Assembly (NCBI RefSeq): GCF_021117275.1
Contig: NZ_CP088245.1
Span: 4,191,501-4,255,500 of the forward strand
DNA length: 64,000 bases
Direction: 5' to 3'
DNA from: Metabacillus sp. B2-18
Lineage (GTDB): Bacteria > Bacillota > Bacilli > Bacillales > Bacillaceae
Shown piece by piece: positions 1-64,000 of the stretch. The notes beneath the pieces are model-generated. The model worked only from the letters and a program-made list of their open reading frames with translations. It was not told the DNA's origin and did no database searches. Positions within the stretch are counted from its first letter, which is position 1; the number at the start of each line of letters is the position of its first letter. A program made the position numbers and the translations under genes.

Positions 1-1855
1 TTATATCAACAAGATCATTAATTTGTTCATCAGCAAGTTCCATTTCCTCTGCCTGTTTTAAACTGGATAAGTGATTCACTTCCATTCTGGTTTCCAAATC
101 AGGACTTACCTGCTGAATCGCTATTTTCATTTCATCATCAAGAAAAGATAGAGCTAAATTTTTATCTATTCTTTTTACAATTGTCTGGTAAATATATGTT
201 ATCATTTTCACTTCTATACTTTTATTCACTTGTTTTGTAGAAACATCCATACTCTCTTCTAATAAATGAAGTACTTTTGAATTCTTTAATTTACTTTTCA
301 AAAACTCCAAGCGATATGTCATAACCTTGCAAGCATTCAAAAGTTGTTCCACAGAGGTTTCAGGTATTGATAGTGATTGTGAAAGTTTCCTTACTAGTTT
401 CATCGCTTCTAATGTATTCAAATAACTTTGTTTATTTAATTCCTCTAAACTATCGTGAAGTAAATTGATCGTTTCTAAATGGTTATTATCTAGTAGTTCT
501 TCATCATTGTGTTGCTCTATTTTGATGCACCTAGACAATAACCGAGCAATGATGTGCAGACTCATTGACACTTCTTCATACTTTTTTCTATCCTTAAGTT
601 CTACTGTTAACATACCAATACAATTCTTCTCAACAAAGATTGGTTGATGAAAGGCCATACTCTGTTCATTTATTCGCTTGAGCTGTTGAAGGTTGCTTCC
701 TTCTCTAATAAGCTCATGGCAAACCTTTTTATGCTCTTCAAGTAGTGGGTCATTCAAAGCACCTCTACTAATTGTTTCCCCATTATCTACTGTAAAACTC
801 GAAAAATTATGATTGTTTATGCTCTGACAAAAATCAAGAACCTTGTACATGATATTTTTAACATCTTCTGTATGAAGTGCAACCTCTAACAGGTCTAATA
901 AACCATAAAAAGCAAGCTGTAGATGTTTTTCGTGCTTTATAGCTTCATCACTTGCTTTCCGTTCTGAGTAGAGATGAACAATAAACTGAAGAATATCAAG
1001 CAGCTCTTGACTAATCATTCGTTCTTCTGTCGTTCTACCAAACATAAGACCTTCGACAATACCTTTTTTCTTTATAGGAAAAATAAATAACTGATTTGGA
1101 TATAAGTGAAATTGTTGAAAAAAATCACTACGACTTGTAAGGCCCATATCAGACAAAAACATTTTTTTCCCCAAAACAACAGCTTTTCCTAACAAGCCTT
1201 CACCGATATAAAATGTATTTCCTTTTAATTGTTCAATACTCTGACCTTGTACAGCTTTAATCATAAATTTGGCATGATCTATTTTTTCTGATAGTCCAAT
1301 AAAATCTATTCTATTTAATTGGAGAATTTGTGCAAAAAGGTGAGATAAAAAGTGGTCATCCTCACTCAAATTCCCTTTCGACTGTCTTATATGTGTTAAA
1401 ATATCGATTACTTTTCTTTGAACTTGAGTTCGTTTTTCATTCTCCTCAAAGCTTTTTATCATGAAGGTAATTGAATCTATTTTATTGACTAACTCTGCCT
1501 TTTCCTCTTGATTAACAGAAGTCATAGAAAGATCTACTAAGTCATTTCCCTTACTTTCTTCCAAAAATGGCCCTGCCACAAGTAAATAGTTTGTTTTGGT
1601 AGAAGAAATAACCGGGGATAAGATAAACTTTAAATTTAATGTTTCTTCATGCCAAGAAAAAATGGTTGATTTCGAAATCAACTGTCCTGTGCTAATTATT
1701 TCTTTTTGAAAGGAATCAACATCACTAATTTTATAAAATGGTGTTTCATTCACTTTGTTTACTGACATCAAAATTTGCCCGTCCTTGTTAATAACGGATA
1801 TCGGAAACCCACTAGATGTGGAGAATATTTGTAATAAATTCTGAATCATATTCAT
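1..1855 (-). CDS. GAF-domain signalling protein, 3' end outside window
   Basis: The frame starts at an ATG at 1855, behind a weak G-rich ribosome site, and stays open to base 1, so at least 618 residues are present and the C terminus is missing. The first ~100 residues look PAS-like. Residues ~165-310 and ~325-450 look like two GAF-type sensor domains. A helical tail follows whose pattern of small and leucine residues recalls an HD-GYP helix, but the metal-binding His-Asp pair is not visible. There is no membrane segment. It lies 80 bases after a STAS gene at the end of the che operon, so a cytosolic sensor or output role is inferred. The family is not recognised with certainty. Confidence 0.7.
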   Translation of the reverse strand, partial: MNMIQNLLQIFSTSSGFPISVINKDGQILMSVNKVNETPFYKISDVDSFQKEIISTGQLISKSTIFSWHEETLNLKFILSPVISSTKTNYLLVAGPFLEESKGNDLVDLSMTSVNQEEKAELVNKIDSITFMIKSFEENEKRTQVQRKVIDILTHIRQSKGNLSEDDHFLSHLFAQILQLNRIDFIGLSEKIDHAKFMIKAVQGQSIEQLKGNTFYIGEGLLGKAVVLGKKMFLSDMGLTSRSDFFQQFHLYPNQLFIFPIKKKGIVEGLMFGRTTEERMISQELLDILQFIVHLYSERKASDEAIKHEKHLQLAFYGLLDLLEVALHTEDVKNIMYKVLDFCQSINNHNFSSFTVDNGETISRGALNDPLLEEHKKVCHELIREGSNLQQLKRINEQSMAFHQPIFVEKNCIGMLTVELKDRKKYEEVSMSLHIIARLLSRCIKIEQHNDEELLDNNHLETINLLHDSLEELNKQSYLNTLEAMKLVRKLSQSLSIPETSVEQLLNACKVMTYRLEFLKSKLKNSKVLHLLEESMDVSTKQVNKSIEVKMITYIYQTIVKRIDKNLALSFLDDEMKIAIQQVSPDLETRMEVNHLSSLKQAEEMELADEQINDLVDI

Positions 1856-1935
1856 TTTGCCAAACCCCCATCAAAACACAACTCTCTACTATATATTTCG
1901 GTAAAAAACATCCTTTTTTTGATGGTAATTTTAAC

Positions 1936-2277
1936 CTATATTAATGTTTGAAAATAATTTTCCGCCTCTTCTATTGTTTTATATAACCCCATAAAAGTAT
2001 GAAATCTTACAATAGTAAAAATCTCGTCTAACGGGGGATTTACACCTGATATAACTAACTCTTTTCCTTCTTTTTTTGCCTTCATAGCTGCATCCGCGAT
2101 AACACCTAAAGAAGTGCTATTTAAATATTTTACGTTTTCTAAATCCAAGATAATATACTGGCTTGATTTTAATAGATGCGTTTGGATATCCTCTTTAAAT
2201 GATTCATTATTTTTAATTGTAATTTCGGTTTCCTTAACTTTTAAGATATCGACGAGTTCTTTATGAATTAACTCCAC
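1936..2277 (-). CDS. STAS-domain anti-sigma antagonist-like protein
   Basis: A single STAS domain of about 113 residues. Proteins of this family (SpoIIAA, RsbV) bind an RsbW-like kinase and are switched off when a conserved serine is phosphorylated. The expected site is visible in the LNSTSLGV segment after the central beta strand, with N-S-T in place of the more usual D-S-S/T. I chose a GTG start at 2277 because an AAAGGA sits 8 bases before it; ATGs at 2319 and 2286 are in frame but have no properly spaced site. It follows cheB closely and is the third STAS gene in the island. Its cognate kinase is not adjacent; the candidates are at 14193 and 16805. Confidence 0.85.
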   Translation of the reverse strand: MELIHKELVDILKVKETEITIKNNESFKEDIQTHLLKSSQYIILDLENVKYLNSTSLGVIADAAMKAKKEGKELVISGVNPPLDEIFTIVRFHTFMGLYKTIEEAENYFQTLI

Positions 2278-2319
2278 AGTAACCATCCTTTCTTCATTAG
2301 TGGCTGTTTCCACCAACAT

Positions 2320-3351
2320 TTACAACAATGCATGTCTTATTTTATCGTACATTTTAAACAATGGAGCCTGTTCATCTGATAATCCAGCTTCATCAATCAC
2401 TTTTGGCATACCATAGACAACACATGTTTCTTTTGATTCAGTCAGGACCAGTCCTCCTAATTGTTTCACCTTCCGACAACCGCGTAACCCATCATCACCC
2501 ATTCCAGTCAAAATGACAGCGAGCAATCGTTCTTTGTATAGAGGAGCAGCTGATAATAATGTAACATCTACAGAAGGCTTATATAATGTTTCCATACCTG
2601 CTGAAATCTTTAATTTTATTTGATATACGTTTCTTTCATTTTGATCAATTGTTGTCTGTAGCCCTGCAGGAGCAATGTATATTGTACCTGGTTTAAGAAT
2701 TTCATTGTGCTCTGCCTCTTTTACCTTAAGTTGACATAATGAATCAAAACGATCTGCCAAAGGCTTCGTAAAGCCTGGTGGCATATGCTGAACAACCACA
2801 ATAGGAAGGTGAAAATCTGACGGAAATTTCGTTAGTATCGTTTGTAATGCTGACGGTCCACCTGTGGAAGTACCGATAAAAAGAAGTTCTTTGCTCATTT
2901 CGACCATTTCTTCTGTGTGGACTTTATTGTCTGGAACAGCCTCTTCCTTTTGTATCAAAACTGGTAACTTTGCTGAAACTGCTACAAGTAATCTTTGATA
3001 AAAATCGTCAAGAAATTCTGTATTATTTACAAGGACCTCTTTTATAACAAAATCTACTGCTCCTAATTCAAAGGCTTCAAGTGTAGAATCTGTCCCATTG
3101 CTTAGCATAACAACTGGTACTGGATTTTCATTCATTAATCTTCCTAGCGTTTGAAGACCATCTAATTCAGGCATTTCAATATCTAGTGTTACAATAGAAG
3201 GCTTTAGCTGCTTTACCTTTTCAATTGCATCCAACCCGTTTCTTGCTTTTCCAATGACAAAAAAATCAGGGCTTGCCTCTATTAAAGTGGAAATAGTTTT
3301 CCTCATAAAAGCAGAATCATCCACAACTAACACTCCATATTTGCCATTCAT
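2320..3351 (-). CDS. cheB: Chemotaxis response regulator protein-glutamate methylesterase CheB
   Basis: CheB removes methyl groups from (and deamidates) receptor glutamates for adaptation, and is activated when CheA phosphorylates its receiver domain. The receiver domain fills residues ~5-115, with acidic pocket D11/D12, phosphoacceptor D57 and K104. After a linker, the esterase domain shows the triad S162 (GTSTGGP), H189 (VVQHMPPG) and D286 (GMGDDG). The length of 343 residues is normal. The start ATG at 3351 has AAAGGGG upstream; a longer in-frame start at 3402 would overlap cheR. It begins 4 bases after the cheR stop, so the two are translated together. All catalytic residues are present. 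Confidence 0.95.
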   Translation of the reverse strand: MNGKYGVLVVDDSAFMRKTISTLIEASPDFFVIGKARNGLDAIEKVKQLKPSIVTLDIEMPELDGLQTLGRLMNENPVPVVMLSNGTDSTLEAFELGAVDFVIKEVLVNNTEFLDDFYQRLLVAVSAKLPVLIQKEEAVPDNKVHTEEMVEMSKELLFIGTSTGGPSALQTILTKFPSDFHLPIVVVQHMPPGFTKPLADRFDSLCQLKVKEAEHNEILKPGTIYIAPAGLQTTIDQNERNVYQIKLKISAGMETLYKPSVDVTLLSAAPLYKERLLAVILTGMGDDGLRGCRKVKQLGGLVLTESKETCVVYGMPKVIDEAGLSDEQAPLFKMYDKIRHALL

Positions 3352-3355
3352 TTTG

Positions 3356-4162
3356 TTACCCCTTTCGATAGTAGAAGGTCCCATCTGTACTGATCGTCTC
3401 AAAACCTATCCCCATTGTAGATATGTTTTCTGCATGACCTAAAAAGAGATATCCACCTTTTTTAAGTGAGTGATAAAATGAGGTTGCCACCTTTTTAACC
3501 GTTTCAGCATCAAAATAAATTAAAACGTTCCGGCAAAATATAACATCATACAAACCTTCATTTCTCATATTTTCTTCATCAAGTAAATTTAAGTATTTAA
3601 AAGTGATCGTATCTTGTATGTCTTTTTTCACACTATAATGATTTTCAGTTTCTTCAAAATATGTGTCAAGCCATTTCTGCGGAATACGTCTAAAAGATAG
3701 CGATTTTTTATGATAAATTCCGTTAGTTGCTGTTTGTAGCACCTTTTTATTTATATCTGTTGCAGTGATCGTTACCTTGTCCTCTAATGTTACATCAAGA
3801 TCATTTAACATCATTACAAGAGAATACGGTTCTTCCCCTGTTGAGCAGGCAGCACTCCAAATTTTTATTGGTTGTTCAAGTGCTCTTTCTTTTTTCAGTA
3901 TTGGTATTACTTTATTTTGGAAAACATGAAGTTGTTTATCTTCACGATAAAAATAAGTTTCATTAATTGTTAAAAGTTCTACAAGAATATCCCACTCTTT
4001 TGGGTTTTCCTCTAAAAGACGCATATAACTCCATAATGTTACACTTAATTGTTCCAGACGTTTTGAAATTTTTGCTTCTAAAGAAGAAATATTATTCAAG
4101 TAATTTAATCCACAATACTCATAAACCAATTGAGCTAATTGCTTTAGCGCAAAATTTTCCAT
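3356..4162 (-). CDS. cheR: Chemotaxis protein methyltransferase CheR
   Basis: CheR transfers methyl groups from S-adenosylmethionine to receptor glutamates. The 268-residue protein has the N-terminal helical domain, then the SAM-binding fold with NETYFYRE, the SAACSTGEEPYS loop, the acidic ATDIN strand end and the FCRNVLIYF motif. The start at 4162 was chosen for AAGGAG 9 bases upstream; the longer frame to 4198 lacks such a site. It sits between the giant receptor and cheB. Neither receptor in this window ends in an NWETF-like tethering pentapeptide, so docking must use another mode, as in many Bacillus receptors. Confidence 0.95.
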   Translation of the reverse strand: MENFALKQLAQLVYEYCGLNYLNNISSLEAKISKRLEQLSVTLWSYMRLLEENPKEWDILVELLTINETYFYREDKQLHVFQNKVIPILKKERALEQPIKIWSAACSTGEEPYSLVMMLNDLDVTLEDKVTITATDINKKVLQTATNGIYHKKSLSFRRIPQKWLDTYFEETENHYSVKKDIQDTITFKYLNLLDEENMRNEGLYDVIFCRNVLIYFDAETVKKVATSFYHSLKKGGYLFLGHAENISTMGIGFETISTDGTFYYRKG

Positions 4163-4208
4163 ATTGCGTATCTCCTTTTTCCTAATAAATTGATTCATAA
4201 ATATATTT

Positions 4209-4267
4209 AAGGGTCAGACACTTTTAAACAGTGTGATAGATTATATTCACTGTAAGGTCTGACCCTT
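4209..4267 (-). repeat. Long inverted repeat between giant receptor gene and cheR
   Basis: AAGGGTCAGAC at 4209-4219 is repeated perfectly in inverse at 4257-4267. The interior can extend pairing through ACAGTG/CACTGT. It lies 10 bases after the receptor stop and before cheR. No T-run follows, so it could be a processing or stability element, a partial attenuator, or a small mobile palindrome; I cannot tell which. Confidence 0.6.
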
Positions 4268-4276
4268 ATCCTACTA

Positions 4277-7200
4277 TTAGTTTACTGACTGAAGTGTACG
4301 TTGGATGTCTTTGTTTGTATCCTTGATTGTTGATGATAATCTAGTTACTCCATCAATATCTTTCGCACTTTGCTTAAACATAGCACTTGTTTCATTCATT
4401 ACTTTTTCTAGCTCAAGAATTTCATTTAATTGTAGTTTTGTTGCTTCAGTTATTTCTTCAGATTGATCTTTAACAGCTTGAATAAGTTTTACAACATCAT
4501 CACTTTCTGTTGTTAAGCCTTTTGTTTCTGTCGTAACAATCGTCATTTGATCAGCAATATTAGCAATACTCTTCGTGATGTCTTTAATCAGTTCCGTTTG
4601 CTCTGATGTTGATTGTGTCACAAGTTCAGCTTGATTTGTGACATCACTTGTAATCGAAACAATTGATCTAGTTTGTTTTGTTTGTTCTTCAAGTGCTGAT
4701 GTAATTTGGAGCATTTGCTCTTTAGCAGATCGAATATCATTTGTAATTTCTTCAGCTCCACCTGCTTGTTCAATCGTAGCATTAGTGACCATTTCTGCTT
4801 GATTTGTCATAGATTGAGCAGATTGCACAACACTTTCCGCTTGTTTTGCTTGTTCAACCGTTGCAACTGTTACTTGTCTTACTTGTTCACGAGCTTCAAC
4901 AACACCTGTGATAATTTCTTCTACACCTGTTACTTGTTCTTTTACTGATTCTGTTACTTGATTTGCTTGGTTCGTAATAGATTCAACTGCATTTACAACC
5001 TCTTGTGCTTTTTTCGCTTGCTCGTCAGTTGCTGTAGTGATTTGTCTCACCTGCTCACGTGCATTCGTTACACCTTTAATGATCTCTGTTACACCAGCTG
5101 TTTGCTCCACCATTGCTGTCGTAACTTGTTCAGCTTGATTTGTAACGTTTTCCATTGCCTTTACCATCTGTTCAGATTGCTTTGTTTGTTCCACCGTAGC
5201 TGTAGTAATCTGCTTCACTTGTTCACGAGCATTGATCACACTTTTAATAATATCTTCTACTCCAGCAGCTTGTTCTTTCATCGAATCTGTTACTTGTCTT
5301 GTTTGCTCAACCATACTACTAACTTCAGTAATAATCATTTGAGATTGTTTTGCTTGTTCCTCTGTTGATACTGTAATCTGTCTCACTTGCTCTCTTGAGT
5401 TACGAACACCCTCGATTATTTCATCAACAGCAATAGCTTGCTCATTCGCTGCATTCGTCACAAGCTCAGCCTGCTTTGTTACATTCGCTACCGATTCTAC
5501 AATGTTTTTCGACTGCTGTGCTTGCTCTTCTGTTGCTGTTGTAATTTGTTTTACTTGCTCACGCGCGTTAACAACACTGTTAATAATTTCAGTTACTCCT
5601 GCTGCTTGTTCTTTTACTGCTTGAGTAACTAGCTCGACTTGATTTGTCATACTTTCTATTGAGCCGACAATATGTTGAGATTGCTTCGCTTGTTCTAATG
5701 TTGCATCTGTAATTTGTCTTACTTGGTTTCTTGCATTCAGAACACCTTTAATAATTTCTTCCACTCCAGAAGTTTGTTCAACCGTTGCTTTTGTTACTAA
5801 ATCTGCTTGTGTTGTTACATTTTCAACAGATTTTACGATATCCTGGGCTTGTACAGCTTGCTGAGTAGTAGCTGTGGTAATTTGCGAAATTTCTGTCGTA
5901 ATATTTTCAACACCATCTACAATTCGAATAATTGCATCACTAGCACTGTCTGAAAGCTTATAGCCTTGTTCAACTTTTTCTTCACCAATCTCAATAGCCT
6001 TAATTGCATCAGAGGTTTCACCTTGAATACCTTTAATTAACGTAGCAATTTCCTTTGTAGCGGATGCTGTTCTTTCAGCCAGCTTACGAACTTCATCTGC
6101 TACAACACTAAACCCTTTTCCATGCTCTCCAGCTCTGGCTGCTTCAATCGCTGCATTTAATGCAAGTAGATTTGTTTGCTCTGCAATATCATCAATCACT
6201 TCGATAATACTACCAATTTCATCTGAGCTTTTTCCTAGACTTTGCATAACCGTAGAAGCTTGCTTAACAACTATGCCAATTTCTTTCATCCCATCAACTG
6301 ATTGTAAAACTGCTTCACGACCATTTTGCGCTTCATGAGCTACGTTTCCTGTTAATGAATTAACATTTTCAGCATTAGCAGCCACTTGTTCAATAGATGC
6401 AGCCATTTCTTGAATGGACTGATTTGTTTCTTTTGCCGAATTTGTTAAACTTTCTGCATTTACCGAAACACCTTTTATTGATTTACCCATTTGCTCAATG
6501 GAGGCAGATACTTGTTCAACAGAGCTTGCTGTACTTTGTGCATTTCCTGCTACCTGTTGTATTGATGCTGCTAGCTCTTGGATAGAAGCTGCTGATTCCT
6601 CAGATGATTTATTCAGACTTTCTGCATTTACTGAAACTCCTTGTATTTGACTACCCATTTCTTCAATAGCTGCAGATACTTCCTCAACGGCCATGGCTGT
6701 ACTTCTTGAATTACCAGCTACTTGTTCGATGGATGCTGCCATCTCTTGGATTGCATCATTTGTTTCTTTTGCTGAATTTGTTAAACTAACTGCATTTGCT
6801 GCCACACCTTTGACCGAATCACCGATTTGCTCGATCGATACAGAAACTTGTTCTACAGAACTTGCTGCACTTTGTGAATTCCCTGAAACTTGTTGAACAG
6901 ATGCAGCCATTTCTTGAATAGATGTGCTTGTGGATTCAACTGATGCCGCTAATACTTCAGCATTTTGAGTAACTCCTTTAATTTGACTACCCATTTCTTC
7001 AATTGCAGCTGACACTTCTTCAACTGATGCAGAGGTACTTTCTGCGTTTTTTGACATCTGCAAATTGGATGCAGCCATTTCTTGAATTCCATCATTTGTT
7101 TGTTTAGCTGAGTCTGTTAAACTAACAGCATTATTCGCTACTTGCTCAATTGAAACAGCCATCTCTTCAATTGCTGCAGATACTTCTTCAACAGAGTTTG

Positions 7201-7999
7201 ATGTACTGCCTGCATTCCCAGCAACTTGTTGAATAGATGCCGCTAGTTCTTGAATGGCTGCAGTCGTATCTGTAGCTGACAATGTTAAGCTTTCTGCGTT
7301 CGCTTCAACACCTTTAATTGATTTTCCCATTTGCTCGATTGAAACAGAAATTTGTTCTACAGAAGCTGCTGTTTTCTCAGAGTTTCCTGATACTTGTTGA
7401 ATAGATGCTGCTAATTCTTGAATAGCCTCACTCGTACTTTTCGCGGAATCTGTTAAACTTTCCGCATTTGTTGCAACTCCGACAATCGATTTGCTCATTT
7501 GTTCCATCGATGCTGAAACATTTTCAATAGATTTTGATGTTTCAACTGAATTTCCTGATACTTGTTCAACTGATGCAGCAATTTCCTGGATAGAGTGTGA
7601 TGCATCTTTTGCAGATCCTGTTAGTACATTTGCATTTTGAGCAACTGCAGTAATTTGGCTCGCCATTTCTTTCATTGCAGAAGTGATTTCATTTAATGAT
7701 TTTGAGCTGTTTGTTACATTTTGATCCAAACCTTTTATTGAATTAAGAATACCTTCTAATGAAGAAAAAGATTTTGCCGTAGACTTTCTTAAGTTTTCTG
7801 CATTTGAAACAACACCATTAATTGATCTAGAAATCGTCGACATCATGTTCCCTGTTTGATTTAAAGATGCTGCCTGTTGATCATTTCCAGTTGAAATTTG
7901 TGTCATCACATCATTTAGTTGATTAATATCTTGTTCTAAATTTGACGATACTCTCGTTAGTTGCTCCATAGGTACTTTTGTTTTTTTAAAGAAACTCAT
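4277..7999 (-). CDS. Giant soluble methyl-accepting chemotaxis-type receptor with 56-residue repeats
   Basis: A 1240-residue protein with no signal peptide, membrane segment, HAMP or separate ligand domain. The heptad spacing of hydrophobic and Ala/Ser residues can be followed without a break from end to end. The conserved signalling tip ([18 protein letters not shown], then EVRKLAE) lies at about residues 607-642, so the hairpin turn near E625 is at the exact middle. A 56-residue (8-heptad) repeat occurs seven times before the tip (about 125-516) and seven times after it (about 741-1132). Ordinary Bacillus receptors have about 44 heptads in both arms together; here there are about 177. ATG at 7999 was chosen for AGGAGG 9 bases upstream; a TTG at 8005 is too close. 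It is co-transcribed with cheA upstream and cheR downstream. Confidence 0.93.
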
Positions 8000-8032
8000 A
8001 GCCAAAGGCCTCCTAGTTGTTTAATAGATGAT

Positions 8033-10591
8033 TTATGGTTGTGATACTAGCTCTGCTGAAAGATCTTGCAGATTAATTGATTGTAAGATCTCATTAAATT
8101 CAAGAATAATCACAACTCTATCCTCTAGCTTGCTTATCCCTTTAATAAGATTTGAATGATTATATTGACTACCTGACGGTGGTTGTTCAATAAGACTATT
8201 TGTAGTTTTTAATACTTGTGTTACTTCATCTACAAGGAAACCAACATCCTGCTGGTTATTTTCTACAACGATGATTCTTGATTTCTTTGTTTGTAACTGT
8301 TCTTGTAGATTAAATTTTCTTCTTAAGTCAATAACAGGAAGCATTTTTCCTCTTAAATTAATGATTCCTAACAGATCCTTAGGTGCATTGACGACTTTTG
8401 TTATAGCAGGAACGGAGACAATATCTTTCGCACGTTGGATGTCAATCCCATATTCCTCTGTATCCAGCTTAAAGGTGACAAATTGACGTTCGTCTTCCAG
8501 TTCTTTTCGTTTATTATCTGTAGCTGTTTCCGTATCTTGTGTACCTTGTTCGCGAACGACTGAGGAAACATCTAAAATGAGTGCAACACTTCCATCCCCC
8601 ATAATCGTTGCACCAGCTATATACGGTGGTGAACCAATATAAGGGCCTAGTGATTTAATGACAATTTCTTGATTACCAATTGTTTTATCAGCTATAATGC
8701 CAATACGTTTGTCTGCAATTCCTACAACAATGACAAATTCTCGTTTCTTTTCTTCCGCCACCTCTTCAGATAGATCCAACCCTAGTTTTTCCTTCATTCT
8801 CACAAGTGGCAGGACCCTTCCTCTCACAAGGCCAACTTCTTTTTCTTTAATTGTTTGAATATCTTCTTTATTTAATCGAATGATTTCAAGAACATTCACC
8901 AGTGGAATCGCAAATGTTTTTTGTCCAAACTTGACTAATAAGGAACTAATTATAGCCAATGTAAGTGGCAATTTAATCGTAAAAGTGGTCCCAACTCCAA
9001 TAGTTGAATCTATATCGATTAAGCCATTTAGCTTTTCAATATGTGCACGAACGATATCCATTCCAACACCTCGACCAGATATGTCTGTGATTTTCTCAGC
9101 TGTTGAGATACCTGATTTAAAGATGAGGAACATTGCCTCTTTATCATCTAATTTAGCTGCCTCTTCTTCAGAAATTGTTCCCTTAATAATGGCTGTTTGT
9201 TTGATCTTTTCTGGGTCAATCCCTTTTCCATCATCACGTATTGAAATAACAATATGATTTTCTTCATGTGCCGCACGAAGTTCAATTTTACCTTTTCTTG
9301 ATTTGCCTAAGCGTTCACGTTCGTCAGGTGGTTCAATTCCATGGTCAATTGAATTCCGAAGCAAATGAATAATTGGATCACTAATTTCTTCTATTAATGT
9401 TCGATCTAGCTCTGTTTCTTTTCCGGTCATAACAAAGTCAATTTCTTTATTTGCTTTTTGCGTTGTGTCCCTCACCATACGAGGGAACCGATTGAAAAGT
9501 TGTTCAATTGGTAGCATTCTTGTTTTCATCATGCCTTCTTGAAGTTCAGTGATTACACGACTTAAATGGTTTGTTACCTCGTCGAGTGTTTCCATATCAT
9601 CTTCTTGACGCGTATCACGATCTGCCAATCTACCACGAACATCAACTAATCTTGTTTGGTCTATCACTAATTCGCCTACTAAATTCATTAAGTGTTCAAG
9701 TTTATCCACATCTACTCGGACGGTTGGATTAATTTTTGCCTTTGGACTTCCTACAGGCTTATCATCTTGCACTTGTTCTAATTGGACTTGTGGACTCGGA
9801 ACAGCCAGCTCTTTTTGATGTGAATTCATATTCTCTTCTGTTATTTGATTGATGTTCACAAACTTGATATCCGATATTTGATTAATAATTTCAAGAATTT
9901 CTTGTTTTGTTCTCATGGTGAGAAGGATGAAAGCCATTTCTCCTTCAAAGCCTTCAGACTTCTCCATCTCATCAATGGAAGGAAAAGCACCAACAATTTC
10001 CCCTGCTTCTTTTAAGTTATTATGAATTAAGAGTGCTCTTACATTTTTCATCAATGCTTCATTAGAAAGCTTAATCGAGATCTCCAGCGCATTATGGCCA
10101 AAAGCTAGACCACTAATCACTACATTTTTGGTGTAATCATCTAACTCAGTTGTGATTTGATCTTTTGTAGGTTTAGCATTTGGTATTTCTTCTTCTTTCA
10201 GTTGTTGTGAATGAAATTCATTCAACTTATCAACAAAAGGTTGAATATTAATTTCCTCGAGATTTCCATTTAAAATGCCATCTTTTAAAATTTTGATAAA
10301 ATCGATGCTTTCAAAAATAACATTAACTAGTTTAGGTGTAACAGCTAGCTTTTGATTTCGAACCTGATCAAAAACATTTTCTAGATAATGAGTAAATTCT
10401 TTCATTTGCTCAAAGCCCATTGATGCCGATGACCCCTTAAGTGTATGAGCGGCTCGAAATATATTTTGAATGGTTTCAATTTTTTCAGGGTGCTGTTCTA
10501 GCACTAATATCTCTGAATCTAGTATTTGTAATTGTTCATCCACCTCATCGAGGAATACTCCCAGATAGGCAGATAAGTCAAAATCAGTCAT
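8033..10591 (-). CDS. cheA: Chemotaxis histidine kinase CheA with two C-terminal CheW domains
   Basis: CheA autophosphorylates and passes phosphate to CheY and CheB under receptor control. Order of domains in 852 residues: HPt with phosphorylated H49 (AAHTLKGS); linker with P2-like segment (~150-260); dimerisation helices (~290-365, KLEHLMNLVGEL); HATPase with N-box NSIDHG and glycine loop DDGKGID (~380-545); a CheW-like P5 domain (~550-685); then a second full CheW-like domain (~710-850). Bacillus subtilis CheA is about 670 residues with one such domain, so the extra one is a fusion. All kinase motifs are intact. It follows a separate cheW by 20 bases and precedes the giant receptor. GGGAGG precedes the ATG. 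Confidence 0.95.
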   Translation of the reverse strand: MTDFDLSAYLGVFLDEVDEQLQILDSEILVLEQHPEKIETIQNIFRAAHTLKGSSASMGFEQMKEFTHYLENVFDQVRNQKLAVTPKLVNVIFESIDFIKILKDGILNGNLEEINIQPFVDKLNEFHSQQLKEEEIPNAKPTKDQITTELDDYTKNVVISGLAFGHNALEISIKLSNEALMKNVRALLIHNNLKEAGEIVGAFPSIDEMEKSEGFEGEMAFILLTMRTKQEILEIINQISDIKFVNINQITEENMNSHQKELAVPSPQVQLEQVQDDKPVGSPKAKINPTVRVDVDKLEHLMNLVGELVIDQTRLVDVRGRLADRDTRQEDDMETLDEVTNHLSRVITELQEGMMKTRMLPIEQLFNRFPRMVRDTTQKANKEIDFVMTGKETELDRTLIEEISDPIIHLLRNSIDHGIEPPDERERLGKSRKGKIELRAAHEENHIVISIRDDGKGIDPEKIKQTAIIKGTISEEEAAKLDDKEAMFLIFKSGISTAEKITDISGRGVGMDIVRAHIEKLNGLIDIDSTIGVGTTFTIKLPLTLAIISSLLVKFGQKTFAIPLVNVLEIIRLNKEDIQTIKEKEVGLVRGRVLPLVRMKEKLGLDLSEEVAEEKKREFVIVVGIADKRIGIIADKTIGNQEIVIKSLGPYIGSPPYIAGATIMGDGSVALILDVSSVVREQGTQDTETATDNKRKELEDERQFVTFKLDTEEYGIDIQRAKDIVSVPAITKVVNAPKDLLGIINLRGKMLPVIDLRRKFNLQEQLQTKKSRIIVVENNQQDVGFLVDEVTQVLKTTNSLIEQPPSGSQYNHSNLIKGISKLEDRVVIILEFNEILQSINLQDLSAELVSQP

Positions 10592-10611
10592 ATTGACCTC
10601 CCTATAACGTT

Positions 10612-11052
10612 CTATAATTGCTCATATAGAACTTTCTCTAAATGAAGAATCCCAATAACTTGATCATTTAGCTTTGCAAAGCCAGTAAAGATCTCTTCAT
10701 CTACTTTCAAACCAGGTGGGGGTTCTACGTTTTCCTCTTCAAATTTTGTGACCATTCTTACTTCATCCACCATTAACCCTATGTTTTCATTTGTACCTTG
10801 AACAATAACAATCCGATTTTTTTTGTTTCTTTCTGAAATTGGTAATTCAAAACGCTTATGCACACTAACAACCGGAATAATGCTTCCGCGTAAGTTAATA
10901 ACTCCTTGAATCATTTCATTAATTCCAGGAATGCTTGTAATGCTTGGAACTCGTAGAATTTCAACCACTTCTTCTATGGATAATGAATAAAGTTGTTGAT
11001 TTACGGAAAATACGACAAATTGAACTCTGCCTATATCAGAAGCAACCGCCAA
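10612..11052 (-). CDS. cheW: Chemotaxis adaptor protein CheW
   Basis: A stand-alone CheW domain of 146 residues that couples receptors to CheA in arrays. Typical features are the opening strand VVFSVNQQLYSLSIEEV, the conserved INLRGSIIPVV segment, and the late VDEVRMV strand. The start codon is TTG at 11052, with AAGGAGG 8 bases upstream. It is the first gene of the operon cheW-cheA-receptor-cheR-cheB-STAS-GAF. With the two CheW-like domains in the neighbouring CheA, this operon encodes three such modules. Confidence 0.95.
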   Translation of the reverse strand: MAVASDIGRVQFVVFSVNQQLYSLSIEEVVEILRVPSITSIPGINEMIQGVINLRGSIIPVVSVHKRFELPISERNKKNRIVIVQGTNENIGLMVDEVRMVTKFEEENVEPPPGLKVDEEIFTGFAKLNDQVIGILHLEKVLYEQL

Positions 11053-11388
11053 ATTGATCGCCTCCTTGTTATTTATTTGATAGCTTTATTTTGAGGTATT
11101 ATTTAGATTATGAGTATTGGAGTGGGTTCCTATTTTTCTACAAAAGTCGACATACTCGAATAGGATTCTAGACCTATTAAATCACCAGAGAGGATAGTTA
11201 TTAAGTTTTACTCTTTGGTTTCATAGGAATTGTTTCCTACATTTTCACAGGAGTATTTATCTAAAAAAACTTTTACGGTAATATAATTGAGGAAAATACA
11301 TTGGAGACTAGGAAGATACTGAAAAGACAATTATTCTAACAGAAAAAAGCCAGACCCAAAAGGCCATGGCTTTTTCTACATCCCTATA
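11053..11388 (-). other. Intergenic region upstream of the cheW operon
   Basis: 336 bases without a gene. It must hold the promoter of the cheW-cheA operon, but I see no convincing sigma-A or sigma-D pair. An interrupted palindrome (AATAGG, 8 bases, CCTATT) lies at 11159-11178 and could be an operator. The cheY terminator is at its right end. Confidence 0.5.
11343..11375 (-). terminator. Terminator after cheY
   Basis: Stem AAAAAGCCA / TGGCTTTTT with a 14-base loop, flanked by A and T runs on both strands. It ends the cheX-like/cheY unit and separates it from the cheW operon. Confidence 0.8.
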
Positions 11389-11748
11389 TTAAGAACAAAA
11401 TTTCTGAAGTGCTTCTGTAATTCGGTCCGGAGAAAATGGCTTCACTAAGAAATCTTTTGCTCCTGCTTGAATGGCCTCAACAACCATTTGCTGCTGCCCC
11501 ATTGCAGAGCACATAATAACTGTTGCGTTTGGGTCAAAAGCTTTAATTTCACGAACAGCTTGGACTCCATCCATAACAGGCATTGTAATATCCATAGTCA
11601 CTAAGTCCGGCTTTAGATCTTTATATTTTTGTACAGCCACTTCACCGTTCTCTGCTTCACCAACTACTTCATGTCCTGCTTTTGTGATCATATCTTTTAG
11701 CTGCATTCTCATGAATGCTGCATCATCTGTTACTAGTATTCTTGCCAT
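11389..11748 (-). CDS. cheY: Single-domain response regulator CheY
   Basis: A 119-residue stand-alone receiver domain. The acidic pocket is in VTDDA near the N terminus, the phosphoacceptor aspartate in TMDITMPVMDG near residue 54, and the conserved lysine in FLVKPFS near residue 104. Such proteins carry the CheA signal to the flagellar switch or another output. The ATG at 11748 follows an AAAGGAAGGGG stretch. It is paired with a CheX-like phosphatase, 27 bases after it, so the two probably set signal strength and duration. As there are STAS/kinase/phosphatase modules around it, its target may not be the flagellar motor. Confidence 0.93.
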   Translation of the reverse strand: MARILVTDDAAFMRMQLKDMITKAGHEVVGEAENGEVAVQKYKDLKPDLVTMDITMPVMDGVQAVREIKAFDPNATVIMCSAMGQQQMVVEAIQAGAKDFLVKPFSPDRITEALQKFCS

Positions 11749-11775
11749 TTGTCTTGCCCCTTCCTTTAAGCAGCC

Positions 11776-12228
11776 TTAGTCTATCATTAAGCCAACTGCT
11801 AATTTGTTGCCATTTTGAAATGTTACCTCTACTTCTATTGCTTCTCTAAATCCAGAAAGTGTTGAATTTCCTTCCATAATGGTTGGAGCGGTAATATCGA
11901 TGGTCACACCTTTTGAAAAAATATGCGTACAAAGTCCGCCAGAAAGCATATTTCCTAGTTCACCGGAAAAAGATTTTAACATTTCTCCCTCTAGTGCCAT
12001 TCCAAACATTAATTCTCCAATTGAGCCAAAAACATCAGCATCTGCTTTATACAAAATTTTCCCCTTAACAGCCCCTGTTACTCCAACAAGTACTCCATAC
12101 TGTAAGGATAATTCTTTTTGCACGATAGGTACTGAGACATCTTCATATGGAATAGGAACAATCTGTTTAATCGAGTCGAGTATTCCTTCCTGAAAATCTT
12201 CTAATGTTGTTGATACAGTCGCACTCAA
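11776..12228 (-). CDS. cheX: CheX/CheC-family CheY-P phosphatase
   Basis: About 150 residues with the CheX fold. These proteins dephosphorylate CheY-P using an E-x-x-N pair. The pair is visible in SFSGELGNMLSGG near residue 90, inside the typical helix, and the C-terminal strands EVEVTFQNGNKLAVGLMID match the family. There is one E-x-x-N motif, as in CheX, rather than the two of CheC. The start is TTG at 12228 with AGGAGG 8 bases upstream; a GTG at 12237 overlaps that site. It is co-transcribed with cheY. The symbol is by family, and CheC-like naming is possible. Confidence 0.85.
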   Translation of the reverse strand: MSATVSTTLEDFQEGILDSIKQIVPIPYEDVSVPIVQKELSLQYGVLVGVTGAVKGKILYKADADVFGSIGELMFGMALEGEMLKSFSGELGNMLSGGLCTHIFSKGVTIDITAPTIMEGNSTLSGFREAIEVEVTFQNGNKLAVGLMID

Positions 12229-12401
12229 TAAAAACACCTCCTGATTATTGGTTGTTGGTCTCTCTATTATTTTTTAATTCTATTAACTCGTATACTTGAA
12301 TTATATCTAAGACTTTTTTCTTATTATATAGTACATCATTCCTAGGAACGGCTCAATAATAAGGTTGAATTATTGTAGAAATTTGCGGATTTTCTTCAAA
12401 A

Positions 12402-12431
12402 AAATTGCGTCCGAAAATTCGGACGCAATTT
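12402..12431 (-). terminator. Terminator after the STAS gene
   Basis: Near-perfect stem AATTGCGTCCGAA / TTCGGACGCAATT followed on the minus strand by seven T. It ends the kinase-LOV phosphatase-STAS unit. Confidence 0.9.
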
Positions 12432-12438
12432 TATATGA

Positions 12439-12714
12439 TTACTTTATGTTAAAAAGTGTATTAAGTTTTGTGATATGTAACAGTTTTTGAACTTTATCAT
12501 TTGCATTTAAAAGTTCCATTTTCTTTTTCTGTGCATTTGCCACTTCGTAAACGGAAACAAAAATTGAAATACCAATACTGTCTACATAGTCAACACTTTC
12601 TAAATCAATTAGCAAACCTTGATTACTCTTATTCAACGTATCAAGCAGATCAGTTAATATCTTTTGATTATTTCTGAAATTCAATTCTGAATGTTCAATA
12701 TAAAATGTGTCCAT
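12439..12714 (-). CDS. STAS-domain anti-anti-sigma factor-like protein
   Basis: A 91-residue single STAS domain. The phosphoacceptor serine is in DYVDSIGISIF, the usual D-S-x-G context, so it can be a true substrate of an RsbW-like kinase and of a PP2C. The ATG at 12714 has AAGGAAGG 5 bases upstream; the frame reaches 12753 but the extension would overlap the phosphatase gene. It is the last gene of a compact unit: kinase (14193), LOV-PP2C (12726), STAS. That is one full partner-switching set with no sigma factor nearby. Confidence 0.88.
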   Translation of the reverse strand: MDTFYIEHSELNFRNNQKILTDLLDTLNKSNQGLLIDLESVDYVDSIGISIFVSVYEVANAQKKKMELLNANDKVQKLLHITKLNTLFNIK

Positions 12715-12725
12715 AACAACCTTCC

Positions 12726-14189
12726 TTATGATAATTTTACATAAATAAAGCAAACATCATCTTCATGTTCCGTTAACATTAGGCGTTTATTTATTTTATC
12801 TAAATTCTTACGTTCAATAAACTCAGCGGAAAAAACGTTTCCATTTTCCGTTAGAATTTCATTCATTCCATCAGTATGTAAAAACAGTTCACTATTCGGT
12901 TGATAATAGATGGTGCCCATCCTAAAATCATAATTCTTTAAAATGCCTACTGGAATAGAAGTAGAGTCAAACATTTTCACAGTATCTCCATTTTTCAAAT
13001 AAAAATCGGGATGACCTGCATTTATATAATCAATCCTTCTTTTTTTAGTATCTATCAAAAGGTAGATACATGTAAAGTAAAATCTTCCAATTTCTTCATT
13101 TTTTTCTAAAAATAAACTGATTTGATGATCATTCAACTTCGCTAAGACCTCTTTAGGGTCTATTATCTGCTGCTCAAGGAGAAAGTTTATTTCTGCGTTA
13201 ATAAGCATGGTAATAAGAGACGGTGCTATTCCATGTCCCATTACATCCATTATCGTCACGACATATTGATCCTCATTTATTTGATGCCATTTGTAATAAT
13301 CTCCTCCTAATTTATTAGAAGGATGATAAAAGCCCGCAATTTCAATTAGATTGTTATGTAAAGGGTGACTAAGGAGCATTTGCTGCAAATTTCTCGCTAA
13401 ACTTAAATCAATAGAAATATCTAGCTCCATCATTTTCCTTTTTGTTATATCAACTTGTATTCCAATAAAGTGAGTAAGCTCCCCATTTGGTGAAAAAACC
13501 GGACTAATCGTTAGTTCATTCCAAAAAGTTGAGCCATCTTTACAGTAATTAAGAATTTCGCAGTGAATTTCCTTCCTATTTTCAACGGCTTCTCTTAGAG
13601 AAGCTATAGTATTTTTACTACTTTCAGGTCCTTGGAGAAATCGACAGTTTTTACCGATTATTTCTTCACTCCTATAACCTGTTATCTCCTGAAAAGATTT
13701 GTTTGCAAAAATAATAGGATTATCATGCTGATTCGGGTCAGTTATTACTATTCCAACTCCTGTTTGATGAACAGCCTCCGCTAATAGAAAATTTTGTTTC
13801 CTCAACTGCTTTTTTTCATTCCTCAAGGCAACTAGATTTCCAACATCTTTTAGGACAAACCATATGTATTCCTGTGAATCATGTATGATTGTATCAAACC
13901 AGAAGCTGTAATAATGCTTTTTTAATTTACTTGAAATGGCTGTGATGATCATATCCTTCTGAATATCACCAGCCTGCATCATTGGATATTGTTCTTTTAA
14001 CAAGTGAAGGGAATTCTCTGTTAAAAAGTGAAACTCCGAATAATGTTTACCTGTAAAATCATCTTGATGGTAGCCCAATACTTTTTGAGCTTTCTCATTG
14101 ACGTAAACATATCTTCCCTTTTTATCCATGACAAAAACGATTTCAGGGTAATTTTTAAATAGTTGCTCGAAAATAGTAGGTTCCTTCAT
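12726..14189 (-). CDS. PAS-LOV-PP2C phosphatase (RsbU/SpoIIE type), likely blue-light sensor
   Basis: Domains in 487 residues: PAS (~5-120), LOV (~135-250), then a SpoIIE-type PP2C (~265-487). LOV domains bind FMN and form a cysteinyl adduct in blue light. The signature NCRFLQ is complete at 181-186, giving adduct cysteine C182; the FMN-contacting N/N pair lies in LNYCKDG and FWNEL, and the glutamine in FIGIQVD. The phosphatase keeps its metal aspartates in GGDYY (~296), MDVMGHG (~315), HTDG (~440) and EDD (~477). PP2Cs of this class dephosphorylate STAS antagonists. B. subtilis YtvA has LOV joined to STAS; here LOV is joined to the phosphatase instead. It starts 3 bases after the kinase gene. 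Confidence 0.9.
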   Translation of the reverse strand: MKEPTIFEQLFKNYPEIVFVMDKKGRYVYVNEKAQKVLGYHQDDFTGKHYSEFHFLTENSLHLLKEQYPMMQAGDIQKDMIITAISSKLKKHYYSFWFDTIIHDSQEYIWFVLKDVGNLVALRNEKKQLRKQNFLLAEAVHQTGVGIVITDPNQHDNPIIFANKSFQEITGYRSEEIIGKNCRFLQGPESSKNTIASLREAVENRKEIHCEILNYCKDGSTFWNELTISPVFSPNGELTHFIGIQVDITKRKMMELDISIDLSLARNLQQMLLSHPLHNNLIEIAGFYHPSNKLGGDYYKWHQINEDQYVVTIMDVMGHGIAPSLITMLINAEINFLLEQQIIDPKEVLAKLNDHQISLFLEKNEEIGRFYFTCIYLLIDTKKRRIDYINAGHPDFYLKNGDTVKMFDSTSIPVGILKNYDFRMGTIYYQPNSELFLHTDGMNEILTENGNVFSAEFIERKNLDKINKRLMLTEHEDDVCFIYVKLS

Positions 14190-14192
14190 TTT

Positions 14193-14606
14193 TTAGCCCT
14201 CATCCAGGTGGTAGGCTAAAAAAACTTTTCGACCGTTATCGGAATACCTTATCATATCTGAACATTTCTTCATGATGGCTATTCCTCTGCCTCTAATACT
14301 TCTAATATTATTTTCAAAATACTGATCAGGATTGCCGATAAGTTCTAACTTTTTTTTATAATCAAAGCCTTCTCCTTTATGGTCACATTCAACAGAAAAG
14401 CACTTTTCTTTCACTTCTAAATTTAAAGTTATTGGAATAGCTTTGTTTTCTTTTGTTCCATGCTCTAGCGCATTGTTAACTGCTTCCATAATTGAAAAAA
14501 TAATCACTGTTTTTTTTGCCCTTGCACATTTTTCAATAAATGCCTCGATGTGAGGCAAGCTTTGCTGAAATTGGTCGTGATCAGTAAAAACAAATGATTT
14601 TTTCAT
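14193..14606 (-). CDS. RsbW-like serine kinase / anti-sigma factor (HATPase)
   Basis: A 137-residue single GHKL ATP-binding domain. The N-box is EAVNNALEHG, the G1 loop DHKGEGFD and the G2 loop RGRGIAIMKK. Members phosphorylate a STAS antagonist and sequester a partner when the antagonist is phosphorylated. It is the first gene of the kinase-LOV phosphatase-STAS unit, so the three probably act together. The leader holds an inverted repeat (CTGTTTA, 5 bases, TAAACAG at 14647-14665) that could be an operator. Its target is unknown because no sigma factor is nearby. Confidence 0.88.
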   Translation of the reverse strand: MKKSFVFTDHDQFQQSLPHIEAFIEKCARAKKTVIIFSIMEAVNNALEHGTKENKAIPITLNLEVKEKCFSVECDHKGEGFDYKKKLELIGNPDQYFENNIRSIRGRGIAIMKKCSDMIRYSDNGRKVFLAYHLDEG

Positions 14607-14712
14607 AAAATAATCCCCTAATATCGTTTATTTTTTCTGGTAAGATCTGTTTATTTTTTAAACAGTTTTTCCTAATTTCTTGTAAGTATGCAGAAATAGC
14701 AATATGTAGGAA

Positions 14713-14742
14713 AGCACGATACTTATTTTCAAGTATCGTGCT
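14713..14742 (-). terminator. Terminator after the Cache receptor gene
   Basis: Perfect 12-bp stem AGCACGATACTT / AAGTATCGTGCT with a 6-base loop, seven bases below the receptor stop. It ends the four-gene unit that starts at 18437. Confidence 0.85.
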
Positions 14743-14748
14743 TCATTT

Positions 14749-16440
14749 TTACAGGTTAAAAACTGTAAGCTCTTGTTTTAATTGTTCAGCCATCTTCGCA
14801 AGCTCCCTTGCGCTTTCTGACACTTCCTCTATCGTCGCACTTTGCTCTTCAGTGGACGCAGCAGCTTCCTCTGATAAAGCTGCTGATGCTTCAATCACTT
14901 CCGTAACCTTTTCAATTGAATCAAGAACAGAGCTTGTATAATTTCTTAGTTCTAAGAAGATATCTTTCACCTTTGTAACTCCTTGCTCCGTTTCCTTAAC
15001 ATTAAATACGATTTTATGAAGAGATTCTCCACCTTTTTCAATTAATCCGACCTGTTCTTTTACAGAGACAAGATTTGTTTCCATTGTATTCACAGTTACT
15101 TTTGTTTCAGATTGAATATCTTCAATTAATGTTGTAATTTGGTTTGCTGCTGTATTCGATTGCTCTGCAAGCTTACGAACTTCATCTGCTACAACAGCAA
15201 ATCCTTTTCCATTTTCACCAGCTCTTGCCGCTTCGATCGCAGCATTCAATGCTAATAAGTTTGTTTGATTTGAAATGTCAGAAATTACTGTAATAATACT
15301 GCCAATCTCCTCAGATCGTTTCCCAAGCTTTTGGATGGACTCTGTAGCAAATTCTACAGTATTCGTTACTTTTCCAAGATGCTGAATCGCCTCATTTATT
15401 GCCGTATTTCCTTGACCAGCTTCTGTTGTAGAGCGCCTTGCCAAATCAAGAGTTCCATCGATAATTTGACCGCCCACTTCAACATGACTTGCTGTTTCTT
15501 TCATTTTAGTTAATATATTATTAGCTTCAGAGGATTGCTTCGAAACTCCTGCTGCAATTTCAGTTGTTGTACTAGCAATTTGAGAACTCATTTCCCCTGT
15601 TACGTCTGCACTTGCTGATAACTCCTCTGAAGTTGCTGCTGTTTGATCAGCTGTTTCAATCACCTTTGATATAAGGTTCTTCAGATTCGTTTTCATTAAA
15701 TTAATTGATTGTGATAACTCACCAATTTCATCGTTTAGTTTTGTATTAATTTCATTACCGGTTAAGTCACCATCAGCAATTTGCTTAGAAAGTGCAGTCA
15801 TTTTTTGTAATGGTTGAATTTGACGATGAATCACCCACCACATAATAAGTGCAATAACGATTAATGCAACGACACCCTCTACCAATAGTTGAAATTGAAA
15901 GTTAGAAGTCATTGTTTCATAAGCTTCAGTAGAATGACCAACAAATAGCATTCCAATAATTTCACCTGCAGAGTTTTTAATAGGTTCATAAACTGTAACT
16001 AAATTTTTTCCAACAACATTAGCTTCACCGATATACGTTTCACCTTTGGCTAATGCCACAGCAGCAACAGCATCTGAAACCTTTGTTCCTACAGCTCTCT
16101 TTCCAGCTTCATCTTTAACATTTGTCGTAACCCTTGTATCTCCTTGGAAGACTGTCACAGCATTACTAGTTAGTTCACCAATAGAATCTACAATCTCTTC
16201 ATTATCGTTTACCTTTGTATCGCCTTTATATAGCTCATTACCTTTTATTGTCCATTCACCAGGGTATTGTTGGTCTATTAGTCCTTTTGCTACTTTCAAA
16301 TCACTATTTAAATTCTCTTCAGCAAGATCGAACACTTCTTTTTTTACCGTATACACAGATTGAAAGATCAAGATTGACGTGCCGATAAGGAAAAGAATTA
16401 GAAACCAAAGAGTTAACTTTCCTTTTACACCTAATTTCAT
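14749..16440 (-). CDS. Membrane methyl-accepting chemotaxis protein with Cache sensor
   Basis: A 563-residue receptor. TM1 is near residues 12-32 and TM2 near 185-205; between them lies a single Cache-type extracellular domain (Cache_3-Cache_2 like, with GMLFVG before TM2). HAMP follows at ~206-260 and the signalling domain to the end, with tip [18 protein letters not shown] and EVRKLAEQ. Cache domains usually bind small carboxylates or similar solutes; the ligand here is unknown. ATG at 16440 was chosen for AAAGGAGG upstream, and it overlaps the preceding STAS stop as ATGA, so the two are translationally coupled. Having a receptor inside a partner-switching unit is unusual. Confidence 0.93.
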
Positions 16441-16802
16441 AGCTCTCTTCCCTCCTTTACTATTCCATGCACTTCTTCTAAACTCGAACAAATAATAAAT
16501 AACTTATTTAGCTTTGCAATCGTAAATAACTCTCGAATAAAGCTGTTTTCTATAATTAAAAAAGTAGTTTTATCAGAATCCATGTAATTCAAGAAGGTAA
16601 TAAATAGCCCCATGCCCGTACTATCAACCATTTTTACAGCGGTAAGATCGAATACATAGCTTGTGGCTTCAGGATTTATTTTTTCAAGGATAGCTTCCTT
16701 TGATTCTTGTGTTTTTCCATACGTTAGTTTTCCTGATAATCTAAATAGCTGATATTCTTTCGTTTGTTCTATTTCTATTGTTTCATTTCTAGCTGCGTCC
16801 AT
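16437..16802 (-). CDS. STAS-domain anti-anti-sigma factor-like protein
   Basis: A 121-residue STAS protein with phosphorylatable serine in [10 protein letters not shown]. It lies between an RsbW-like kinase gene (2-base gap) and the Cache receptor (ATGA overlap). Within this unit the upstream PP2C and kinase can control its phosphorylation. It is a little longer than the STAS protein at 12439, mainly at the N terminus. A canonical RsbV/SpoIIAA-like role is inferred from sequence and order. Confidence 0.88.
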
Positions 16803-16804
16803 TT

Positions 16805-17224
16805 CTAGGCGCCCCTTTCTTTCTTAACTAAAACCGTAAATAGACCCTCTTCATCATTATGATGAAAAGAAATACTGTCTACTAGCTCCCTTACCATAAG
16901 CAGTCCTCGTCCACGTTCTTCTAAAAGGATATCTTCTAGCTCATGAGTAAAGACCTCACCTTTCACGCCACCACATTCATCAGTTATATGAATGATATAC
17001 TCTGAATGAGTCATTTCAACATGTGCATTAATAGAATAGAGTGATGACGGAGCAGAAAAAGTTTTCACCGTTGCTTCAAAGGAATTAATTAGTAGTTCAT
17101 GAACAATAAAGCAGATATGGTCTCTTACAGAACATTGATAAAGTGATAGTTGCTCCCTAATTGCTTGCTCTAGTTTCTCAATCTCATTTAAGTCACATGG
17201 AATTTTAACATTTAACGTAAACAT
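16805..17224 (-). CDS. RsbW-like serine kinase / anti-sigma factor (HATPase)
   Basis: A 139-residue GHKL domain with N-box HELLINSFEA, G1 DECGGVKGE and G2 EERGRGLLMVRE. These residues bind ATP and support a kinase acting on the neighbouring STAS protein. The ATG at 17224 has GGGGG five bases upstream; an in-frame start at 17263 would overlap the PP2C gene. It differs clearly from the kinase at 14193, so the two modules are not recent duplicates. Confidence 0.87.
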   Translation of the reverse strand: MFTLNVKIPCDLNEIEKLEQAIREQLSLYQCSVRDHICFIVHELLINSFEATVKTFSAPSSLYSINAHVEMTHSEYIIHITDECGGVKGEVFTHELEDILLEERGRGLLMVRELVDSISFHHNDEEGLFTVLVKKERGA

Positions 17225-17237
17225 ACATACCCCCACA

Positions 17238-18437
17238 TTATTTAACCGAAATTGATACCGCACAAATATCGTCGTTTAATGTGTTTAATCGACTAACTTG
17301 GTCCTTCAGCAACGGAATGATGGAAACTTTATTGTTCACATACTCTTTATATCGATCCATTAACGCTAAAATAAGTTGCTGTGAATCATTTTTTTCGATT
17401 AAATGATCAAGTACTCCATCCGAGTAAAGGAGTATTTCACATGGATTTTGATAGGTTACACTCGCTTCTACATATGGTAACTCATCCAATATTCCTAATG
17501 GTACGCCACCTTCCTCCAATATCTCAGAAGTTCCGTTATGATTGACTAGCATTCCTGCGGGGTGTCCGGCATTATAATACTTAATCACATTGTTGTTCGT
17601 ATCAATTACTAGATAAATACCTGTTATAAAGGTGGTAACCTTGGAATTATTCTGAAACCACTCTTTTATTAAACGATTTAACTCACACATTACTTCATAA
17701 GGAGAGTTCACATCATTGGCTATTGTTTCTAAAATAGGTGTAATTGCCATTCCTATCATTGCTGATGAAACTCCATGTCCCATAACATCGAGGACAATTG
17801 CTGTGTACACGCCATTCTTTACTTTCCCCCAACGGCATAGATCACCTGATAAATCGGAGGAAGGAGTGTAAAGGAAATCCACCTTTATTTGTTCATCATC
17901 TATTACTTCACTTAAAAAGGAAGTCTGAATGTTCTTCGCTAACTGAAGCTCCAATGTTATTTGTTCTTCATATTGTTTTAGCTTTGAATACGCCTCTTCT
18001 AGACTAATGGTGTTGCTGATAAAGCTTGCAAACATCTCCAAAACAGAAATGTCTTCTTCACTTAAACGGTTTGGAGTCGGGTCTAGAGCACATAATGTTC
18101 CAAAAACTGATCCATCTTGCATGTAAATAGGTACCCCTGCATATGATCCAATTGAAAATGCATCTGTTACGGCCATGCTTTTAAACGGTTCTTTATTTTC
18201 TGCATCTTTTACTAATAAAGGTTTTCTATTGTTAGCTACAATATGGCAGTACGACATTTCGACTGGTTCGTCAACATGGCTCGGAATTGGACATCCGCCT
18301 TCCAGATTGAATTTTTCTAGTATTTTAAATCGGTTATTTCTAGTAGTTGCGACAAAAAAAGAACGAGCCGTTATCGTTTCACTCATTAATTGCATGACGT
18401 TCAATGCTGCCTGTTCAAACTTCTTTAATTTACTCAT
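17238..18437 (-). CDS. GAF-PP2C phosphatase (RsbU/SpoIIE type)
   Basis: 399 residues: GAF domain at ~15-150, a short coiled coil to ~175, then a SpoIIE-type PP2C. Metal-binding aspartates are in SGDL (~198), LDVMGHG (~217), YSDGVLD and NDDICAV (near the C terminus). The GAF domain would sense a small molecule or redox state and tune dephosphorylation of the STAS protein at 16437. It is the first gene of the unit phosphatase-kinase-STAS-Cache receptor and is preceded by AAGGGAG and by a sigma-D-like promoter. Confidence 0.9.
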   Translation of the reverse strand: MSKLKKFEQAALNVMQLMSETITARSFFVATTRNNRFKILEKFNLEGGCPIPSHVDEPVEMSYCHIVANNRKPLLVKDAENKEPFKSMAVTDAFSIGSYAGVPIYMQDGSVFGTLCALDPTPNRLSEEDISVLEMFASFISNTISLEEAYSKLKQYEEQITLELQLAKNIQTSFLSEVIDDEQIKVDFLYTPSSDLSGDLCRWGKVKNGVYTAIVLDVMGHGVSSAMIGMAITPILETIANDVNSPYEVMCELNRLIKEWFQNNSKVTTFITGIYLVIDTNNNVIKYYNAGHPAGMLVNHNGTSEILEEGGVPLGILDELPYVEASVTYQNPCEILLYSDGVLDHLIEKNDSQQLILALMDRYKEYVNNKVSIIPLLKDQVSRLNTLNDDICAVSISVK

Positions 18438-18499
18438 AAATCTCCCTTTTTTCGATGGATTTTACATGCAGTTTACTAAGATAAAGAGTCTTTCTTCTT

Positions 18500-18526
18500 A
18501 TATCGACATAATTCTACAATTATTTA
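18500..18526 (-). promoter_or_regulatory. Sigma-D-like promoter for the GAF-PP2C/receptor unit
   Basis: On the minus strand, TAAA (18523-18526), 15 bases, then GTCGATAT (18500-18507). The sigma-D (flagellar) consensus is TAAA, 14-16 bases, GCCGATAT, so 11 of 12 positions match. A sigma-A-like pair overlaps it: TGGACA (18533-18538), 16 bases, TAGAAT (18511-18516). The promoter lies about 65 bases before the start codon at 18437. Confidence 0.7.
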
Positions 18527-18543
18527 CGTTTCTGTCCAAATAA

Positions 18544-18576
18544 AAAATGTTAGTTTGTGTTGCAAACTAACATTTT
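18544..18576 (-). terminator. Terminator after the alpha/beta hydrolase gene
   Basis: 14-bp stem AAAATGTTAGTTTG / CAAACTAACATTTT with a 5-base loop, directly after the gene ending at 18581. It insulates the signalling island from the glp region. Confidence 0.9.
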
Positions 18577-18580
18577 ACCT

Positions 18581-19513
18581 TCACTTTTTATTCAATTGTT
18601 TTTCCAGCCATTGTAAAAGATCTTTAAATACTTCATCACGATTTACTTCGTTTAACATTTCATGACGACCATCTTTATAGATTTTGTAATCAATTTCAAT
18701 TATTCCATGCTTTTTCATCTGTTTTATCAATCCTGATACTCCTTTTGAATAGTTTCCAACAGGATCCATATCTCCACTAAAAAGATAAAATGGTATATTC
18801 TTTTGAACCTTTTTCACCTCTTTATCTTCCTGAATGCGTTTAAGTCCATCATATAGATCATAATAAAAGCTCGTTGTTGCAGGTTTTCCACAATAAGTAT
18901 CATCAATGTAATTCTTTATTTGCTGTGGATCACGGGATAACCATTCAAATTCTGTTTCAGCATTTACAAACTTTTTATTATAACTGCCTGTTGTTAATCG
19001 ATTTAACAATTGACTTTCAGCGAGGGTACCATACTTTTTTATTTGTAACGTTGCAATGAGTTTTGCAATTGATAATGAAATGGGGGAGTTTCCACCTGTA
19101 CCTGACAAGATCACACCGTGAATATCCGCCTGAAAGCATTGTAGAAAACGTCTAACTAAAAAAGATCCCATACTATGACCCATCAAAAAAATGGGCACAG
19201 AGGGGTACTGCACTCGAACATGATCATAAACTTCCTTTAAATCTTCTACCACTTTCTCAAAACCATTATTTTCTGCAAAGTAACCACTATTTCCACTTTT
19301 TTCTCCTGTTCGTCCATGTCCCCGATGATCATTACCAACCAAATAGATTCCATTATCAACTAAGAATTGAGCAAATGCTTCATAACGTTTAATATGCTCA
19401 GCCATTCCATGTGAAAACTGGATAACGGCTCTTGGTTTCATTGTTTCTTCCCACCATTTTGTAACAAAAACCTCATGCCCATCTTTCATAGGTAACCAAT
19501 ATTCTTCTCTCAA
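18581..19513 (-). CDS. Alpha/beta hydrolase, monoacylglycerol lipase / lysophospholipase-like
   Basis: About 310 residues of the serine-aminopeptidase-like (S33) hydrolase group. The nucleophile elbow is GHSMGS near residue 113; HGMAEH and GNDHRGHG carry the oxyanion and cap-side motifs; the acid is in FSGDMDP and the histidine in DGRHEMLNE. Relatives include B. subtilis YtpA and bacterial monoglyceride lipases; the substrate is not shown by sequence. There is no signal peptide. A TTG start at 19513 has AAGGAG 8 bases upstream, better than the GTG at 19522 that abuts it. It follows glpD after a hairpin. Confidence 0.85.
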   Translation of the reverse strand: MREEYWLPMKDGHEVFVTKWWEETMKPRAVIQFSHGMAEHIKRYEAFAQFLVDNGIYLVGNDHRGHGRTGEKSGNSGYFAENNGFEKVVEDLKEVYDHVRVQYPSVPIFLMGHSMGSFLVRRFLQCFQADIHGVILSGTGGNSPISLSIAKLIATLQIKKYGTLAESQLLNRLTTGSYNKKFVNAETEFEWLSRDPQQIKNYIDDTYCGKPATTSFYYDLYDGLKRIQEDKEVKKVQKNIPFYLFSGDMDPVGNYSKGVSGLIKQMKKHGIIEIDYKIYKDGRHEMLNEVNRDEVFKDLLQWLEKQLNKK

Positions 19514-19530
19514 CTCATCCACTCCTTAAT

Positions 19531-19560
19531 AAGGGAGTTAGAGCACGCTCCTAACCCCCT
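19531..19560 (-). terminator. Hairpin after glpD
   Basis: Imperfect stem AGGGAGTTAGAGC / GCTCCTAACCCCCT just below the glpD stop. It has no strong T-run, so termination may be partial. Confidence 0.6.
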
Positions 19561-19567
19561 TCACTGC

Positions 19568-21232
19568 CTATCTTTCATCAATCGGTGTAACAGCATCTTG
19601 TAATTCTTGATCTAATTGTACCTGATAATTCCTCATTTGCTCTTCCGTCCAATTTAATTTTTTGGCCATGAACGGTATCACTTTTTCTTTCCAAGTAATT
19701 ACCCAGTTACGATCAAAAAATAAAGCACCAGTCCGGCGAATAAAGAAATCAACCGGCTTCACCACCATTTCATGTTCAATTGCGTACATAAGTTGCGCAT
19801 ATACAACCCTTGATAATCCCATTGCATCATGACTATGATAGCTATTGCTATACTCAAAAACTAAATCCACATTTGATCCGTATTGCTTTGCTAAAAAATG
19901 ACCTTCTTCTTTGGTGAGGCCGTATTTAACTGCCTCTGCCTGTTTTTTCTTAATAAAAGCCATGAATTCCTTCGAACCGCCAACATGACCACCAGAGATT
20001 GGATATGTTTTCGTTTGAGAAGTTTTAAAAGATACGCCTGTTGAAGATTCACTAATTCCCTTTGAAACAAGATCCACAACTGATTCAGCCATTTTTCGAT
20101 AGCCAGTTAATTTACCACCAGCAATTGTTATAAGTCCACTGTCGGCTTCCCAAATCTCATCCTTTCGAGAAATTTCAGAAGGATCTTTTCCTTTTTCGTA
20201 AATTAATGGACGTACTCCCGCCCAGCTTGATTCAACATCTTCCTTTGACAATTTCACATTCGGAAACATATACGTTATGCTGTTTAAAATATAATCTCGG
20301 TCTTCTGCAAGCATTTTTGGATTGGCTGTGTCTTCCTCAAAAAATGTATCTGTTGTCCCTACATACGTTTTCCCATCACGTGGAATAGCAAAAACCATTC
20401 GTCCGTCAGGTGTATCAAAATATACAGCTTGCTGAAGAGGAAAAACGGATTGATCAAGTACTAAGTGAACTCCTTTTGTTAATCGAAGCTGTTTGTTATT
20501 TCTCGAATAATCCTTGTTTCGAACATCATCCACCCAGGGTCCAGCTGCATTTACCACTTTTTTGGCGGAGATGGTGTATTGTGTTTTCGTTAGCACATCC
20601 ATCACTGTCGCACCTGACACTTTATTATCTTTATATAAAAGATCAACTGCTTTTGCATAATTTACGATATGAGCTCCATTTTGAACAGCTGCCTTTAATA
20701 CTTCAATTGTCAACCTCGCGTCATCTGTCCGATATTCAACATAATAGCCCCCACCTTTTAACCCCTTTTTCTTAAGTAATGGCTCTTTACGTAATGTATC
20801 CTTTGTAGAAAGCATTTTCCTGCGTTCTCCCTTTTTGACACTTGCTAAAAAATCATAAAAACGTAACGCAACGGAGGTGGTGAATGTACCAAAGGTTCCT
20901 CCTTGATGTATTGGAAGCAGCATCCATTCAGGCGTTGTGACATGTGGTCCATTTTCATACACAATTGCACGTTCTTTTCCAACCTCTGCCACCATCGCTA
21001 CTTGAAATTGTTTTAAATATCTTAGTCCTCCATGAACAAGTTTTGTTGAGCGACTCGATGTTCCTGCAGCAAAATCCTGCATCTCAACAACAGCAACCTT
21101 CATCCCTCGAAGGGCAGCATCCAACGCAATCCCAGCCCCTGTAATTCCTCCACCAATAACGAGCAAGTCGTAATCCTGTTTATCCATCGTTTCAAGAAGT
21201 GCACCTCTTGTTATACTTGAAAACTTCATCAT
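19568..21232 (-). CDS. glpD: Aerobic glycerol-3-phosphate dehydrogenase GlpD
   Basis: GlpD oxidises glycerol-3-phosphate to dihydroxyacetone phosphate with FAD and passes electrons to the quinone pool at the membrane face. The 554-residue length is typical. The FAD-binding fingerprint [10 protein letters not shown] is near residues 25-34, followed by [15 protein letters not shown], the [10 protein letters not shown] strand and the late GGKLTGYR loop. GAGGGGA precedes the ATG. Its leader carries a factor-dependent terminator and the antiterminator gene glpP lies directly upstream. glpF and glpK are not in this window. Confidence 0.97.
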
Positions 21233-21292
21233 TTCGACATCCCCTCAGCGTCAAATGTAAGGCTTAATATAAGGACGGATAACAAACAAAAA

Positions 21293-21342
21293 AGAGACCA
21301 AACAACATCATAGACATATGACTATAATGTAGTTTGGTCTCT
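21293..21342 (-). promoter_or_regulatory. glpD leader terminator, likely GlpP antitermination target
   Basis: A 24-bp stem with two imperfect pairs (outer arm AGAGACCAAAC / GTTTGGTCTCT) is followed on the minus strand by six T, 60 bases before the glpD start. In B. subtilis the glpD leader has the same arrangement: GlpP with glycerol-3-phosphate prevents termination. Its position between glpP and glpD fits that mechanism. Confidence 0.85.
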
Positions 21343-21429
21343 CCGAATCTCTAACCGTCTTATTAACTTACTATTATTGTAGCATTTTACGGGAGGTATG
21401 AAAAGATTTCTGTTCAATAACAACACAGT

Positions 21430-21972
21430 CTACTTGCTGAATTTCCATAGCTCTCTTTTGGATGTGGTAATCGCATCAGCACCAGCCTCAAGTGCCTTTT
21501 CCACTTCTTCCGATGTACGAATAAGACCTCCGGCAAGAATCTTTGTATTTGTTCGTTCCTTTACCTCTTTAATCATCCATGGCATTGCTCCTGGGAGCAC
21601 CTCAATGTAATCAGGCTTCGTTTTCTCAAGTAAACGATAACTTCTTTCCAAAGCATGTGAATCAATTAAAAACATTCGTTGAATGGCCACAACACCCTTT
21701 TGCTTTGCTTTTAAAATGACATTAGATTTTGTAGAAATAAGACCATATGGATCAAACTCCTGGCATATATATTCAGCAGCATAATCATCGTTTTTCAACC
21801 CATGTATGAGATCAACATGGTAAATCAGCTTTTTATGATGCTGCTCTGCTAATTTATGAAAATTGCCCAATTGAGAAATGTGAGTTTCAAGGAATATTCC
21901 AATCTCATAATCACTTTGTAAAAATTTCTCAAACTGTTTGATTGAGGAAAAAGCCGGTAAAATTTTTTGCAT
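21430..21972 (-). CDS. glpP: Glycerol uptake operon antiterminator GlpP
   Basis: A 180-residue TIM-barrel-like protein of the GlpP family. It binds glycerol-3-phosphate and then RNA leaders of glp genes, allowing read-through and stabilising the mRNA. Recognisable segments are DLIHGLKND, the phosphate-binding LAGGLIRT and EVEKALEAGADAITTS near the C terminus. AAGGAAAGG precedes the ATG. It lies just upstream of glpD, as in other bacilli, and the glpD leader carries the expected terminator. Confidence 0.93.
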   Translation of the reverse strand: MQKILPAFSSIKQFEKFLQSDYEIGIFLETHISQLGNFHKLAEQHHKKLIYHVDLIHGLKNDDYAAEYICQEFDPYGLISTKSNVILKAKQKGVVAIQRMFLIDSHALERSYRLLEKTKPDYIEVLPGAMPWMIKEVKERTNTKILAGGLIRTSEEVEKALEAGADAITTSKRELWKFSK

Positions 21973-22065
21973 GGTAGTTCCTTTCCTTCAAATAAAGTTC
22001 TATACTAAGCTTAAATTTAAATAGAGTATTTGTAAATGAAAGGTTTTGTTATAAATCTGAAAAGC

Positions 22066-22103
22066 AAAAACGACCGTGGTAAACCTCATCCACGATCGTT
22101 TTT
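22066..22103 (-). terminator. Terminator of the Fur-regulated operon
   Basis: 14-base arms AAAAACGACCGTGG / CCACGATCGTTTTT with one mismatch, directly after the small basic protein gene. Confidence 0.9.
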
Positions 22104-22104
22104 C

Positions 22105-22284
22105 TCACCTTAATCCGTTATGAACCTGATGTCCTGTTACTGCTTTATACTCATTCTCTAGCTCACTAAGAGTTAGTTCATATAATTGACGATTATCTGA
22201 AGATTTATAGTAATCAAGCCTTAACAATTGCTGAATGACCTGTTCCTTTTTCAAGCGAATTGCTTTTTTAAAGATTTCACCCAT
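22105..22284 (-). CDS. FbpA-type Fur-regulated small basic protein
   Basis: A 59-residue protein. The N-terminal FKKAIRLKKEQVIQQLL helix and the QLYELTLSELENEYK motif are characteristic of the Fur_reg_FbpA family. In B. subtilis, Fbp proteins act in the iron-sparing response, some of them with the small RNA FsrA. AAAGGTG precedes the ATG. It is the last gene of a minus-strand operon that starts next to a strong Fur box at 23693, consistent with iron control. Confidence 0.82.
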   Translation of the reverse strand: MGEIFKKAIRLKKEQVIQQLLRLDYYKSSDNRQLYELTLSELENEYKAVTGHQVHNGLR

Positions 22285-22319
22285 ATTCGCTCACACCTTT
22301 ATTAAGAATGATAGGAAAT

Positions 22320-22739
22320 CTACAAAAGTTGACTTTCAATCTCCATTTGCTGAAGAAAGTGCTCTAATCTTAATTTAAGTTCCGATGACTCTTTTAAGCA
22401 TTTTGTGGTATGTAAGAAAGAGGCTTCATCACCTTTCCCCAGAGACTGATCTACTTGAAATTTTAAATGATTTATTTTCAATTCAATATCCACTAATGAA
22501 GCTAGATAACCTTTCGTAAAATATTTATCTAAATCGTCCAGAGCCATATAAAAATGCCAATGTTTATTTAAGATCACTAAAATATACCACCCTGTATCAA
22601 AAAGAAATTTTTTATCATTTGTCACTTCAATAAAGTCCTCTTTTTTAATTTCAAGAACATCTGAGTGATCTCCGTCCGGACAAAAACAATCAACAATATG
22701 CTCAAACGAATCTGTTACAATAAAATAATGATGATGCAT
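22320..22739 (-). CDS. Uncharacterised protein of the Fur-linked operon
   Basis: 139 residues with no family I recognise. The N terminus MHHHYF plus a CFCPDGDH segment is rich in His, Cys and Asp and could bind metal. Residues ~45-75 form hydrophobic strands (DTGWYILVILNKHWHFYM); the C-terminal half is helical with heptad-like leucines. There is no signal peptide or membrane helix. AAGGAGGAG precedes the ATG, 13 bases after the stop of the RecB-like gene, so it is co-transcribed and probably iron-repressed. Confidence 0.75.
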   Translation of the reverse strand: MHHHYFIVTDSFEHIVDCFCPDGDHSDVLEIKKEDFIEVTNDKKFLFDTGWYILVILNKHWHFYMALDDLDKYFTKGYLASLVDIELKINHLKFQVDQSLGKGDEASFLHTTKCLKESSELKLRLEHFLQQMEIESQLL

Positions 22740-22751
22740 ATGCTCTCCTCC

Positions 22752-23510
22752 TTAATGCCACTTATTTTTTATTCTATTCGGTCTTATCGGATGATCCTCT
22801 TGACATCTGTCAGTAAATGGACAATTAACACAATGACTTAATGAACCATTTTGAACCAAATCCTTCATATATTCTAAATACATAACACCTTTTGGGATAT
22901 TCTTCACAGAAGGTGTTGTAACAAATACTTCTCCCTCCATTAAAGAGTAAATCTCAATTTTTTCTGGTAAAATACCAAAAGCTTCGTAAGAGAAAACGGC
23001 TAGTAAATGAGTGTAAAGATCTATTAATTCCTGGTCTGCATCCACAAGGAATTTTTTAATAGTAAATGTCTTTGTTGACCATTCCACCAACTCAAGTGTA
23101 ATGGAAAACTGCATCTCCAATCCCTTCATATATGTATAAAGCTTCTCATATAAGATCAAAGGTGGTGTGTCATTGTTTTTGGTTGTTAAAAACTGCAATA
23201 GATGATCAGTTGTTTTGGCCAAAATCATATAATATTTCTCTTTAGACTGAAAGTAGTGAAGACTAACTTTACTCCAATAACGTTCAATTAACTTAAAGGC
23301 CATTAACTTTGTCTGTTCTTTTACTGGCAACTGATAATAAGCCTGAACAACTCCATTAATAAGCAATTGAACAATCTGTCTCCACCTTATATCACTTTCT
23401 TTTCCCTCTAAATTTTGCTGGTAATATATTTTATATGGACACTTAATAAATGACTCTAAATGCTCATCAGTCATCGGACTTATATAAGTCTGGGTGTATT
23501 TATGTACCAT
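22752..23510 (-). CDS. RecB/AddB/Cas4-like protein with Fe-S cysteines, Fur-linked
   Basis: 252 residues. The N terminus has the helix ESFIKCPYKIYY and the C terminus C-x2-C-x5-C (CVNCPFTDRC). One early plus three late cysteines is the [4Fe-4S] pattern of AddB, Dna2 and Cas4 nucleases in the PD-(D/E)XK superfamily. The expected catalytic D and E/D-x-K strands are not clear: the region around FTIKKFLVDADQEL keeps a lysine but not the usual acid. It may therefore be a non-catalytic, iron-sensitive DNA-binding relative. It lies in an operon behind a Fur box, with AAAGGAAGG before its ATG. Confidence 0.7.
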   Translation of the reverse strand: MVHKYTQTYISPMTDEHLESFIKCPYKIYYQQNLEGKESDIRWRQIVQLLINGVVQAYYQLPVKEQTKLMAFKLIERYWSKVSLHYFQSKEKYYMILAKTTDHLLQFLTTKNNDTPPLILYEKLYTYMKGLEMQFSITLELVEWSTKTFTIKKFLVDADQELIDLYTHLLAVFSYEAFGILPEKIEIYSLMEGEVFVTTPSVKNIPKGVMYLEYMKDLVQNGSLSHCVNCPFTDRCQEDHPIRPNRIKNKWH

Positions 23511-23548
23511 TTAGAATCCCTTCCTTTAAATGAAATTCATTCTCATTG

Positions 23549-23677
23549 TTAATGATAATCAAGTAAACCTGCTCCGCAGCAGGAACAAACCTGATTGTCA
23601 TGATCTTCTTTACATTCGAAAAAACCACAAAATGTACAATAAATGAATATAATGATGGGCGTTGTATGTTCCATCAT
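23549..23677 (-). CDS. Small cysteine-rich (zinc-ribbon-like) protein
   Basis: 42 residues with seven-odd hydrophobic N-terminal residues, then YCTFCGFFEC and a second VCSCCG cluster. The two CxxC pairs suggest a tiny zinc or iron-binding knuckle. AAGGAG sits before tandem ATGs at 23677 and 23674. Its start lies 16 bases from a near-perfect Fur box, and the RecB-like gene begins 38 bases after its stop, so it is the first gene of the iron-regulated operon. Confidence 0.7.
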   Translation of the reverse strand: MMEHTTPIIIFIYCTFCGFFECKEDHDNQVCSCCGAGLLDYH

Positions 23678-23692
23678 ACTCTCCTTGTAATT

Positions 23693-23711
23693 GAAAATGA
23701 TTATCATTATC
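23693..23711 (-). promoter_or_regulatory. Fur box upstream of the small Cys-rich gene
   Basis: GAAAATGATTATCATTATC matches 18 of 19 bases of the classic Fur box GATAATGATTATCATTATC. It overlaps the expected promoter of the operon starting at 23677. A weaker second box (about 13 of 19) lies at 23731-23749. Confidence 0.88.
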
Positions 23712-23830
23712 CTCGAGAATTATTTTAAATGAAAACAATTCTCAATGTCAAGCAGATCTTATGACTTTGTTTGGAAGTTTACATTAGAAAAAAGAAAAGA
23801 AATGTTTTTGGAAAATTTAAATGGCATACA

Positions 23831-23859
23831 AAAAAGCTTGGTGACCAGCCAAGCTTTTT
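23831..23859. terminator. Bidirectional terminator-like hairpin
   Basis: Perfect 11-bp stem AAAAAGCTTGG / CCAAGCTTTTT with a 7-base loop. No gene ends next to it, so it may be left over from a lost gene. 23,745-24,100 otherwise holds only the second Fur box. Confidence 0.75.
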
Positions 23860-23983
23860 CACTATATAGGGGGTTGGGGAAAATCGAGTTTCAAGATGAA
23901 TCAAGGCAACCCTGCTTTGGAACGACCAATTTAGTTACTACTATGTAAAGTATGGTTGTTTTTGATTATCTCTATAACCATAT

Positions 23984-24002
23984 GATAATGATTATCAATA
24001 TC
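23984..24002. promoter_or_regulatory. Second strong Fur box, without an adjacent gene
   Basis: GATAATGATTATCAATATC matches 18 of 19 consensus bases. Nothing recognisable starts within 600 bases on either strand: rightward lie the hairpin repeats and an IS copy, leftward a terminator. It probably served a gene lost to rearrangement. Confidence 0.8.
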
Positions 24003-24159
24003 ATTGTCAATGATTTTTATGAATTTTATTTATTTTTTTTGGGAGGTTAGTTGGAAATGGTGTTGTGTCTTGTTGGTTTAACGTTTCTTTCACTTTTATG
24101 ATTGTCTTAGAGCACTTCGGCTGTTATCGAGAAAAGTTGACGGAATCGAGGCAGGTTTT

Positions 24160-24508
24160 TGTCTCAATTTGCTCTTATTGAGACAAAATCCGATTACAAT
24201 ACCCGGTCCTTGTCCCGATTCCTTTTCTATCGGGGGACACATTTTGATCTCATGACCTGATTTTTGTCTCGATTCTGCTACTATCGGGACACTTCTTAGT
24301 CTCATGACCTGATTTTTGTCTCGATTCTGCTACTATCGAGACACTTCTTAGTCTCTTGACCTGATTTTTGTCTCGATTCTGCTACTATCGGGACACTTCT
24401 TAGTCTCATGACCTGATTTTTGTCTCGATTCTGCTACTATCGGGACACTTCTTAGTCTCATGACCTGATTTTTGTCTCGATTCTGCTACTATCGAGACAC
24501 ATTTTGGT
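24160..24508. repeat. 52-bp tandem hairpin repeat array, segment 1
   Basis: Seven hairpin units start at 24160, 24211, 24265, 24317, 24369, 24421 and 24473; the last five are exactly 52 bases apart. Each has arms TGTCTCGAT / ATCGAGACA or G-T variants around a 9-base centre TCTGCTACT, and a linker ending GACCTGATTTT. The first two are more divergent. No gene is visible in it. Confidence 0.9.
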
Positions 24509-24516
24509 CTCTTGAC

Positions 24517-25982
24517 GATTAAGTCCGTATAATTGTGTAAAAAGAAAAAGGGTTCATTTTATTCACTCTTGGCTACAATGTTTTCAGCTACGATAAACAT
24601 GAAAAGAGGAATAAGATGACCCAGTTACAGTTTAACCTAGATTTGGAAGTTTTAAAAGATTCTGTATTAAATTCTGATATTGATGCAGTAGTTAAATCAG
24701 CAATTGTTTTGGTCTTAAATGAGTTTATGGAAAAAGAGAGAGATGATTATCTACATGCTGCTTCTTATGAACGCTCTGCAGCCCGTCGTGACTATCGCAA
24801 CGGCTACTATGAACGTGAATTAATTATGAGTATCGGCAAGATACAACTCAAGGTGCCGAGAACTCGTGATGGTGAGTTTTCGACTACAGTTTTTGAAAAA
24901 TATGCTAGATGTGATCAAGCTTTAGTGATCTCCATGTTGGAAATGGTTATTAATGGGGTCTCAACACGCAAGGTAACACAAATAGTTGAACAGCTATGTG
25001 GTAAATCTGTCTCAAAATCGTTTGTTTCTTCATTGACCTTGAAATTAGATCCAATCGTAAATGATTGGGCAAAGCGTCCTTTAAACGTCAAATATTATCC
25101 CTATCTTTTTGTAGATGCCATGTATATCAAAGTGAGAGAACACCATAAGGTGGTCTCAAAGGCTGTTTATATTGCCACAGCTATTACAGATAAGGGCCAG
25201 CGTGAAATACTTGGTCTAAGTATTGATCATGCAGAGAATTACGAGAGTTGGAGTCGCTTCCTTCAACAGCTAAAATCACGAGGACTTCAGTCTCCGAAAC
25301 TAGTGATATCAGATGCTCACCAAGGCTTACAAAAAGCCATACAACGTGAATTTTTAGGTACTAGCTGGCAAAGGTGTAATGTTCATTTTAAAAGGAACAT
25401 TATTGAAAAGTTGCCCAAAAAGGATTCAGCTGATATTCGTATGATGATCAAGCGTGTGTTTGAGGCAATCACTGTTGAAGATATCAGAACCTTTAAGAAT
25501 GAACTGATGACTCAATTTGGAAATAATCCAAAGTACGAAAAGGCTCTTACTATTTTCGATGAAGGGTTCGAAGATACCATTCAATATATGAATCATCCAG
25601 TGAATATGCGCCCTCATATACGAAGTACGAACTCTCTTGAACGATTAAATCAAGAAGTACGAAGAAGAGAAAGAGTTATTCGTATCTTCCCAAACACACA
25701 ATCTGCTTTTCGTTTAGTAGGAGCTGTTTTAATGGAATACCAAGAATCTGTTTACTCTACAAAATCTATAAGAAGATGCTAATTTTTTCGTAGCTTCCAT
25801 TATGGAATGATCACATATCCAGGAAAGACTGTCAAAGTGAGGAACCTTTGACAGCCTTCCCTGGATATGTAAGTGAAAGCCCATGGAATTTACGCAAAAA
25901 AAAATGTAGGGGATAATACACATATCCAAATGTAGTAGTTGAAAACATTGTATTAAATTTACACAATATTCTGGACTTGACT
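24517..25982 (+). mobile_element. IS256-family insertion sequence, copy 1
   Basis: 1466 bp bounded by imperfect ~25-bp inverted repeats that share AAGTCC and TTGTGTAAA, and by an 8-bp target duplication CTCTTGAC (24509-24516 and 25983-25990). It carries one transposase gene and, after it, a strong hairpin (~25814-25871) that can terminate transcription. It sits within the hairpin array. Confidence 0.95.
24616..25782 (+). CDS. IS256/Mutator-family transposase, copy 1
   Basis: 388 residues. IS256-type transposases have a DDE catalytic core; candidates are visible in FVDAMYIKVRE, VISDAHQGLQKAI and the glutamate in NSLERLNQEVRRR. The N terminus (FMEKERDDYLHA, RRDYRNGYY) and the WQRCNVHFKRN segment are typical. 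The ATG follows AAGAGGAATA. The protein is identical to those encoded at 26559 and 60866 and is full length, so the element is probably active. Confidence 0.95.
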   Translation: MTQLQFNLDLEVLKDSVLNSDIDAVVKSAIVLVLNEFMEKERDDYLHAASYERSAARRDYRNGYYERELIMSIGKIQLKVPRTRDGEFSTTVFEKYARCDQALVISMLEMVINGVSTRKVTQIVEQLCGKSVSKSFVSSLTLKLDPIVNDWAKRPLNVKYYPYLFVDAMYIKVREHHKVVSKAVYIATAITDKGQREILGLSIDHAENYESWSRFLQQLKSRGLQSPKLVISDAHQGLQKAIQREFLGTSWQRCNVHFKRNIIEKLPKKDSADIRMMIKRVFEAITVEDIRTFKNELMTQFGNNPKYEKALTIFDEGFEDTIQYMNHPVNMRPHIRSTNSLERLNQEVRRRERVIRIFPNTQSAFRLVGAVLMEYQESVYSTKSIRRC

Positions 25983-26459
25983 CTCTTGACCTGATTTTTG
26001 TCTCAATTCTGCTACTATCGGGACACTTCTTAGTCTCATGACCTGATTTTTGTCTCGATTCTGCTACTATCGGGACACATCTTAGTCTCTTGACCTGATT
26101 TTTGTCTCGATTCTGCTACTATCGGGACACATTTTGGTCTCTTGACCTGATTTTTGTCTCAATTCTGCTACTATTGAGACACATTTTGGTCTCATGACCT
26201 GATTTTTGTCTCGATTCTGCTACTATCGAGACACTTCTTAGTCTCTTGACCTGATTTTTGTCTCGATTCTGCTACTATCGGGACACTTCTTAGTCTCATG
26301 ACCTGATTTTTGTCTCGATTCTGCTACTATCGAGACACTTCTTAGTCTCATGACCTGATTTTTGTCTCGATTCTGCTACTATCGGGACACTTCTTAGTCT
26401 CTTGACCTGATTTTTGTCTCGATTCTGCTACTATCGGGACACATCTTAGTCTCTTGACC
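25983..26459. repeat. 52-bp tandem hairpin repeat array, segment 2 (between IS copies)
   Basis: Nine units at exact 52-base spacing, starting at 25999 and ending with the unit at 26415. The unit at 26155 has arms TGTCTCAAT / ATTGAGACA, where both strands changed together. 477 bases without a gene, flanked by two direct IS copies. Confidence 0.92.
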
Positions 26460-27925
26460 GATTAAGTCCGTATAATTGTGTAAAAAGAAAAAGGGTTCAT
26501 TTTATTCACTCTTGGCTACAATGTTTTCAGCTACGATAAACATGAAAAGAGGAATAAGATGACCCAGTTACAGTTTAACCTAGATTTGGAAGTTTTAAAA
26601 GATTCTGTATTAAATTCTGATATTGATGCAGTAGTTAAATCAGCAATTGTTTTGGTCTTAAATGAGTTTATGGAAAAAGAGAGAGATGATTATCTACATG
26701 CTGCTTCTTATGAACGCTCTGCAGCCCGTCGTGACTATCGCAACGGCTACTATGAACGTGAATTAATTATGAGTATCGGCAAGATACAACTCAAGGTGCC
26801 GAGAACTCGTGATGGTGAGTTTTCGACTACAGTTTTTGAAAAATATGCTAGATGTGATCAAGCTTTAGTGATCTCCATGTTGGAAATGGTTATTAATGGG
26901 GTCTCAACACGCAAGGTAACACAAATAGTTGAACAGCTATGTGGTAAATCTGTCTCAAAATCGTTTGTTTCTTCATTGACCTTGAAATTAGATCCAATCG
27001 TAAATGATTGGGCAAAGCGTCCTTTAAACGTCAAATATTATCCCTATCTTTTTGTAGATGCCATGTATATCAAAGTGAGAGAACACCATAAGGTGGTCTC
27101 AAAGGCTGTTTATATTGCCACAGCTATTACAGATAAGGGCCAGCGTGAAATACTTGGTCTAAGTATTGATCATGCAGAGAATTACGAGAGTTGGAGTCGC
27201 TTCCTTCAACAGCTAAAATCACGAGGACTTCAGTCTCCGAAACTAGTGATATCAGATGCTCACCAAGGCTTACAAAAAGCCATACAACGTGAATTTTTAG
27301 GTACTAGCTGGCAAAGGTGTAATGTTCATTTTAAAAGGAACATTATTGAAAAGTTGCCCAAAAAGGATTCAGCTGATATTCGTATGATGATCAAGCGTGT
27401 GTTTGAGGCAATCACTGTTGAAGATATCAGAACCTTTAAGAATGAACTGATGACTCAATTTGGAAATAATCCAAAGTACGAAAAGGCTCTTACTATTTTC
27501 GATGAAGGGTTCGAAGATACCATTCAATATATGAATCATCCAGTGAATATGCGCCCTCATATACGAAGTACGAACTCTCTTGAACGATTAAATCAAGAAG
27601 TACGAAGAAGAGAAAGAGTTATTCGTATCTTCCCAAACACACAATCTGCTTTTCGTTTAGTAGGAGCTGTTTTAATGGAATACCAAGAATCTGTTTACTC
27701 TACAAAATCTATAAGAAGATGCTAATTTTTTCGTAGCTTCCATTATGGAATGATCACATATCCAGGAAAGACTGTCAAAGTGAGGAACCTTTGACAGCCT
27801 TCCCTGGATATGTAAGTGAAAGCCCATGGAATTTACGCAAAAAAAAATGTAGGGGATAATACACATATCCAAATGTAGTAGTTGAAAACATTGTATTAAA
27901 TTTACACAATATTCTGGACTTGACT
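26460..27925 (+). mobile_element. IS256-family insertion sequence, copy 2
   Basis: 1466 bp, the same element and orientation as copy 1, with its own 8-bp duplication TCTTGACC (26452-26459 and 27926-27933). Separate duplications show it inserted independently and not as one arm of a composite transposon. Confidence 0.95.
26559..27725 (+). CDS. IS256/Mutator-family transposase, copy 2
   Basis: 388 residues, identical to the transposase of copy 1 in every residue, with the same upstream site and downstream hairpin. Identity over the whole gene indicates very recent transposition or gene conversion. Confidence 0.95.
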   Translation: MTQLQFNLDLEVLKDSVLNSDIDAVVKSAIVLVLNEFMEKERDDYLHAASYERSAARRDYRNGYYERELIMSIGKIQLKVPRTRDGEFSTTVFEKYARCDQALVISMLEMVINGVSTRKVTQIVEQLCGKSVSKSFVSSLTLKLDPIVNDWAKRPLNVKYYPYLFVDAMYIKVREHHKVVSKAVYIATAITDKGQREILGLSIDHAENYESWSRFLQQLKSRGLQSPKLVISDAHQGLQKAIQREFLGTSWQRCNVHFKRNIIEKLPKKDSADIRMMIKRVFEAITVEDIRTFKNELMTQFGNNPKYEKALTIFDEGFEDTIQYMNHPVNMRPHIRSTNSLERLNQEVRRRERVIRIFPNTQSAFRLVGAVLMEYQESVYSTKSIRRC

Positions 27926-28215
27926 TCTTGACCTGATTTTTGTCTCAATTCTACTACTATCGGGACACATTTTGGCCTCTTGACCTGATTTTTGTCTCAA
28001 TTCTGCTACTATTGAGACACATTTTGGTCTCTTGACCTGATTTTTGTCTCGATTCTGCTACTATTGAGACACTTCTTAGTCTCATGACCTGATTTTTGTC
28101 TCGATTCTGCTACTATCGGGACACTTCTTAGTCTCATGACCTAATTTTTATCCCGATTCCTCTTCTATCGAGATACATTTTGATCTCATCACCTGAGCCT
28201 TGTCCCGATTCTGTC
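27926..28215. repeat. 52-bp tandem hairpin repeat array, segment 3
   Basis: Units start at 27941, 27993, 28045 and 28097, then two degenerate ones near 28148 and 28200 that mark the end of the array. The unit at 27993 again has the A-T compensated stem. If the IS copies are removed, segments 1-3 form one array of about 20 units. Confidence 0.88.
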
Positions 28216-28254
28216 TTTCAGAGTCCAATTCTTGTTTGTTAACTTTCATCAAAG

Positions 28255-28281
28255 AGACCAACCCCATCAGAAGGTTGGTCT
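28255..28281 (-). terminator. Terminator after the aldehyde dehydrogenase gene
   Basis: 9-bp stem AGACCAACC / GGTTGGTCT with a 9-base loop, just below the stop at 28285. Confidence 0.75.
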
Positions 28282-28284
28282 TGC

Positions 28285-29679
28285 TTATTTCATTAACCTC
28301 TTCATCAATTTCAACCCATTTTTTGCATTAGGATATCTAAAATGGAAGTCAAAGCGGTTCGTTTGTTTGAGGACACTCTTATAATGTGAAAATGCTGTAA
28401 AGCTCGATTCACCATGGTAAGTACCCATACCGCTTTCTCCGACACCTCCAAAAGGAAGATACGGGGTGGCAATATGCATAAGTGTATCGTTAATACATCC
28501 ACCACCAAATGAAATAGATTCTGTTACTTTCTTCTCCATTTCTTCAGATGTTGTAAATAAATACAAAGCTAACGGCTTAGGACGGTCTGTTACAAAATCA
28601 ATCACGGTTCGGATATTTTCATATTCAAGCACAGGAAAGATTGGTCCGAAGATTTCATCTGTCATAACGCCAGAAGTCATACTTTCCGGTTCTAACAAAG
28701 TTGGCTCTATCTTCAAGCTTGCCTCGTCAGAGTCTCCTCCAAATAATAGTGAACCGTCCGACAAATACTTCTTTAATCGTTGAAAATGACGATCATTCAC
28801 AATTCTTGTAAACTCCTCATTTTCTAATGGTTTATCTCCATAAAAATCAACAATAACCTTCTTAAGCTCAGTTAAGAATTCCTGTTTTACTTTCTTGTGA
28901 ACAAATAAATAATCAGGAGCAATACAGGTTTGACCTGCATTAATGAATTTACCAAAGGCAATCCGTTTTGCAGCCAATTCAACATTTGCTGTTTCATCTA
29001 CGATACAAGGACTTTTTCCACCCAATTCAAGTGTAATTGGAATTAATCGTTTAGCTGCTGCTTCCATTACGACTTTTCCAACAGGTACACTTCCTGTAAA
29101 AAAGATATAATCAAACTCTTGATCTAATAAATATGTCGTCGTTTCAACACCGCCTTCAAGTACAGCTATGTATTCAGAAGAAAAGGTGTCTCCTATCATC
29201 TCAGCAAGCAATGTTGAAGTGTGCGGGGTTAATTCAGAAGGTTTTAAAACAGCTGTGTTTCCTGCTGCAATTGCACCAATTAAAGGAGCCAGTTGCAGCT
29301 GAAAAGGATAATTCCATGGAGCAATAATAAGCGTTACTCCATATGGTTCTGCCACTTTGAAACCCTTTGAGCCAATATGTGTTTTGGCAGTTTTTACTTT
29401 TTCCGGCTTCATCCATTTATCAATATGTTTTAATGTAAAACTTATTTCCTCCAAAAGAAATCCGATCTCTGTGACATAAGCCTCTGTTTCTGATTTATTT
29501 AAATCCCGTTTGAGAGCGAGGCATATCTTCTCTTCGTTTTTTCTAATTTGTTCAGCAAGCTTCTTTAACATACTCACTCGAAAATCTTTTGATTTTGTTT
29601 GTCCGTTACGAAAAAACTCCTTTTGCCTTCTTACAGTATATTCGACTGCAGTAAGTGATTGCTCCTTTATTTGTGTCAT
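28285..29679 (-). CDS. NAD(P)-dependent aldehyde dehydrogenase (YwdH-like, class 3)
   Basis: 464 residues of the ALDH superfamily, which oxidise aldehydes to acids. Motifs: APWNYPFQL, FTGSVPVGK (nucleotide-binding loop), general-base glutamate in TLELGGKSP, nucleophile cysteine in NAGQTCIAPDY, and the late DEIFGP and LPFGGVGESGMG. The short length and C-terminal FSHYKSVLKQ match the class-3 group, including B. subtilis YwdH and fatty aldehyde dehydrogenases. ATG at 29679 has AGGAGG 9 bases upstream; the frame extends ten codons further without such a site. Single-gene unit. Confidence 0.9.
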   Translation of the reverse strand: MTQIKEQSLTAVEYTVRRQKEFFRNGQTKSKDFRVSMLKKLAEQIRKNEEKICLALKRDLNKSETEAYVTEIGFLLEEISFTLKHIDKWMKPEKVKTAKTHIGSKGFKVAEPYGVTLIIAPWNYPFQLQLAPLIGAIAAGNTAVLKPSELTPHTSTLLAEMIGDTFSSEYIAVLEGGVETTTYLLDQEFDYIFFTGSVPVGKVVMEAAAKRLIPITLELGGKSPCIVDETANVELAAKRIAFGKFINAGQTCIAPDYLFVHKKVKQEFLTELKKVIVDFYGDKPLENEEFTRIVNDRHFQRLKKYLSDGSLLFGGDSDEASLKIEPTLLEPESMTSGVMTDEIFGPIFPVLEYENIRTVIDFVTDRPKPLALYLFTTSEEMEKKVTESISFGGGCINDTLMHIATPYLPFGGVGESGMGTYHGESSFTAFSHYKSVLKQTNRFDFHFRYPNAKNGLKLMKRLMK

Positions 29680-29779
29680 GGGAAAAGCCCTCCTAATACG
29701 CTTCATCACTTATTGTTAATATAGACATCTTACGTTCATAATGTCAAAAAGAGGTGTGCCTCAATGCTATAGAAAGAGA

Positions 29780-29797
29780 CTTAATCTTATGATTAAG
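29780..29797 (-). terminator. Hairpin after the MFS transporter gene
   Basis: 7-bp stem CTTAATC / GATTAAG, 8 bases below the stop at 29805, followed by a pyrimidine-rich stretch. Confidence 0.6.
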
Positions 29798-29804
29798 CCT
29801 TTTA

Positions 29805-30968
29805 TTACAGTGATTGTGCCCGCTCGCCTTGCACCGTAGTTTTCATAAATCCCCACTTCACTGATAAGATCACCCCTATGAATCCAGCTCCACCAGCCGT
29901 TAAAAACACTGAAACATAAGTACCTTCGTGACTAAAAAGACCCGCAATAAATGGTCCAAGAAAAATACCTAACGCATAAATTGCTTGAAAGAGACCCATT
30001 GCTGTTGCACGTTTATTGTTTGGAATCGTTTGAATGGCCATGCCCATTAATAATGGTATCGTCATTCCTTGTGCAAATCCATTTAAAGCTTGAGTAACAT
30101 ATAGAATAGGTAGACTGCTGATAAATGGTATTATAGCGGAAAATATAAATGTTCCAAAAAAGCCTATCATTAGTATTGTCCATTTTTGAAAACGAGCAAC
30201 CAAATATCTACCTGTCACAATCGGTGCAATAGCATGTGGTACCATGAAACTAAATACAAGAAAAAGCAATGTTTTACTTTCGGCACCTATTGTTAGAGCA
30301 TAATCAGGGGTAAAACCAAACATCGTAATAAATAAGACTGCATGAGCAATTGCGGATAAAATGGCTGCTTTTAACACAATCTTTTCTCTAAAAACTTCGG
30401 TTAATTCGTGTTTTTCAATCTTCTTAGCATTCTTTTCACCGCTTATCTCTCTCACTCGTAAAGCTAGAAGAATTCCGATGGTACCAATAACCCCACCTAA
30501 CCAAAAAGGCGCCTTCCAGCCCCAATGACTAACAAGGTAGCCACTTAAGCCCATACTAATAAGCTGAGATGATACCGTTATAAACTGGACATTCCCCATT
30601 GCCTTTGTTGTGTCTTCTTGTTTAAAATAACTGGCATATAATACGGTAAACGCCACCCACATCGAAGCAGTTACTCCTGAAACAAATCTGGCTAATAACG
30701 CAAATCCAAGGCTTTCAGTTAAAGCAAAACCAAAGCAGCTAATAACCCCTGTAATGAGTCCAATGATGACAAACGGTTTACGAATTTGTAGTCGATCTGA
30801 AATAATCCCTACCGGAAGACGTAGTAAAATTTGCATAATCCCATAACTACCAACGATAAATCCTACTAATGTATAAGTCCCACCTAAGAAATCCAAATAT
30901 GATACAAACACAGGAACATAAATATAGAGAGAGAACCAATAGGTAAAGGTAATGATAATAAATAACAT
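29805..30968 (-). CDS. MFS family transporter
   Basis: A polytopic membrane protein of about 390 residues with roughly twelve hydrophobic helices and MFS signature GIISDRLQIRKP between helices 2 and 3. It is a proton-coupled importer or efflux pump of unknown substrate. The annotated ATG lacks a good ribosome site. The frame continues upstream to about 31010 with NVKKVSVYDH, which looks like genuine protein, and AGGAGG lies at the far end; no ATG/GTG/TTG occurs there, so a rare start such as ATT or ATA is possible. The next gene, uppP, has its own terminator. Confidence 0.82.
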   Translation of the reverse strand: MLFIIITFTYWFSLYIYVPVFVSYLDFLGGTYTLVGFIVGSYGIMQILLRLPVGIISDRLQIRKPFVIIGLITGVISCFGFALTESLGFALLARFVSGVTASMWVAFTVLYASYFKQEDTTKAMGNVQFITVSSQLISMGLSGYLVSHWGWKAPFWLGGVIGTIGILLALRVREISGEKNAKKIEKHELTEVFREKIVLKAAILSAIAHAVLFITMFGFTPDYALTIGAESKTLLFLVFSFMVPHAIAPIVTGRYLVARFQKWTILMIGFFGTFIFSAIIPFISSLPILYVTQALNGFAQGMTIPLLMGMAIQTIPNNKRATAMGLFQAIYALGIFLGPFIAGLFSHEGTYVSVFLTAGGAGFIGVILSVKWGFMKTTVQGERAQSL

Positions 30969-31080
30969 ATGGTCATAGACTGAAACCTTTTTAACGTTTA
31001 TAGCACTAATACCTCCTAAAACAAACTTTCACCCTTATATGTATGTTATCTTTTTTTAACATATTTTTAAATCCTAAAAA

Positions 31081-31109
31081 GCCTGTTCCATTTTTCCTCT
31101 AGAACAGGC
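31081..31109 (-). terminator. Terminator after uppP
   Basis: 8-bp stem GCCTGTTC / GAACAGGC, followed on the minus strand by TTTTTAGGATTT. Confidence 0.85.
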
Positions 31110-31116
31110 CAATAAA

Positions 31117-31956
31117 TTAAAAGTATACAATCCATATCACAATAACTAATAAAATTCGATAAATCGCAAATGGCATAAGTTTGATTTTATTAATGAGCTT
31201 TAGGAAAAAACGAATGGAAAGAAGTGCAAATATAAAGGCACTTATAAATCCGGCAATAAAAAACGGCATTGCCTCAATAGTGAAATATTGCCAGTTTTTC
31301 AAAAGAGAGATCGCACTTGCTCCCGCCATGATTGGTACTGCCATAATAAAAGTGAAATCAGCTGCAGCACGGTGGCTCATTCCGAGTAGAACTCCTCCTG
31401 AAATGGTTGATCCTGAACGGGAAAATCCAGGCCATAATGAAAGACATTGTATTAATCCAACAGAAAATGCTTGTTTATAAGTAATTTGATCAACTGTCTC
31501 AATTTTTGCTTTCTTTGGACCAAAAAGATCGGCTGCGATCATTAAGACTGCACCAACAACTAAACCGATTAACACAGTTGTAATAGAAAATAAATGTTCA
31601 TCTATATAATCCTCGAAAAGAACGCCTAGCACACCGGCCGGGATTAAGCCTACAATGACTTGAGTAAGCTTTAAACGACTTGTTCCTTCCGTAAATTTAG
31701 TTGTTTTTTTGCTCAATCTTTCTAAACCTAACATTTGGATAAAGCGGTCCTTAAAGACCACCACTACAGCTAAAATGGAGCCTAGTTGTATAACAATTTT
31801 AAACGTATTTGCCACATATTTACCTAAAAATTCTTCTGATTGTAACCACATATCATCGACAATAATCATATGACCTGTTGAAGAAACGGGTGCAAACTCA
31901 GTTAACCCTTCTACTAAGCCCAGTATAACAGCCTTTAAGAGTGTAAGAATATCCAT
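31117..31956 (-). CDS. uppP: Undecaprenyl-diphosphatase UppP (BacA)
   Basis: 279 residues, seven or more membrane helices. UppP dephosphorylates undecaprenyl pyrophosphate outside the membrane so the lipid carrier can be reused in wall synthesis; overproduction gives bacitracin resistance. Both family motifs are present: EGLTEFAPVSSTGH near residue 17 and PGFSRSGSTISGG in the second half. Length matches Bacillus UppP. AGGAGC precedes the ATG. It is transcribed alone. Confidence 0.95.
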   Translation of the reverse strand: MDILTLLKAVILGLVEGLTEFAPVSSTGHMIIVDDMWLQSEEFLGKYVANTFKIVIQLGSILAVVVVFKDRFIQMLGLERLSKKTTKFTEGTSRLKLTQVIVGLIPAGVLGVLFEDYIDEHLFSITTVLIGLVVGAVLMIAADLFGPKKAKIETVDQITYKQAFSVGLIQCLSLWPGFSRSGSTISGGVLLGMSHRAAADFTFIMAVPIMAGASAISLLKNWQYFTIEAMPFFIAGFISAFIFALLSIRFFLKLINKIKLMPFAIYRILLVIVIWIVYF

Positions 31957-32043
31957 CTTTTAAGCTCCTATCATTCTTTTAATCGTTAAACCACAAAAGT
32001 AAGTATAACGTTAAAAGTGTCAGGAGGGAATCTCTTTTTCACT

Positions 32044-33078
32044 TTAGTTTTGATCACCGAACACCATAATATGATTTCGCCCATTAGCCTTCGCAGAATA
32101 TAATGCCTGATCTGCCTGTTCTAATACTAATTCAGCTGTTTGCCCCGGTTGAGATTCGGCTATACCAAAGCTTGCAGTAAGTTTCCCCACTACCTTAAAC
32201 TGATGTTGGTTAACTAAGAGTTTTAGCTTTTTGGCTAAATTTAACGTTTTTTCAATCGTCTCATTTTTTGTGATGACAATGAATTCTTCCCCACCCCACC
32301 GAGCAAAAAATTCATTCTTGTTTAGACCGCTATTAATGACCTTAGTTATTTCTATCAACACTGAATCACCTACACTATGACCATATTGGTCGTTAACTTT
32401 TTTAAAATGATCAATATCAAAAAAAAGAATGGAATAGGCCTTACCTTCCTCATCAAGCTTTTCAAACATGTGATGTACTGCACGACGGTTATCAATCCCG
32501 GTCAGCATATCTTTGTAAGCCATTTTTTCTAGCATACCCGTCCTAGCAGAAGCTTCAAGGAGATTTCTACCAAAGAAAAGAAAGATAATATATACGAACA
32601 TAGCTAACTGGTAATTTATAAAAGAACCAACCATTAAACTTGGGATTTCTGCACTATATATGAGAAGGATGCCTGTAGTTATTGTCCATAAAATAAATGC
32701 AAGAATCATTCCCAGGTTCCCAACAAATGTGATAAAAATATAAATAAACAGAAGTGGTGTCCATATTGCAGAATCACTAATTGAATCCTGATGATTCTGG
32801 ATAATGTCAATATTAATTGTCCAATAGGTAAGAAAAAGATGAAAGAAGGAAACTAAGCAAAAGATGGTTAATTCAATAAAACGAAAGTATAGATTTTTAT
32901 AAATAAAAAGGAAAGAACACGAGAAAAGTAGCAGATAAGTAACAGCTGCGAGTTTTTCAAAAAAATTAAAAGAATTCCAGCTAAATAAACTCATAAAAAG
33001 AGTAAATAATATAATCGGTATAACATATAGATATACCTTGCGTTTTAATTCGTTAAATGTTGATAGATCACTAGACAA
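32044..33078 (-). CDS. Membrane diguanylate cyclase (GGDEF)
   Basis: About 344 residues: six or so membrane helices (~15-175), a short signalling helix, then a GGDEF domain (~185-340). It condenses two GTP to c-di-GMP. The active-site loop is RWGGEEF; DIDHFKKVND carries the metal aspartates. The product-inhibition RxxD is not seen five residues before the loop. A TTG start at 33078 has AGGAG 9 bases upstream; the ATG at 33087 overlaps that site. A c-di-GMP-I riboswitch and terminator directly precede it, so its own product should feed back on its mRNA. Confidence 0.9.
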   Translation of the reverse strand: MSSDLSTFNELKRKVYLYVIPIILFTLFMSLFSWNSFNFFEKLAAVTYLLLFSCSFLFIYKNLYFRFIELTIFCLVSFFHLFLTYWTINIDIIQNHQDSISDSAIWTPLLFIYIFITFVGNLGMILAFILWTITTGILLIYSAEIPSLMVGSFINYQLAMFVYIIFLFFGRNLLEASARTGMLEKMAYKDMLTGIDNRRAVHHMFEKLDEEGKAYSILFFDIDHFKKVNDQYGHSVGDSVLIEITKVINSGLNKNEFFARWGGEEFIVITKNETIEKTLNLAKKLKLLVNQHQFKVVGKLTASFGIAESQPGQTAELVLEQADQALYSAKANGRNHIMVFGDQN

Positions 33079-33096
33079 GACCGTCATCTCCTAAAA

Positions 33097-33126
33097 AAAA
33101 GAACTAATCCACCGATTAGTTCTTTT
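33097..33126 (-). terminator. Riboswitch-controlled terminator before the cyclase
   Basis: 12-13-bp stem AAAGAACTAATC / GATTAGTTCTTT with loop GGTG, followed by eight T and directly by the cyclase ribosome site. Its 5' side AATCGGT can pair instead with ACCGATT at the riboswitch 3' end. Confidence 0.92.
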
Positions 33127-33133
33127 TATTTAA

Positions 33134-33222
33134 ATCGGTAACTGGCAAGCATATTCCTCAGAACTTAGCCCCTGTAGCTTTGCGTCTCTACCTTTCAGTA
33201 GATTTGCCCTTAACTATTTAGT
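33134..33222 (-). promoter_or_regulatory. c-di-GMP-I (GEMM-I) riboswitch
   Basis: On the minus strand the conserved GEMM-I blocks occur in order: AGGGCAAA, a stem closed by a GAAA tetraloop (CTAC-TGAAAG-GTAG), GACGCAAAGC, ACAGGGGCTAAG, and TTGCCAG before the closing helix. It lies about 10 bases above an intrinsic terminator and controls a GGDEF gene. Confidence 0.92.
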
Positions 33223-33335
33223 TGGAGTTGAGAAAAACAGGAATTTGTTCCCTGATACTTTTCACCTATATCCTTATTCTATACTAATATGGATAAATCT
33301 ACAAGTAATAAACATTCTAGTTTATAATTAATTTT

Positions 33336-33368
33336 AAAAAGGAAAACCTATAAAGGTCTTCCTTTTTT
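33336..33368 (-). terminator. Terminator after the Mhq-type dioxygenase
   Basis: Stem AAAAAGGAAAACCT / AGGTCTTCCTTTTT with a small mismatch, adjacent to the stop at 33370. Confidence 0.8.
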
Positions 33369-33369
33369 C

Positions 33370-34347
33370 CTACTCCTTTACGAACTCCTTTGTACTACGA
33401 ACGGTATCAATTGGACGAACCAGCTTTTCAATTTGTTCCCGTTTTGGCTCTAGAAATGGAGGTAATGATAGCTTTTCTCCTAGAGTTTCATAAGGTTCAT
33501 CTCCCATAAAACCTGGACCATCTGTCGCAAATTCAAATAGTATATGAGGAGCAACTCTTGCATATAGAGATTCGAAGAAGTGACGATTTACATAGCCTGA
33601 AGTTGGAAAACCTATGCTTTGCATATGACTAATCCACTCTTCTAACACTACGCGGTCTTCAACACGGAAGGCAACATGATGGACAGTACCATAGCCTTGA
33701 ATTCCTTGAGGAAGCATCACATTGTGCTCCAAAATGACCTGTGCTCCATTTCCTCCTTCACCAACTTCAAATAGGTGAAATGATCCTTCCTGTGACACTT
33801 CCTTAAAACCAAGTGCTCTTTCTAGTACCTCTTTCATTTGTTCAACATTATTTACCACGATAAAAATGGGTCCTAGTCCTGTAATCGCATAATCTAAAGG
33901 AATCGGCCCTTTTTGCCATGGTGTACCAGAGGCAACTCCTTTATTTTGTTCATCTGAAATTAATTGGTATTGTTGATCATCAAAGTCTACAAATGATAAT
34001 GTTTTTTTACCAAACTGTTCTTTAATTCCTGTATGCTTAACTTCCAGGCGATCAAAACGTTTTACCCAGTAATCCAATGCAGCATCTGTTGGGACTCGAA
34101 ATGATGTTTTGGAAATTTCATTTGTACCGTGTACTCCTTTTGGAATTCCTGGGAAGTCAAAGAATGTCATGTCAGTCCCCGCACTTCCTACATCATCAGC
34201 AAAAAATAAGTGATACGTCTGGATATCATCTTGATTTACTGTTTTCTTAACTAAACGCATTCCTAACACATATGTGAAGAACTCATAATTTTTCTCAGCA
34301 CTACTTGTTATAGCCGTTACATGATGAATACCTTTTAGTTGATTCAT
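33370..34347 (-). CDS. Ring-cleaving dioxygenase, MhqO/MhqA-like (glyoxalase/VOC fold)
   Basis: 325 residues with two vicinal-oxygen-chelate repeats. Metal ligands are likely the histidines in GIHHVTAIT near residue 9 and YGTVHHVAFRV (~220), and the glutamate in ILFEFATDGPG (~270). In B. subtilis the related MhqA, MhqO and MhqE are induced by hydroquinones and catechols under MhqR and protect against quinone stress. An MhqR-like palindrome lies upstream, supporting this. GGAGG precedes the ATG. The exact paralogue cannot be assigned. Confidence 0.85.
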   Translation of the reverse strand: MNQLKGIHHVTAITSSAEKNYEFFTYVLGMRLVKKTVNQDDIQTYHLFFADDVGSAGTDMTFFDFPGIPKGVHGTNEISKTSFRVPTDAALDYWVKRFDRLEVKHTGIKEQFGKKTLSFVDFDDQQYQLISDEQNKGVASGTPWQKGPIPLDYAITGLGPIFIVVNNVEQMKEVLERALGFKEVSQEGSFHLFEVGEGGNGAQVILEHNVMLPQGIQGYGTVHHVAFRVEDRVVLEEWISHMQSIGFPTSGYVNRHFFESLYARVAPHILFEFATDGPGFMGDEPYETLGEKLSLPPFLEPKREQIEKLVRPIDTVRSTKEFVKE

Positions 34348-34430
34348 TGTGATCCTCCATTATTTTGTAATGTTTATATTTTAACTATAAGTTGTTAGTA
34401 GCATTCCTCTCAAAATATCTCTAAATAAAA

Positions 34431-34448
34431 TATCTTGAATTAAAGATA
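34431..34448 (-). promoter_or_regulatory. MhqR-like operator
   Basis: TATCTTGAATTAAAGATA is a near-perfect palindrome about 84 bases before the dioxygenase start. It resembles the MhqR box TATCTCGAATTCGAGATA (14 of 18 positions). A further TATCTCTAAAT half-like sequence is at ~34416. Confidence 0.65.
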
Positions 34449-34526
34449 ATATACCATAGAAAAACCTTTCTTTCAAACAATAAAAACTTAGCTTACTTCC
34501 AAAGCCAATTTCATGAATGTATAAAA

Positions 34527-34550
34527 AAAGACAGGGCTTCCCCTGTCTTT
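34527..34550 (-). terminator. Terminator after cysI
   Basis: Perfect 10-bp stem AAAGACAGGG / CCCTGTCTTT with loop CTTC, flanked by A and T runs. Confidence 0.92.
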
Positions 34551-34557
34551 ACCTATA

Positions 34558-36276
34558 TTAATCGTGGAAATTCGTACCGTCTGTTGTTTCTCCGATAATA
34601 CCTGCGCGAATAACAAAGTCACCAAAGTGCTCATTTTCTTCACGTTCCTTCGCATAGCGAGGGATAATCGTATTAAGCTCTTTTAGAATTTCTTCTTCAC
34701 CGATGTTTTCACGGTACATTTTGCTTAAACGGCTTCCGTCATGTGCTGCACCAAGATACATATTGTATTTACCAGGTGCCTTACCGATAAAGCCGATTTC
34801 ACCTAATGCGTGGCGGGCACATCCATTTGGACAGCCTGTCATACGAATGGTGATTTCTTTATCTTTTAGACCGTTTTGATCCACGATCTCATCGATTTTA
34901 TCAATTAATTTTGGTAAGTAACGTTCTGCTTCAGCCATTGCTAAACCACATGTTGGTAAAGCAACACATGCTAATGCACTACGACGTAATGCAGAATAAT
35001 GCTTACCATCTGTTAAACCGTATTTTTCAATAAGTTCACTGATTTTTTTCTTTTTCTGACTTGATACATTTCCAATGATCAGGTTTTGGTTTGCTGTTAA
35101 ACGGAAGTCACCTGTGTGAATTTTAGCAATTTCTCTGATACCTGTCATAAGCTTGTAGTCGTCATAGTCTGTTACACGTCCACCTTCAATAAATAGTGTG
35201 AAGTTCCATTTTCCTTTCACACCTTTTTCCCAACCATAACGATCTCCGTTATGATCGAAAGTGAATGGCTTCGCTTCTTCTAAGCTCCAGCCAAGACGAT
35301 TTTCTAACTCTTCTTTTACGTTTTCAAGCCCTAGGCGATCGACCGTATATTTGAAACGTGCATTTTTACGTACAGAACGATTTCCATAGTCACGTTGAAT
35401 TGTAATGATTTTTTCTGCTACATCATAAGCCTGTTCTGGTTTAATGAAACCAATAACTTTCGCAAGCTGTGGATATGTTTCTTTATCACCATGACTCATA
35501 CCCATACCACCGCCAATTGCTACGTTAAAACCAACAAGCTTGTCGTTCTCAACAACGGCAATATAACCTAAGTCTTGAGAGAAAATATCAACATCGTTTG
35601 AAGGCGGAACGGCAATACCAATCTTAAATTTACGTGGTAGGTAAAGCGGACCGTACATTGGCTCAAGCTCTTCTGTATCAGGTGTACCAGCTACTCTTTC
35701 TTCATCAAGCCATATTTCATGATAAGCTCTTGTACGTGGTAATAAATCATCACTTAGTTTTTTCGACCATTCATACACTTCTTGATGCACGTTCGATTGA
35801 TACGGATTTGCCACACACATTACATTACGGTTAACGTCTCCACATGCAGCGATCGTATCCATTAATGAAGCATGAATACCTTGAATCGTTTTCTTCATGT
35901 TCCATTTTAGAATTCCGTGCATTTGGAACGTCATACGAGTTGTTAGCTTTAACGTACCGTTTCCGTATTTTTGGGCAAGGTCATCCATAACAAGCCACTG
36001 GTTTGGTGTGGCAACACCACCTGGTAAACGAACACGTAGCATAAATTGATAAGCTGGCTCTAATTTTTGTTTTTGACGCTCATTTCGAAGATCACGGTCA
36101 TCTTGTAAATAGCTTCCGTGGTGTTTCATTAAGCGGTTATCATCATCTGAAATACCTGAGCTTAATGGCTCAAGCATAGATTCTTTAAGCGTCCCACGCA
36201 AAAAGTCACTTCTTTCTTTAATGTCTTCAACATCACTTGGTGGGCCTTCTGGTGCTTTTAATATTTTGTTCGCCAT
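34558..36276 (-). CDS. cysI: Sulfite reductase [NADPH] hemoprotein beta-component CysI
   Basis: CysI reduces sulfite to sulfide with electrons from CysJ, using coupled siroheme and [4Fe-4S] centres. The 572 residues show both sulfite/nitrite reductase repeats; the cluster cysteines are in [17 protein letters not shown] and [11 protein letters not shown] (near residues 433-480). Arginine and lysine residues of the anion site are in [11 protein letters not shown] and NRNVMC. AAAGGAG precedes the ATG. It follows cysJ by 27 bases and ends at a strong terminator. Confidence 0.97.
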
Positions 36277-36303
36277 GTTGCTAATCTCCTTTCAATCAAA
36301 AAA

Positions 36304-38133
36304 TCAATATACATCGCGTTGATAGCGTTTATTTTGTTTCATATCTGCAAGGTAGGCCTCAGCTTTTTCACGGCTTAATCCGCCTTCTTTTTCAATAATG
36401 TCGATCAGTGTGTTGTTAACATCTTTCGCCATATGATTTTTATCACCGCAAACGTACACAACAGCCCCTTCTTCAAGCCATTGGAACAACTCTTTGCTGT
36501 GCTCTTGCATGCGATTCTGTACATAAACTTTTTCTTCTTGATCACGTGAAAAAGCAACATCCATTCTCGTTAACACACCGTCTTTAATCCATTTTTGCCA
36601 TTCTGTTTGGTACAGAAAGTCTGTTACAAAATGTTGATCACCGAAGAACATCCATGATTTACCTTCTGCACCGATTTCTTCACGCTCTTGCATAAATGCA
36701 CGAAATGGTGCAACACCTGTTCCAGGTCCAACCATAATAATCGGTGTATCAGGATTTTGTGGTAGTCTAAAATTTTGATTCTTTTGAATATACACTGGTA
36801 ATGTATCACCAGGTTGCAGGCGTTCTGCCACTTGGGTTGACGCCACACCTTTACGATGACGACCATGTGTTTCATAACGGACAGCCCCAATTGTTAAGTG
36901 AACTTCATCTGGATTTGCAGCTAAGCTACTTGCAATAGAATATAGACGAACTGGCATTTTACGTAGAACACCAGCAAATTCCTGTGCAGAAACTTCCCAT
37001 GGACCAAAGTCACGAATTAAATCTAATAGGTCACGACCATCAATATATGCTTTTATAGAATCCCTATTTGATACAAGTGATTGTAAATCTTTATTAGAAT
37101 TAAGCTGTGCTGCTTTTTCAACAACTGGTTTCGTTAACGTGGCAATTTCAACCCTTGAGCTTAATGCCTCTTTCAATGTTACTTCTTCATTATTCACTGT
37201 AACTTTTTCAGTTGCATCCCATTTTACTGCTTCAAGAATAAGGTTAACAAGTTCAGGATCATTTTCCGGGTAAACACCTAGAGCATCACCTGGCTCAAAT
37301 GTAAGGCCAGATCCTTCTAATGACAACTCAAGATGACGCGTTTCTTTATTAGAGCCGCGACCATTTAGGTTTAGGTTTTCAAGAACCTCTGCTTTAAATG
37401 GATTTGTTCTTGAGTAAGCTGATTCTAAAGCTTGAGGAGCAGGGGCAGCTGCTTCTTGCGCTTGAACAGGTTCTGCTCCCGCAGCTTGTGCTTCATCAAG
37501 ACCAGCTAAAACTCCTGCAATCCACTCAGCTGCAGGCTCATCAAAGTCTAAATCACAATCGATACGTGGATAAAGACGAGTTCCACCAAGATCTTCTAAA
37601 CGTTGATCAAATTCTTTTCCTGTTTGACAGAAAAACTCATAAGAGCTATCACCAAGCGATAGAACTGAAAAGCGAAGTTCATCAAGCTTTGGAGCTCGTT
37701 TACCATGAAGGAACTCATGGAAAGAAATCGCATTATCCGGCGGATCTCCCTCGCCATGTGTACTTACTACAATAAGAAGATTCTCTACCTTCTTTAAGCT
37801 ATTTGGTTTAAAATCACTCATTGATGAAACGGTTACTTTATAACCACGACTCTCGAGTTCTTTTCCTGCCTTATTTGCAAGACCCTGGGCATTACCAGTT
37901 TGAGAACCAAATAGAATCGTAACATCCTTAGATACTGGCTTTACATTTACTGGAACAACAGCCTCTACTACCGGCGCTTCGGGAGCAGCCGTAACATTAG
38001 CAGAACCAGCTTGTGTAGCAGCTAGATACCCACTCAACCAGACTTTTTGAGATTCCGTCAAGGTTGGCAGAAGACGATTAAGGAGCTCTACTTGCTCCTG
38101 ATTAAACGGACTGTTCATTACCTGAAGTTGCAA
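36304..38133 (-). CDS. cysJ: Sulfite reductase [NADPH] flavoprotein alpha-component CysJ
   Basis: 609 residues. A flavodoxin domain (~70-215, FGSQTGNAQGLA and STHGEGDPPDNA) binds FMN; the FAD/NADPH reductase follows (~245-609), with RLYSIASS, the GPGTGVAPFRAF loop and the C-terminal VYVCGDKNHMAKDV. It feeds NADPH electrons to CysI. A TTG start at 38133 was chosen because the resulting N terminus (MQLQVMNSPFNQEQ) fits Bacillus CysJ and GAGGTG lies upstream; longer starts exist to 38145. First gene of the cysJI operon for sulfide and cysteine synthesis. Confidence 0.95.
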   Translation of the reverse strand: MQLQVMNSPFNQEQVELLNRLLPTLTESQKVWLSGYLAATQAGSANVTAAPEAPVVEAVVPVNVKPVSKDVTILFGSQTGNAQGLANKAGKELESRGYKVTVSSMSDFKPNSLKKVENLLIVVSTHGEGDPPDNAISFHEFLHGKRAPKLDELRFSVLSLGDSSYEFFCQTGKEFDQRLEDLGGTRLYPRIDCDLDFDEPAAEWIAGVLAGLDEAQAAGAEPVQAQEAAAPAPQALESAYSRTNPFKAEVLENLNLNGRGSNKETRHLELSLEGSGLTFEPGDALGVYPENDPELVNLILEAVKWDATEKVTVNNEEVTLKEALSSRVEIATLTKPVVEKAAQLNSNKDLQSLVSNRDSIKAYIDGRDLLDLIRDFGPWEVSAQEFAGVLRKMPVRLYSIASSLAANPDEVHLTIGAVRYETHGRHRKGVASTQVAERLQPGDTLPVYIQKNQNFRLPQNPDTPIIMVGPGTGVAPFRAFMQEREEIGAEGKSWMFFGDQHFVTDFLYQTEWQKWIKDGVLTRMDVAFSRDQEEKVYVQNRMQEHSKELFQWLEEGAVVYVCGDKNHMAKDVNNTLIDIIEKEGGLSREKAEAYLADMKQNKRYQRDVY

Positions 38134-38458
38134 CAAAATCCACACCTCACAAAATTTACTTGTACAAATTATTCATAATTACTAGTTTCCATTATTTTAG
38201 TCTCACTGACAAGTGAAAAATATAATTCATTTTACCACAACTCATTATTCCTATCAATAAAGTTGGAATTTAATTGTGTGAAGAATGAAAAAGTTTTTGA
38301 CAAGTTTGTGAGGATTGATGATACTTTTTGTTAAAAGGAAAACTTGTTCGTTCTATTCCACTATCGTTATATAATAGAGTTAAAACAAAAATTTATAACA
38401 TAAATCCTCTTAATATCCGTACTAAACCAAAAAGTACCTATTCAAGGAGAATTCACCT
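38134..38458. other. Divergent promoter region between cysJ and the amidase gene
   Basis: About 325 bases without a gene. An interrupted palindrome ATTCC, 13 bases, GGAAT lies at 38247-38269 and could bind a sulfur regulator such as CymR or CysL. For the plus-strand amidase, TTGACA occurs near 38297 and TATAAT near 38370, but they do not form one well-spaced pair. Confidence 0.5.
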
Positions 38459-39853
38459 ATGCACCAATTAAATTGGCTCGATGCCACTGAACAGGCTTAT
38501 CTTATTAAAACCAAACAAATTTCAGCTGCAGAATTAGTTTCCCATACAATTGACTTAATAGAAGAGTTAAACCCCAAATTAAATGCTGTCACACATAAAT
38601 TGTATGAAGACAAGTTACCACCAACTGAATCCGGTCCATTTTCAGGTGTTCCGTTCCTTATGAAGGATTTGGAATTTTTCGCAAACACCCCCTACACAGC
38701 AGGATCTACATATCTTAAAAACTTTATTGCCTCAGCTGATAGTGAGTACTCATCACGAATCCGTCAACAAACGGGGCTTATCACAATTGGAAAAACAAAT
38801 ACTTGTGAGTTTGGACTAGTACCGACTACTGAGCCTTTACAATATGGTCCAACGAGAAATCCATGGAATCTAGCCTATACAGTTGGAGGCTCAAGCGGAG
38901 GGGCTGCGGCTGCTGTTGCAGCTGGAATTGTTCCGATGGCACATGCCTCGGACGGGGGAGGATCAATTAGAATTCCCGCATCTTGTTGTGGAGTTTTTGG
39001 CCTAAAAGTAAGTAGAGGCAGAATTCCAAAGAACCCTGATCCGGTTGGCCTCGGAGTTAATCATGTGATTACACGGACTGTTCGAGATAGTGCGGGACTT
39101 CTTGATGCTACATATGGAAATAATCCTGGTGATCCATTCTATGTATCACAACCAAGTAGTTCATTTGTCACTGAGTCAATCAAAGAACCTAGGAAATTAA
39201 AAATAGCTGTTTTAAAAACCGGATTTAACGGTAAAAAGATTCATTCTGATTGTGAAGATGCTGTTTTAGATGCAGCAAATCTCTGTCAATCTCTTGGCCA
39301 TGATGTTGAGGAGGGATTTCCTACTATTCATGTTGATCAATATAATCGAGCATTTCAAGTGCTTTGGCAATCATCCTTTTCACAAGGAATACATTCTTTA
39401 ACAAATTTAACTGGAAGAGCTCCGAAGCAAGAAGAACTAGAACCTTATACTTGGGAAGTTTTACACTGCGGGAATTCATACAGAGCAACAGAATATCTTG
39501 CTGCGATTAGTTACATGCAGCTAGTAACGAAAGAAGTTGCTCAATTTTTCAACAACTACGATCTCCTATTAACTCCAACTCTTAGTGAGCCACCTCTAAG
39601 AATTGGTGAATTATCTTATAAAGGTAATATAGAGGAGTATGTTAACAGACTAAATGAATGGGTACCCTTCACTCCACTTGCGAATACAACTGGCTGTCCG
39701 GCGATGTCTGTTCCATTGTTTTGGAATAAAGATATCTTACCTATTGGTGTTCAGTTTATGGGACCGCTCGGAGATGAAGCTACTCTGTTTCAACTTGCTG
39801 GACAGCTTGAGCAAGCACGGCCTTGGAAAGATAAAAAACCAACTATTATATAG
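38459..39853 (+). CDS. Amidase (amidase signature family)
   Basis: 464 residues of the amidase signature family, which hydrolyse amides through a Ser-cisSer-Lys triad. Lysine is in LMKDLEF near residue 70, the glycine-serine loop in GGSSGGAAA (~145) and the nucleophile serine in [11 protein letters not shown] (~170). Relatives include 6-aminohexanoate-cyclic-dimer hydrolase and GatA. No gatB or gatC is adjacent and the C-terminal half differs from GatA, so a general amidase is more likely. AAGGAG precedes the ATG. Single-gene unit, convergent with licT. Confidence 0.9.
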
Positions 39854-39856
39854 AAG

Positions 39857-39883
39857 AAAGTAGACGAAACGTTCGTCTACTTT
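39857..39883. terminator. Bidirectional terminator between amidase and licT
   Basis: Perfect 12-bp stem AAAGTAGACGAA / TTCGTCTACTTT with a 3-base loop; serves both converging genes. Confidence 0.92.
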
Positions 39884-39888
39884 TCCTC

Positions 39889-40719
39889 TTATCTATTAAT
39901 AACCCTCTCAATATGAATCGTCAAATACAGCTTCTCATCGTTTGTTAACTCGTAATCAAATTGTCTTTCCACATAATCATTAATTTTTTCCGTACATTCA
40001 TAAGCTTGTTTGTGTTTGTTTTTTACAGCTTCAAACAGAAAATCGTCTTCACCTTCCATGTAAGTTTTGCTGTATAGTCTTTGAGCAAAGAACTTCAAAT
40101 GAGTGACAAATCGGAAGAAGTTAAGAGACTCTTCGTTAAAATCCATCTTAAAGTGATATTTCACAATTTTTAAGATGTCTTGCATCGTTTTTGTAATGTT
40201 TACGATATTAGGCATTTCTTCATTTAGCTCTGCATTCACAATATGCATGGCAATAAAGCCAGCTTCATCCTCAGGCAATGTAACATCAAGCTTTTCCTTA
40301 ATCATACCCAGTGCTTCTACACCAAGAGAAAATTCATCTTTATATAGCTTTTTGATTTCCCATAGCAACGCATTCTTTATATCGAGGCCTTTTTTATTAC
40401 GTTCAATGGCAAAATTAATGTGATCTGTAAGAGAAACATAAATACTGTCATTTAGTTCTCTTCCAAGCTTACTTTTTGCTTTTTTAATAACCTCTTCTGT
40501 TACTTCCATGAGTTCAATTGAAACCTCATATAAAAGGGTTTTAAATCGTTCCGACATGTCTTTATTTTTCAGTGTAAACACTTTCTCAATTTTATCATCA
40601 TCTATTTCGTCACCAGGTCTTTTTTGAAAAGCAAGACCTTTCCCCATGATAACAAGCTCTATATTTTCTTCATTAAATGCACTTACAACATTATTGTTAA
40701 ATACTTTTTCTATTTTCAT
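39889..40719 (-). CDS. licT: Beta-glucoside operon antiterminator LicT (BglG family)
   Basis: 276 residues: RNA-binding CAT domain (1-56, IEKVFNNNVVSAF), PRD1 (~70-170, with LTDHINFAIER) and PRD2 (~175-276, with FRFVTHLKFFAQR). The PRD histidines are phosphorylated by HPr and by the beta-glucoside EII; active dimers bind the RAT RNA and prevent leader termination. A RAT and overlapping terminator are present upstream of bglP. It is the last gene of bglP-bglH-licT. Confidence 0.94.
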   Translation of the reverse strand: MKIEKVFNNNVVSAFNEENIELVIMGKGLAFQKRPGDEIDDDKIEKVFTLKNKDMSERFKTLLYEVSIELMEVTEEVIKKAKSKLGRELNDSIYVSLTDHINFAIERNKKGLDIKNALLWEIKKLYKDEFSLGVEALGMIKEKLDVTLPEDEAGFIAMHIVNAELNEEMPNIVNITKTMQDILKIVKYHFKMDFNEESLNFFRFVTHLKFFAQRLYSKTYMEGEDDFLFEAVKNKHKQAYECTEKINDYVERQFDYELTNDEKLYLTIHIERVINR

Positions 40720-40954
40720 ATAACCACCTAAACTTTTTATGGTTTATTTGTTAAACAGATTTTCTCGTATAAGCTCTATTTATCGTATTATAAGTGATAC
40801 TCTTCTCCATGACCACTTCTAAAGATTATAGGAGAATCCCTGTACTAATAGAAGGAAAGCTGTTGTCAGCTTTCCTCTTATATCATGATGACCTGAAAGT
40901 ATTCTCCATTTGCCTATCACATGCTTGAACCACCTTTTCCCTTAATAATGCTTC

Positions 40955-42391
<1,437 letters not shown>

Positions 42392-42448
42392 TCATAAAAA
42401 AGTGAGGGAGAGAACGTCTTAAAAGACGACCTCCTCCTTAGCTAACAT

Positions 42449-44347
42449 TTAATTTATAGTAAAAACACAGTCACCAGTTTTCACTTGTTTCTCTGGTGTT
42501 AAGTTTAGATTAAACTCTTTATGATTCGTTACCACAACAGGTGTTGTGAGTGGTTTCCCCGCTTCTTTAATCTTATCCATATCAAACTCTATTAAGAGTT
42601 GACCTTTTTCAATTCGGTCACCTTGAGAAACATGGGCTGTAAAATACTTTCCTTCTAACTGTACAGTATCCATACCGATATGAATCAGAATATCTACCCC
42701 ATTTTCAGTCGTGATACCAATTGCATGATTAGTCGGGAATAAAGCAGTCACGATACCAGAAGCAGGAGCTAATAGCTTTCCTTCGCTTGGCTCAATTGCT
42801 ACACCATGACCAAGAGCACCTGATGCAAATGCTTCGTCTTCTATTTCTGATAAAACCTTTACTTCACCTGTTAAAGGACTAATGATTTGTTCATTTTTAG
42901 CATTTGAAGCTGTTGTTACTGCCACTTCACTCTCAGAATTTTCAGTTACTTCATTTTTAGCTTTTCCCATTCCAAATAGGTACGTAAGAATAAAGCCTAG
43001 ACCAAATGCTACAGCAAATGAAATCAACATTGCCCAAAAAGCAAATGTAATACCATCTGTTGGACTGATAAATGATGGAATTCCGAATACTCCAAGACCG
43101 CCTACCATGTAAATTTTAGAACCAGCTGCACCGATAATCCCACCACCAACAGCAGCTGCAATACAGCTAATGATAAATGGCTTTTTAAGCGGTAATGTAA
43201 TACCGTAAATTGCTGGCTCTGTTACACCGAAAATACCCGAAATAAATGCTGGAATACTTAATGTTTTCAGCTTTTGCTGCTTTGTTCTAATCCATACTGC
43301 CAATACTGCACCAATTTGAGCAAATGAAGCAGCAAATGTAGTTGCTAATACCGGGTCAGCACCCATTGTTGTAAGGTTGTTAATCGCAATTGGTACAAGA
43401 CCCCAGTGAAGACCAAAGATAACAAGTAACTGCCATAATCCACCTACAAAAATCCCTGCAACTAGTGGGCTTAAATTATAGATAAATAGGGTTGCCATTC
43501 CTAAAAGATTACCTAACCATGTTGCGATAGGTCCAATTATGATAAATGTTAAAGGAACAACAATTAGTAATGTAAAAAATGGTACTAAGAATGCTTTCAC
43601 TACACTTGGAATGATTTTTTTCAAACGGTTTTCTACAATTGCTGCGAAATATGATGCTAAAATAATCGGGATAACAGAAGATGCATAACTCATTAAAATG
43701 ACAGGTACACCTAAAAATGTAATATGAATTGCTGATTCAAACATTGTCCCTGAAAATAATGTGTAAAGAGGATCGCCTGCCGTTAAGCCTGATAAAGTTG
43801 GATAAACTAATGAACCCCCAATGGCCATTCCGATGAACGGACTTCCACCAAACTTTTTAATCGCTGTGTATCCTAAGAAAATTGGAAAGAAGTAAAATAA
43901 TGAATCACCAATTGCATTTAAAATTTGATAAGTTCCCGATGTATCCTCTAACCAACCTAATGCAAGAAATAGTGCATTAAAACCTTTGATCATCCCTGTT
44001 GCAGCTAATACGCCAAGTACAGGAGTGAATATACTTGAAATGATGTCAATTAAACTTGATTTTTGTTTTTCTTCATCATCACTAGTTTGCGACTGTCCTT
44101 GAAAACCACCAACATGTAATACTGCTTGATAAACATCTGGTACATGGTTTCCAATAACCACTTGATATTGCCCACCGCTTTTCATAACAGTTACAACATC
44201 ATCCATATTTTTTAGTACTTCTGTATTTGCCTTTGATTCATCTTTTAATTTAAAACGTAATCTAGTAATACAATGCACGACACTGGAAACGTTTTCTTTT
44301 CCGCCGACATTTGAGAGTATATCTTTAGCCAACTGCTCGTATTTCAT
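42449..44347 (-). CDS. bglP: PTS beta-glucoside transporter subunit IIBCA BglP
   Basis: 632 residues: EIIB (1-85) with phosphorylated C26 (VHCITRLRFKL), membrane EIIC (~105-460) and EIIA (~480-632) with the active histidine in VDILIHIGMDTV. It imports and phosphorylates beta-glucosides such as salicin or arbutin and signals to LicT by reversible PRD phosphorylation. First gene of the operon, behind a cre-overlapped promoter and LicT-controlled leader. Confidence 0.96.
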   Translation of the reverse strand: MKYEQLAKDILSNVGGKENVSSVVHCITRLRFKLKDESKANTEVLKNMDDVVTVMKSGGQYQVVIGNHVPDVYQAVLHVGGFQGQSQTSDDEEKQKSSLIDIISSIFTPVLGVLAATGMIKGFNALFLALGWLEDTSGTYQILNAIGDSLFYFFPIFLGYTAIKKFGGSPFIGMAIGGSLVYPTLSGLTAGDPLYTLFSGTMFESAIHITFLGVPVILMSYASSVIPIILASYFAAIVENRLKKIIPSVVKAFLVPFFTLLIVVPLTFIIIGPIATWLGNLLGMATLFIYNLSPLVAGIFVGGLWQLLVIFGLHWGLVPIAINNLTTMGADPVLATTFAASFAQIGAVLAVWIRTKQQKLKTLSIPAFISGIFGVTEPAIYGITLPLKKPFIISCIAAAVGGGIIGAAGSKIYMVGGLGVFGIPSFISPTDGITFAFWAMLISFAVAFGLGFILTYLFGMGKAKNEVTENSESEVAVTTASNAKNEQIISPLTGEVKVLSEIEDEAFASGALGHGVAIEPSEGKLLAPASGIVTALFPTNHAIGITTENGVDILIHIGMDTVQLEGKYFTAHVSQGDRIEKGQLLIEFDMDKIKEAGKPLTTPVVVTNHKEFNLNLTPEKQVKTGDCVFTIN

Positions 44348-44383
44348 GAGGTGTCCCTTCTTTCATCTTAATTTTAGACAAAT

Positions 44384-44470
44384 AAAAAACCTGAGCCGAA
44401 TAGCACACAAATATCGCGAATATTGTGTCACTATTCAGTCCAGGTTATGCCCACTTAAGGTAACATTCCT
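44384..44470 (-). promoter_or_regulatory. bglP leader: LicT RAT overlapping a terminator
   Basis: The RAT is at 44442-44470; on the minus strand it reads AGGAATGTTACC, a short loop, then GTGGGCATAACCT, the usual GGAxTGTTAC/GGGCAxAACC pattern. It overlaps the 5' arm of a long hairpin (44384-44446, outer arms AACCTG/CAGGTT) followed by six T. Binding of LicT to RAT excludes the terminator. Confidence 0.9.
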
Positions 44471-44504
44471 ATAACGGAATATGTATTATTTATTTGTTAT
44501 ATGT

Positions 44505-44541
44505 AATTTATCACGGGTAAAATTGAATGTCAACGCTTTCT
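44505..44541 (-). promoter_or_regulatory. bglP promoter with cre site
   Basis: On the minus strand, -35 TTGACA (44528-44533), 17 bases, -10 TAAATT (44505-44510) with an extended TG. A cre-like AGAAAGCGTTGACA (44528-44541) fits 13 of 14 positions of the CcpA consensus and overlaps the -35, predicting glucose repression. Confidence 0.82.
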
Positions 44542-44585
44542 TTTGATTTTTTTGTAGTTTACTAGACTTTGGAACTAAATGAAAA

Positions 44586-44610
44586 AAAGAGGTCTTTCGC
44601 GACCTCCTTT
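44586..44610 (-). terminator. Terminator after the histidine phosphatase gene
   Basis: Stem AAAGAGGTC / GACCTCCTTT (6 perfect central pairs) with a 6-base loop and T-run on the minus strand. Confidence 0.8.
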
Positions 44611-44619
44611 TCTCATGAA

Positions 44620-45264
44620 TCAGCTATTTGCTTTTAATACCTGACTGCCCTTGTCCCTATAACTAGTGTCACCAATCTTTTCAACGTAAGGTTTACCATC
44701 AATAAAATTGACAACCGAAACACTGCAATTGTCATGAACCTTAAACTCTTTGCTGTTTGTGACTTGGATTATATAGTTACCGATTGTTACACCGTGAGAA
44801 AAAATTAAAATATTTCCATCATCTGGAGCATGTTTTTCAACAATTTCATTGATTGCTTGTTCAGTTCTTTCAAAAAGCTGTGCATATGTTTCACCTTCTG
44901 GAGCACAAGCATTAACATCAAGGCTGAATAATTTTTCGAGGGCATCTCCGTAAAGATTGGGAATTTCATCTTCTAATAAAGCTTCTAATACTCCAAAATT
45001 CATTTCCTTTAATCGTGCATCAGGGTTTAAAGGTATGTCACGGTCACCGATGGCATATTTAGCTGTGTCGAGTACTCTCTGACTGTCACTTGCATAGGCT
45101 GCAATAAATTCAATATCAGATAAGCCCTTTCCAACTGATTTAGCTTGTAAAATTCCTTTTTCAGTAAGTGGTGAATCGCAGAAACCCTGCATTCTTCGTT
45201 CCACATTATATTGAGTTTCTCCGTGGCGGACAAAATAAAGAGTTAGTTTGTTTTCTGTTGCCAT
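44620..45264 (-). CDS. Histidine phosphatase superfamily protein (phosphoglycerate mutase-like)
   Basis: 214 residues with the catalytic RHG loop FVRHGETQYN near residue 13, the catalytic glutamate in LKEMNFGVLE (~85) and the second histidine in FSHGVTIGNY (~155). Such proteins are phosphatases of small phosphorylated metabolites or cofactor-dependent mutases; nothing singles out the substrate. AAAGGATG precedes the ATG. Single-gene unit with its own promoter. Confidence 0.9.
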   Translation of the reverse strand: MATENKLTLYFVRHGETQYNVERRMQGFCDSPLTEKGILQAKSVGKGLSDIEFIAAYASDSQRVLDTAKYAIGDRDIPLNPDARLKEMNFGVLEALLEDEIPNLYGDALEKLFSLDVNACAPEGETYAQLFERTEQAINEIVEKHAPDDGNILIFSHGVTIGNYIIQVTNSKEFKVHDNCSVSVVNFIDGKPYVEKIGDTSYRDKGSQVLKANS

Positions 45265-45331
45265 TTATGAACACATCCTTTTTTTCAGTCTCGGTCTCTG
45301 AAGGTTTTACCCTAATAATGACATTATGACC

Positions 45332-45360
45332 ATTATAATCCTCTTCTAATGGTGTCACAA
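45332..45360 (-). promoter_or_regulatory. Sigma-A promoter for the histidine phosphatase gene
   Basis: On the minus strand TTGTGA (45355-45360), 17 bases, perfect -10 TATAAT (45332-45337), about 65 bases before the start codon. Confidence 0.7.
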
Positions 45361-45391
45361 TGAAAACATACTTTATCCTTAGAACATAAAA

Positions 45392-45418
45392 AAAGCATAA
45401 CCTTAATGGCTATGCTTT
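45392..45418 (-). terminator. Terminator after the hybrid kinase gene
   Basis: 11-bp stem AAAGCATAACC / GGCTATGCTTT with one G-U pair, followed by seven T on the minus strand. Confidence 0.85.
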
Positions 45419-45422
45419 CTGA

Positions 45423-47318
45423 CTATAAAAACGATTTAGCAGAATTCTCTCGATTATAGGTGATATACTTAATCGTACTCTCTAGCACATTACGTATTTC
45501 TTCTATGTGAATTGGTTTTTTAATATAAGCATAACACCCTTCTTCAGAAGCCTGGTTTATCGTTGATTCCATTGCATCCGCACTAACAGCTATAACAGGA
45601 ATGTCCTTTGATAAAGGGTTCGATTTAATATGCTTTAATGCATCTAGCCCATTCATATCTGGCAACGTAATGTCTAGTAAAATAATATCAGGCTTTAGTT
45701 CAATGGCTTGTTTTATTCCGTCTTTTCCAGACGTTACACACTGTAAATCGATCGTTTGAATGATACGTAGCATTGATCTCATTACGTCTATATTGTCGGT
45801 GTTATCTTCAATATATAAAACTCTTAAAGGTTGGCTTAATGGAATCAATGGCTCTTCATCTATATTTTGCACACATACTTCAGACTGTTTATTCAACTTT
45901 TTAAACGAAACCCAGAAAGTAGAGCCTTTCCCTTTTTCTGTTGTCACACCGTAGTTACCATGCATTCTCTTGGTTAGCTGTGATACAATCGCCAGCCCGA
46001 TACCTGTACCTTTCCAGTTATTCATTGTATTTTTACTTCTATAAAAGGGCTCATAAATAAGATCAAGATCTTCTTGCTCGATTCCGATTCCACTGTCTTT
46101 AACATTAATTTTTACTTCTTCACTATCATTTTCCTCATCACAATATATATGAACCGTTCCATTTGCTCTGTTATACTTCAAGGCATTATCCAATAGATTT
46201 GTGATAATTTGATTAAAACGAACTGGGTCTGCTTCTATGAAAAAATCTGATGGGACATCCTCTAAATGGATATCTATATCAGAAGTATTTGTTTCAAGAA
46301 TAGAGCCTACACAATCTTCTAGAAAAGATTTGACTTGTAATTCTTTTTTGTGAATATTCACTTTACCCGTATCAATAGCTGTAAAATCTAATATCTCCTC
46401 TATTAAATTCAGTAATTGTTCAGAGGCATTATAGATTTTAGATATTTTTTGGTTCAAATCTGGCGAATTTTTATCCATTAAGAGAATTTGTGAGTAACCT
46501 TGAATCGTATTAAGAGGAGTTCGCAAATCATGGCTCATTTGTGATAAAAAGACAGTTTTTGCAAGATTAGCTTTTTCTGCATTTATTTTTTCTAATTCAA
46601 GAAACTTTTCACGCTCCATTTGACGGGCATTCCCAATTAACAGCTCTTCATTTTTCTTTTCCAACAAGTTATTTTCTGTTTCTAGTTGTTGGACCCTTTC
46701 TCTTTCTGCTGCTGAAAATGAAATATATTTCGTATGATAAAAAGGGGACTTTTCAATTGCTTCATCCACCATGACATACTCATGAATTTTTAATAACTCA
46801 TTTTGAAAAAAAGCAGGTGTAATAAAAGCATTATAAGCACACACCGAGATCGTATTACTTCCCTGTAATAGTCGATCTACTTGACTCTCATAATTCCTTA
46901 TTTCACTTATTGAAGAATCATCCGCTAATACATGTCCCCAAGTTCGTGTTCTTATTCCCTTTTCAACATTCATCTGCAACATTTCCTTTAACTGCTTAAA
47001 ACTCTCATCTGCGTCAAATCCTTTTTCTGAGAGGTAAAAATCTTCAATCGGCATGAAATCTACTAAGTTCATTTCTTCTTCTGTATACCCACTACTTACT
47101 AAAAGGTCAGATAGATTTTTATATACACTCTGTTCTTCTACAAACAAGATTTTATCCTGATGTTGTAAACCCTGACTAATAAATTGATAAGCATGCTCCA
47201 GATACTTTTTCTCATCATTAAACATATATAAAATGTGAGCACCTTTTCCATTTAAATTATTTGTGAATTCCTTTAAAAAAGGCACACTTTCCCACTTAGG
47301 TGTTTTTCTTTCTTTCAT
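45423..47318 (-). CDS. MEDS-domain hybrid histidine kinase/response regulator
   Basis: 631 residues, soluble. Residues ~20-190 match the MEDS (DcmR-type) sensory domain (GAHILYMFNDEKKYLEHA, then FYLSEKGFDADESF and TRTWGHVLADD), followed by a coiled coil (~205-255). HisKA has the phosphorylated histidine in FLSQMSHDLRTPLN (~270); HATPase shows NLLDNALKYN and GTGIGLAIV; a receiver (~505-620) has phosphoacceptor in ILLDITLPDMNG and lysine in YIKKPIH. It can autophosphorylate and phosphorylate its own receiver, but no HPt is adjacent. A LytTR regulator gene lies upstream. Confidence 0.9.
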   Translation of the reverse strand: MKERKTPKWESVPFLKEFTNNLNGKGAHILYMFNDEKKYLEHAYQFISQGLQHQDKILFVEEQSVYKNLSDLLVSSGYTEEEMNLVDFMPIEDFYLSEKGFDADESFKQLKEMLQMNVEKGIRTRTWGHVLADDSSISEIRNYESQVDRLLQGSNTISVCAYNAFITPAFFQNELLKIHEYVMVDEAIEKSPFYHTKYISFSAAERERVQQLETENNLLEKKNEELLIGNARQMEREKFLELEKINAEKANLAKTVFLSQMSHDLRTPLNTIQGYSQILLMDKNSPDLNQKISKIYNASEQLLNLIEEILDFTAIDTGKVNIHKKELQVKSFLEDCVGSILETNTSDIDIHLEDVPSDFFIEADPVRFNQIITNLLDNALKYNRANGTVHIYCDEENDSEEVKINVKDSGIGIEQEDLDLIYEPFYRSKNTMNNWKGTGIGLAIVSQLTKRMHGNYGVTTEKGKGSTFWVSFKKLNKQSEVCVQNIDEEPLIPLSQPLRVLYIEDNTDNIDVMRSMLRIIQTIDLQCVTSGKDGIKQAIELKPDIILLDITLPDMNGLDALKHIKSNPLSKDIPVIAVSADAMESTINQASEEGCYAYIKKPIHIEEIRNVLESTIKYITYNRENSAKSFL

Positions 47319-47480
47319 TTGCCATCCCCCGTCCTAATCTCGTTACTATGTTAATCAATCATTTGTTATTGTAGAAGATAATATCATTGGAAGTAGTTCA
47401 TAAATTTAACAAAAACAGCAAGTCTTATAAATTCTTAATTTGGAACAGCAAATAAGCTTCTTTATCTATAAAAGACATAA

Positions 47481-47522
47481 AAAAACTCTAAGTATCTCCC
47501 TCATGGAGTTATTTAGAGTTTT
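47481..47522 (-). terminator. Terminator overlapping the end of the LytTR gene
   Basis: 10-bp stem ACTCTAA-type arms (AAAACTCTAA / TTAGAGTTTT); the 5' arm contains the last codons and stop of the LytTR gene. Confidence 0.75.
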
Positions 47523-48237
47523 CAAATGAAAGTGCATGATATAGCTTATTTTTCTGAAGTTTAGATACATGGGCGTAATGGGAATAATTTCGAAAATGCA
47601 CAAAATGTGTATCACCTTCAAATGTTAGATGTGATACATAGTTTAAATTCACGATAAACGACCGATGTGTTCTAAAAAAGTCATGATTCAGCTTTTGCAA
47701 AATTGTATCTAACGACTCATTTGTTTCATACTTCTGATCCACTGTATGAATAATTGTTTTTCTACTATCTTTTTCTATTAAAACGATTCTAGAAAAATGG
47801 ATAAAATGTGAGGTACGGTCTACGGTTATCGGCAAAATTTGTTTTTTTTCTACCTTTTGATTTGAAAGTAATACATTTTTAGCTCTTTCTAGCGCGATAT
47901 ATAACCTCTCTTTTTTTATAGGTTTCATCACATAGTCAACAGCATGTAAATCAAAAGCACTTATAGCATACTGATCATATGCCGTAATAAAAACAAATTG
48001 TAATTCAGGGGAAATTTTAAGACATGATGAAATGGCATCAATACCATTTAATTTTGGCATATTAATATCAGCAATGATAAGATCAGGCTTTTTATTTATA
48101 TTAATATCCAATAAATCCTCACCATCTTCAGCTATCCCAACAACCTCAAAGCTATCCAGTGGCTCTAAGAAGGCACTGATGATTTGCTGAGAATCAAAGT
48201 GGTCTTCTGCAATAACTACCTTAATTTTGGGATTCAC
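47509..48237 (-). CDS. LytTR-family response regulator
   Basis: 242 residues: receiver (1-120) with acidic E11/D12, phosphoacceptor in LIIADINMPKLNG (~residue 55) and lysine in YVMKPIKK (~105), then a LytTR DNA-binding domain (~140-240) with HRSFIVNLNYV. LytTR regulators often control wall, competence or virulence genes. GTG start at 48237 with AAGGAGG 7 bases upstream. No typical LytS-like membrane kinase is next to it; the downstream MEDS hybrid kinase is the nearest candidate partner. Confidence 0.92.
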   Translation of the reverse strand: MNPKIKVVIAEDHFDSQQIISAFLEPLDSFEVVGIAEDGEDLLDININKKPDLIIADINMPKLNGIDAISSCLKISPELQFVFITAYDQYAISAFDLHAVDYVMKPIKKERLYIALERAKNVLLSNQKVEKKQILPITVDRTSHFIHFSRIVLIEKDSRKTIIHTVDQKYETNESLDTILQKLNHDFFRTHRSFIVNLNYVSHLTFEGDTHFVHFRNYSHYAHVSKLQKNKLYHALSFENSK

Positions 48238-48383
48238 GACATGACCTCCTTCACCGGTTGATCATCTACTTTTAACTGAATCTCCTATTTATATTGTAAC
48301 ATGATAAAATTGCTTACTTTGTAGGAAATATTACCAACTGCATGAATAAACAAGATATTCAATCAATACTAGTTGAAGCTTTT

Positions 48384-48554
48384 TTACGTATTACTTGCTT
48401 TAAACACTGATTCAGAAATGATCCTACTATCTGCCCTTTCAGGGTTCCTACGATCAATTTCTTCTCTTAACATCATGATAAAGTTATGATCTAATTCATA
48501 AAAAACAGCATCCTCATAGGCATGTAATAGTTGATTATAACTTAATTGCCGCAT
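48384..48554 (-). CDS. sda: Sporulation histidine kinase inhibitor, Sda-like
   Basis: 56 residues. The MRQLSYNQLLHAYEDA helix and DHNFIMMLREEIDRR helix match Sda, the helical hairpin that binds KinA-type kinases and delays sporulation when DNA replication is disturbed. The C terminus is about ten residues longer than B. subtilis Sda. ATG at 48554 has AAAGGAG upstream; an in-frame ATG at 48620 has a weaker AGAGGT and would add 22 residues. Whether it inhibits the nearby kinases is not shown. Confidence 0.8.
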   Translation of the reverse strand: MRQLSYNQLLHAYEDAVFYELDHNFIMMLREEIDRRNPERADSRIISESVFKASNT

Positions 48555-48620
48555 TTTTAAAGTCTCCTTTAAACAGAAATACATAGTTAGCTCATTCTCT
48601 ATTTTACTATTATTAAACAT

Positions 48621-49024
48621 TCATACCTCTCAAGCAGACTGTGTAGAAACAAGAGAATTGGCAGAACAACCAACAATTTATTACATTCAGGAAGGAGAAT
48701 CGGCATTTTACTAAAAATCTACAAATTAAGACAGATACTTAGAAGGTGATCAAGCTAAAAAAAACACCAAATAGGTGATATTTCTGCTATTTTTACTTTC
48801 TTAATACTTTCAAGGATTCTGTTAACTTTTTATAAGAATTGTTTATGTTCAAACCCAATTGATTAAGTCAAATTATGTTTTGTTATATATTAATGGAGGC
48901 TAATGCACCGCAGATGCGGGTGCATTTTGATTTAATAGTGTTCAGTTTATATAAGCTGGAAACTAATTTCCCCACTTGTGCAGCCCGCATCTTTTCTTAA
49001 TATTAGGATAAAGAGAGTAACCCC
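48621..49024. other. Intergenic region between sda and the AraC-type gene
   Basis: About 400 bases. A hairpin AATGCACCGCA / TGCGGGTGCATT at 48902-48926, followed by TTTT on the plus strand, is the only clear element and may be a terminator. I see no gene. Confidence 0.55.
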
Positions 49025-49918
49025 TTACCCTTTTTCCTTTAGCATATATTTTTTATATGCTAAAGGAGTCATGTTCGTTGTTTTTCGAAATTTATCAATG
49101 AAATAGCTTGTGCTGTTAAAGCCTACTTGATAGGCAATTTCTGTTACGTTTAACTCAGTTTGCTGAAGTAAGATCAAACTATTTTGAATGCGATAATCCG
49201 TAACATAGCTTAATGGTGTTGTTTTTAAGGTTCGTTTAAAGTAACGGCAGCATTCCGAACGACTTAGTTGACCCGCCTTGGCAATATTATCTAATGTTAA
49301 TTTTTCCGCAAAGTGAGAATGAACATAGTTTAGCATTTCCTTCATACGTTTATTTTTTTGAATCTCTGCCTGATCATACTCCAATTTGAAACCGTTAACG
49401 ATGAGATTTTTCCATAGTGAAGTTAAGGAAATAGAAATTTCCATTTCATAGTAAGGTGCTTTTTGATGTATCAATTGATGAATGGTAAAAATGGCATTTA
49501 AAATAGTTGCCCCCCAGGCCTCATCAGAATTTAATTGTAAATATGATAGATTGGTTGCTCGTAGATAAGGTGAAACATAGGTTGCATAGAGATCCTGTGG
49601 TAAAAGAAAATGTGGTGAAACATTCAAGCAAAGATAAACACATCCTGAAGAATTCTTATCCTCCGCCATGTGCAAGCATTCACTATTTATAAATAGCCCC
49701 TCTCCCATTCTCACACTTAAACTTTCTTCATTTATTTGAAATGTAGCTTCTCCTTTTACAATATAGATAAATTGTAATTCTTCATGCCAATGAAGAGGAA
49801 TATATCCATTTATATTTTTGTTTATGGTTGTTTTATAACACGCTATCGGTAATTCAACCGTCCGGTGTTTCGTTAGCTCTTTTAAACTTTGATCAATTTC
49901 AAAATTTTTAATCTGCAC
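49025..49918 (-). CDS. AraC-family regulator with cupin sensor domain
   Basis: About 297 residues: N-terminal cupin (~40-110, PLHWHEELQFIYIVKGEA and EGLFINSECLHMAED), linker, and a C-terminal pair of HTH motifs (~200-297, LDNIAKAGQLSRSECCRYFKR and VTEIAYQVGFNSTSYFIDKFRK). The ligand is unknown. GTG start at 49918 with GAGGTG 7 bases upstream; a TTG at 49933 overlaps it. Divergent from an EamA exporter with about 110 bases between, so it probably regulates that gene. Confidence 0.9.
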   Translation of the reverse strand: MQIKNFEIDQSLKELTKHRTVELPIACYKTTINKNINGYIPLHWHEELQFIYIVKGEATFQINEESLSVRMGEGLFINSECLHMAEDKNSSGCVYLCLNVSPHFLLPQDLYATYVSPYLRATNLSYLQLNSDEAWGATILNAIFTIHQLIHQKAPYYEMEISISLTSLWKNLIVNGFKLEYDQAEIQKNKRMKEMLNYVHSHFAEKLTLDNIAKAGQLSRSECCRYFKRTLKTTPLSYVTDYRIQNSLILLQQTELNVTEIAYQVGFNSTSYFIDKFRKTTNMTPLAYKKYMLKEKG

Positions 49919-50026
49919 ATTCTCCCACCTCAATATTGTGATATTTTTTGATTCAATATAAGTATATTTCAGTTAATTTTCAGCTTATTATTACACTATT
50001 ATTATATTTTGAGGTGGTCAACACAA

Positions 50027-50965
50027 ATGAACTCATCTTCTAGAAAAATTGGATACTTGCTTGTCATAACAGGTGCAATCTTTTGGGGTGTTGGAGGTAC
50101 GGTTGCACAAAAGCTTTTTCAACAATATGCTGTCAATGTTAATTGGCTCGTTACTACACGTTTACTTATTGCTGGTTTATTACTATTATTTGTTCAGTAT
50201 TTTCTTAAAGATCGGTCACAAATATTCGGTGTGTGGAAAACAAAAAAAACAGCCATACAACTATTAATTTTTGGGATTCTTGGTATGTTAGCCGTTCAAT
50301 ACACATACATGGCCTCAATTAAATATGGAAATGCAGCTGTTGCCACCCTCCTACAATATTTAGCACCAGTTATGATTATTATCTATTATATTTTTCGAAA
50401 ACAAACTGTCCTGACAAAACAGGATACCACGACTGTTTTTCTTGCTTTAATAGGCTCATTTTTCCTATTAACAAATGGTTCCTTTTCTCAATTGTCTGTC
50501 CCTCCACTTGCGGTAATTTGGGGTATACTATCCGGTTTAGCACTAGCATTCTATACATTATATGCTGTTCCTTTACTTAAAAAATTTGATACATTAGTCA
50601 TTGTAGGCTGGGCTATGATCATAGGTGGCTTAGCGTTAAGTATCATCCACCCACCCTGGAAAATCGAACTAGCAACTTTACCATTTGAGGCCTATCTTTA
50701 CTTTCTTTTTGTCATAATCTTTGGCACAATGTTTGCCTTTTGGTTTTATATTGAAAGCTTACAAAGTCTTTCCCCAAAAGAAACAAGTCTTTTAGGTAGC
50801 ATAGAACCACTTGCAGCTGTTATCACCACAGTCATCTGGCTAAAAGAACCATTTGGAGCTTTTCAATGGATTGGTGCATTTAGTATTATCGGTATGATTT
50901 TGTTATTAGCGTTGGGAAAAAAGAATTCTGCGGCTGTTGAGGTTGAAGAAGTGAAGGTTGGTTAG
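50027..50965 (+). CDS. EamA/DMT-superfamily transporter
   Basis: 312 residues with ten hydrophobic helices in two EamA repeats (first repeat ends near LTNGSFSQL, second contains [22 protein letters not shown]). Such proteins mostly export amino acids, amines or metabolites. ATG at 50027 has GAGGTGGT 8 bases upstream; a TTG at 50009 overlaps that site. Divergently placed AraC-type regulator suggests inducible expression. Confidence 0.9.
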
Positions 50966-50971
50966 TAGGTG

Positions 50972-50992
50972 GGGGAGTGCCTGTCACTCCCC
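50972..50992 (+). terminator. Terminator-like hairpin after the EamA gene
   Basis: Perfect 8-bp stem GGGGAGTG / CACTCCCC with a 5-base loop, then GAATTTTG. Confidence 0.75.
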
Positions 50993-51009
50993 GAATTTTG
51001 TCAAAAAAA

Positions 51010-51047
51010 AAAGCACCCTTCAGTCAATAAAGACTTTAGGATGCTTT
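51010..51047 (-). terminator. Terminator after the first aldo/keto reductase
   Basis: 16-base arms AAAGCACCCTTCAGTC / GACTTTAGGATGCTTT with three mismatches, followed by a run of T on the minus strand. Confidence 0.8.
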
Positions 51048-51067
51048 CTTTTATACCTACATATTCA

Positions 51068-51985
51068 TTATGGAAGCACATTACCAGCAGCGCGGAAAAT
51101 ACTATACCATTCCTCACGAGTAAGCTTGATGTCACTGGCTTTCACGCAATCCTTTAATCGACCTTCATTCATTGTACCGATAACAGGCTGCATTTGAGCT
51201 GGGTGACGTAATAACCATGCAATTGCAATCGTTGTATTGCTTACTTCATATTTTTTCGCGATTTCATCGATTTTTTGATTTAATTCTGGGAACTTTTCGT
51301 TTCCTAGAAATACACCTTCAAAAAATCCAAATTGAAACGGTGACCATGGTTGAATGGTAATATCGTGCAATCTACAAAACTCAAGAACACTAGCATCTCT
51401 ATTTACAGCAGCTTCATTTTCCATATTCACATTAAAACCGTTTGAGATCATCGTCGAGTTTGTAATACTTAATTGCAGCTGGTTCGCAACAATTGTTTGT
51501 TTAACTGACTTTTTAAGCAATTGAATCTGCATTGGATTTTGGTTAGAAACACCAAAATGACGTACCTTACCTGAGCTTTCAAGAGTGTCAAAAGCCTCAG
51601 CTACTTCTTCTGGCTCCATCAAAGTATCCGGACGATGAAGAAGCAAAACATCTAGGTAATCAGTTTTTAAGCGTCTTAAGATTCCATCAACTGATTCTAA
51701 AATATGATCTTTAGAAAAATCGAACATTCCATTACGGATACCGCATTTGGATTGTAAGATGATTTTTTCACGAACATCATCGTTCATATGAATCGCATCA
51801 GCAAAAATTTCTTCACATTCTCCTCCACCATAAATATCGGCATGATCGAAGAAATTTGCGCCCAATTCCATTGCTGTTTGGACGAAGTGCTCTGCCTCAT
51901 TTCTTTCAAGTGAATTAATACGCATACAGCCTACTGAGACAACAGGGACGTCTAATGTACTTTTTCCAAGTTTCATTGTCCTCAT
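51068..51985 (-). CDS. Aldo/keto reductase (YcsN/YdhF-like)
   Basis: 305 residues, TIM-barrel NADPH-dependent oxidoreductase. The catalytic tetrad fits D in FFDHADIYGGG, Y of the same segment, K in ILQSKCG and H in LLLHRPD; the late IPVIGT-like segment here is QPVIGTMNEGR, followed by the NADPH-binding helix. Most similar by pattern to B. subtilis YcsN and E. coli YdhF. AGGAGG precedes the ATG. Substrate unknown. Confidence 0.9.
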   Translation of the reverse strand: MRTMKLGKSTLDVPVVSVGCMRINSLERNEAEHFVQTAMELGANFFDHADIYGGGECEEIFADAIHMNDDVREKIILQSKCGIRNGMFDFSKDHILESVDGILRRLKTDYLDVLLLHRPDTLMEPEEVAEAFDTLESSGKVRHFGVSNQNPMQIQLLKKSVKQTIVANQLQLSITNSTMISNGFNVNMENEAAVNRDASVLEFCRLHDITIQPWSPFQFGFFEGVFLGNEKFPELNQKIDEIAKKYEVSNTTIAIAWLLRHPAQMQPVIGTMNEGRLKDCVKASDIKLTREEWYSIFRAAGNVLP

Positions 51986-52089
51986 GAATGGAAATCCTCC
52001 TTTAAAAAACTGCTTTATAATGTTGGTTGTCTAACAAGTTATGTAATCTTGGATATGTATCCTTACCGATTTTCCCACATCAGGATAGC

Positions 52090-52121
52090 GTTTACAAGGA
52101 AACAGTGTTTTCCTTGTAAAC
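52090..52121 (-). terminator. Terminator after the second aldo/keto reductase
   Basis: Perfect 13-bp stem GTTTACAAGGAAA / TTTCCTTGTAAAC with a 6-base loop, 60 bases below the stop at 52184. Confidence 0.78.
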
Positions 52122-52183
52122 TTTTAGAGCCTAGTTAAAAAAACTTATATAGTACCCTTATAGAAAAATGTAGCACCTACCTA

Positions 52184-53026
52184 TTAAAACTCCTCATACA
52201 CAGCAGGATCTTGATTATTAATTCTACCATCAGGTTGAGTTAACTCTAGAATCATATTCATTTCAGACTCATCCAGAGAAAAGTCAAAAATGGAGATATT
52301 CTCAAGTTGTCGTTTTTTAGATGCTGATTTAGGAATACTAACTGCCCCTAGCTGATAGTGCCAGCGTAAAATAATTTGTGAAACCGATTTGTTGTGATTG
52401 TTAGCAATCTCTTTTAATCTAGAATGTTGTAACACGTCATTAGCTCGTGCTAACGGGCTCCATGACTGAATTTGGACATTATTTTCCTCATGCCATTTTC
52501 TTAGTTCAGCCTGATTAAAAAACGGATGTAGTTCGATTTGATTAATGCTTGGCTTCACTCCTGTTTCTGTTTCGAGACGTTCAATATGTTCTGGTAAAAA
52601 GTTACAAACACCAATTGAACGAATTAACCCTTGTTTTTTGGCATCTATTAATGCCTGCCACGCCTCTACATATAGATTTTGCTTTGGATTTGGCCAATGT
52701 ATTAAATATAAATCATAATAATCAAGATTGGCACGGTATAACGACTCTTCAATCGTCGTAATAGCTTTTTCATATTCCTGATAGCGTCCCGGAAGCTTGG
52801 ACGTAATTCGTAATTCTTCTCGTGAAACTGAACTGCGTCTAACAGCTTCACCGACAGTTCCTTCGTTTTCATAATTATAAGCAGAGTCAATCAGTCGATA
52901 GCCAAGGTCATCTATCGCATTTTGTATAGACTTTATACCTTGATTGCCTTTAAGTTTATATGTTCCTAACCCGATTACCGGAAGGCTACTACCATCATTA
53001 AGGGTTATATTCGGAATTGAAACCAT
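52184..53026 (-). CDS. Aldo/keto reductase (2,5-diketogluconate reductase / YtbE-like)
   Basis: 280 residues of the AKR5-type group: LPVIGLGTYKLKG at the N terminus, catalytic D and Y in RLIDSAYNYENE (~residue 50), K in RITSKLPG, H in YLIHWPNP, and the NADPH-binding SIPKSASKKRQLEN. Such enzymes reduce methylglyoxal and other carbonyls. AGGAGTG precedes the ATG. It is not a close paralogue of the neighbouring reductase; each has its own terminator. Confidence 0.9.
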   Translation of the reverse strand: MVSIPNITLNDGSSLPVIGLGTYKLKGNQGIKSIQNAIDDLGYRLIDSAYNYENEGTVGEAVRRSSVSREELRITSKLPGRYQEYEKAITTIEESLYRANLDYYDLYLIHWPNPKQNLYVEAWQALIDAKKQGLIRSIGVCNFLPEHIERLETETGVKPSINQIELHPFFNQAELRKWHEENNVQIQSWSPLARANDVLQHSRLKEIANNHNKSVSQIILRWHYQLGAVSIPKSASKKRQLENISIFDFSLDESEMNMILELTQPDGRINNQDPAVYEEF

Positions 53027-53114
53027 ACCTAATCACTCCTATTCATTAATAGTTTTAGGTTACCATATTTTTCAATAAGACTCATAGTATTTGAATTCGT
53101 TCTAGTAATTAAAA

Positions 53115-53141
53115 AACCTTATCCAGCCTTTGGACAAGGTT
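53115..53141 (-). terminator. Terminator of the ECF operon
   Basis: 10-bp stem AACCTTATCC / GGACAAGGTT with one G-U pair, then T-rich sequence on the minus strand, 20 bases after the PHP gene. Confidence 0.8.
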
Positions 53142-53160
53142 CTCTACTATATGATTCTAT

Positions 53161-53934
53161 TTATTCAGCAAGCTCTTTTTCCTGCAACAACACCTGTTTT
53201 AATAATTTCTTTACAACAGTTGCTGCTTTTACTTTTAAATACAAATCTTCTGATGTATGTATCTGATAGTCTCCAGCGATGATGCACTTCTGTAAGTCTC
53301 CAACCGTATTGCACTCCATCTTGAGTTCATTATAAACACTGCCGTATTGAAAATATTGATGTGTATCACTTCCACCTACCACCGGCAACCCTATCTCTTT
53401 AGCAAAAGAATTCAGCTTAGAGATATATGCTTCCACTCCTTGTGCATAAAGATCTTTTCCATTAAGATCAAAAGCATCTAATCGGTGGAGCTGTTCTTTA
53501 CTTAGATGATATAAAGGTGTGCTTTCTCGGAAAGCATGGGCACCAATTTTTAATACGGGATAACGATCTGCCAAATCCATAAGCTGATCAAATGGAATAA
53601 AGTGCTCTTCTATTAGATGACTTTCTAAATGACTTCTAATTTCAATTACATCTTCACGATCACCGATCAGCAAGATGTGACCAGTTTCTTTAATATCTAC
53701 TTCAATGCCCGGAAAAAGCTTGAATCCCTCCACATCATAATAACCTTGTTGATAGGAATAGTGTTGATCTAGATAATCATAAATATCATAAAAACGAGTT
53801 GTATTAAAATGCTCTGTCATAGCAACTGCATTTAACCCAATAGCTTTCGCTTCCTTCATCATTTCTCTAAAATAATCCGGCATAAACATTGATTTTTTTG
53901 AAATTTTAACATGACTATGAAAATCGATTTTCAT
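53161..53934 (-). CDS. PHP-domain metallohydrolase linked to an ECF transporter
   Basis: 257 residues with the PHP metal-binding motifs in order: DFHSHV (residue 4), AMTEHFN (~40), the glutamate in FPGIEVD (~75), KIGAHAFRE (~128) and GGSDTHQY (~190). PHP enzymes hydrolyse phosphate esters using two or three metal ions; examples are histidinol phosphatase and nucleoside phosphatases. It starts 11 bases after ecfT, so its substrate is probably related to what the transporter imports. GGAGG precedes the ATG. Confidence 0.85.
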   Translation of the reverse strand: MKIDFHSHVKISKKSMFMPDYFREMMKEAKAIGLNAVAMTEHFNTTRFYDIYDYLDQHYSYQQGYYDVEGFKLFPGIEVDIKETGHILLIGDREDVIEIRSHLESHLIEEHFIPFDQLMDLADRYPVLKIGAHAFRESTPLYHLSKEQLHRLDAFDLNGKDLYAQGVEAYISKLNSFAKEIGLPVVGGSDTHQYFQYGSVYNELKMECNTVGDLQKCIIAGDYQIHTSEDLYLKVKAATVVKKLLKQVLLQEKELAE

Positions 53935-53945
53935 GTTATCCTCCT

Positions 53946-54767
53946 TTATTTGAATAGACTACCTACCATAAACAAACTCACGATATACAAGAATGAGAAT
54001 GCAAGAAAGCTATAATCTAACACCCCAATCTTTAAATGTGCCAACTTTAACTTTTTTACCTCTGGACGATTAAATGCATAAAAGCTTCCCTTTGTTTCAA
54101 GTGCCTCTACGGTTGTTCTTGCTCTTTTTGATGTGCTTAACAATAATGGATAAAACGACAATACCGCGATTTTTGCGAAATAAACAATGTAACGCCAATA
54201 AAGGAATCCATGTTTTTCCGGTGCTTTTCCTCGTAGGCGAAATGATAGAAACACATGATGATATTCTTCAAGTAAACTTGGCAGCATTCGGTAACCATAG
54301 GCAATGCTAAACGAAACTTGACCAGGCACTCCAATTTTTAGTAAGCCATTACTTAATTTTTCCGGATCCATTGAGCAGAAAACAGTAATACTTGCTAAGG
54401 AAATAACCGATAGCTTTAAAGTCAAAATGACTAATGGGAGAATCACATGACTATCTCCACCAAAAAACAAAGAAGCAATTAATAAATATCCCCCTTGTCC
54501 TAATAGCCCTAAGCAAAGAATAAAGATAACCAAGGGTGTTACTTTTGACATAATCGTGGTAATGACCATAAAAATAAACAGGCCTGCCAAAATCACTTTA
54601 TTATGAACAAACCAGGGAGCGATTCCAAAAAACAGATACCAAATAAAGAGAGTTCTAGGATCCAGCTTAGCTAAAAACGTATCATTATTTGCGTAAGCTG
54701 TATTTAGCATTTCAATCTTTATCTGTTCAACTGAGAGTTTTTCAGATAATTTCCGAGCATATTCCAT
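53946..54767 (-). CDS. ECF transporter transmembrane component (EcfT)
   Basis: About 273 residues. EcfT couples the ATPase pair to the substrate-binding S component. Membrane helices occupy ~45-140 and ~225-265; between them are the coupling-helix signatures SFRLRGKAPEK and STSKRARTTVEALETKG, close to the A-R-G/A-R-S motifs of the family. ATG at 54767 has GGAGGG upstream; the frame overlaps the end of the ATPase gene by 26 bases, so translation is coupled. Confidence 0.88.
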   Translation of the reverse strand: MEYARKLSEKLSVEQIKIEMLNTAYANNDTFLAKLDPRTLFIWYLFFGIAPWFVHNKVILAGLFIFMVITTIMSKVTPLVIFILCLGLLGQGGYLLIASLFFGGDSHVILPLVILTLKLSVISLASITVFCSMDPEKLSNGLLKIGVPGQVSFSIAYGYRMLPSLLEEYHHVFLSFRLRGKAPEKHGFLYWRYIVYFAKIAVLSFYPLLLSTSKRARTTVEALETKGSFYAFNRPEVKKLKLAHLKIGVLDYSFLAFSFLYIVSLFMVGSLFK

Positions 54768-56466
54768 GTACAAGCTCCCTCCTATCAAAAGCTTGAATAA
54801 AATCATTCACTGTATACGCAAGTGGTGATAGATTCAACCTTCTACTTAACTCTACGATCTGCGGAGGAACAAGTCCCGCTTGCTTAAGTAATTCACTATT
54901 AGAAAAAACAGATTCTCGGGTTCCATCATGAAGAATTTTCCCGTTATTTAGCACGATAATTCTATTTGCACATTCGGCCACTAATTGCATATCATGCGTA
55001 GCAATCATTACTGCTCCCACCTGCTCTTTTAGAGAAGATATAAGTTTTGTAATATGTTTCCGAGTAGCAATATCCAAATTAGCCGTTGGTTCATCAAGTA
55101 GAATAATCGAAGGTTCCATCGCCACTCCAATCGCTAATGATGCTCTTCTTTGTTGTCCTCCACTCATTAATCGGCTGTCTTTTTCTTGTAAATGTTTTAA
55201 TTCAAATTGCTCTATCACTTTGTCAACGACTTTGTCATATCCAGGAACTTTCCTAGCTTTTAAGTAAAACTCCACATCTTTTCGAACACTATCCTCAATA
55301 AACATTTCCTCAGGATTTTGATAGATATAAGTAACAATGTCTGCGATTTTCTCGGGTGAAAGTTTGCGAGTATTTAACCCCTTAACGGAAACATCTCCTT
55401 GCTCCGGCTTTACAAGTCCAGTGATCAACCTCATTAAGGAAGATTTGCCAGCCCCGTTATTACCAACTAACGCAACAATATCTCCATGAGAGATTTCTAA
55501 GTCAAGATTAGTTAACACTGTCTTTTGTGTTCGATTGACCATCTTATATGAAAAACTTACATTTTTAAATTCTATCAGCTTACTTTCGTTGTTTTTCTTT
55601 TGCAAAGATCGCTCTAAACTTAAATCTGATTTCTGTGGGACAGGAAAAAATTGAATAGCCTCTTCTATTGTGACAGGTAATTTTCTTTGCTCTGACTGAG
55701 CTAATTGATAAGCTGCCTGTGTGACCTGTGGCGGATAAATTTGACTCTCCATCAATAAATTTACATGTTGTAATGCTTCTTTTGTCTGCTTTTTCCAGAC
55801 CACTTTTCCTGCGTCCATTAATACAACAGAATCACAGTAATCAGCAATAAATTCTGTATGATGTTCAATAACAATAATCGTTTTTCCGTGTTCTTTGTTT
55901 AACTTTTTTAAGATTTCATAAACCTCTTTTGCATGAAAAGGATCAAGCTGTGCAACAGGTTCATCAATGATTAAGATGCTTTGATCTAGGGACAGTGCAC
56001 CAGCTAATGCTAAAAGATGCTTTTGCCCCCCACTTAACTGCCAAATATATTCCTTTTCAAATGGACTTAAACCTACTAAATGAAGAGCACGCCTACCTCT
56101 TTCTTTATAATCGGGATAGCCAAAATTAAGCGGCGCAAAGCAAGCTTCCTCCAATACACGTGGGCAAACTAGCTGATTTTCAAAATCCTGATAAACATAT
56201 CCCACATCATGTGATAAATCAGCCACTTTATATTCGGTCGTAAGCAGCCCATTCACGAACACCTTGCCCTCAAAATCACCTACATAATAATGTGGAATTA
56301 AGCCATTTAACAATTTACACAGTGTTGATTTCCCACTACCATTACTTCCAATAATCGCGGTAAATTCTCCGCTATTAATAGATAAAGAAACACCCTTTAA
56401 AACTGGATGTTCCCCACCTGGGTATTGAAAGGTAACAGAATCAAGCATAATTTGATTTTTTATCAT
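54742..56466 (-). CDS. ECF transporter ATPase, two fused ABC domains (EcfA-EcfA')
   Basis: 574 residues with two complete ABC ATPases: domain 1 (~1-245) with GSNGSGKST, LSGGQKHLLALA and ILIIDEPVAQLD; domain 2 (~300-540) with GNNGAGKSS, MSGGQQRRASLA and IILLDEPTANLD. Most Bacillus ECF systems have separate EcfA1 and EcfA2, so this is a dedicated (group I) transporter with a fused pair. Its start overlaps the stop of the S-component gene (ATGA). Confidence 0.93.
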   Translation of the reverse strand: MIKNQIMLDSVTFQYPGGEHPVLKGVSLSINSGEFTAIIGSNGSGKSTLCKLLNGLIPHYYVGDFEGKVFVNGLLTTEYKVADLSHDVGYVYQDFENQLVCPRVLEEACFAPLNFGYPDYKERGRRALHLVGLSPFEKEYIWQLSGGQKHLLALAGALSLDQSILIIDEPVAQLDPFHAKEVYEILKKLNKEHGKTIIVIEHHTEFIADYCDSVVLMDAGKVVWKKQTKEALQHVNLLMESQIYPPQVTQAAYQLAQSEQRKLPVTIEEAIQFFPVPQKSDLSLERSLQKKNNESKLIEFKNVSFSYKMVNRTQKTVLTNLDLEISHGDIVALVGNNGAGKSSLMRLITGLVKPEQGDVSVKGLNTRKLSPEKIADIVTYIYQNPEEMFIEDSVRKDVEFYLKARKVPGYDKVVDKVIEQFELKHLQEKDSRLMSGGQQRRASLAIGVAMEPSIILLDEPTANLDIATRKHITKLISSLKEQVGAVMIATHDMQLVAECANRIIVLNNGKILHDGTRESVFSNSELLKQAGLVPPQIVELSRRLNLSPLAYTVNDFIQAFDRRELVHGICSEII

Positions 56467-57347
56467 GAAGGAATCCTCTCACTTTGATCCTCATTTGAAC
56501 GTTTGTTTTTATTTTTACTTCTCATGACAATAATTGTTATTGCTGCTACAATCGCGGCAACAGCTATACTTACCCAGTTAAACCAATCACCAAAAGTTCC
56601 GATAAAATCAGCTTCCCATTCCACGTTAAAGCCTGCTTCTGAAAGATATTCAAAAAGAAAGGCTGAGCATGCCAGGAGGATGGAGATCGCAATCAATCTA
56701 GGTCCAATGAGTTCTTTCATAGAATATTTCGTTTTATTGTTTCTTGGTTTCATTCCTAATAGAGGCTCAATTTTCCCATATAATCTAGGCACTAAATATA
56801 AGGTCGGTAATAAGGCAAATAAAATGCCAGAGAAAAGCACATCATTTAAAAACGAAAACCCTTCGATAACAACAACACTTTCTGCTAAGCCAGGTACTGT
56901 TTCCAATTCTTCAATCCCAATCCAAACCTTGGCAATATCAACCGTACAGCTAATGGCCTGATGGATAATCACACCGAGTATCGCTGCAGTACCAACCTGC
57001 AGTTTATTTTTCGGGTCATTTACTAATGTACCAGCAATAAACATAGCTAGAGAGAAGCCAATGAATTTTTCCAATTCACCAAACCCTCCAAACTGCCCTA
57101 GCATAATTTCCCCAAAAATAACTTCACCCAACGATGCTCCTATCGCGGCATATAAAGGATGAAACAAAATACATAAAGTTAAAGGAATAAATGCAAAATA
57201 CTCAATTGAAAATTCTACCGGTCCAACATTTACAGAAGGGACAAGCTCCGTAATCATATTGGAAAGACCATATAGCGACATAGACAAAATAAAGACCATC
57301 ATTTTTTGTGACTGTGTTAATACATATCTTTCTTTCATCTGACTCAT
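56463..57347 (-). CDS. Putative ECF transporter substrate-binding (S) component
   Basis: 294 residues, membrane protein with six core helices (~15-200) plus two further helices near 215-235 and 255-275 and a basic, hydrophilic tail. Position as first gene before the fused ATPase and EcfT, and a compact hydrophobic core with short loops, identify it as the S component; sequence does not match an S family I can name. The extra C-terminal helices and tail are unusual for S proteins, which normally have six. AAGGAGG precedes the ATG. Confidence 0.75.
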   Translation of the reverse strand: MSQMKERYVLTQSQKMMVFILSMSLYGLSNMITELVPSVNVGPVEFSIEYFAFIPLTLCILFHPLYAAIGASLGEVIFGEIMLGQFGGFGELEKFIGFSLAMFIAGTLVNDPKNKLQVGTAAILGVIIHQAISCTVDIAKVWIGIEELETVPGLAESVVVIEGFSFLNDVLFSGILFALLPTLYLVPRLYGKIEPLLGMKPRNNKTKYSMKELIGPRLIAISILLACSAFLFEYLSEAGFNVEWEADFIGTFGDWFNWVSIAVAAIVAAITIIVMRSKNKNKRSNEDQSERIPS

Positions 57348-57464
57348 TTTTCCTACCTCCTTCTATTTGATTACCTTTATCTTAAGGTAGCAACTTTAAC
57401 CAAATATGGTAGGAATGTAAAAGTGATGTAAAAAAATTAATATTTTCTAACAATTTGTAAAATT

Positions 57465-57493
57465 TCTTTCATTTAGTACGTTATCATGAAAGA
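57465..57493. promoter_or_regulatory. Candidate operator between ECF operon and rpiR-type gene
   Basis: Perfect 8-bp inverted repeat TCTTTCAT / ATGAAAGA with a 13-base spacer, so half-site centres are 21 bases (two helical turns) apart. It lies between the divergent genes and is a likely site for the RpiR-type protein. Confidence 0.6.
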
Positions 57494-57543
57494 TTGTGTT
57501 AAGATATCTCCAGCCAATTTTCCATGAAAGGAATAATAATATC

Positions 57544-58377
57544 TTGATCACTTTTAACTGGGATACAAAAATGATGTCTCCAAGTCAATACAAAATTGCT
57601 GATTATATTCAAAAAAATACCCAGCTTGTCCTTTTATCAACTGAACAAGAAATTGCTAATGCCGTAAAAGTTAGTATTGCATCTGTCTCTCGTTTTTGGA
57701 GATTAGTAGGGTATAAAAATTTCAAAGATTTTAAAACACAAATGAGCCTTCAACTTGAAGTATCACCTGCAGGAAAGATGAAAAATGTGATGACTAGAGT
57801 TGAAGGCCAAGAGCTACAACATCATACTTTAGATCGGGCCGTTACTCATTTATTCAAAACAATGGAGCAATTTACTGATCAGTCTTTTCAGCAAGCTGTT
57901 AATACACTCAGAAGAGCTTCAACAATCTATTTACACGCACCAGGTCCTTCTCTAGGACTCGCAGAATTAATGGACTACCGATTATCTCGTTTTGGAATGA
58001 ATCTACATACGATGAGGAAATATGGAAGTGAAATATTTGAAGATCTGATGCATATAACAAACGAAGATGTTGTCGTGTTATTTGGCTTTATTCGGCTGCT
58101 ACCCGAAGCAAATGTTATTCTAGATTACAGCAATCAAGTTGGCTACAAAACAATTATTATTACAGATCAGCTCATATCTGAATTTTCCACTAAGGGGGAT
58201 ATTGTCCTTTTTGCTAGTAGAGGAGATTCAAGAGAGTTTCACTCAATGATCGCCCCGATGTTCATTGTTGAAAATCTAATTATATCTCTCGGAATGAAAG
58301 ATAAAGAAGTTAACTTGTCCCGACTTGAACAGCTTAGTCAACTAAGAAAACGATATTCAGCTGAGTTGCCAAGATAA
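57544..58377 (+). CDS. RpiR/MurR-family transcriptional regulator
   Basis: About 277 residues: N-terminal HTH (~15-75, STEQEIANAVKVSIASVSRFWRLVGYKNFKDFK) and a C-terminal SIS sugar-phosphate-binding domain (~110-250, YLHAPGPSLGLAELMDYRL and VVVLFGFIR). These proteins sense phosphosugars. A TTG at 57544 is chosen (AAAGGA 11 bases upstream); the frame extends to 57496 without a site. Divergent from the ECF operon, which it probably regulates, hinting that the imported compound is sugar-related. Confidence 0.87.
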   Translation: MITFNWDTKMMSPSQYKIADYIQKNTQLVLLSTEQEIANAVKVSIASVSRFWRLVGYKNFKDFKTQMSLQLEVSPAGKMKNVMTRVEGQELQHHTLDRAVTHLFKTMEQFTDQSFQQAVNTLRRASTIYLHAPGPSLGLAELMDYRLSRFGMNLHTMRKYGSEIFEDLMHITNEDVVVLFGFIRLLPEANVILDYSNQVGYKTIIITDQLISEFSTKGDIVLFASRGDSREFHSMIAPMFIVENLIISLGMKDKEVNLSRLEQLSQLRKRYSAELPR

Positions 58378-58380
58378 AGC

Positions 58381-58412
58381 AAAAAAGCGCACTTATACAA
58401 ATGCGCTTTTTT
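58381..58412. terminator. Bidirectional terminator
   Basis: Perfect 11-bp stem AAAAAAGCGCA / TGCGCTTTTTT with a 10-base loop, between the converging RpiR-type and prolyl hydroxylase genes. Confidence 0.92.
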
Positions 58413-58424
58413 CTTTATTTAAAT

Positions 58425-59084
58425 CTATTCTTTCACTCGTTTCCTCCTCATCCATTGTGTTGCCGCCCACTTATCTCCAACAATAACAGGTGCTCCACCA
58501 TGAAGAGTTAACTCATTCAATGTTTGATTATCATAAAAATATTCAAAATAAACGGCCATTCCTTTTTGAGGAGAAACTGAAAAATTCAGCTTAGGAAAGT
58601 ATGTTTCCCCGCCTTCTTCTACATCATTTAAGTACATAACAAGTGTGCTAATTCTAGGATTACTGACAGGTCTACTTGCTGAAGCAAAATAATCATAATG
58701 TTCCTTATACTCTTGGCCGATTTGGTAGTTCAAAACTTGCAGGCCTTCACCATGCTCATAAGGAATGTTCATAATTTGAGCGATTCTTTTTTCAATTCTT
58801 GTAACAAGCTCATATTCTCCATCCTGAAAGAACATACTGCTACTTGTTCTTAGTTCATCTAATTCACGTGAATTTCCAATCTTTGAACGACGCATTCTAT
58901 CTTTGGATAACCTAATTAGTTCATCACATTCTTCATCGCTTAAAACATTTCCTAAAACGGCGATTAGGGGTTCCTCTAATCGTGCAATGATCTTAATTTC
59001 CCGATCATCGGTCATAATTTTATTACCAATGTGATTAAAAATAGATTGTTCTTTAATCGTTAATTCATTAGCATCCATTGTCAA
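58425..59084 (-). CDS. Prolyl 4-hydroxylase-like 2OG-Fe(II) oxygenase
   Basis: 219 residues of the P4H-alpha-like dioxygenase family. Iron ligands are H and D in EHYDYF (~residue 130) and H in LTLHGGAPV (~195); the 2-oxoglutarate lysine is in GDKWAATQW. Bacillus anthracis encodes a similar enzyme. Substrate (peptidyl proline or another residue) is unknown. A TTG start at 59084 has AGAGG about 10 bases upstream; an ATG two codons later is possible. Confidence 0.88.
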   Translation of the reverse strand: MTMDANELTIKEQSIFNHIGNKIMTDDREIKIIARLEEPLIAVLGNVLSDEECDELIRLSKDRMRRSKIGNSRELDELRTSSSMFFQDGEYELVTRIEKRIAQIMNIPYEHGEGLQVLNYQIGQEYKEHYDYFASASRPVSNPRISTLVMYLNDVEEGGETYFPKLNFSVSPQKGMAVYFEYFYDNQTLNELTLHGGAPVIVGDKWAATQWMRRKRVKE

Positions 59085-59288
59085 CTTTCATCAACCTCTT
59101 ATTATTTAATTTTTAAAAATTAGATTATGTTGTTAGAACACGCATTATATTGAAATCACCAGATGAACTTAAACCTTTTCATTCAAGGAGAATGTTAAGA
59201 TTGAATTAATTTTACACCTAGCATTTCAGCTTTTCTACTACTTTATTATACATTTTCAAAATGTTTTTCTTTACTAGTTTTAGGCGTT

Positions 59289-60002
59289 TTATTTTGAATC
59301 ATGAAAGATAATTCCTAGTCCAAAACGCTCTCCAGATGTTATTGTACTTACTCCGTGCCGAACTTTGTTTTTATAATATCCTTTCTTACCAAGAGCAGGT
59401 CTTTCATTTGTTGGAAAAATTAATGCACTACCTTGATCAAGTGTAATAACATGGCCTCTGCTCTGAGCACGTGGAATTTGTTCAACTAATAAAGATTCAC
59501 CTCCTGTATAATGTTCATCTCGTTGATTTAAGATGAAGACCACTTGAAACGGAAAGAAAACATCTCCATATAAATCCTGATGTAAGCAGTTAAATCCCCC
59601 TTCTTCATATTTTAAGATTAAAGGAGTTGGCCTCATTTGCTCATGTTCCTCACATCTTTTAATAAACTCCTGCAGTTCTGCTGGATATTGTTCTGGTTTC
59701 TTTAAGTATCCTAACCATCGATTCGCTGTCTTTGCTAGCTCAGGATAAAAAGATTCTCTTAAACTTTGGATCATATCAGGCAATGGATAGGTAAAATATT
59801 TATACTCACCACTCCCAAAGCGATATCTTTGCATATTAATAGTTGTCCTATATAATTCTTCCTCATGATAAATTTGAATGAGCTGCTCACATTCTTCTTT
59901 TGTTAATAGTTGTGGAACTTTAGCAAAGCCTTGGTTATCTAATACTTGTTGAATTGACTGCCAATTTAATTGTTCAACTCGTGATTTTATGTCATGAAGC
60001 AT
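59289..60002 (-). CDS. 2OG-Fe(II) oxygenase, DUF2086-like
   Basis: 237 residues. The double-stranded beta-helix iron ligands are H and D in CLHQDLYGD (~residue 157) and H in VRHGVSTI (~215); the 2-oxoglutarate arginine is in SGERFGLGIIFHD. The C-terminal pattern (ALIFPTNERPALGKKGYY, GLGIIFHDS) matches the family described as a putative oxygenase for alkylated DNA (PF09859), from memory. It is unrelated in sequence to the neighbouring prolyl hydroxylase beyond the fold. Confidence 0.83.
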   Translation of the reverse strand: MLHDIKSRVEQLNWQSIQQVLDNQGFAKVPQLLTKEECEQLIQIYHEEELYRTTINMQRYRFGSGEYKYFTYPLPDMIQSLRESFYPELAKTANRWLGYLKKPEQYPAELQEFIKRCEEHEQMRPTPLILKYEEGGFNCLHQDLYGDVFFPFQVVFILNQRDEHYTGGESLLVEQIPRAQSRGHVITLDQGSALIFPTNERPALGKKGYYKNKVRHGVSTITSGERFGLGIIFHDSK

Positions 60003-60100
60003 ATTAGACCTCCTTGCACTCTTTACATATAATGGTATTTTTAACTAAATTTGATTCTTTTATGTTTAATTATTGGTAGGAAGGCAAATATCTCATTTTT

Positions 60101-60657
60101 CTGACTCAATTCGGCCAGTATTGAGACTCACTTTGACTGCTCTCTCTTTTTTCTGTCCCAATTCTGCTACTATCGAGAAACACTTTGACTTGCTCACTCG
60201 TTTTTTGTCCCGATTCTGCTACTATCGAGACACAACTTTGTTGCTCACTCTTTTTTCTGTCCCGATTCTGCCACTATCGAGACACAACTTGACTGCTCTC
60301 TCTTTTTTCTGTCCCGATTCTGCCACTATCGAGACACAACTTGACTGCTCTCTCTTTTTTCTGTCCCGATTCTCCCACTATTGAGACTCACTTTGACTGC
60401 TCTCTCTTTTTTCTGTCCCGATTCTGCCACTATCGAGACACAACTTGACTGCTCTCTCTTTTTTCTGTCCCGATTCTCCCACTATCGAGACACAACTTGA
60501 CTGCTCTCTCTTTTTTCTGTCCCGATTCTCCCACTATCCAGACACATTTTCACTGCTCTCTCTTTTTTCTGTCCCGATTCTGCCACTATCGAGACACAAC
60601 TTGACTGCTCTCTCTTTTTTCTGTCCCGATTCTCCCACTATCGAGACACAACTTGAC
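60101..60657. repeat. 52-bp tandem hairpin repeat array, second locus, left part
   Basis: Nine units at exact 52-base spacing start at 60206 to 60622, after two more divergent ones near 60101 and 60153. Core TGTCCCGAT, centre TCTGCCACT, ATCGAGACA, linker CAACTTGACTGCTCTC. Same period and core as the arrays at 24160-28215 but with a different linker. Open frames through it are artefacts of the repeat. Confidence 0.9.
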
Positions 60658-60665
60658 TGCTCTCT

Positions 60666-62131
60666 AGTCAAGTCCAGAATATTGTGTAAATTTAATACAA
60701 TGTTTTCAACTACTACATTTGGATATGTGTATTATCCCCTACATTTTTTTTTGCGTAAATTCCATGGGCTTTCACTTACATATCCAGGGAAGGCTGTCAA
60801 AGGTTCCTCACTTTGACAGTCTTTCCTGGATATGTGATCATTCCATAATGGAAGCTACGAAAAAATTAGCATCTTCTTATAGATTTTGTAGAGTAAACAG
60901 ATTCTTGGTATTCCATTAAAACAGCTCCTACTAAACGAAAAGCAGATTGTGTGTTTGGGAAGATACGAATAACTCTTTCTCTTCTTCGTACTTCTTGATT
61001 TAATCGTTCAAGAGAGTTCGTACTTCGTATATGAGGGCGCATATTCACTGGATGATTCATATATTGAATGGTATCTTCGAACCCTTCATCGAAAATAGTA
61101 AGAGCCTTTTCGTACTTTGGATTATTTCCAAATTGAGTCATCAGTTCATTCTTAAAGGTTCTGATATCTTCAACAGTGATTGCCTCAAACACACGCTTGA
61201 TCATCATACGAATATCAGCTGAATCCTTTTTGGGCAACTTTTCAATAATGTTCCTTTTAAAATGAACATTACACCTTTGCCAGCTAGTACCTAAAAATTC
61301 ACGTTGTATGGCTTTTTGTAAGCCTTGGTGAGCATCTGATATCACTAGTTTCGGAGACTGAAGTCCTCGTGATTTTAGCTGTTGAAGGAAGCGACTCCAA
61401 CTCTCGTAATTCTCTGCATGATCAATACTTAGACCAAGTATTTCACGCTGGCCCTTATCTGTAATAGCTGTGGCAATATAAACAGCCTTTGAGACCACCT
61501 TATGGTGTTCTCTCACTTTGATATACATGGCATCTACAAAAAGATAGGGATAATATTTGACGTTTAAAGGACGCTTTGCCCAATCATTTACGATTGGATC
61601 TAATTTCAAGGTCAATGAAGAAACAAACGATTTTGAGACAGATTTACCACATAGCTGTTCAACTATTTGTGTTACCTTGCGTGTTGAGACCCCATTAATA
61701 ACCATTTCCAACATGGAGATCACTAAAGCTTGATCACATCTAGCATATTTTTCAAAAACTGTAGTCGAAAACTCACCATCACGAGTTCTCGGCACCTTGA
61801 GTTGTATCTTGCCGATACTCATAATTAATTCACGTTCATAGTAGCCGTTGCGATAGTCACGACGGGCTGCAGAGCGTTCATAAGAAGCAGCATGTAGATA
61901 ATCATCTCTCTCTTTTTCCATAAACTCATTTAAGACCAAAACAATTGCTGATTTAACTACTGCATCAATATCAGAATTTAATACAGAATCTTTTAAAACT
62001 TCCAAATCTAGGTTAAACTGTAACTGGGTCATCTTATTCCTCTTTTCATGTTTATCGTAGCTGAAAACATTGTAGCCAAGAGTGAATAAAATGAACCCTT
62101 TTTCTTTTTACACAATTATACGGACTTAATC
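60666..62131 (-). mobile_element. IS256-family insertion sequence, copy 3 (inverted)
   Basis: 1466 bp, the same element as at 24517 and 26460 but in opposite orientation, with 8-bp duplication TGCTCTCT (60658-60665 and 62132-62139). It interrupts the second hairpin array. Confidence 0.95.
60866..62032 (-). CDS. IS256/Mutator-family transposase, copy 3
   Basis: 388 residues, identical to the other two transposases. The upstream leader and downstream hairpin are the same. Being in the opposite orientation, recombination with copy 1 or 2 would invert about 33-36 kb. Confidence 0.95.
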   Translation of the reverse strand: MTQLQFNLDLEVLKDSVLNSDIDAVVKSAIVLVLNEFMEKERDDYLHAASYERSAARRDYRNGYYERELIMSIGKIQLKVPRTRDGEFSTTVFEKYARCDQALVISMLEMVINGVSTRKVTQIVEQLCGKSVSKSFVSSLTLKLDPIVNDWAKRPLNVKYYPYLFVDAMYIKVREHHKVVSKAVYIATAITDKGQREILGLSIDHAENYESWSRFLQQLKSRGLQSPKLVISDAHQGLQKAIQREFLGTSWQRCNVHFKRNIIEKLPKKDSADIRMMIKRVFEAITVEDIRTFKNELMTQFGNNPKYEKALTIFDEGFEDTIQYMNHPVNMRPHIRSTNSLERLNQEVRRRERVIRIFPNTQSAFRLVGAVLMEYQESVYSTKSIRRC

Positions 62132-62440
62132 TGCTCTCTCTTTTTTCTGTCCCGATTCTGCCACTATCGAGACACAACTTGACTGCTCTCTCTTTTTTCT
62201 GTCCCGATTCTCCCACTATCCAGACACATTTTCACTGCTGTCTCTTTTTTCTGTCCCGATTCTGCCACTATCCAGACACATTTTCACTGCCCGCTCTCTT
62301 TTGTGTCCCGATTCTGCCACTATCCAGACACATTTTCACTGCCCGGCCTATTTCCTGTCTCGATTCGCGAACTATCGAGATTCGATTTATCTACTCACTC
62401 TTTTTCTGTCCCGATTCTCACCATTACCAATTAAAGATTG
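62132..62440. repeat. 52-bp tandem hairpin repeat array, second locus, right part
   Basis: Units start at 62148, 62200, 62252, 62304, 62356 and about 62407. Several have ATCCAGACA in place of ATCGAGACA; the last ones are degenerate, as expected at an array end. No gene is seen. Confidence 0.85.
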
Positions 62441-62459
62441 GGACTAATCAATCTCACCC

Positions 62460-63368
62460 TTACTTATAATAAGTGCGTCTCGCATTCCCATGTGCAGTAT
62501 AGTGTTCCCTCAAGATCCGCATTAAAGTTTTTCTACTAATGTCTGTATTACACCATTCATAGATACTCTCAGTAGTGATTCTTCCCTCTGGAAATAAAAT
62601 TTCAAATTCTTTTATATTCCGTAAAATAGCTACTCCCACTGCTTCTTTTTCTCCACACCTTTTGCATAGATAGCTCTTGTTATTCCTATAAACTAAATAG
62701 GAATAACAAGAATTGCAATAAATGCCCTTTTGTAATTGGTCATAATAATATTCAGGAAGGTTAGTATGTGGATTCTTGGTTTTGTGTAAGGAGAGCAATG
62801 TTTGTGCGAGCTTCTTCTGATGATCATTTAATCTTGACGGGGTTTTATTAAAACTTCTTATAAAATGTTGTACTTGTGTTGGGAGAATTATTGGTTGATC
62901 CATTGGAGCTTGGTATAAAGTGAATTCTGGATTTATAAAGATAACAGAGGGTTCCACAAGGAAGTTGAGTTTGAGGGTTTGTAATAACTGCCGAAGTAGA
63001 GTGGCACTTCTCTTAAGCTGGATAATAGGATTCTTGTATTCTCGATTCGTTGTGACGGAGTAGAGTTTATCTCCTTCAAGATAACAATCACCTTCATAAT
63101 TTTTTATATCTAGTAAGTGAATGACATCTTGCGAAATAATCAGTGAATCAATTTGAAAATAAGAATTGTTCACTTCTAAAAGCAAATCGTTGATCATATA
63201 CCTTTCTTCTAAAATACTTTCTGCCGCTCTGTCAAATGCCACTTCTCCCTCAAAGCCCTTTTGAAGATTTAAGTATCGAAACTTTTCCTTTTCTGTTAAT
63301 TCCATACGTGTGTATAAGATTTTAAAAAGTTTCAGCTCAATCGGTTCTTGCCTGTCTTTAATGATCAT
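62460..63368 (-). CDS. NERD-domain protein with zinc ribbon
   Basis: 302 residues. The NERD (nuclease-related) domain spans ~35-160: KGFEGEVAFD, the YFQIDSLIIS strand and LLDIKNYEGD supply the E, D and D-x-K positions of a PD-(D/E)XK-like centre. A zinc ribbon follows (~215-240) as C-x2-C, 16 residues, C-x2-C, and a helical tail. NERD proteins are common in bacilli, with suspected DNA-processing roles. AAAGG precedes the ATG. Confidence 0.87.
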   Translation of the reverse strand: MIIKDRQEPIELKLFKILYTRMELTEKEKFRYLNLQKGFEGEVAFDRAAESILEERYMINDLLLEVNNSYFQIDSLIISQDVIHLLDIKNYEGDCYLEGDKLYSVTTNREYKNPIIQLKRSATLLRQLLQTLKLNFLVEPSVIFINPEFTLYQAPMDQPIILPTQVQHFIRSFNKTPSRLNDHQKKLAQTLLSLHKTKNPHTNLPEYYYDQLQKGIYCNSCYSYLVYRNNKSYLCKRCGEKEAVGVAILRNIKEFEILFPEGRITTESIYEWCNTDISRKTLMRILREHYTAHGNARRTYYK

Positions 63369-63458
63369 AGTTCACTACCTTTCTTTAGTTTTCTTTCATT
63401 TTATAGTATAGATTAGTTTACATTCAAATCTATAAATTTAAATTATGACTCACCAAAA

Positions 63459-63486
63459 GAGGCCATCTCCAATTCAAGACAGCCTC
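63459..63486 (-). terminator. Hairpin after the cyanophycinase-like gene
   Basis: 5-bp core stem GAGGC / GCCTC with weak inner pairing, then TTTT on the minus strand. Confidence 0.55.
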
Positions 63487-63492
63487 GCTCAT

Positions 63493-64000
63493 TTAATCTT
63501 TTATTAAAAAACTACCTGGCACAACATCTACTATCACTTTCTCATAAGAATAATGATCTTTACCAGCTTCTTTATATCCCCAATATCCGTTAGTTTCTTT
63601 CCCTTTTTTAAAGGTTAGCTCAAAGCCCTTCCCTTCATGAAAACTGTAGCTTTTTACTTCTTGAACCGCTCCGTTATCTACCAATTGATAAGAAAGGAAA
63701 TGACCTAAAGAGCCGTGTGGGGTAAGAACACCTGAGTGTGGTGCAACAGGACTGTTGTAATATTCATATCCTTTCGTTTCTACTTTCGATTCCTTTATCT
63801 TGAACTGGTGGGTATCAAGCGAGTATTGATCACCTTCAGTTAGCCATGATAGCTCAATATTCTCCATTTTGCGTCCAGTTTTCTTCATAGAGGAAAGATC
63901 TACTAAACTTACACCACCACGGCCAATCACCTCAATGGTATTTTGGTTGTTATATACACCATGGCTGTGTCTTCATCTATACCATATGATATTTCATTTT
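63493..64000 (-). pseudogene. Cyanophycinase-like peptidase (S51), frameshifted, 5' end outside window
   Basis: The longest open frame (63493-63930) starts inside a domain at VIGRGGVSLVD. Directly upstream, a different frame (about 63950-64000) encodes NEISYGIDEDTAMVY, the typical G-I-D-E-D-T-A segment that precedes this domain end in cyanophycinases. Joining GIDEDTAMVY to NNQNTIEVIGRGG restores the expected order; the break lies at the TATATA run near 63950-63955, where two extra bases (AT) shift the frame. So the gene is either broken or contains a sequence error. The C-terminal ~110 residues are beta-rich and specific to the longer Bacillus-type proteins. Function if intact: a serine exopeptidase on beta-aspartyl dipeptides or cyanophycin-like polymers. 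Confidence 0.65.

Follow-up and report, generated by a model that had tools for sequence, protein, structure and literature searches.

The window, a stretch of 64,000 nucleotides from Metabacillus sp. B2-18, contains a group of chemotaxis genes that all lie on the minus strand. In the direction of transcription they code a CheX/CheC-like phosphatase (11776..12237), a CheY-like receiver (11389..11748), CheW (10612..11052), CheA with two CheW-type (PF01584) stretches, the second of them C-terminal (8033..10591), a giant chemoreceptor (4277..7999), the methyltransferase CheR (3356..4198), the methylesterase CheB with a receiver (2320..3402), and a STAS-domain protein (1936..2319). Upstream of the che genes there are two partner-switching sets with a SpoIIE-type phosphatase and a HATPase, at 12439-14606 and 16805-18437. 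The set at 12439-14606 also has a STAS component and is conserved beside the che genes in two genomes of the same genus, so the pathway may have a regulatory switch, not flagella, as its output. An inverted repeat (GGGTCAGAC / GTCTGACCC, about 4209-4219 and 4257-4267) was noticed by eye after the stop codon of the receptor, ahead of cheR; it could be what is left of a small mobile element, or a processing hairpin.

Architecture of the giant receptor

The receptor reading frame opens at TTG 8005 (4277-8005, 1242 aa), but the ATG at 7999, which follows an AGGAGG site, is more likely to be the start, giving a protein of 1240 aa. Its MCP signalling domain (PF00015) scored 213.6 bits against a Pfam cut-off of 34.6, and the hairpin tip is near-invariant. 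DUF948 was also above its cut-off, a match that we take as generic coiled coil; the remaining listed Pfam matches were below theirs, and no listed NCBIfam model reached its cut-off. With Pfam matches listed to E 1, HAMP (PF00672) was not among them, and no recognised sensor domain was found in Pfam. No 19-residue window reached the threshold for a transmembrane segment, the maximum mean Kyte-Doolittle value being 0.79. The preliminary description, which had proposed a protein with neither membrane anchor nor sensor domain, agrees with both scans.

The protein begins with a non-repeat segment (residues 1-122, 7634..7999) whose first residues are MSFFKK. Most long giants likewise start with methionine and a small residue, then have F/L once or twice and basic residues next; this short hydrophobic-basic start is possibly a docking or membrane-touching one. 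Seven 56-residue repeats form most of the N-terminal arm (residues 123-514, 6458..7633), and a partial unit 0 (residues 515-569, 6293..6457) leads to the signalling hairpin region (residues 570-682, 5954..6292), where mean pairwise identity was 92% among the 10 orthologs compared. The tip glutamate is E625, at 6125-6127, which leaves arms of 624 (N) and 615 (C) residues. The C-terminal arm repeats this arrangement in mirror order: a partial unit 0 (residues 683-738, 5786..5953), seven full units (residues 739-1130, 4610..5785) and a non-repeat segment (residues 1131-1240, 4280..4609).

Repeats start at 123, 179 ... 459 in the N-arm and at 739, 795 ... 1075 in the C-arm in the 1240-residue numbering. 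Seven repeats per arm at matching distances from the tip had been proposed earlier from starts that are 2 higher, as if counted from the TTG, and both the self-match lags and the profile scores confirm them. The top lags were 112, 56 and 168 in both arms, followed by other multiples of 28. At lag 56 the N-arm reached a BLOSUM score of 1.98, where 500 shuffles retaining the composition of each heptad position gave 0.77 (sd 0.08); for the C-arm the two values were 2.03 and 0.48 (sd 0.09). The shuffle maximum over all heptad lags was 1.11 for the N-arm and 0.87 for the C-arm. The 56-residue period is thus present in both arms, together with a weaker sub-period of 28 residues. At the DNA level, Tandem Repeats Finder detected the 168-bp period in the N-arm only. 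Within an arm the protein units are 39-71% identical. By profile scores along the register each arm has seven full units; there is also a partial unit on each side of the tip, and weak units stand at both ends. The single heptad register that had been suggested also holds: the a/d phase does not shift anywhere outside the tip region, within which it is ambiguous.

We modelled the central 448 residues with AlphaFold. The model has a single break, at 623-627, with pLDDT 80 and a low pTM of 0.34, and so the predicted fold-back at about residue 625 is found where it had been expected. It superposes on 309/309 residues of the Thermotoga maritima receptor 2ch7_A at 4.0 A. The two proteins share the tip sequence and the fold-back, and align without gaps from 109 residues before the tip to 99 after it. 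Other structural matches (SMC arms, toxin and pore helices, PrgA) had low identity and are generic long-helix matches. A relative of 1014 residues was modelled poorly (pLDDT 56.5, pTM 0.25, further breaks), with secondary structure alone usable. The model of the central fragment supports an antiparallel helical hairpin folding back at the tip.

The ordinary receptors encoded by the same genome have C-arms of 154 residues, and the arms of the giant are about four times longer. Both these receptors and 2ch7 are presumably of the 44H type, from which the giant differs by its tandem 56-residue repeats and by the lack of a membrane segment. Alexander and Zhulin are said to be the source, in 2007, of the length classes of chemoreceptors and of the symmetric heptad indels. 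With about 88 paired heptads per arm, or a rod of about 92 nm by a published rise, the giant is as unusual in length as the preliminary description had held: the classes 24H-64H correspond to 12-32 paired heptads in PMC6628036 and PMC6943060. According to PMC6628036, a few rare receptors appear longer than 32.

Distribution and length ladder of the relatives

A scan of GTDB contigs with the CheA encoded beside the receptor as query gave 26 loci, in 10 of which a giant receptor directly follows CheA. This CheA was found in 3/21 genomes of the genus, and receptor searches detected giants in at least 4/150 genomes of the order and at least 5/141 of the class, the genome of the window being counted each time. 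Elsewhere giants were found in 3/39 genomes of one further family, in 1/140 of another order, and in 2/7, 1/3 and 1/2 of smaller groups. These are lower bounds from overlapping genome sets, in some of which only four candidates per genome were scored. Altogether we recognised 17 distinct giants (the window, G048, G032, L059-L062, L064-L066, L069-L071, G234, G365, G288 and G261). Fifteen are complete; contig ends cut G261 in the N-arm and L065 before a stop codon. A frame of 1910 residues in G201 was an artefact of the search, which had read across the CheA stop; the real receptor has 1014 residues.

In a set of 5.8 billion proteins nothing longer than 961 aa appeared among the best 120 matches per search (about 8000 candidates scored in each); this tells nothing about rarity, because few candidates were scored and public genomes do encode giants. 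In the open-licence literature we identified no description of this giant receptor.

The operon is conserved. Genes cheW-cheA lie upstream of the giant in 16/16 loci where the receptor start is present, cheR-cheB lie downstream in 15/16, the contig ending in the sixteenth (L065), and a STAS gene follows in 10/16 at the threshold used. Lysinibacillus antri (L063) has a CheA 69% identical to that of the window without a giant receptor after it, which seems to have been lost or replaced. One genome of Bacillus wudalianchiensis has two systems: a giant-receptor locus (L061) and a related one (L077), in which an ordinary receptor whose C-arm has 133 residues comes after CheA.

Arms of 624-625 and 613-616 residues were found in 11/15 complete giants, and the cut L065 has an N-arm of 624 and a C-arm of at least 612. 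Aligned to the window receptor, with identities of 48-98%, these 7+7 giants show, besides start-codon choices, only short gaps (1-3 residues) close to the termini and no internal indel of repeat size. Length and order are the same in two genomes of the same genus and in relatives from several named genera, which rules out an assembly artefact.

The four other complete giants are shorter, with N/C arms of 512/501, 467/448, 462/447 and 411/392 residues. Relative to 624/615, L069 lacks 112/114 residues (2 repeats), G234 162/168 (3 repeats), G365 157/167 (3 repeats) and G288 213/223 (4 repeats), the ends varying by as much as 11 residues; counted from corresponding start codons, G365 and G288 differ by 56/56. 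Unit counts by profile score are equal on both sides of the tip, although they lean equally on length in Caryophanon, Ureibacillus, Lysinibacillus and G234, where the outermost units score weakly.

Certain membrane receptors stand on the same ladder. The tip pattern was recognised in 137/174 listed database proteins, for which arm lengths were taken. Receptors with a C-arm of 195 residues (n=3) have 203-204 residues from membrane to tip and one unit per arm, while those with a C-arm of 251 (n=38) have a median of 258 and two units per arm, the second weaker; the C-arm grows by 56 and the median membrane-to-tip distance by 54. These proteins, such as P0130 and P0016, share one or two repeat units per arm with the giants, which have four to seven. 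They differ from the giant also in having a membrane anchor and, mostly, an annotated four-helix sensor (PF12729). Those with a named source are from Bacillus or Neobacillus. Symmetry is not universal among the listed receptors. Those with a C-arm of 253 (n=64) have a median of 306 residues from membrane to tip, and many are HAMP-annotated. Four listed membrane receptors are unequal (C-arm 333-343 versus about 304), the extra part being without repeat units. The earlier suggestion that both arms expanded together is supported by the ladder of giants and membrane receptors.

Growth of the two arms

How did the arms come to match? For each arm we obtained a matrix of similarities between its repeats. 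Averaged over 12 long proteins, the N-arm matrix correlated with the mirror-paired C-arm matrix at r 0.82, the best of 5040 pairings, and the reversed order gave r -0.58; in single proteins fewer than 5% of pairings were as good in 9/12. In both arms repeats 1 and 3 are alike, as are 2 and 4, the pattern that would follow if a block of two repeats had been duplicated. Of the shorter giants, G234 (r 0.86), G365 (0.77) and G288 (0.96) behaved similarly, with 3-4% of the few pairings as good. Recent copying was seen in G365 and G288, genomes of one family: DNA of repeats 2 and 3 is 97.0% identical in the N-arm and 98.8% in the C-arm of G365, and 94.0% and 94.6% identical in G288, and these tracts are placed at mirror distances.

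These patterns are only suggestive of duplications at mirror positions, as judged from sequence comparison. It is nearly an even chance that they reflect homogenisation in the middle of the arrays together with a gradient of conservation that starts at the tip, and not duplications that occurred in pairs. When row effects were removed, the correlation dropped from 0.82 to 0.55, a value reached in 132/5040 permutations, and in the six closer sequences alone to 0.23 (957/5040), which indicates that it is partly a gradient from the tip. The mirror correlation was not seen in L069 (r 0.15); with 4-5 units to an array, repeats 2 and 3 are central or nearly so in both arms in any case; and G365 has three more N-arm tracts at least 95% identical without a C-arm counterpart at the threshold used. 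However, a gradient does not predict that the likeness of 1 to 3 and 2 to 4 recurs in both arms, and the strongest recent tracts of G365 are centred at -222 and +219 from the tip.

A CheA tree (21 rows, identified by coordinates; L057, L058, L073, L074, L076 and L079-L084 left out) groups the 7+7 loci with the receptor-less L063 at support 90/86, below the starred level of the tool. The 5+5 L069 lies outside this group, and G234, G288 and G365 (4+4 or 5+5, from other families) form a distant clade, with systems of other receptors in between. By this placement, the length of the giant has therefore probably changed more than once. In the shorter-rod lineage, CheA of L096, L097 and L101 has 655-675 residues compared with 825-872 in the other rows (L065 has 549, its start being uncertain), which, from length alone, is consistent with absence of the second CheW domain.

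Adaptation region or spacer

Sequence comparison firmly documents the repeats, their mirror placement and common register, the conserved operon and the matched arm lengths of relatives; sequence analysis likewise shows neither a membrane anchor nor a recognised sensor domain. We propose, with a probability of about 65%, that the protein is the soluble receptor of a dedicated CheW-CheA-CheR-CheB system, whose hairpin was lengthened in 8-heptad steps by duplication of segments like the methylation helices. Two hairpins would come together as they do in other receptors, giving a rod of about 90 nm whose tip would bind CheA/CheW. The E/Q pairs along the rod would be modified by CheR and CheB. As no ligand domain is present, the kinase would receive its input from how the long adaptation region is modified, from something attached to the rod at its far end, or from both.

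In other receptors, E/Q pairs of this type are methylation sites. Four places per N-arm repeat and two per C-arm repeat mostly keep them: the window giant has 26/28 and 14/14, the 11 further long relatives have 21-27 of the 28 N-unit pairs, and L069 has 20/20 in its N-arm; the Caryophanon giant has only 7/14 C-unit pairs. By eye, the C-arm pairs lie within one residue of those of ordinary receptors (about +115/116 and +122/123 from the tip), while the N-arm positions have the heptad phase alone in common with the ordinary receptors of the genome. The strict methylation consensus speaks against the proposal, with only 5 matches in the N-arm of the window giant and 0 in the C-arm; a relaxed one has 15 and 8.

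The preliminary description had suggested a scaffold or spacer for a cytosolic array. Such a role is not established, and the methylation-helix-like repeats, the E/Q pairs and the adjoining CheR and CheB point at least equally to an adaptation region. On the spacer explanation the repeats would do no more than fix how long the rod is, and with it, for instance, how far apart two CheA/CheW layers of a cytosolic array stand; the E/Q pairs would be surface residues usual in coiled coils. We regard it as possible, though it would not be our first choice. It accords with the near-constant length of 11 complete proteins whose identity goes down to 48%, and with the published cytosolic arrays, described in PMC3964821 as two opposed layers 30-35 nm apart. 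The columns of the alignment also speak partly for it, for the C-arm repeats conserve core glutamines and not exchangeable E/Q. These glutamines are near-invariant (up to 100%), as would be expected of structural core residues. Columns at least 90% E or Q number 54/392 in N units and 65/392 in C units, and purely E-or-Q columns with both common 9/392 and 2/392. Departures from a consensus Q went to E in 21/39 cases in N units and 17/76 in C units; change of a consensus E to Q was the minority in both (26/91 and 21/158). Against a spacer, the N-arm pairs remain E or Q while several columns next to them drift, cheR and cheB adjoin the receptor in all loci but the one whose contig ends, and length varies between lineages.

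Because the E/Q pairs are kept in a methylation-like setting, we favour, at modest odds, an expanded adaptation region on a cytosolic rod that would control the kinase over a pure spacer. Equal arms would be kept in such a rod because an unpaired repeat would leave one helix without a partner. Neutral growth of the arrays by slippage, in which equal counts are coincidence or shared ancestry and nothing selects for matching arms, is very improbable: the repeats are indeed tandem DNA copies, recent in G365 and G288, and independent length changes are few (about four contrasts by our estimate), but in every contrast the change in repeat number is about equal in the two arms, and the 7+7 relatives have no internal indel of repeat size.

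A bolder form of the adaptation reading, which we consider doubtful, is a class of soluble receptors tunable in length, where paired mirror duplications add rungs of about six methylation-type pairs each and the summed state, not a ligand, sets the kinase. If true, the rod of the window giant would be a long modification register of about 40 pairs per monomer.

Among known systems, the cytosolic array receptors of Rhodobacter sphaeroides and Vibrio cholerae also work off the membrane with CheA/CheW, but their layers lie 30-35 nm apart and a 92-nm rod would need far more space (PMC3964821 for the layers). FrzCD of Myxococcus xanthus is likewise cytosolic, without an obvious sensing domain and with CheR/CheB homologs in its system; it has two HAMP domains, a DNA-binding N-terminus and a model of about 300 A (PMC12077210), whereas the giant has no HAMP match.

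The giant receptors extend the range of chemoreceptor bundle lengths nearly threefold beyond the published classes. Together with the membrane receptors they form a natural ladder of 1, 2, 4, 5 and 7 repeats per arm, which could serve to test how signal and methylation travel along a receptor rod and to ask how the halves of a hairpin stay matched while each grows. For cryo-tomography, the prediction is that unusually deep cytosolic arrays would be seen in these bacteria.
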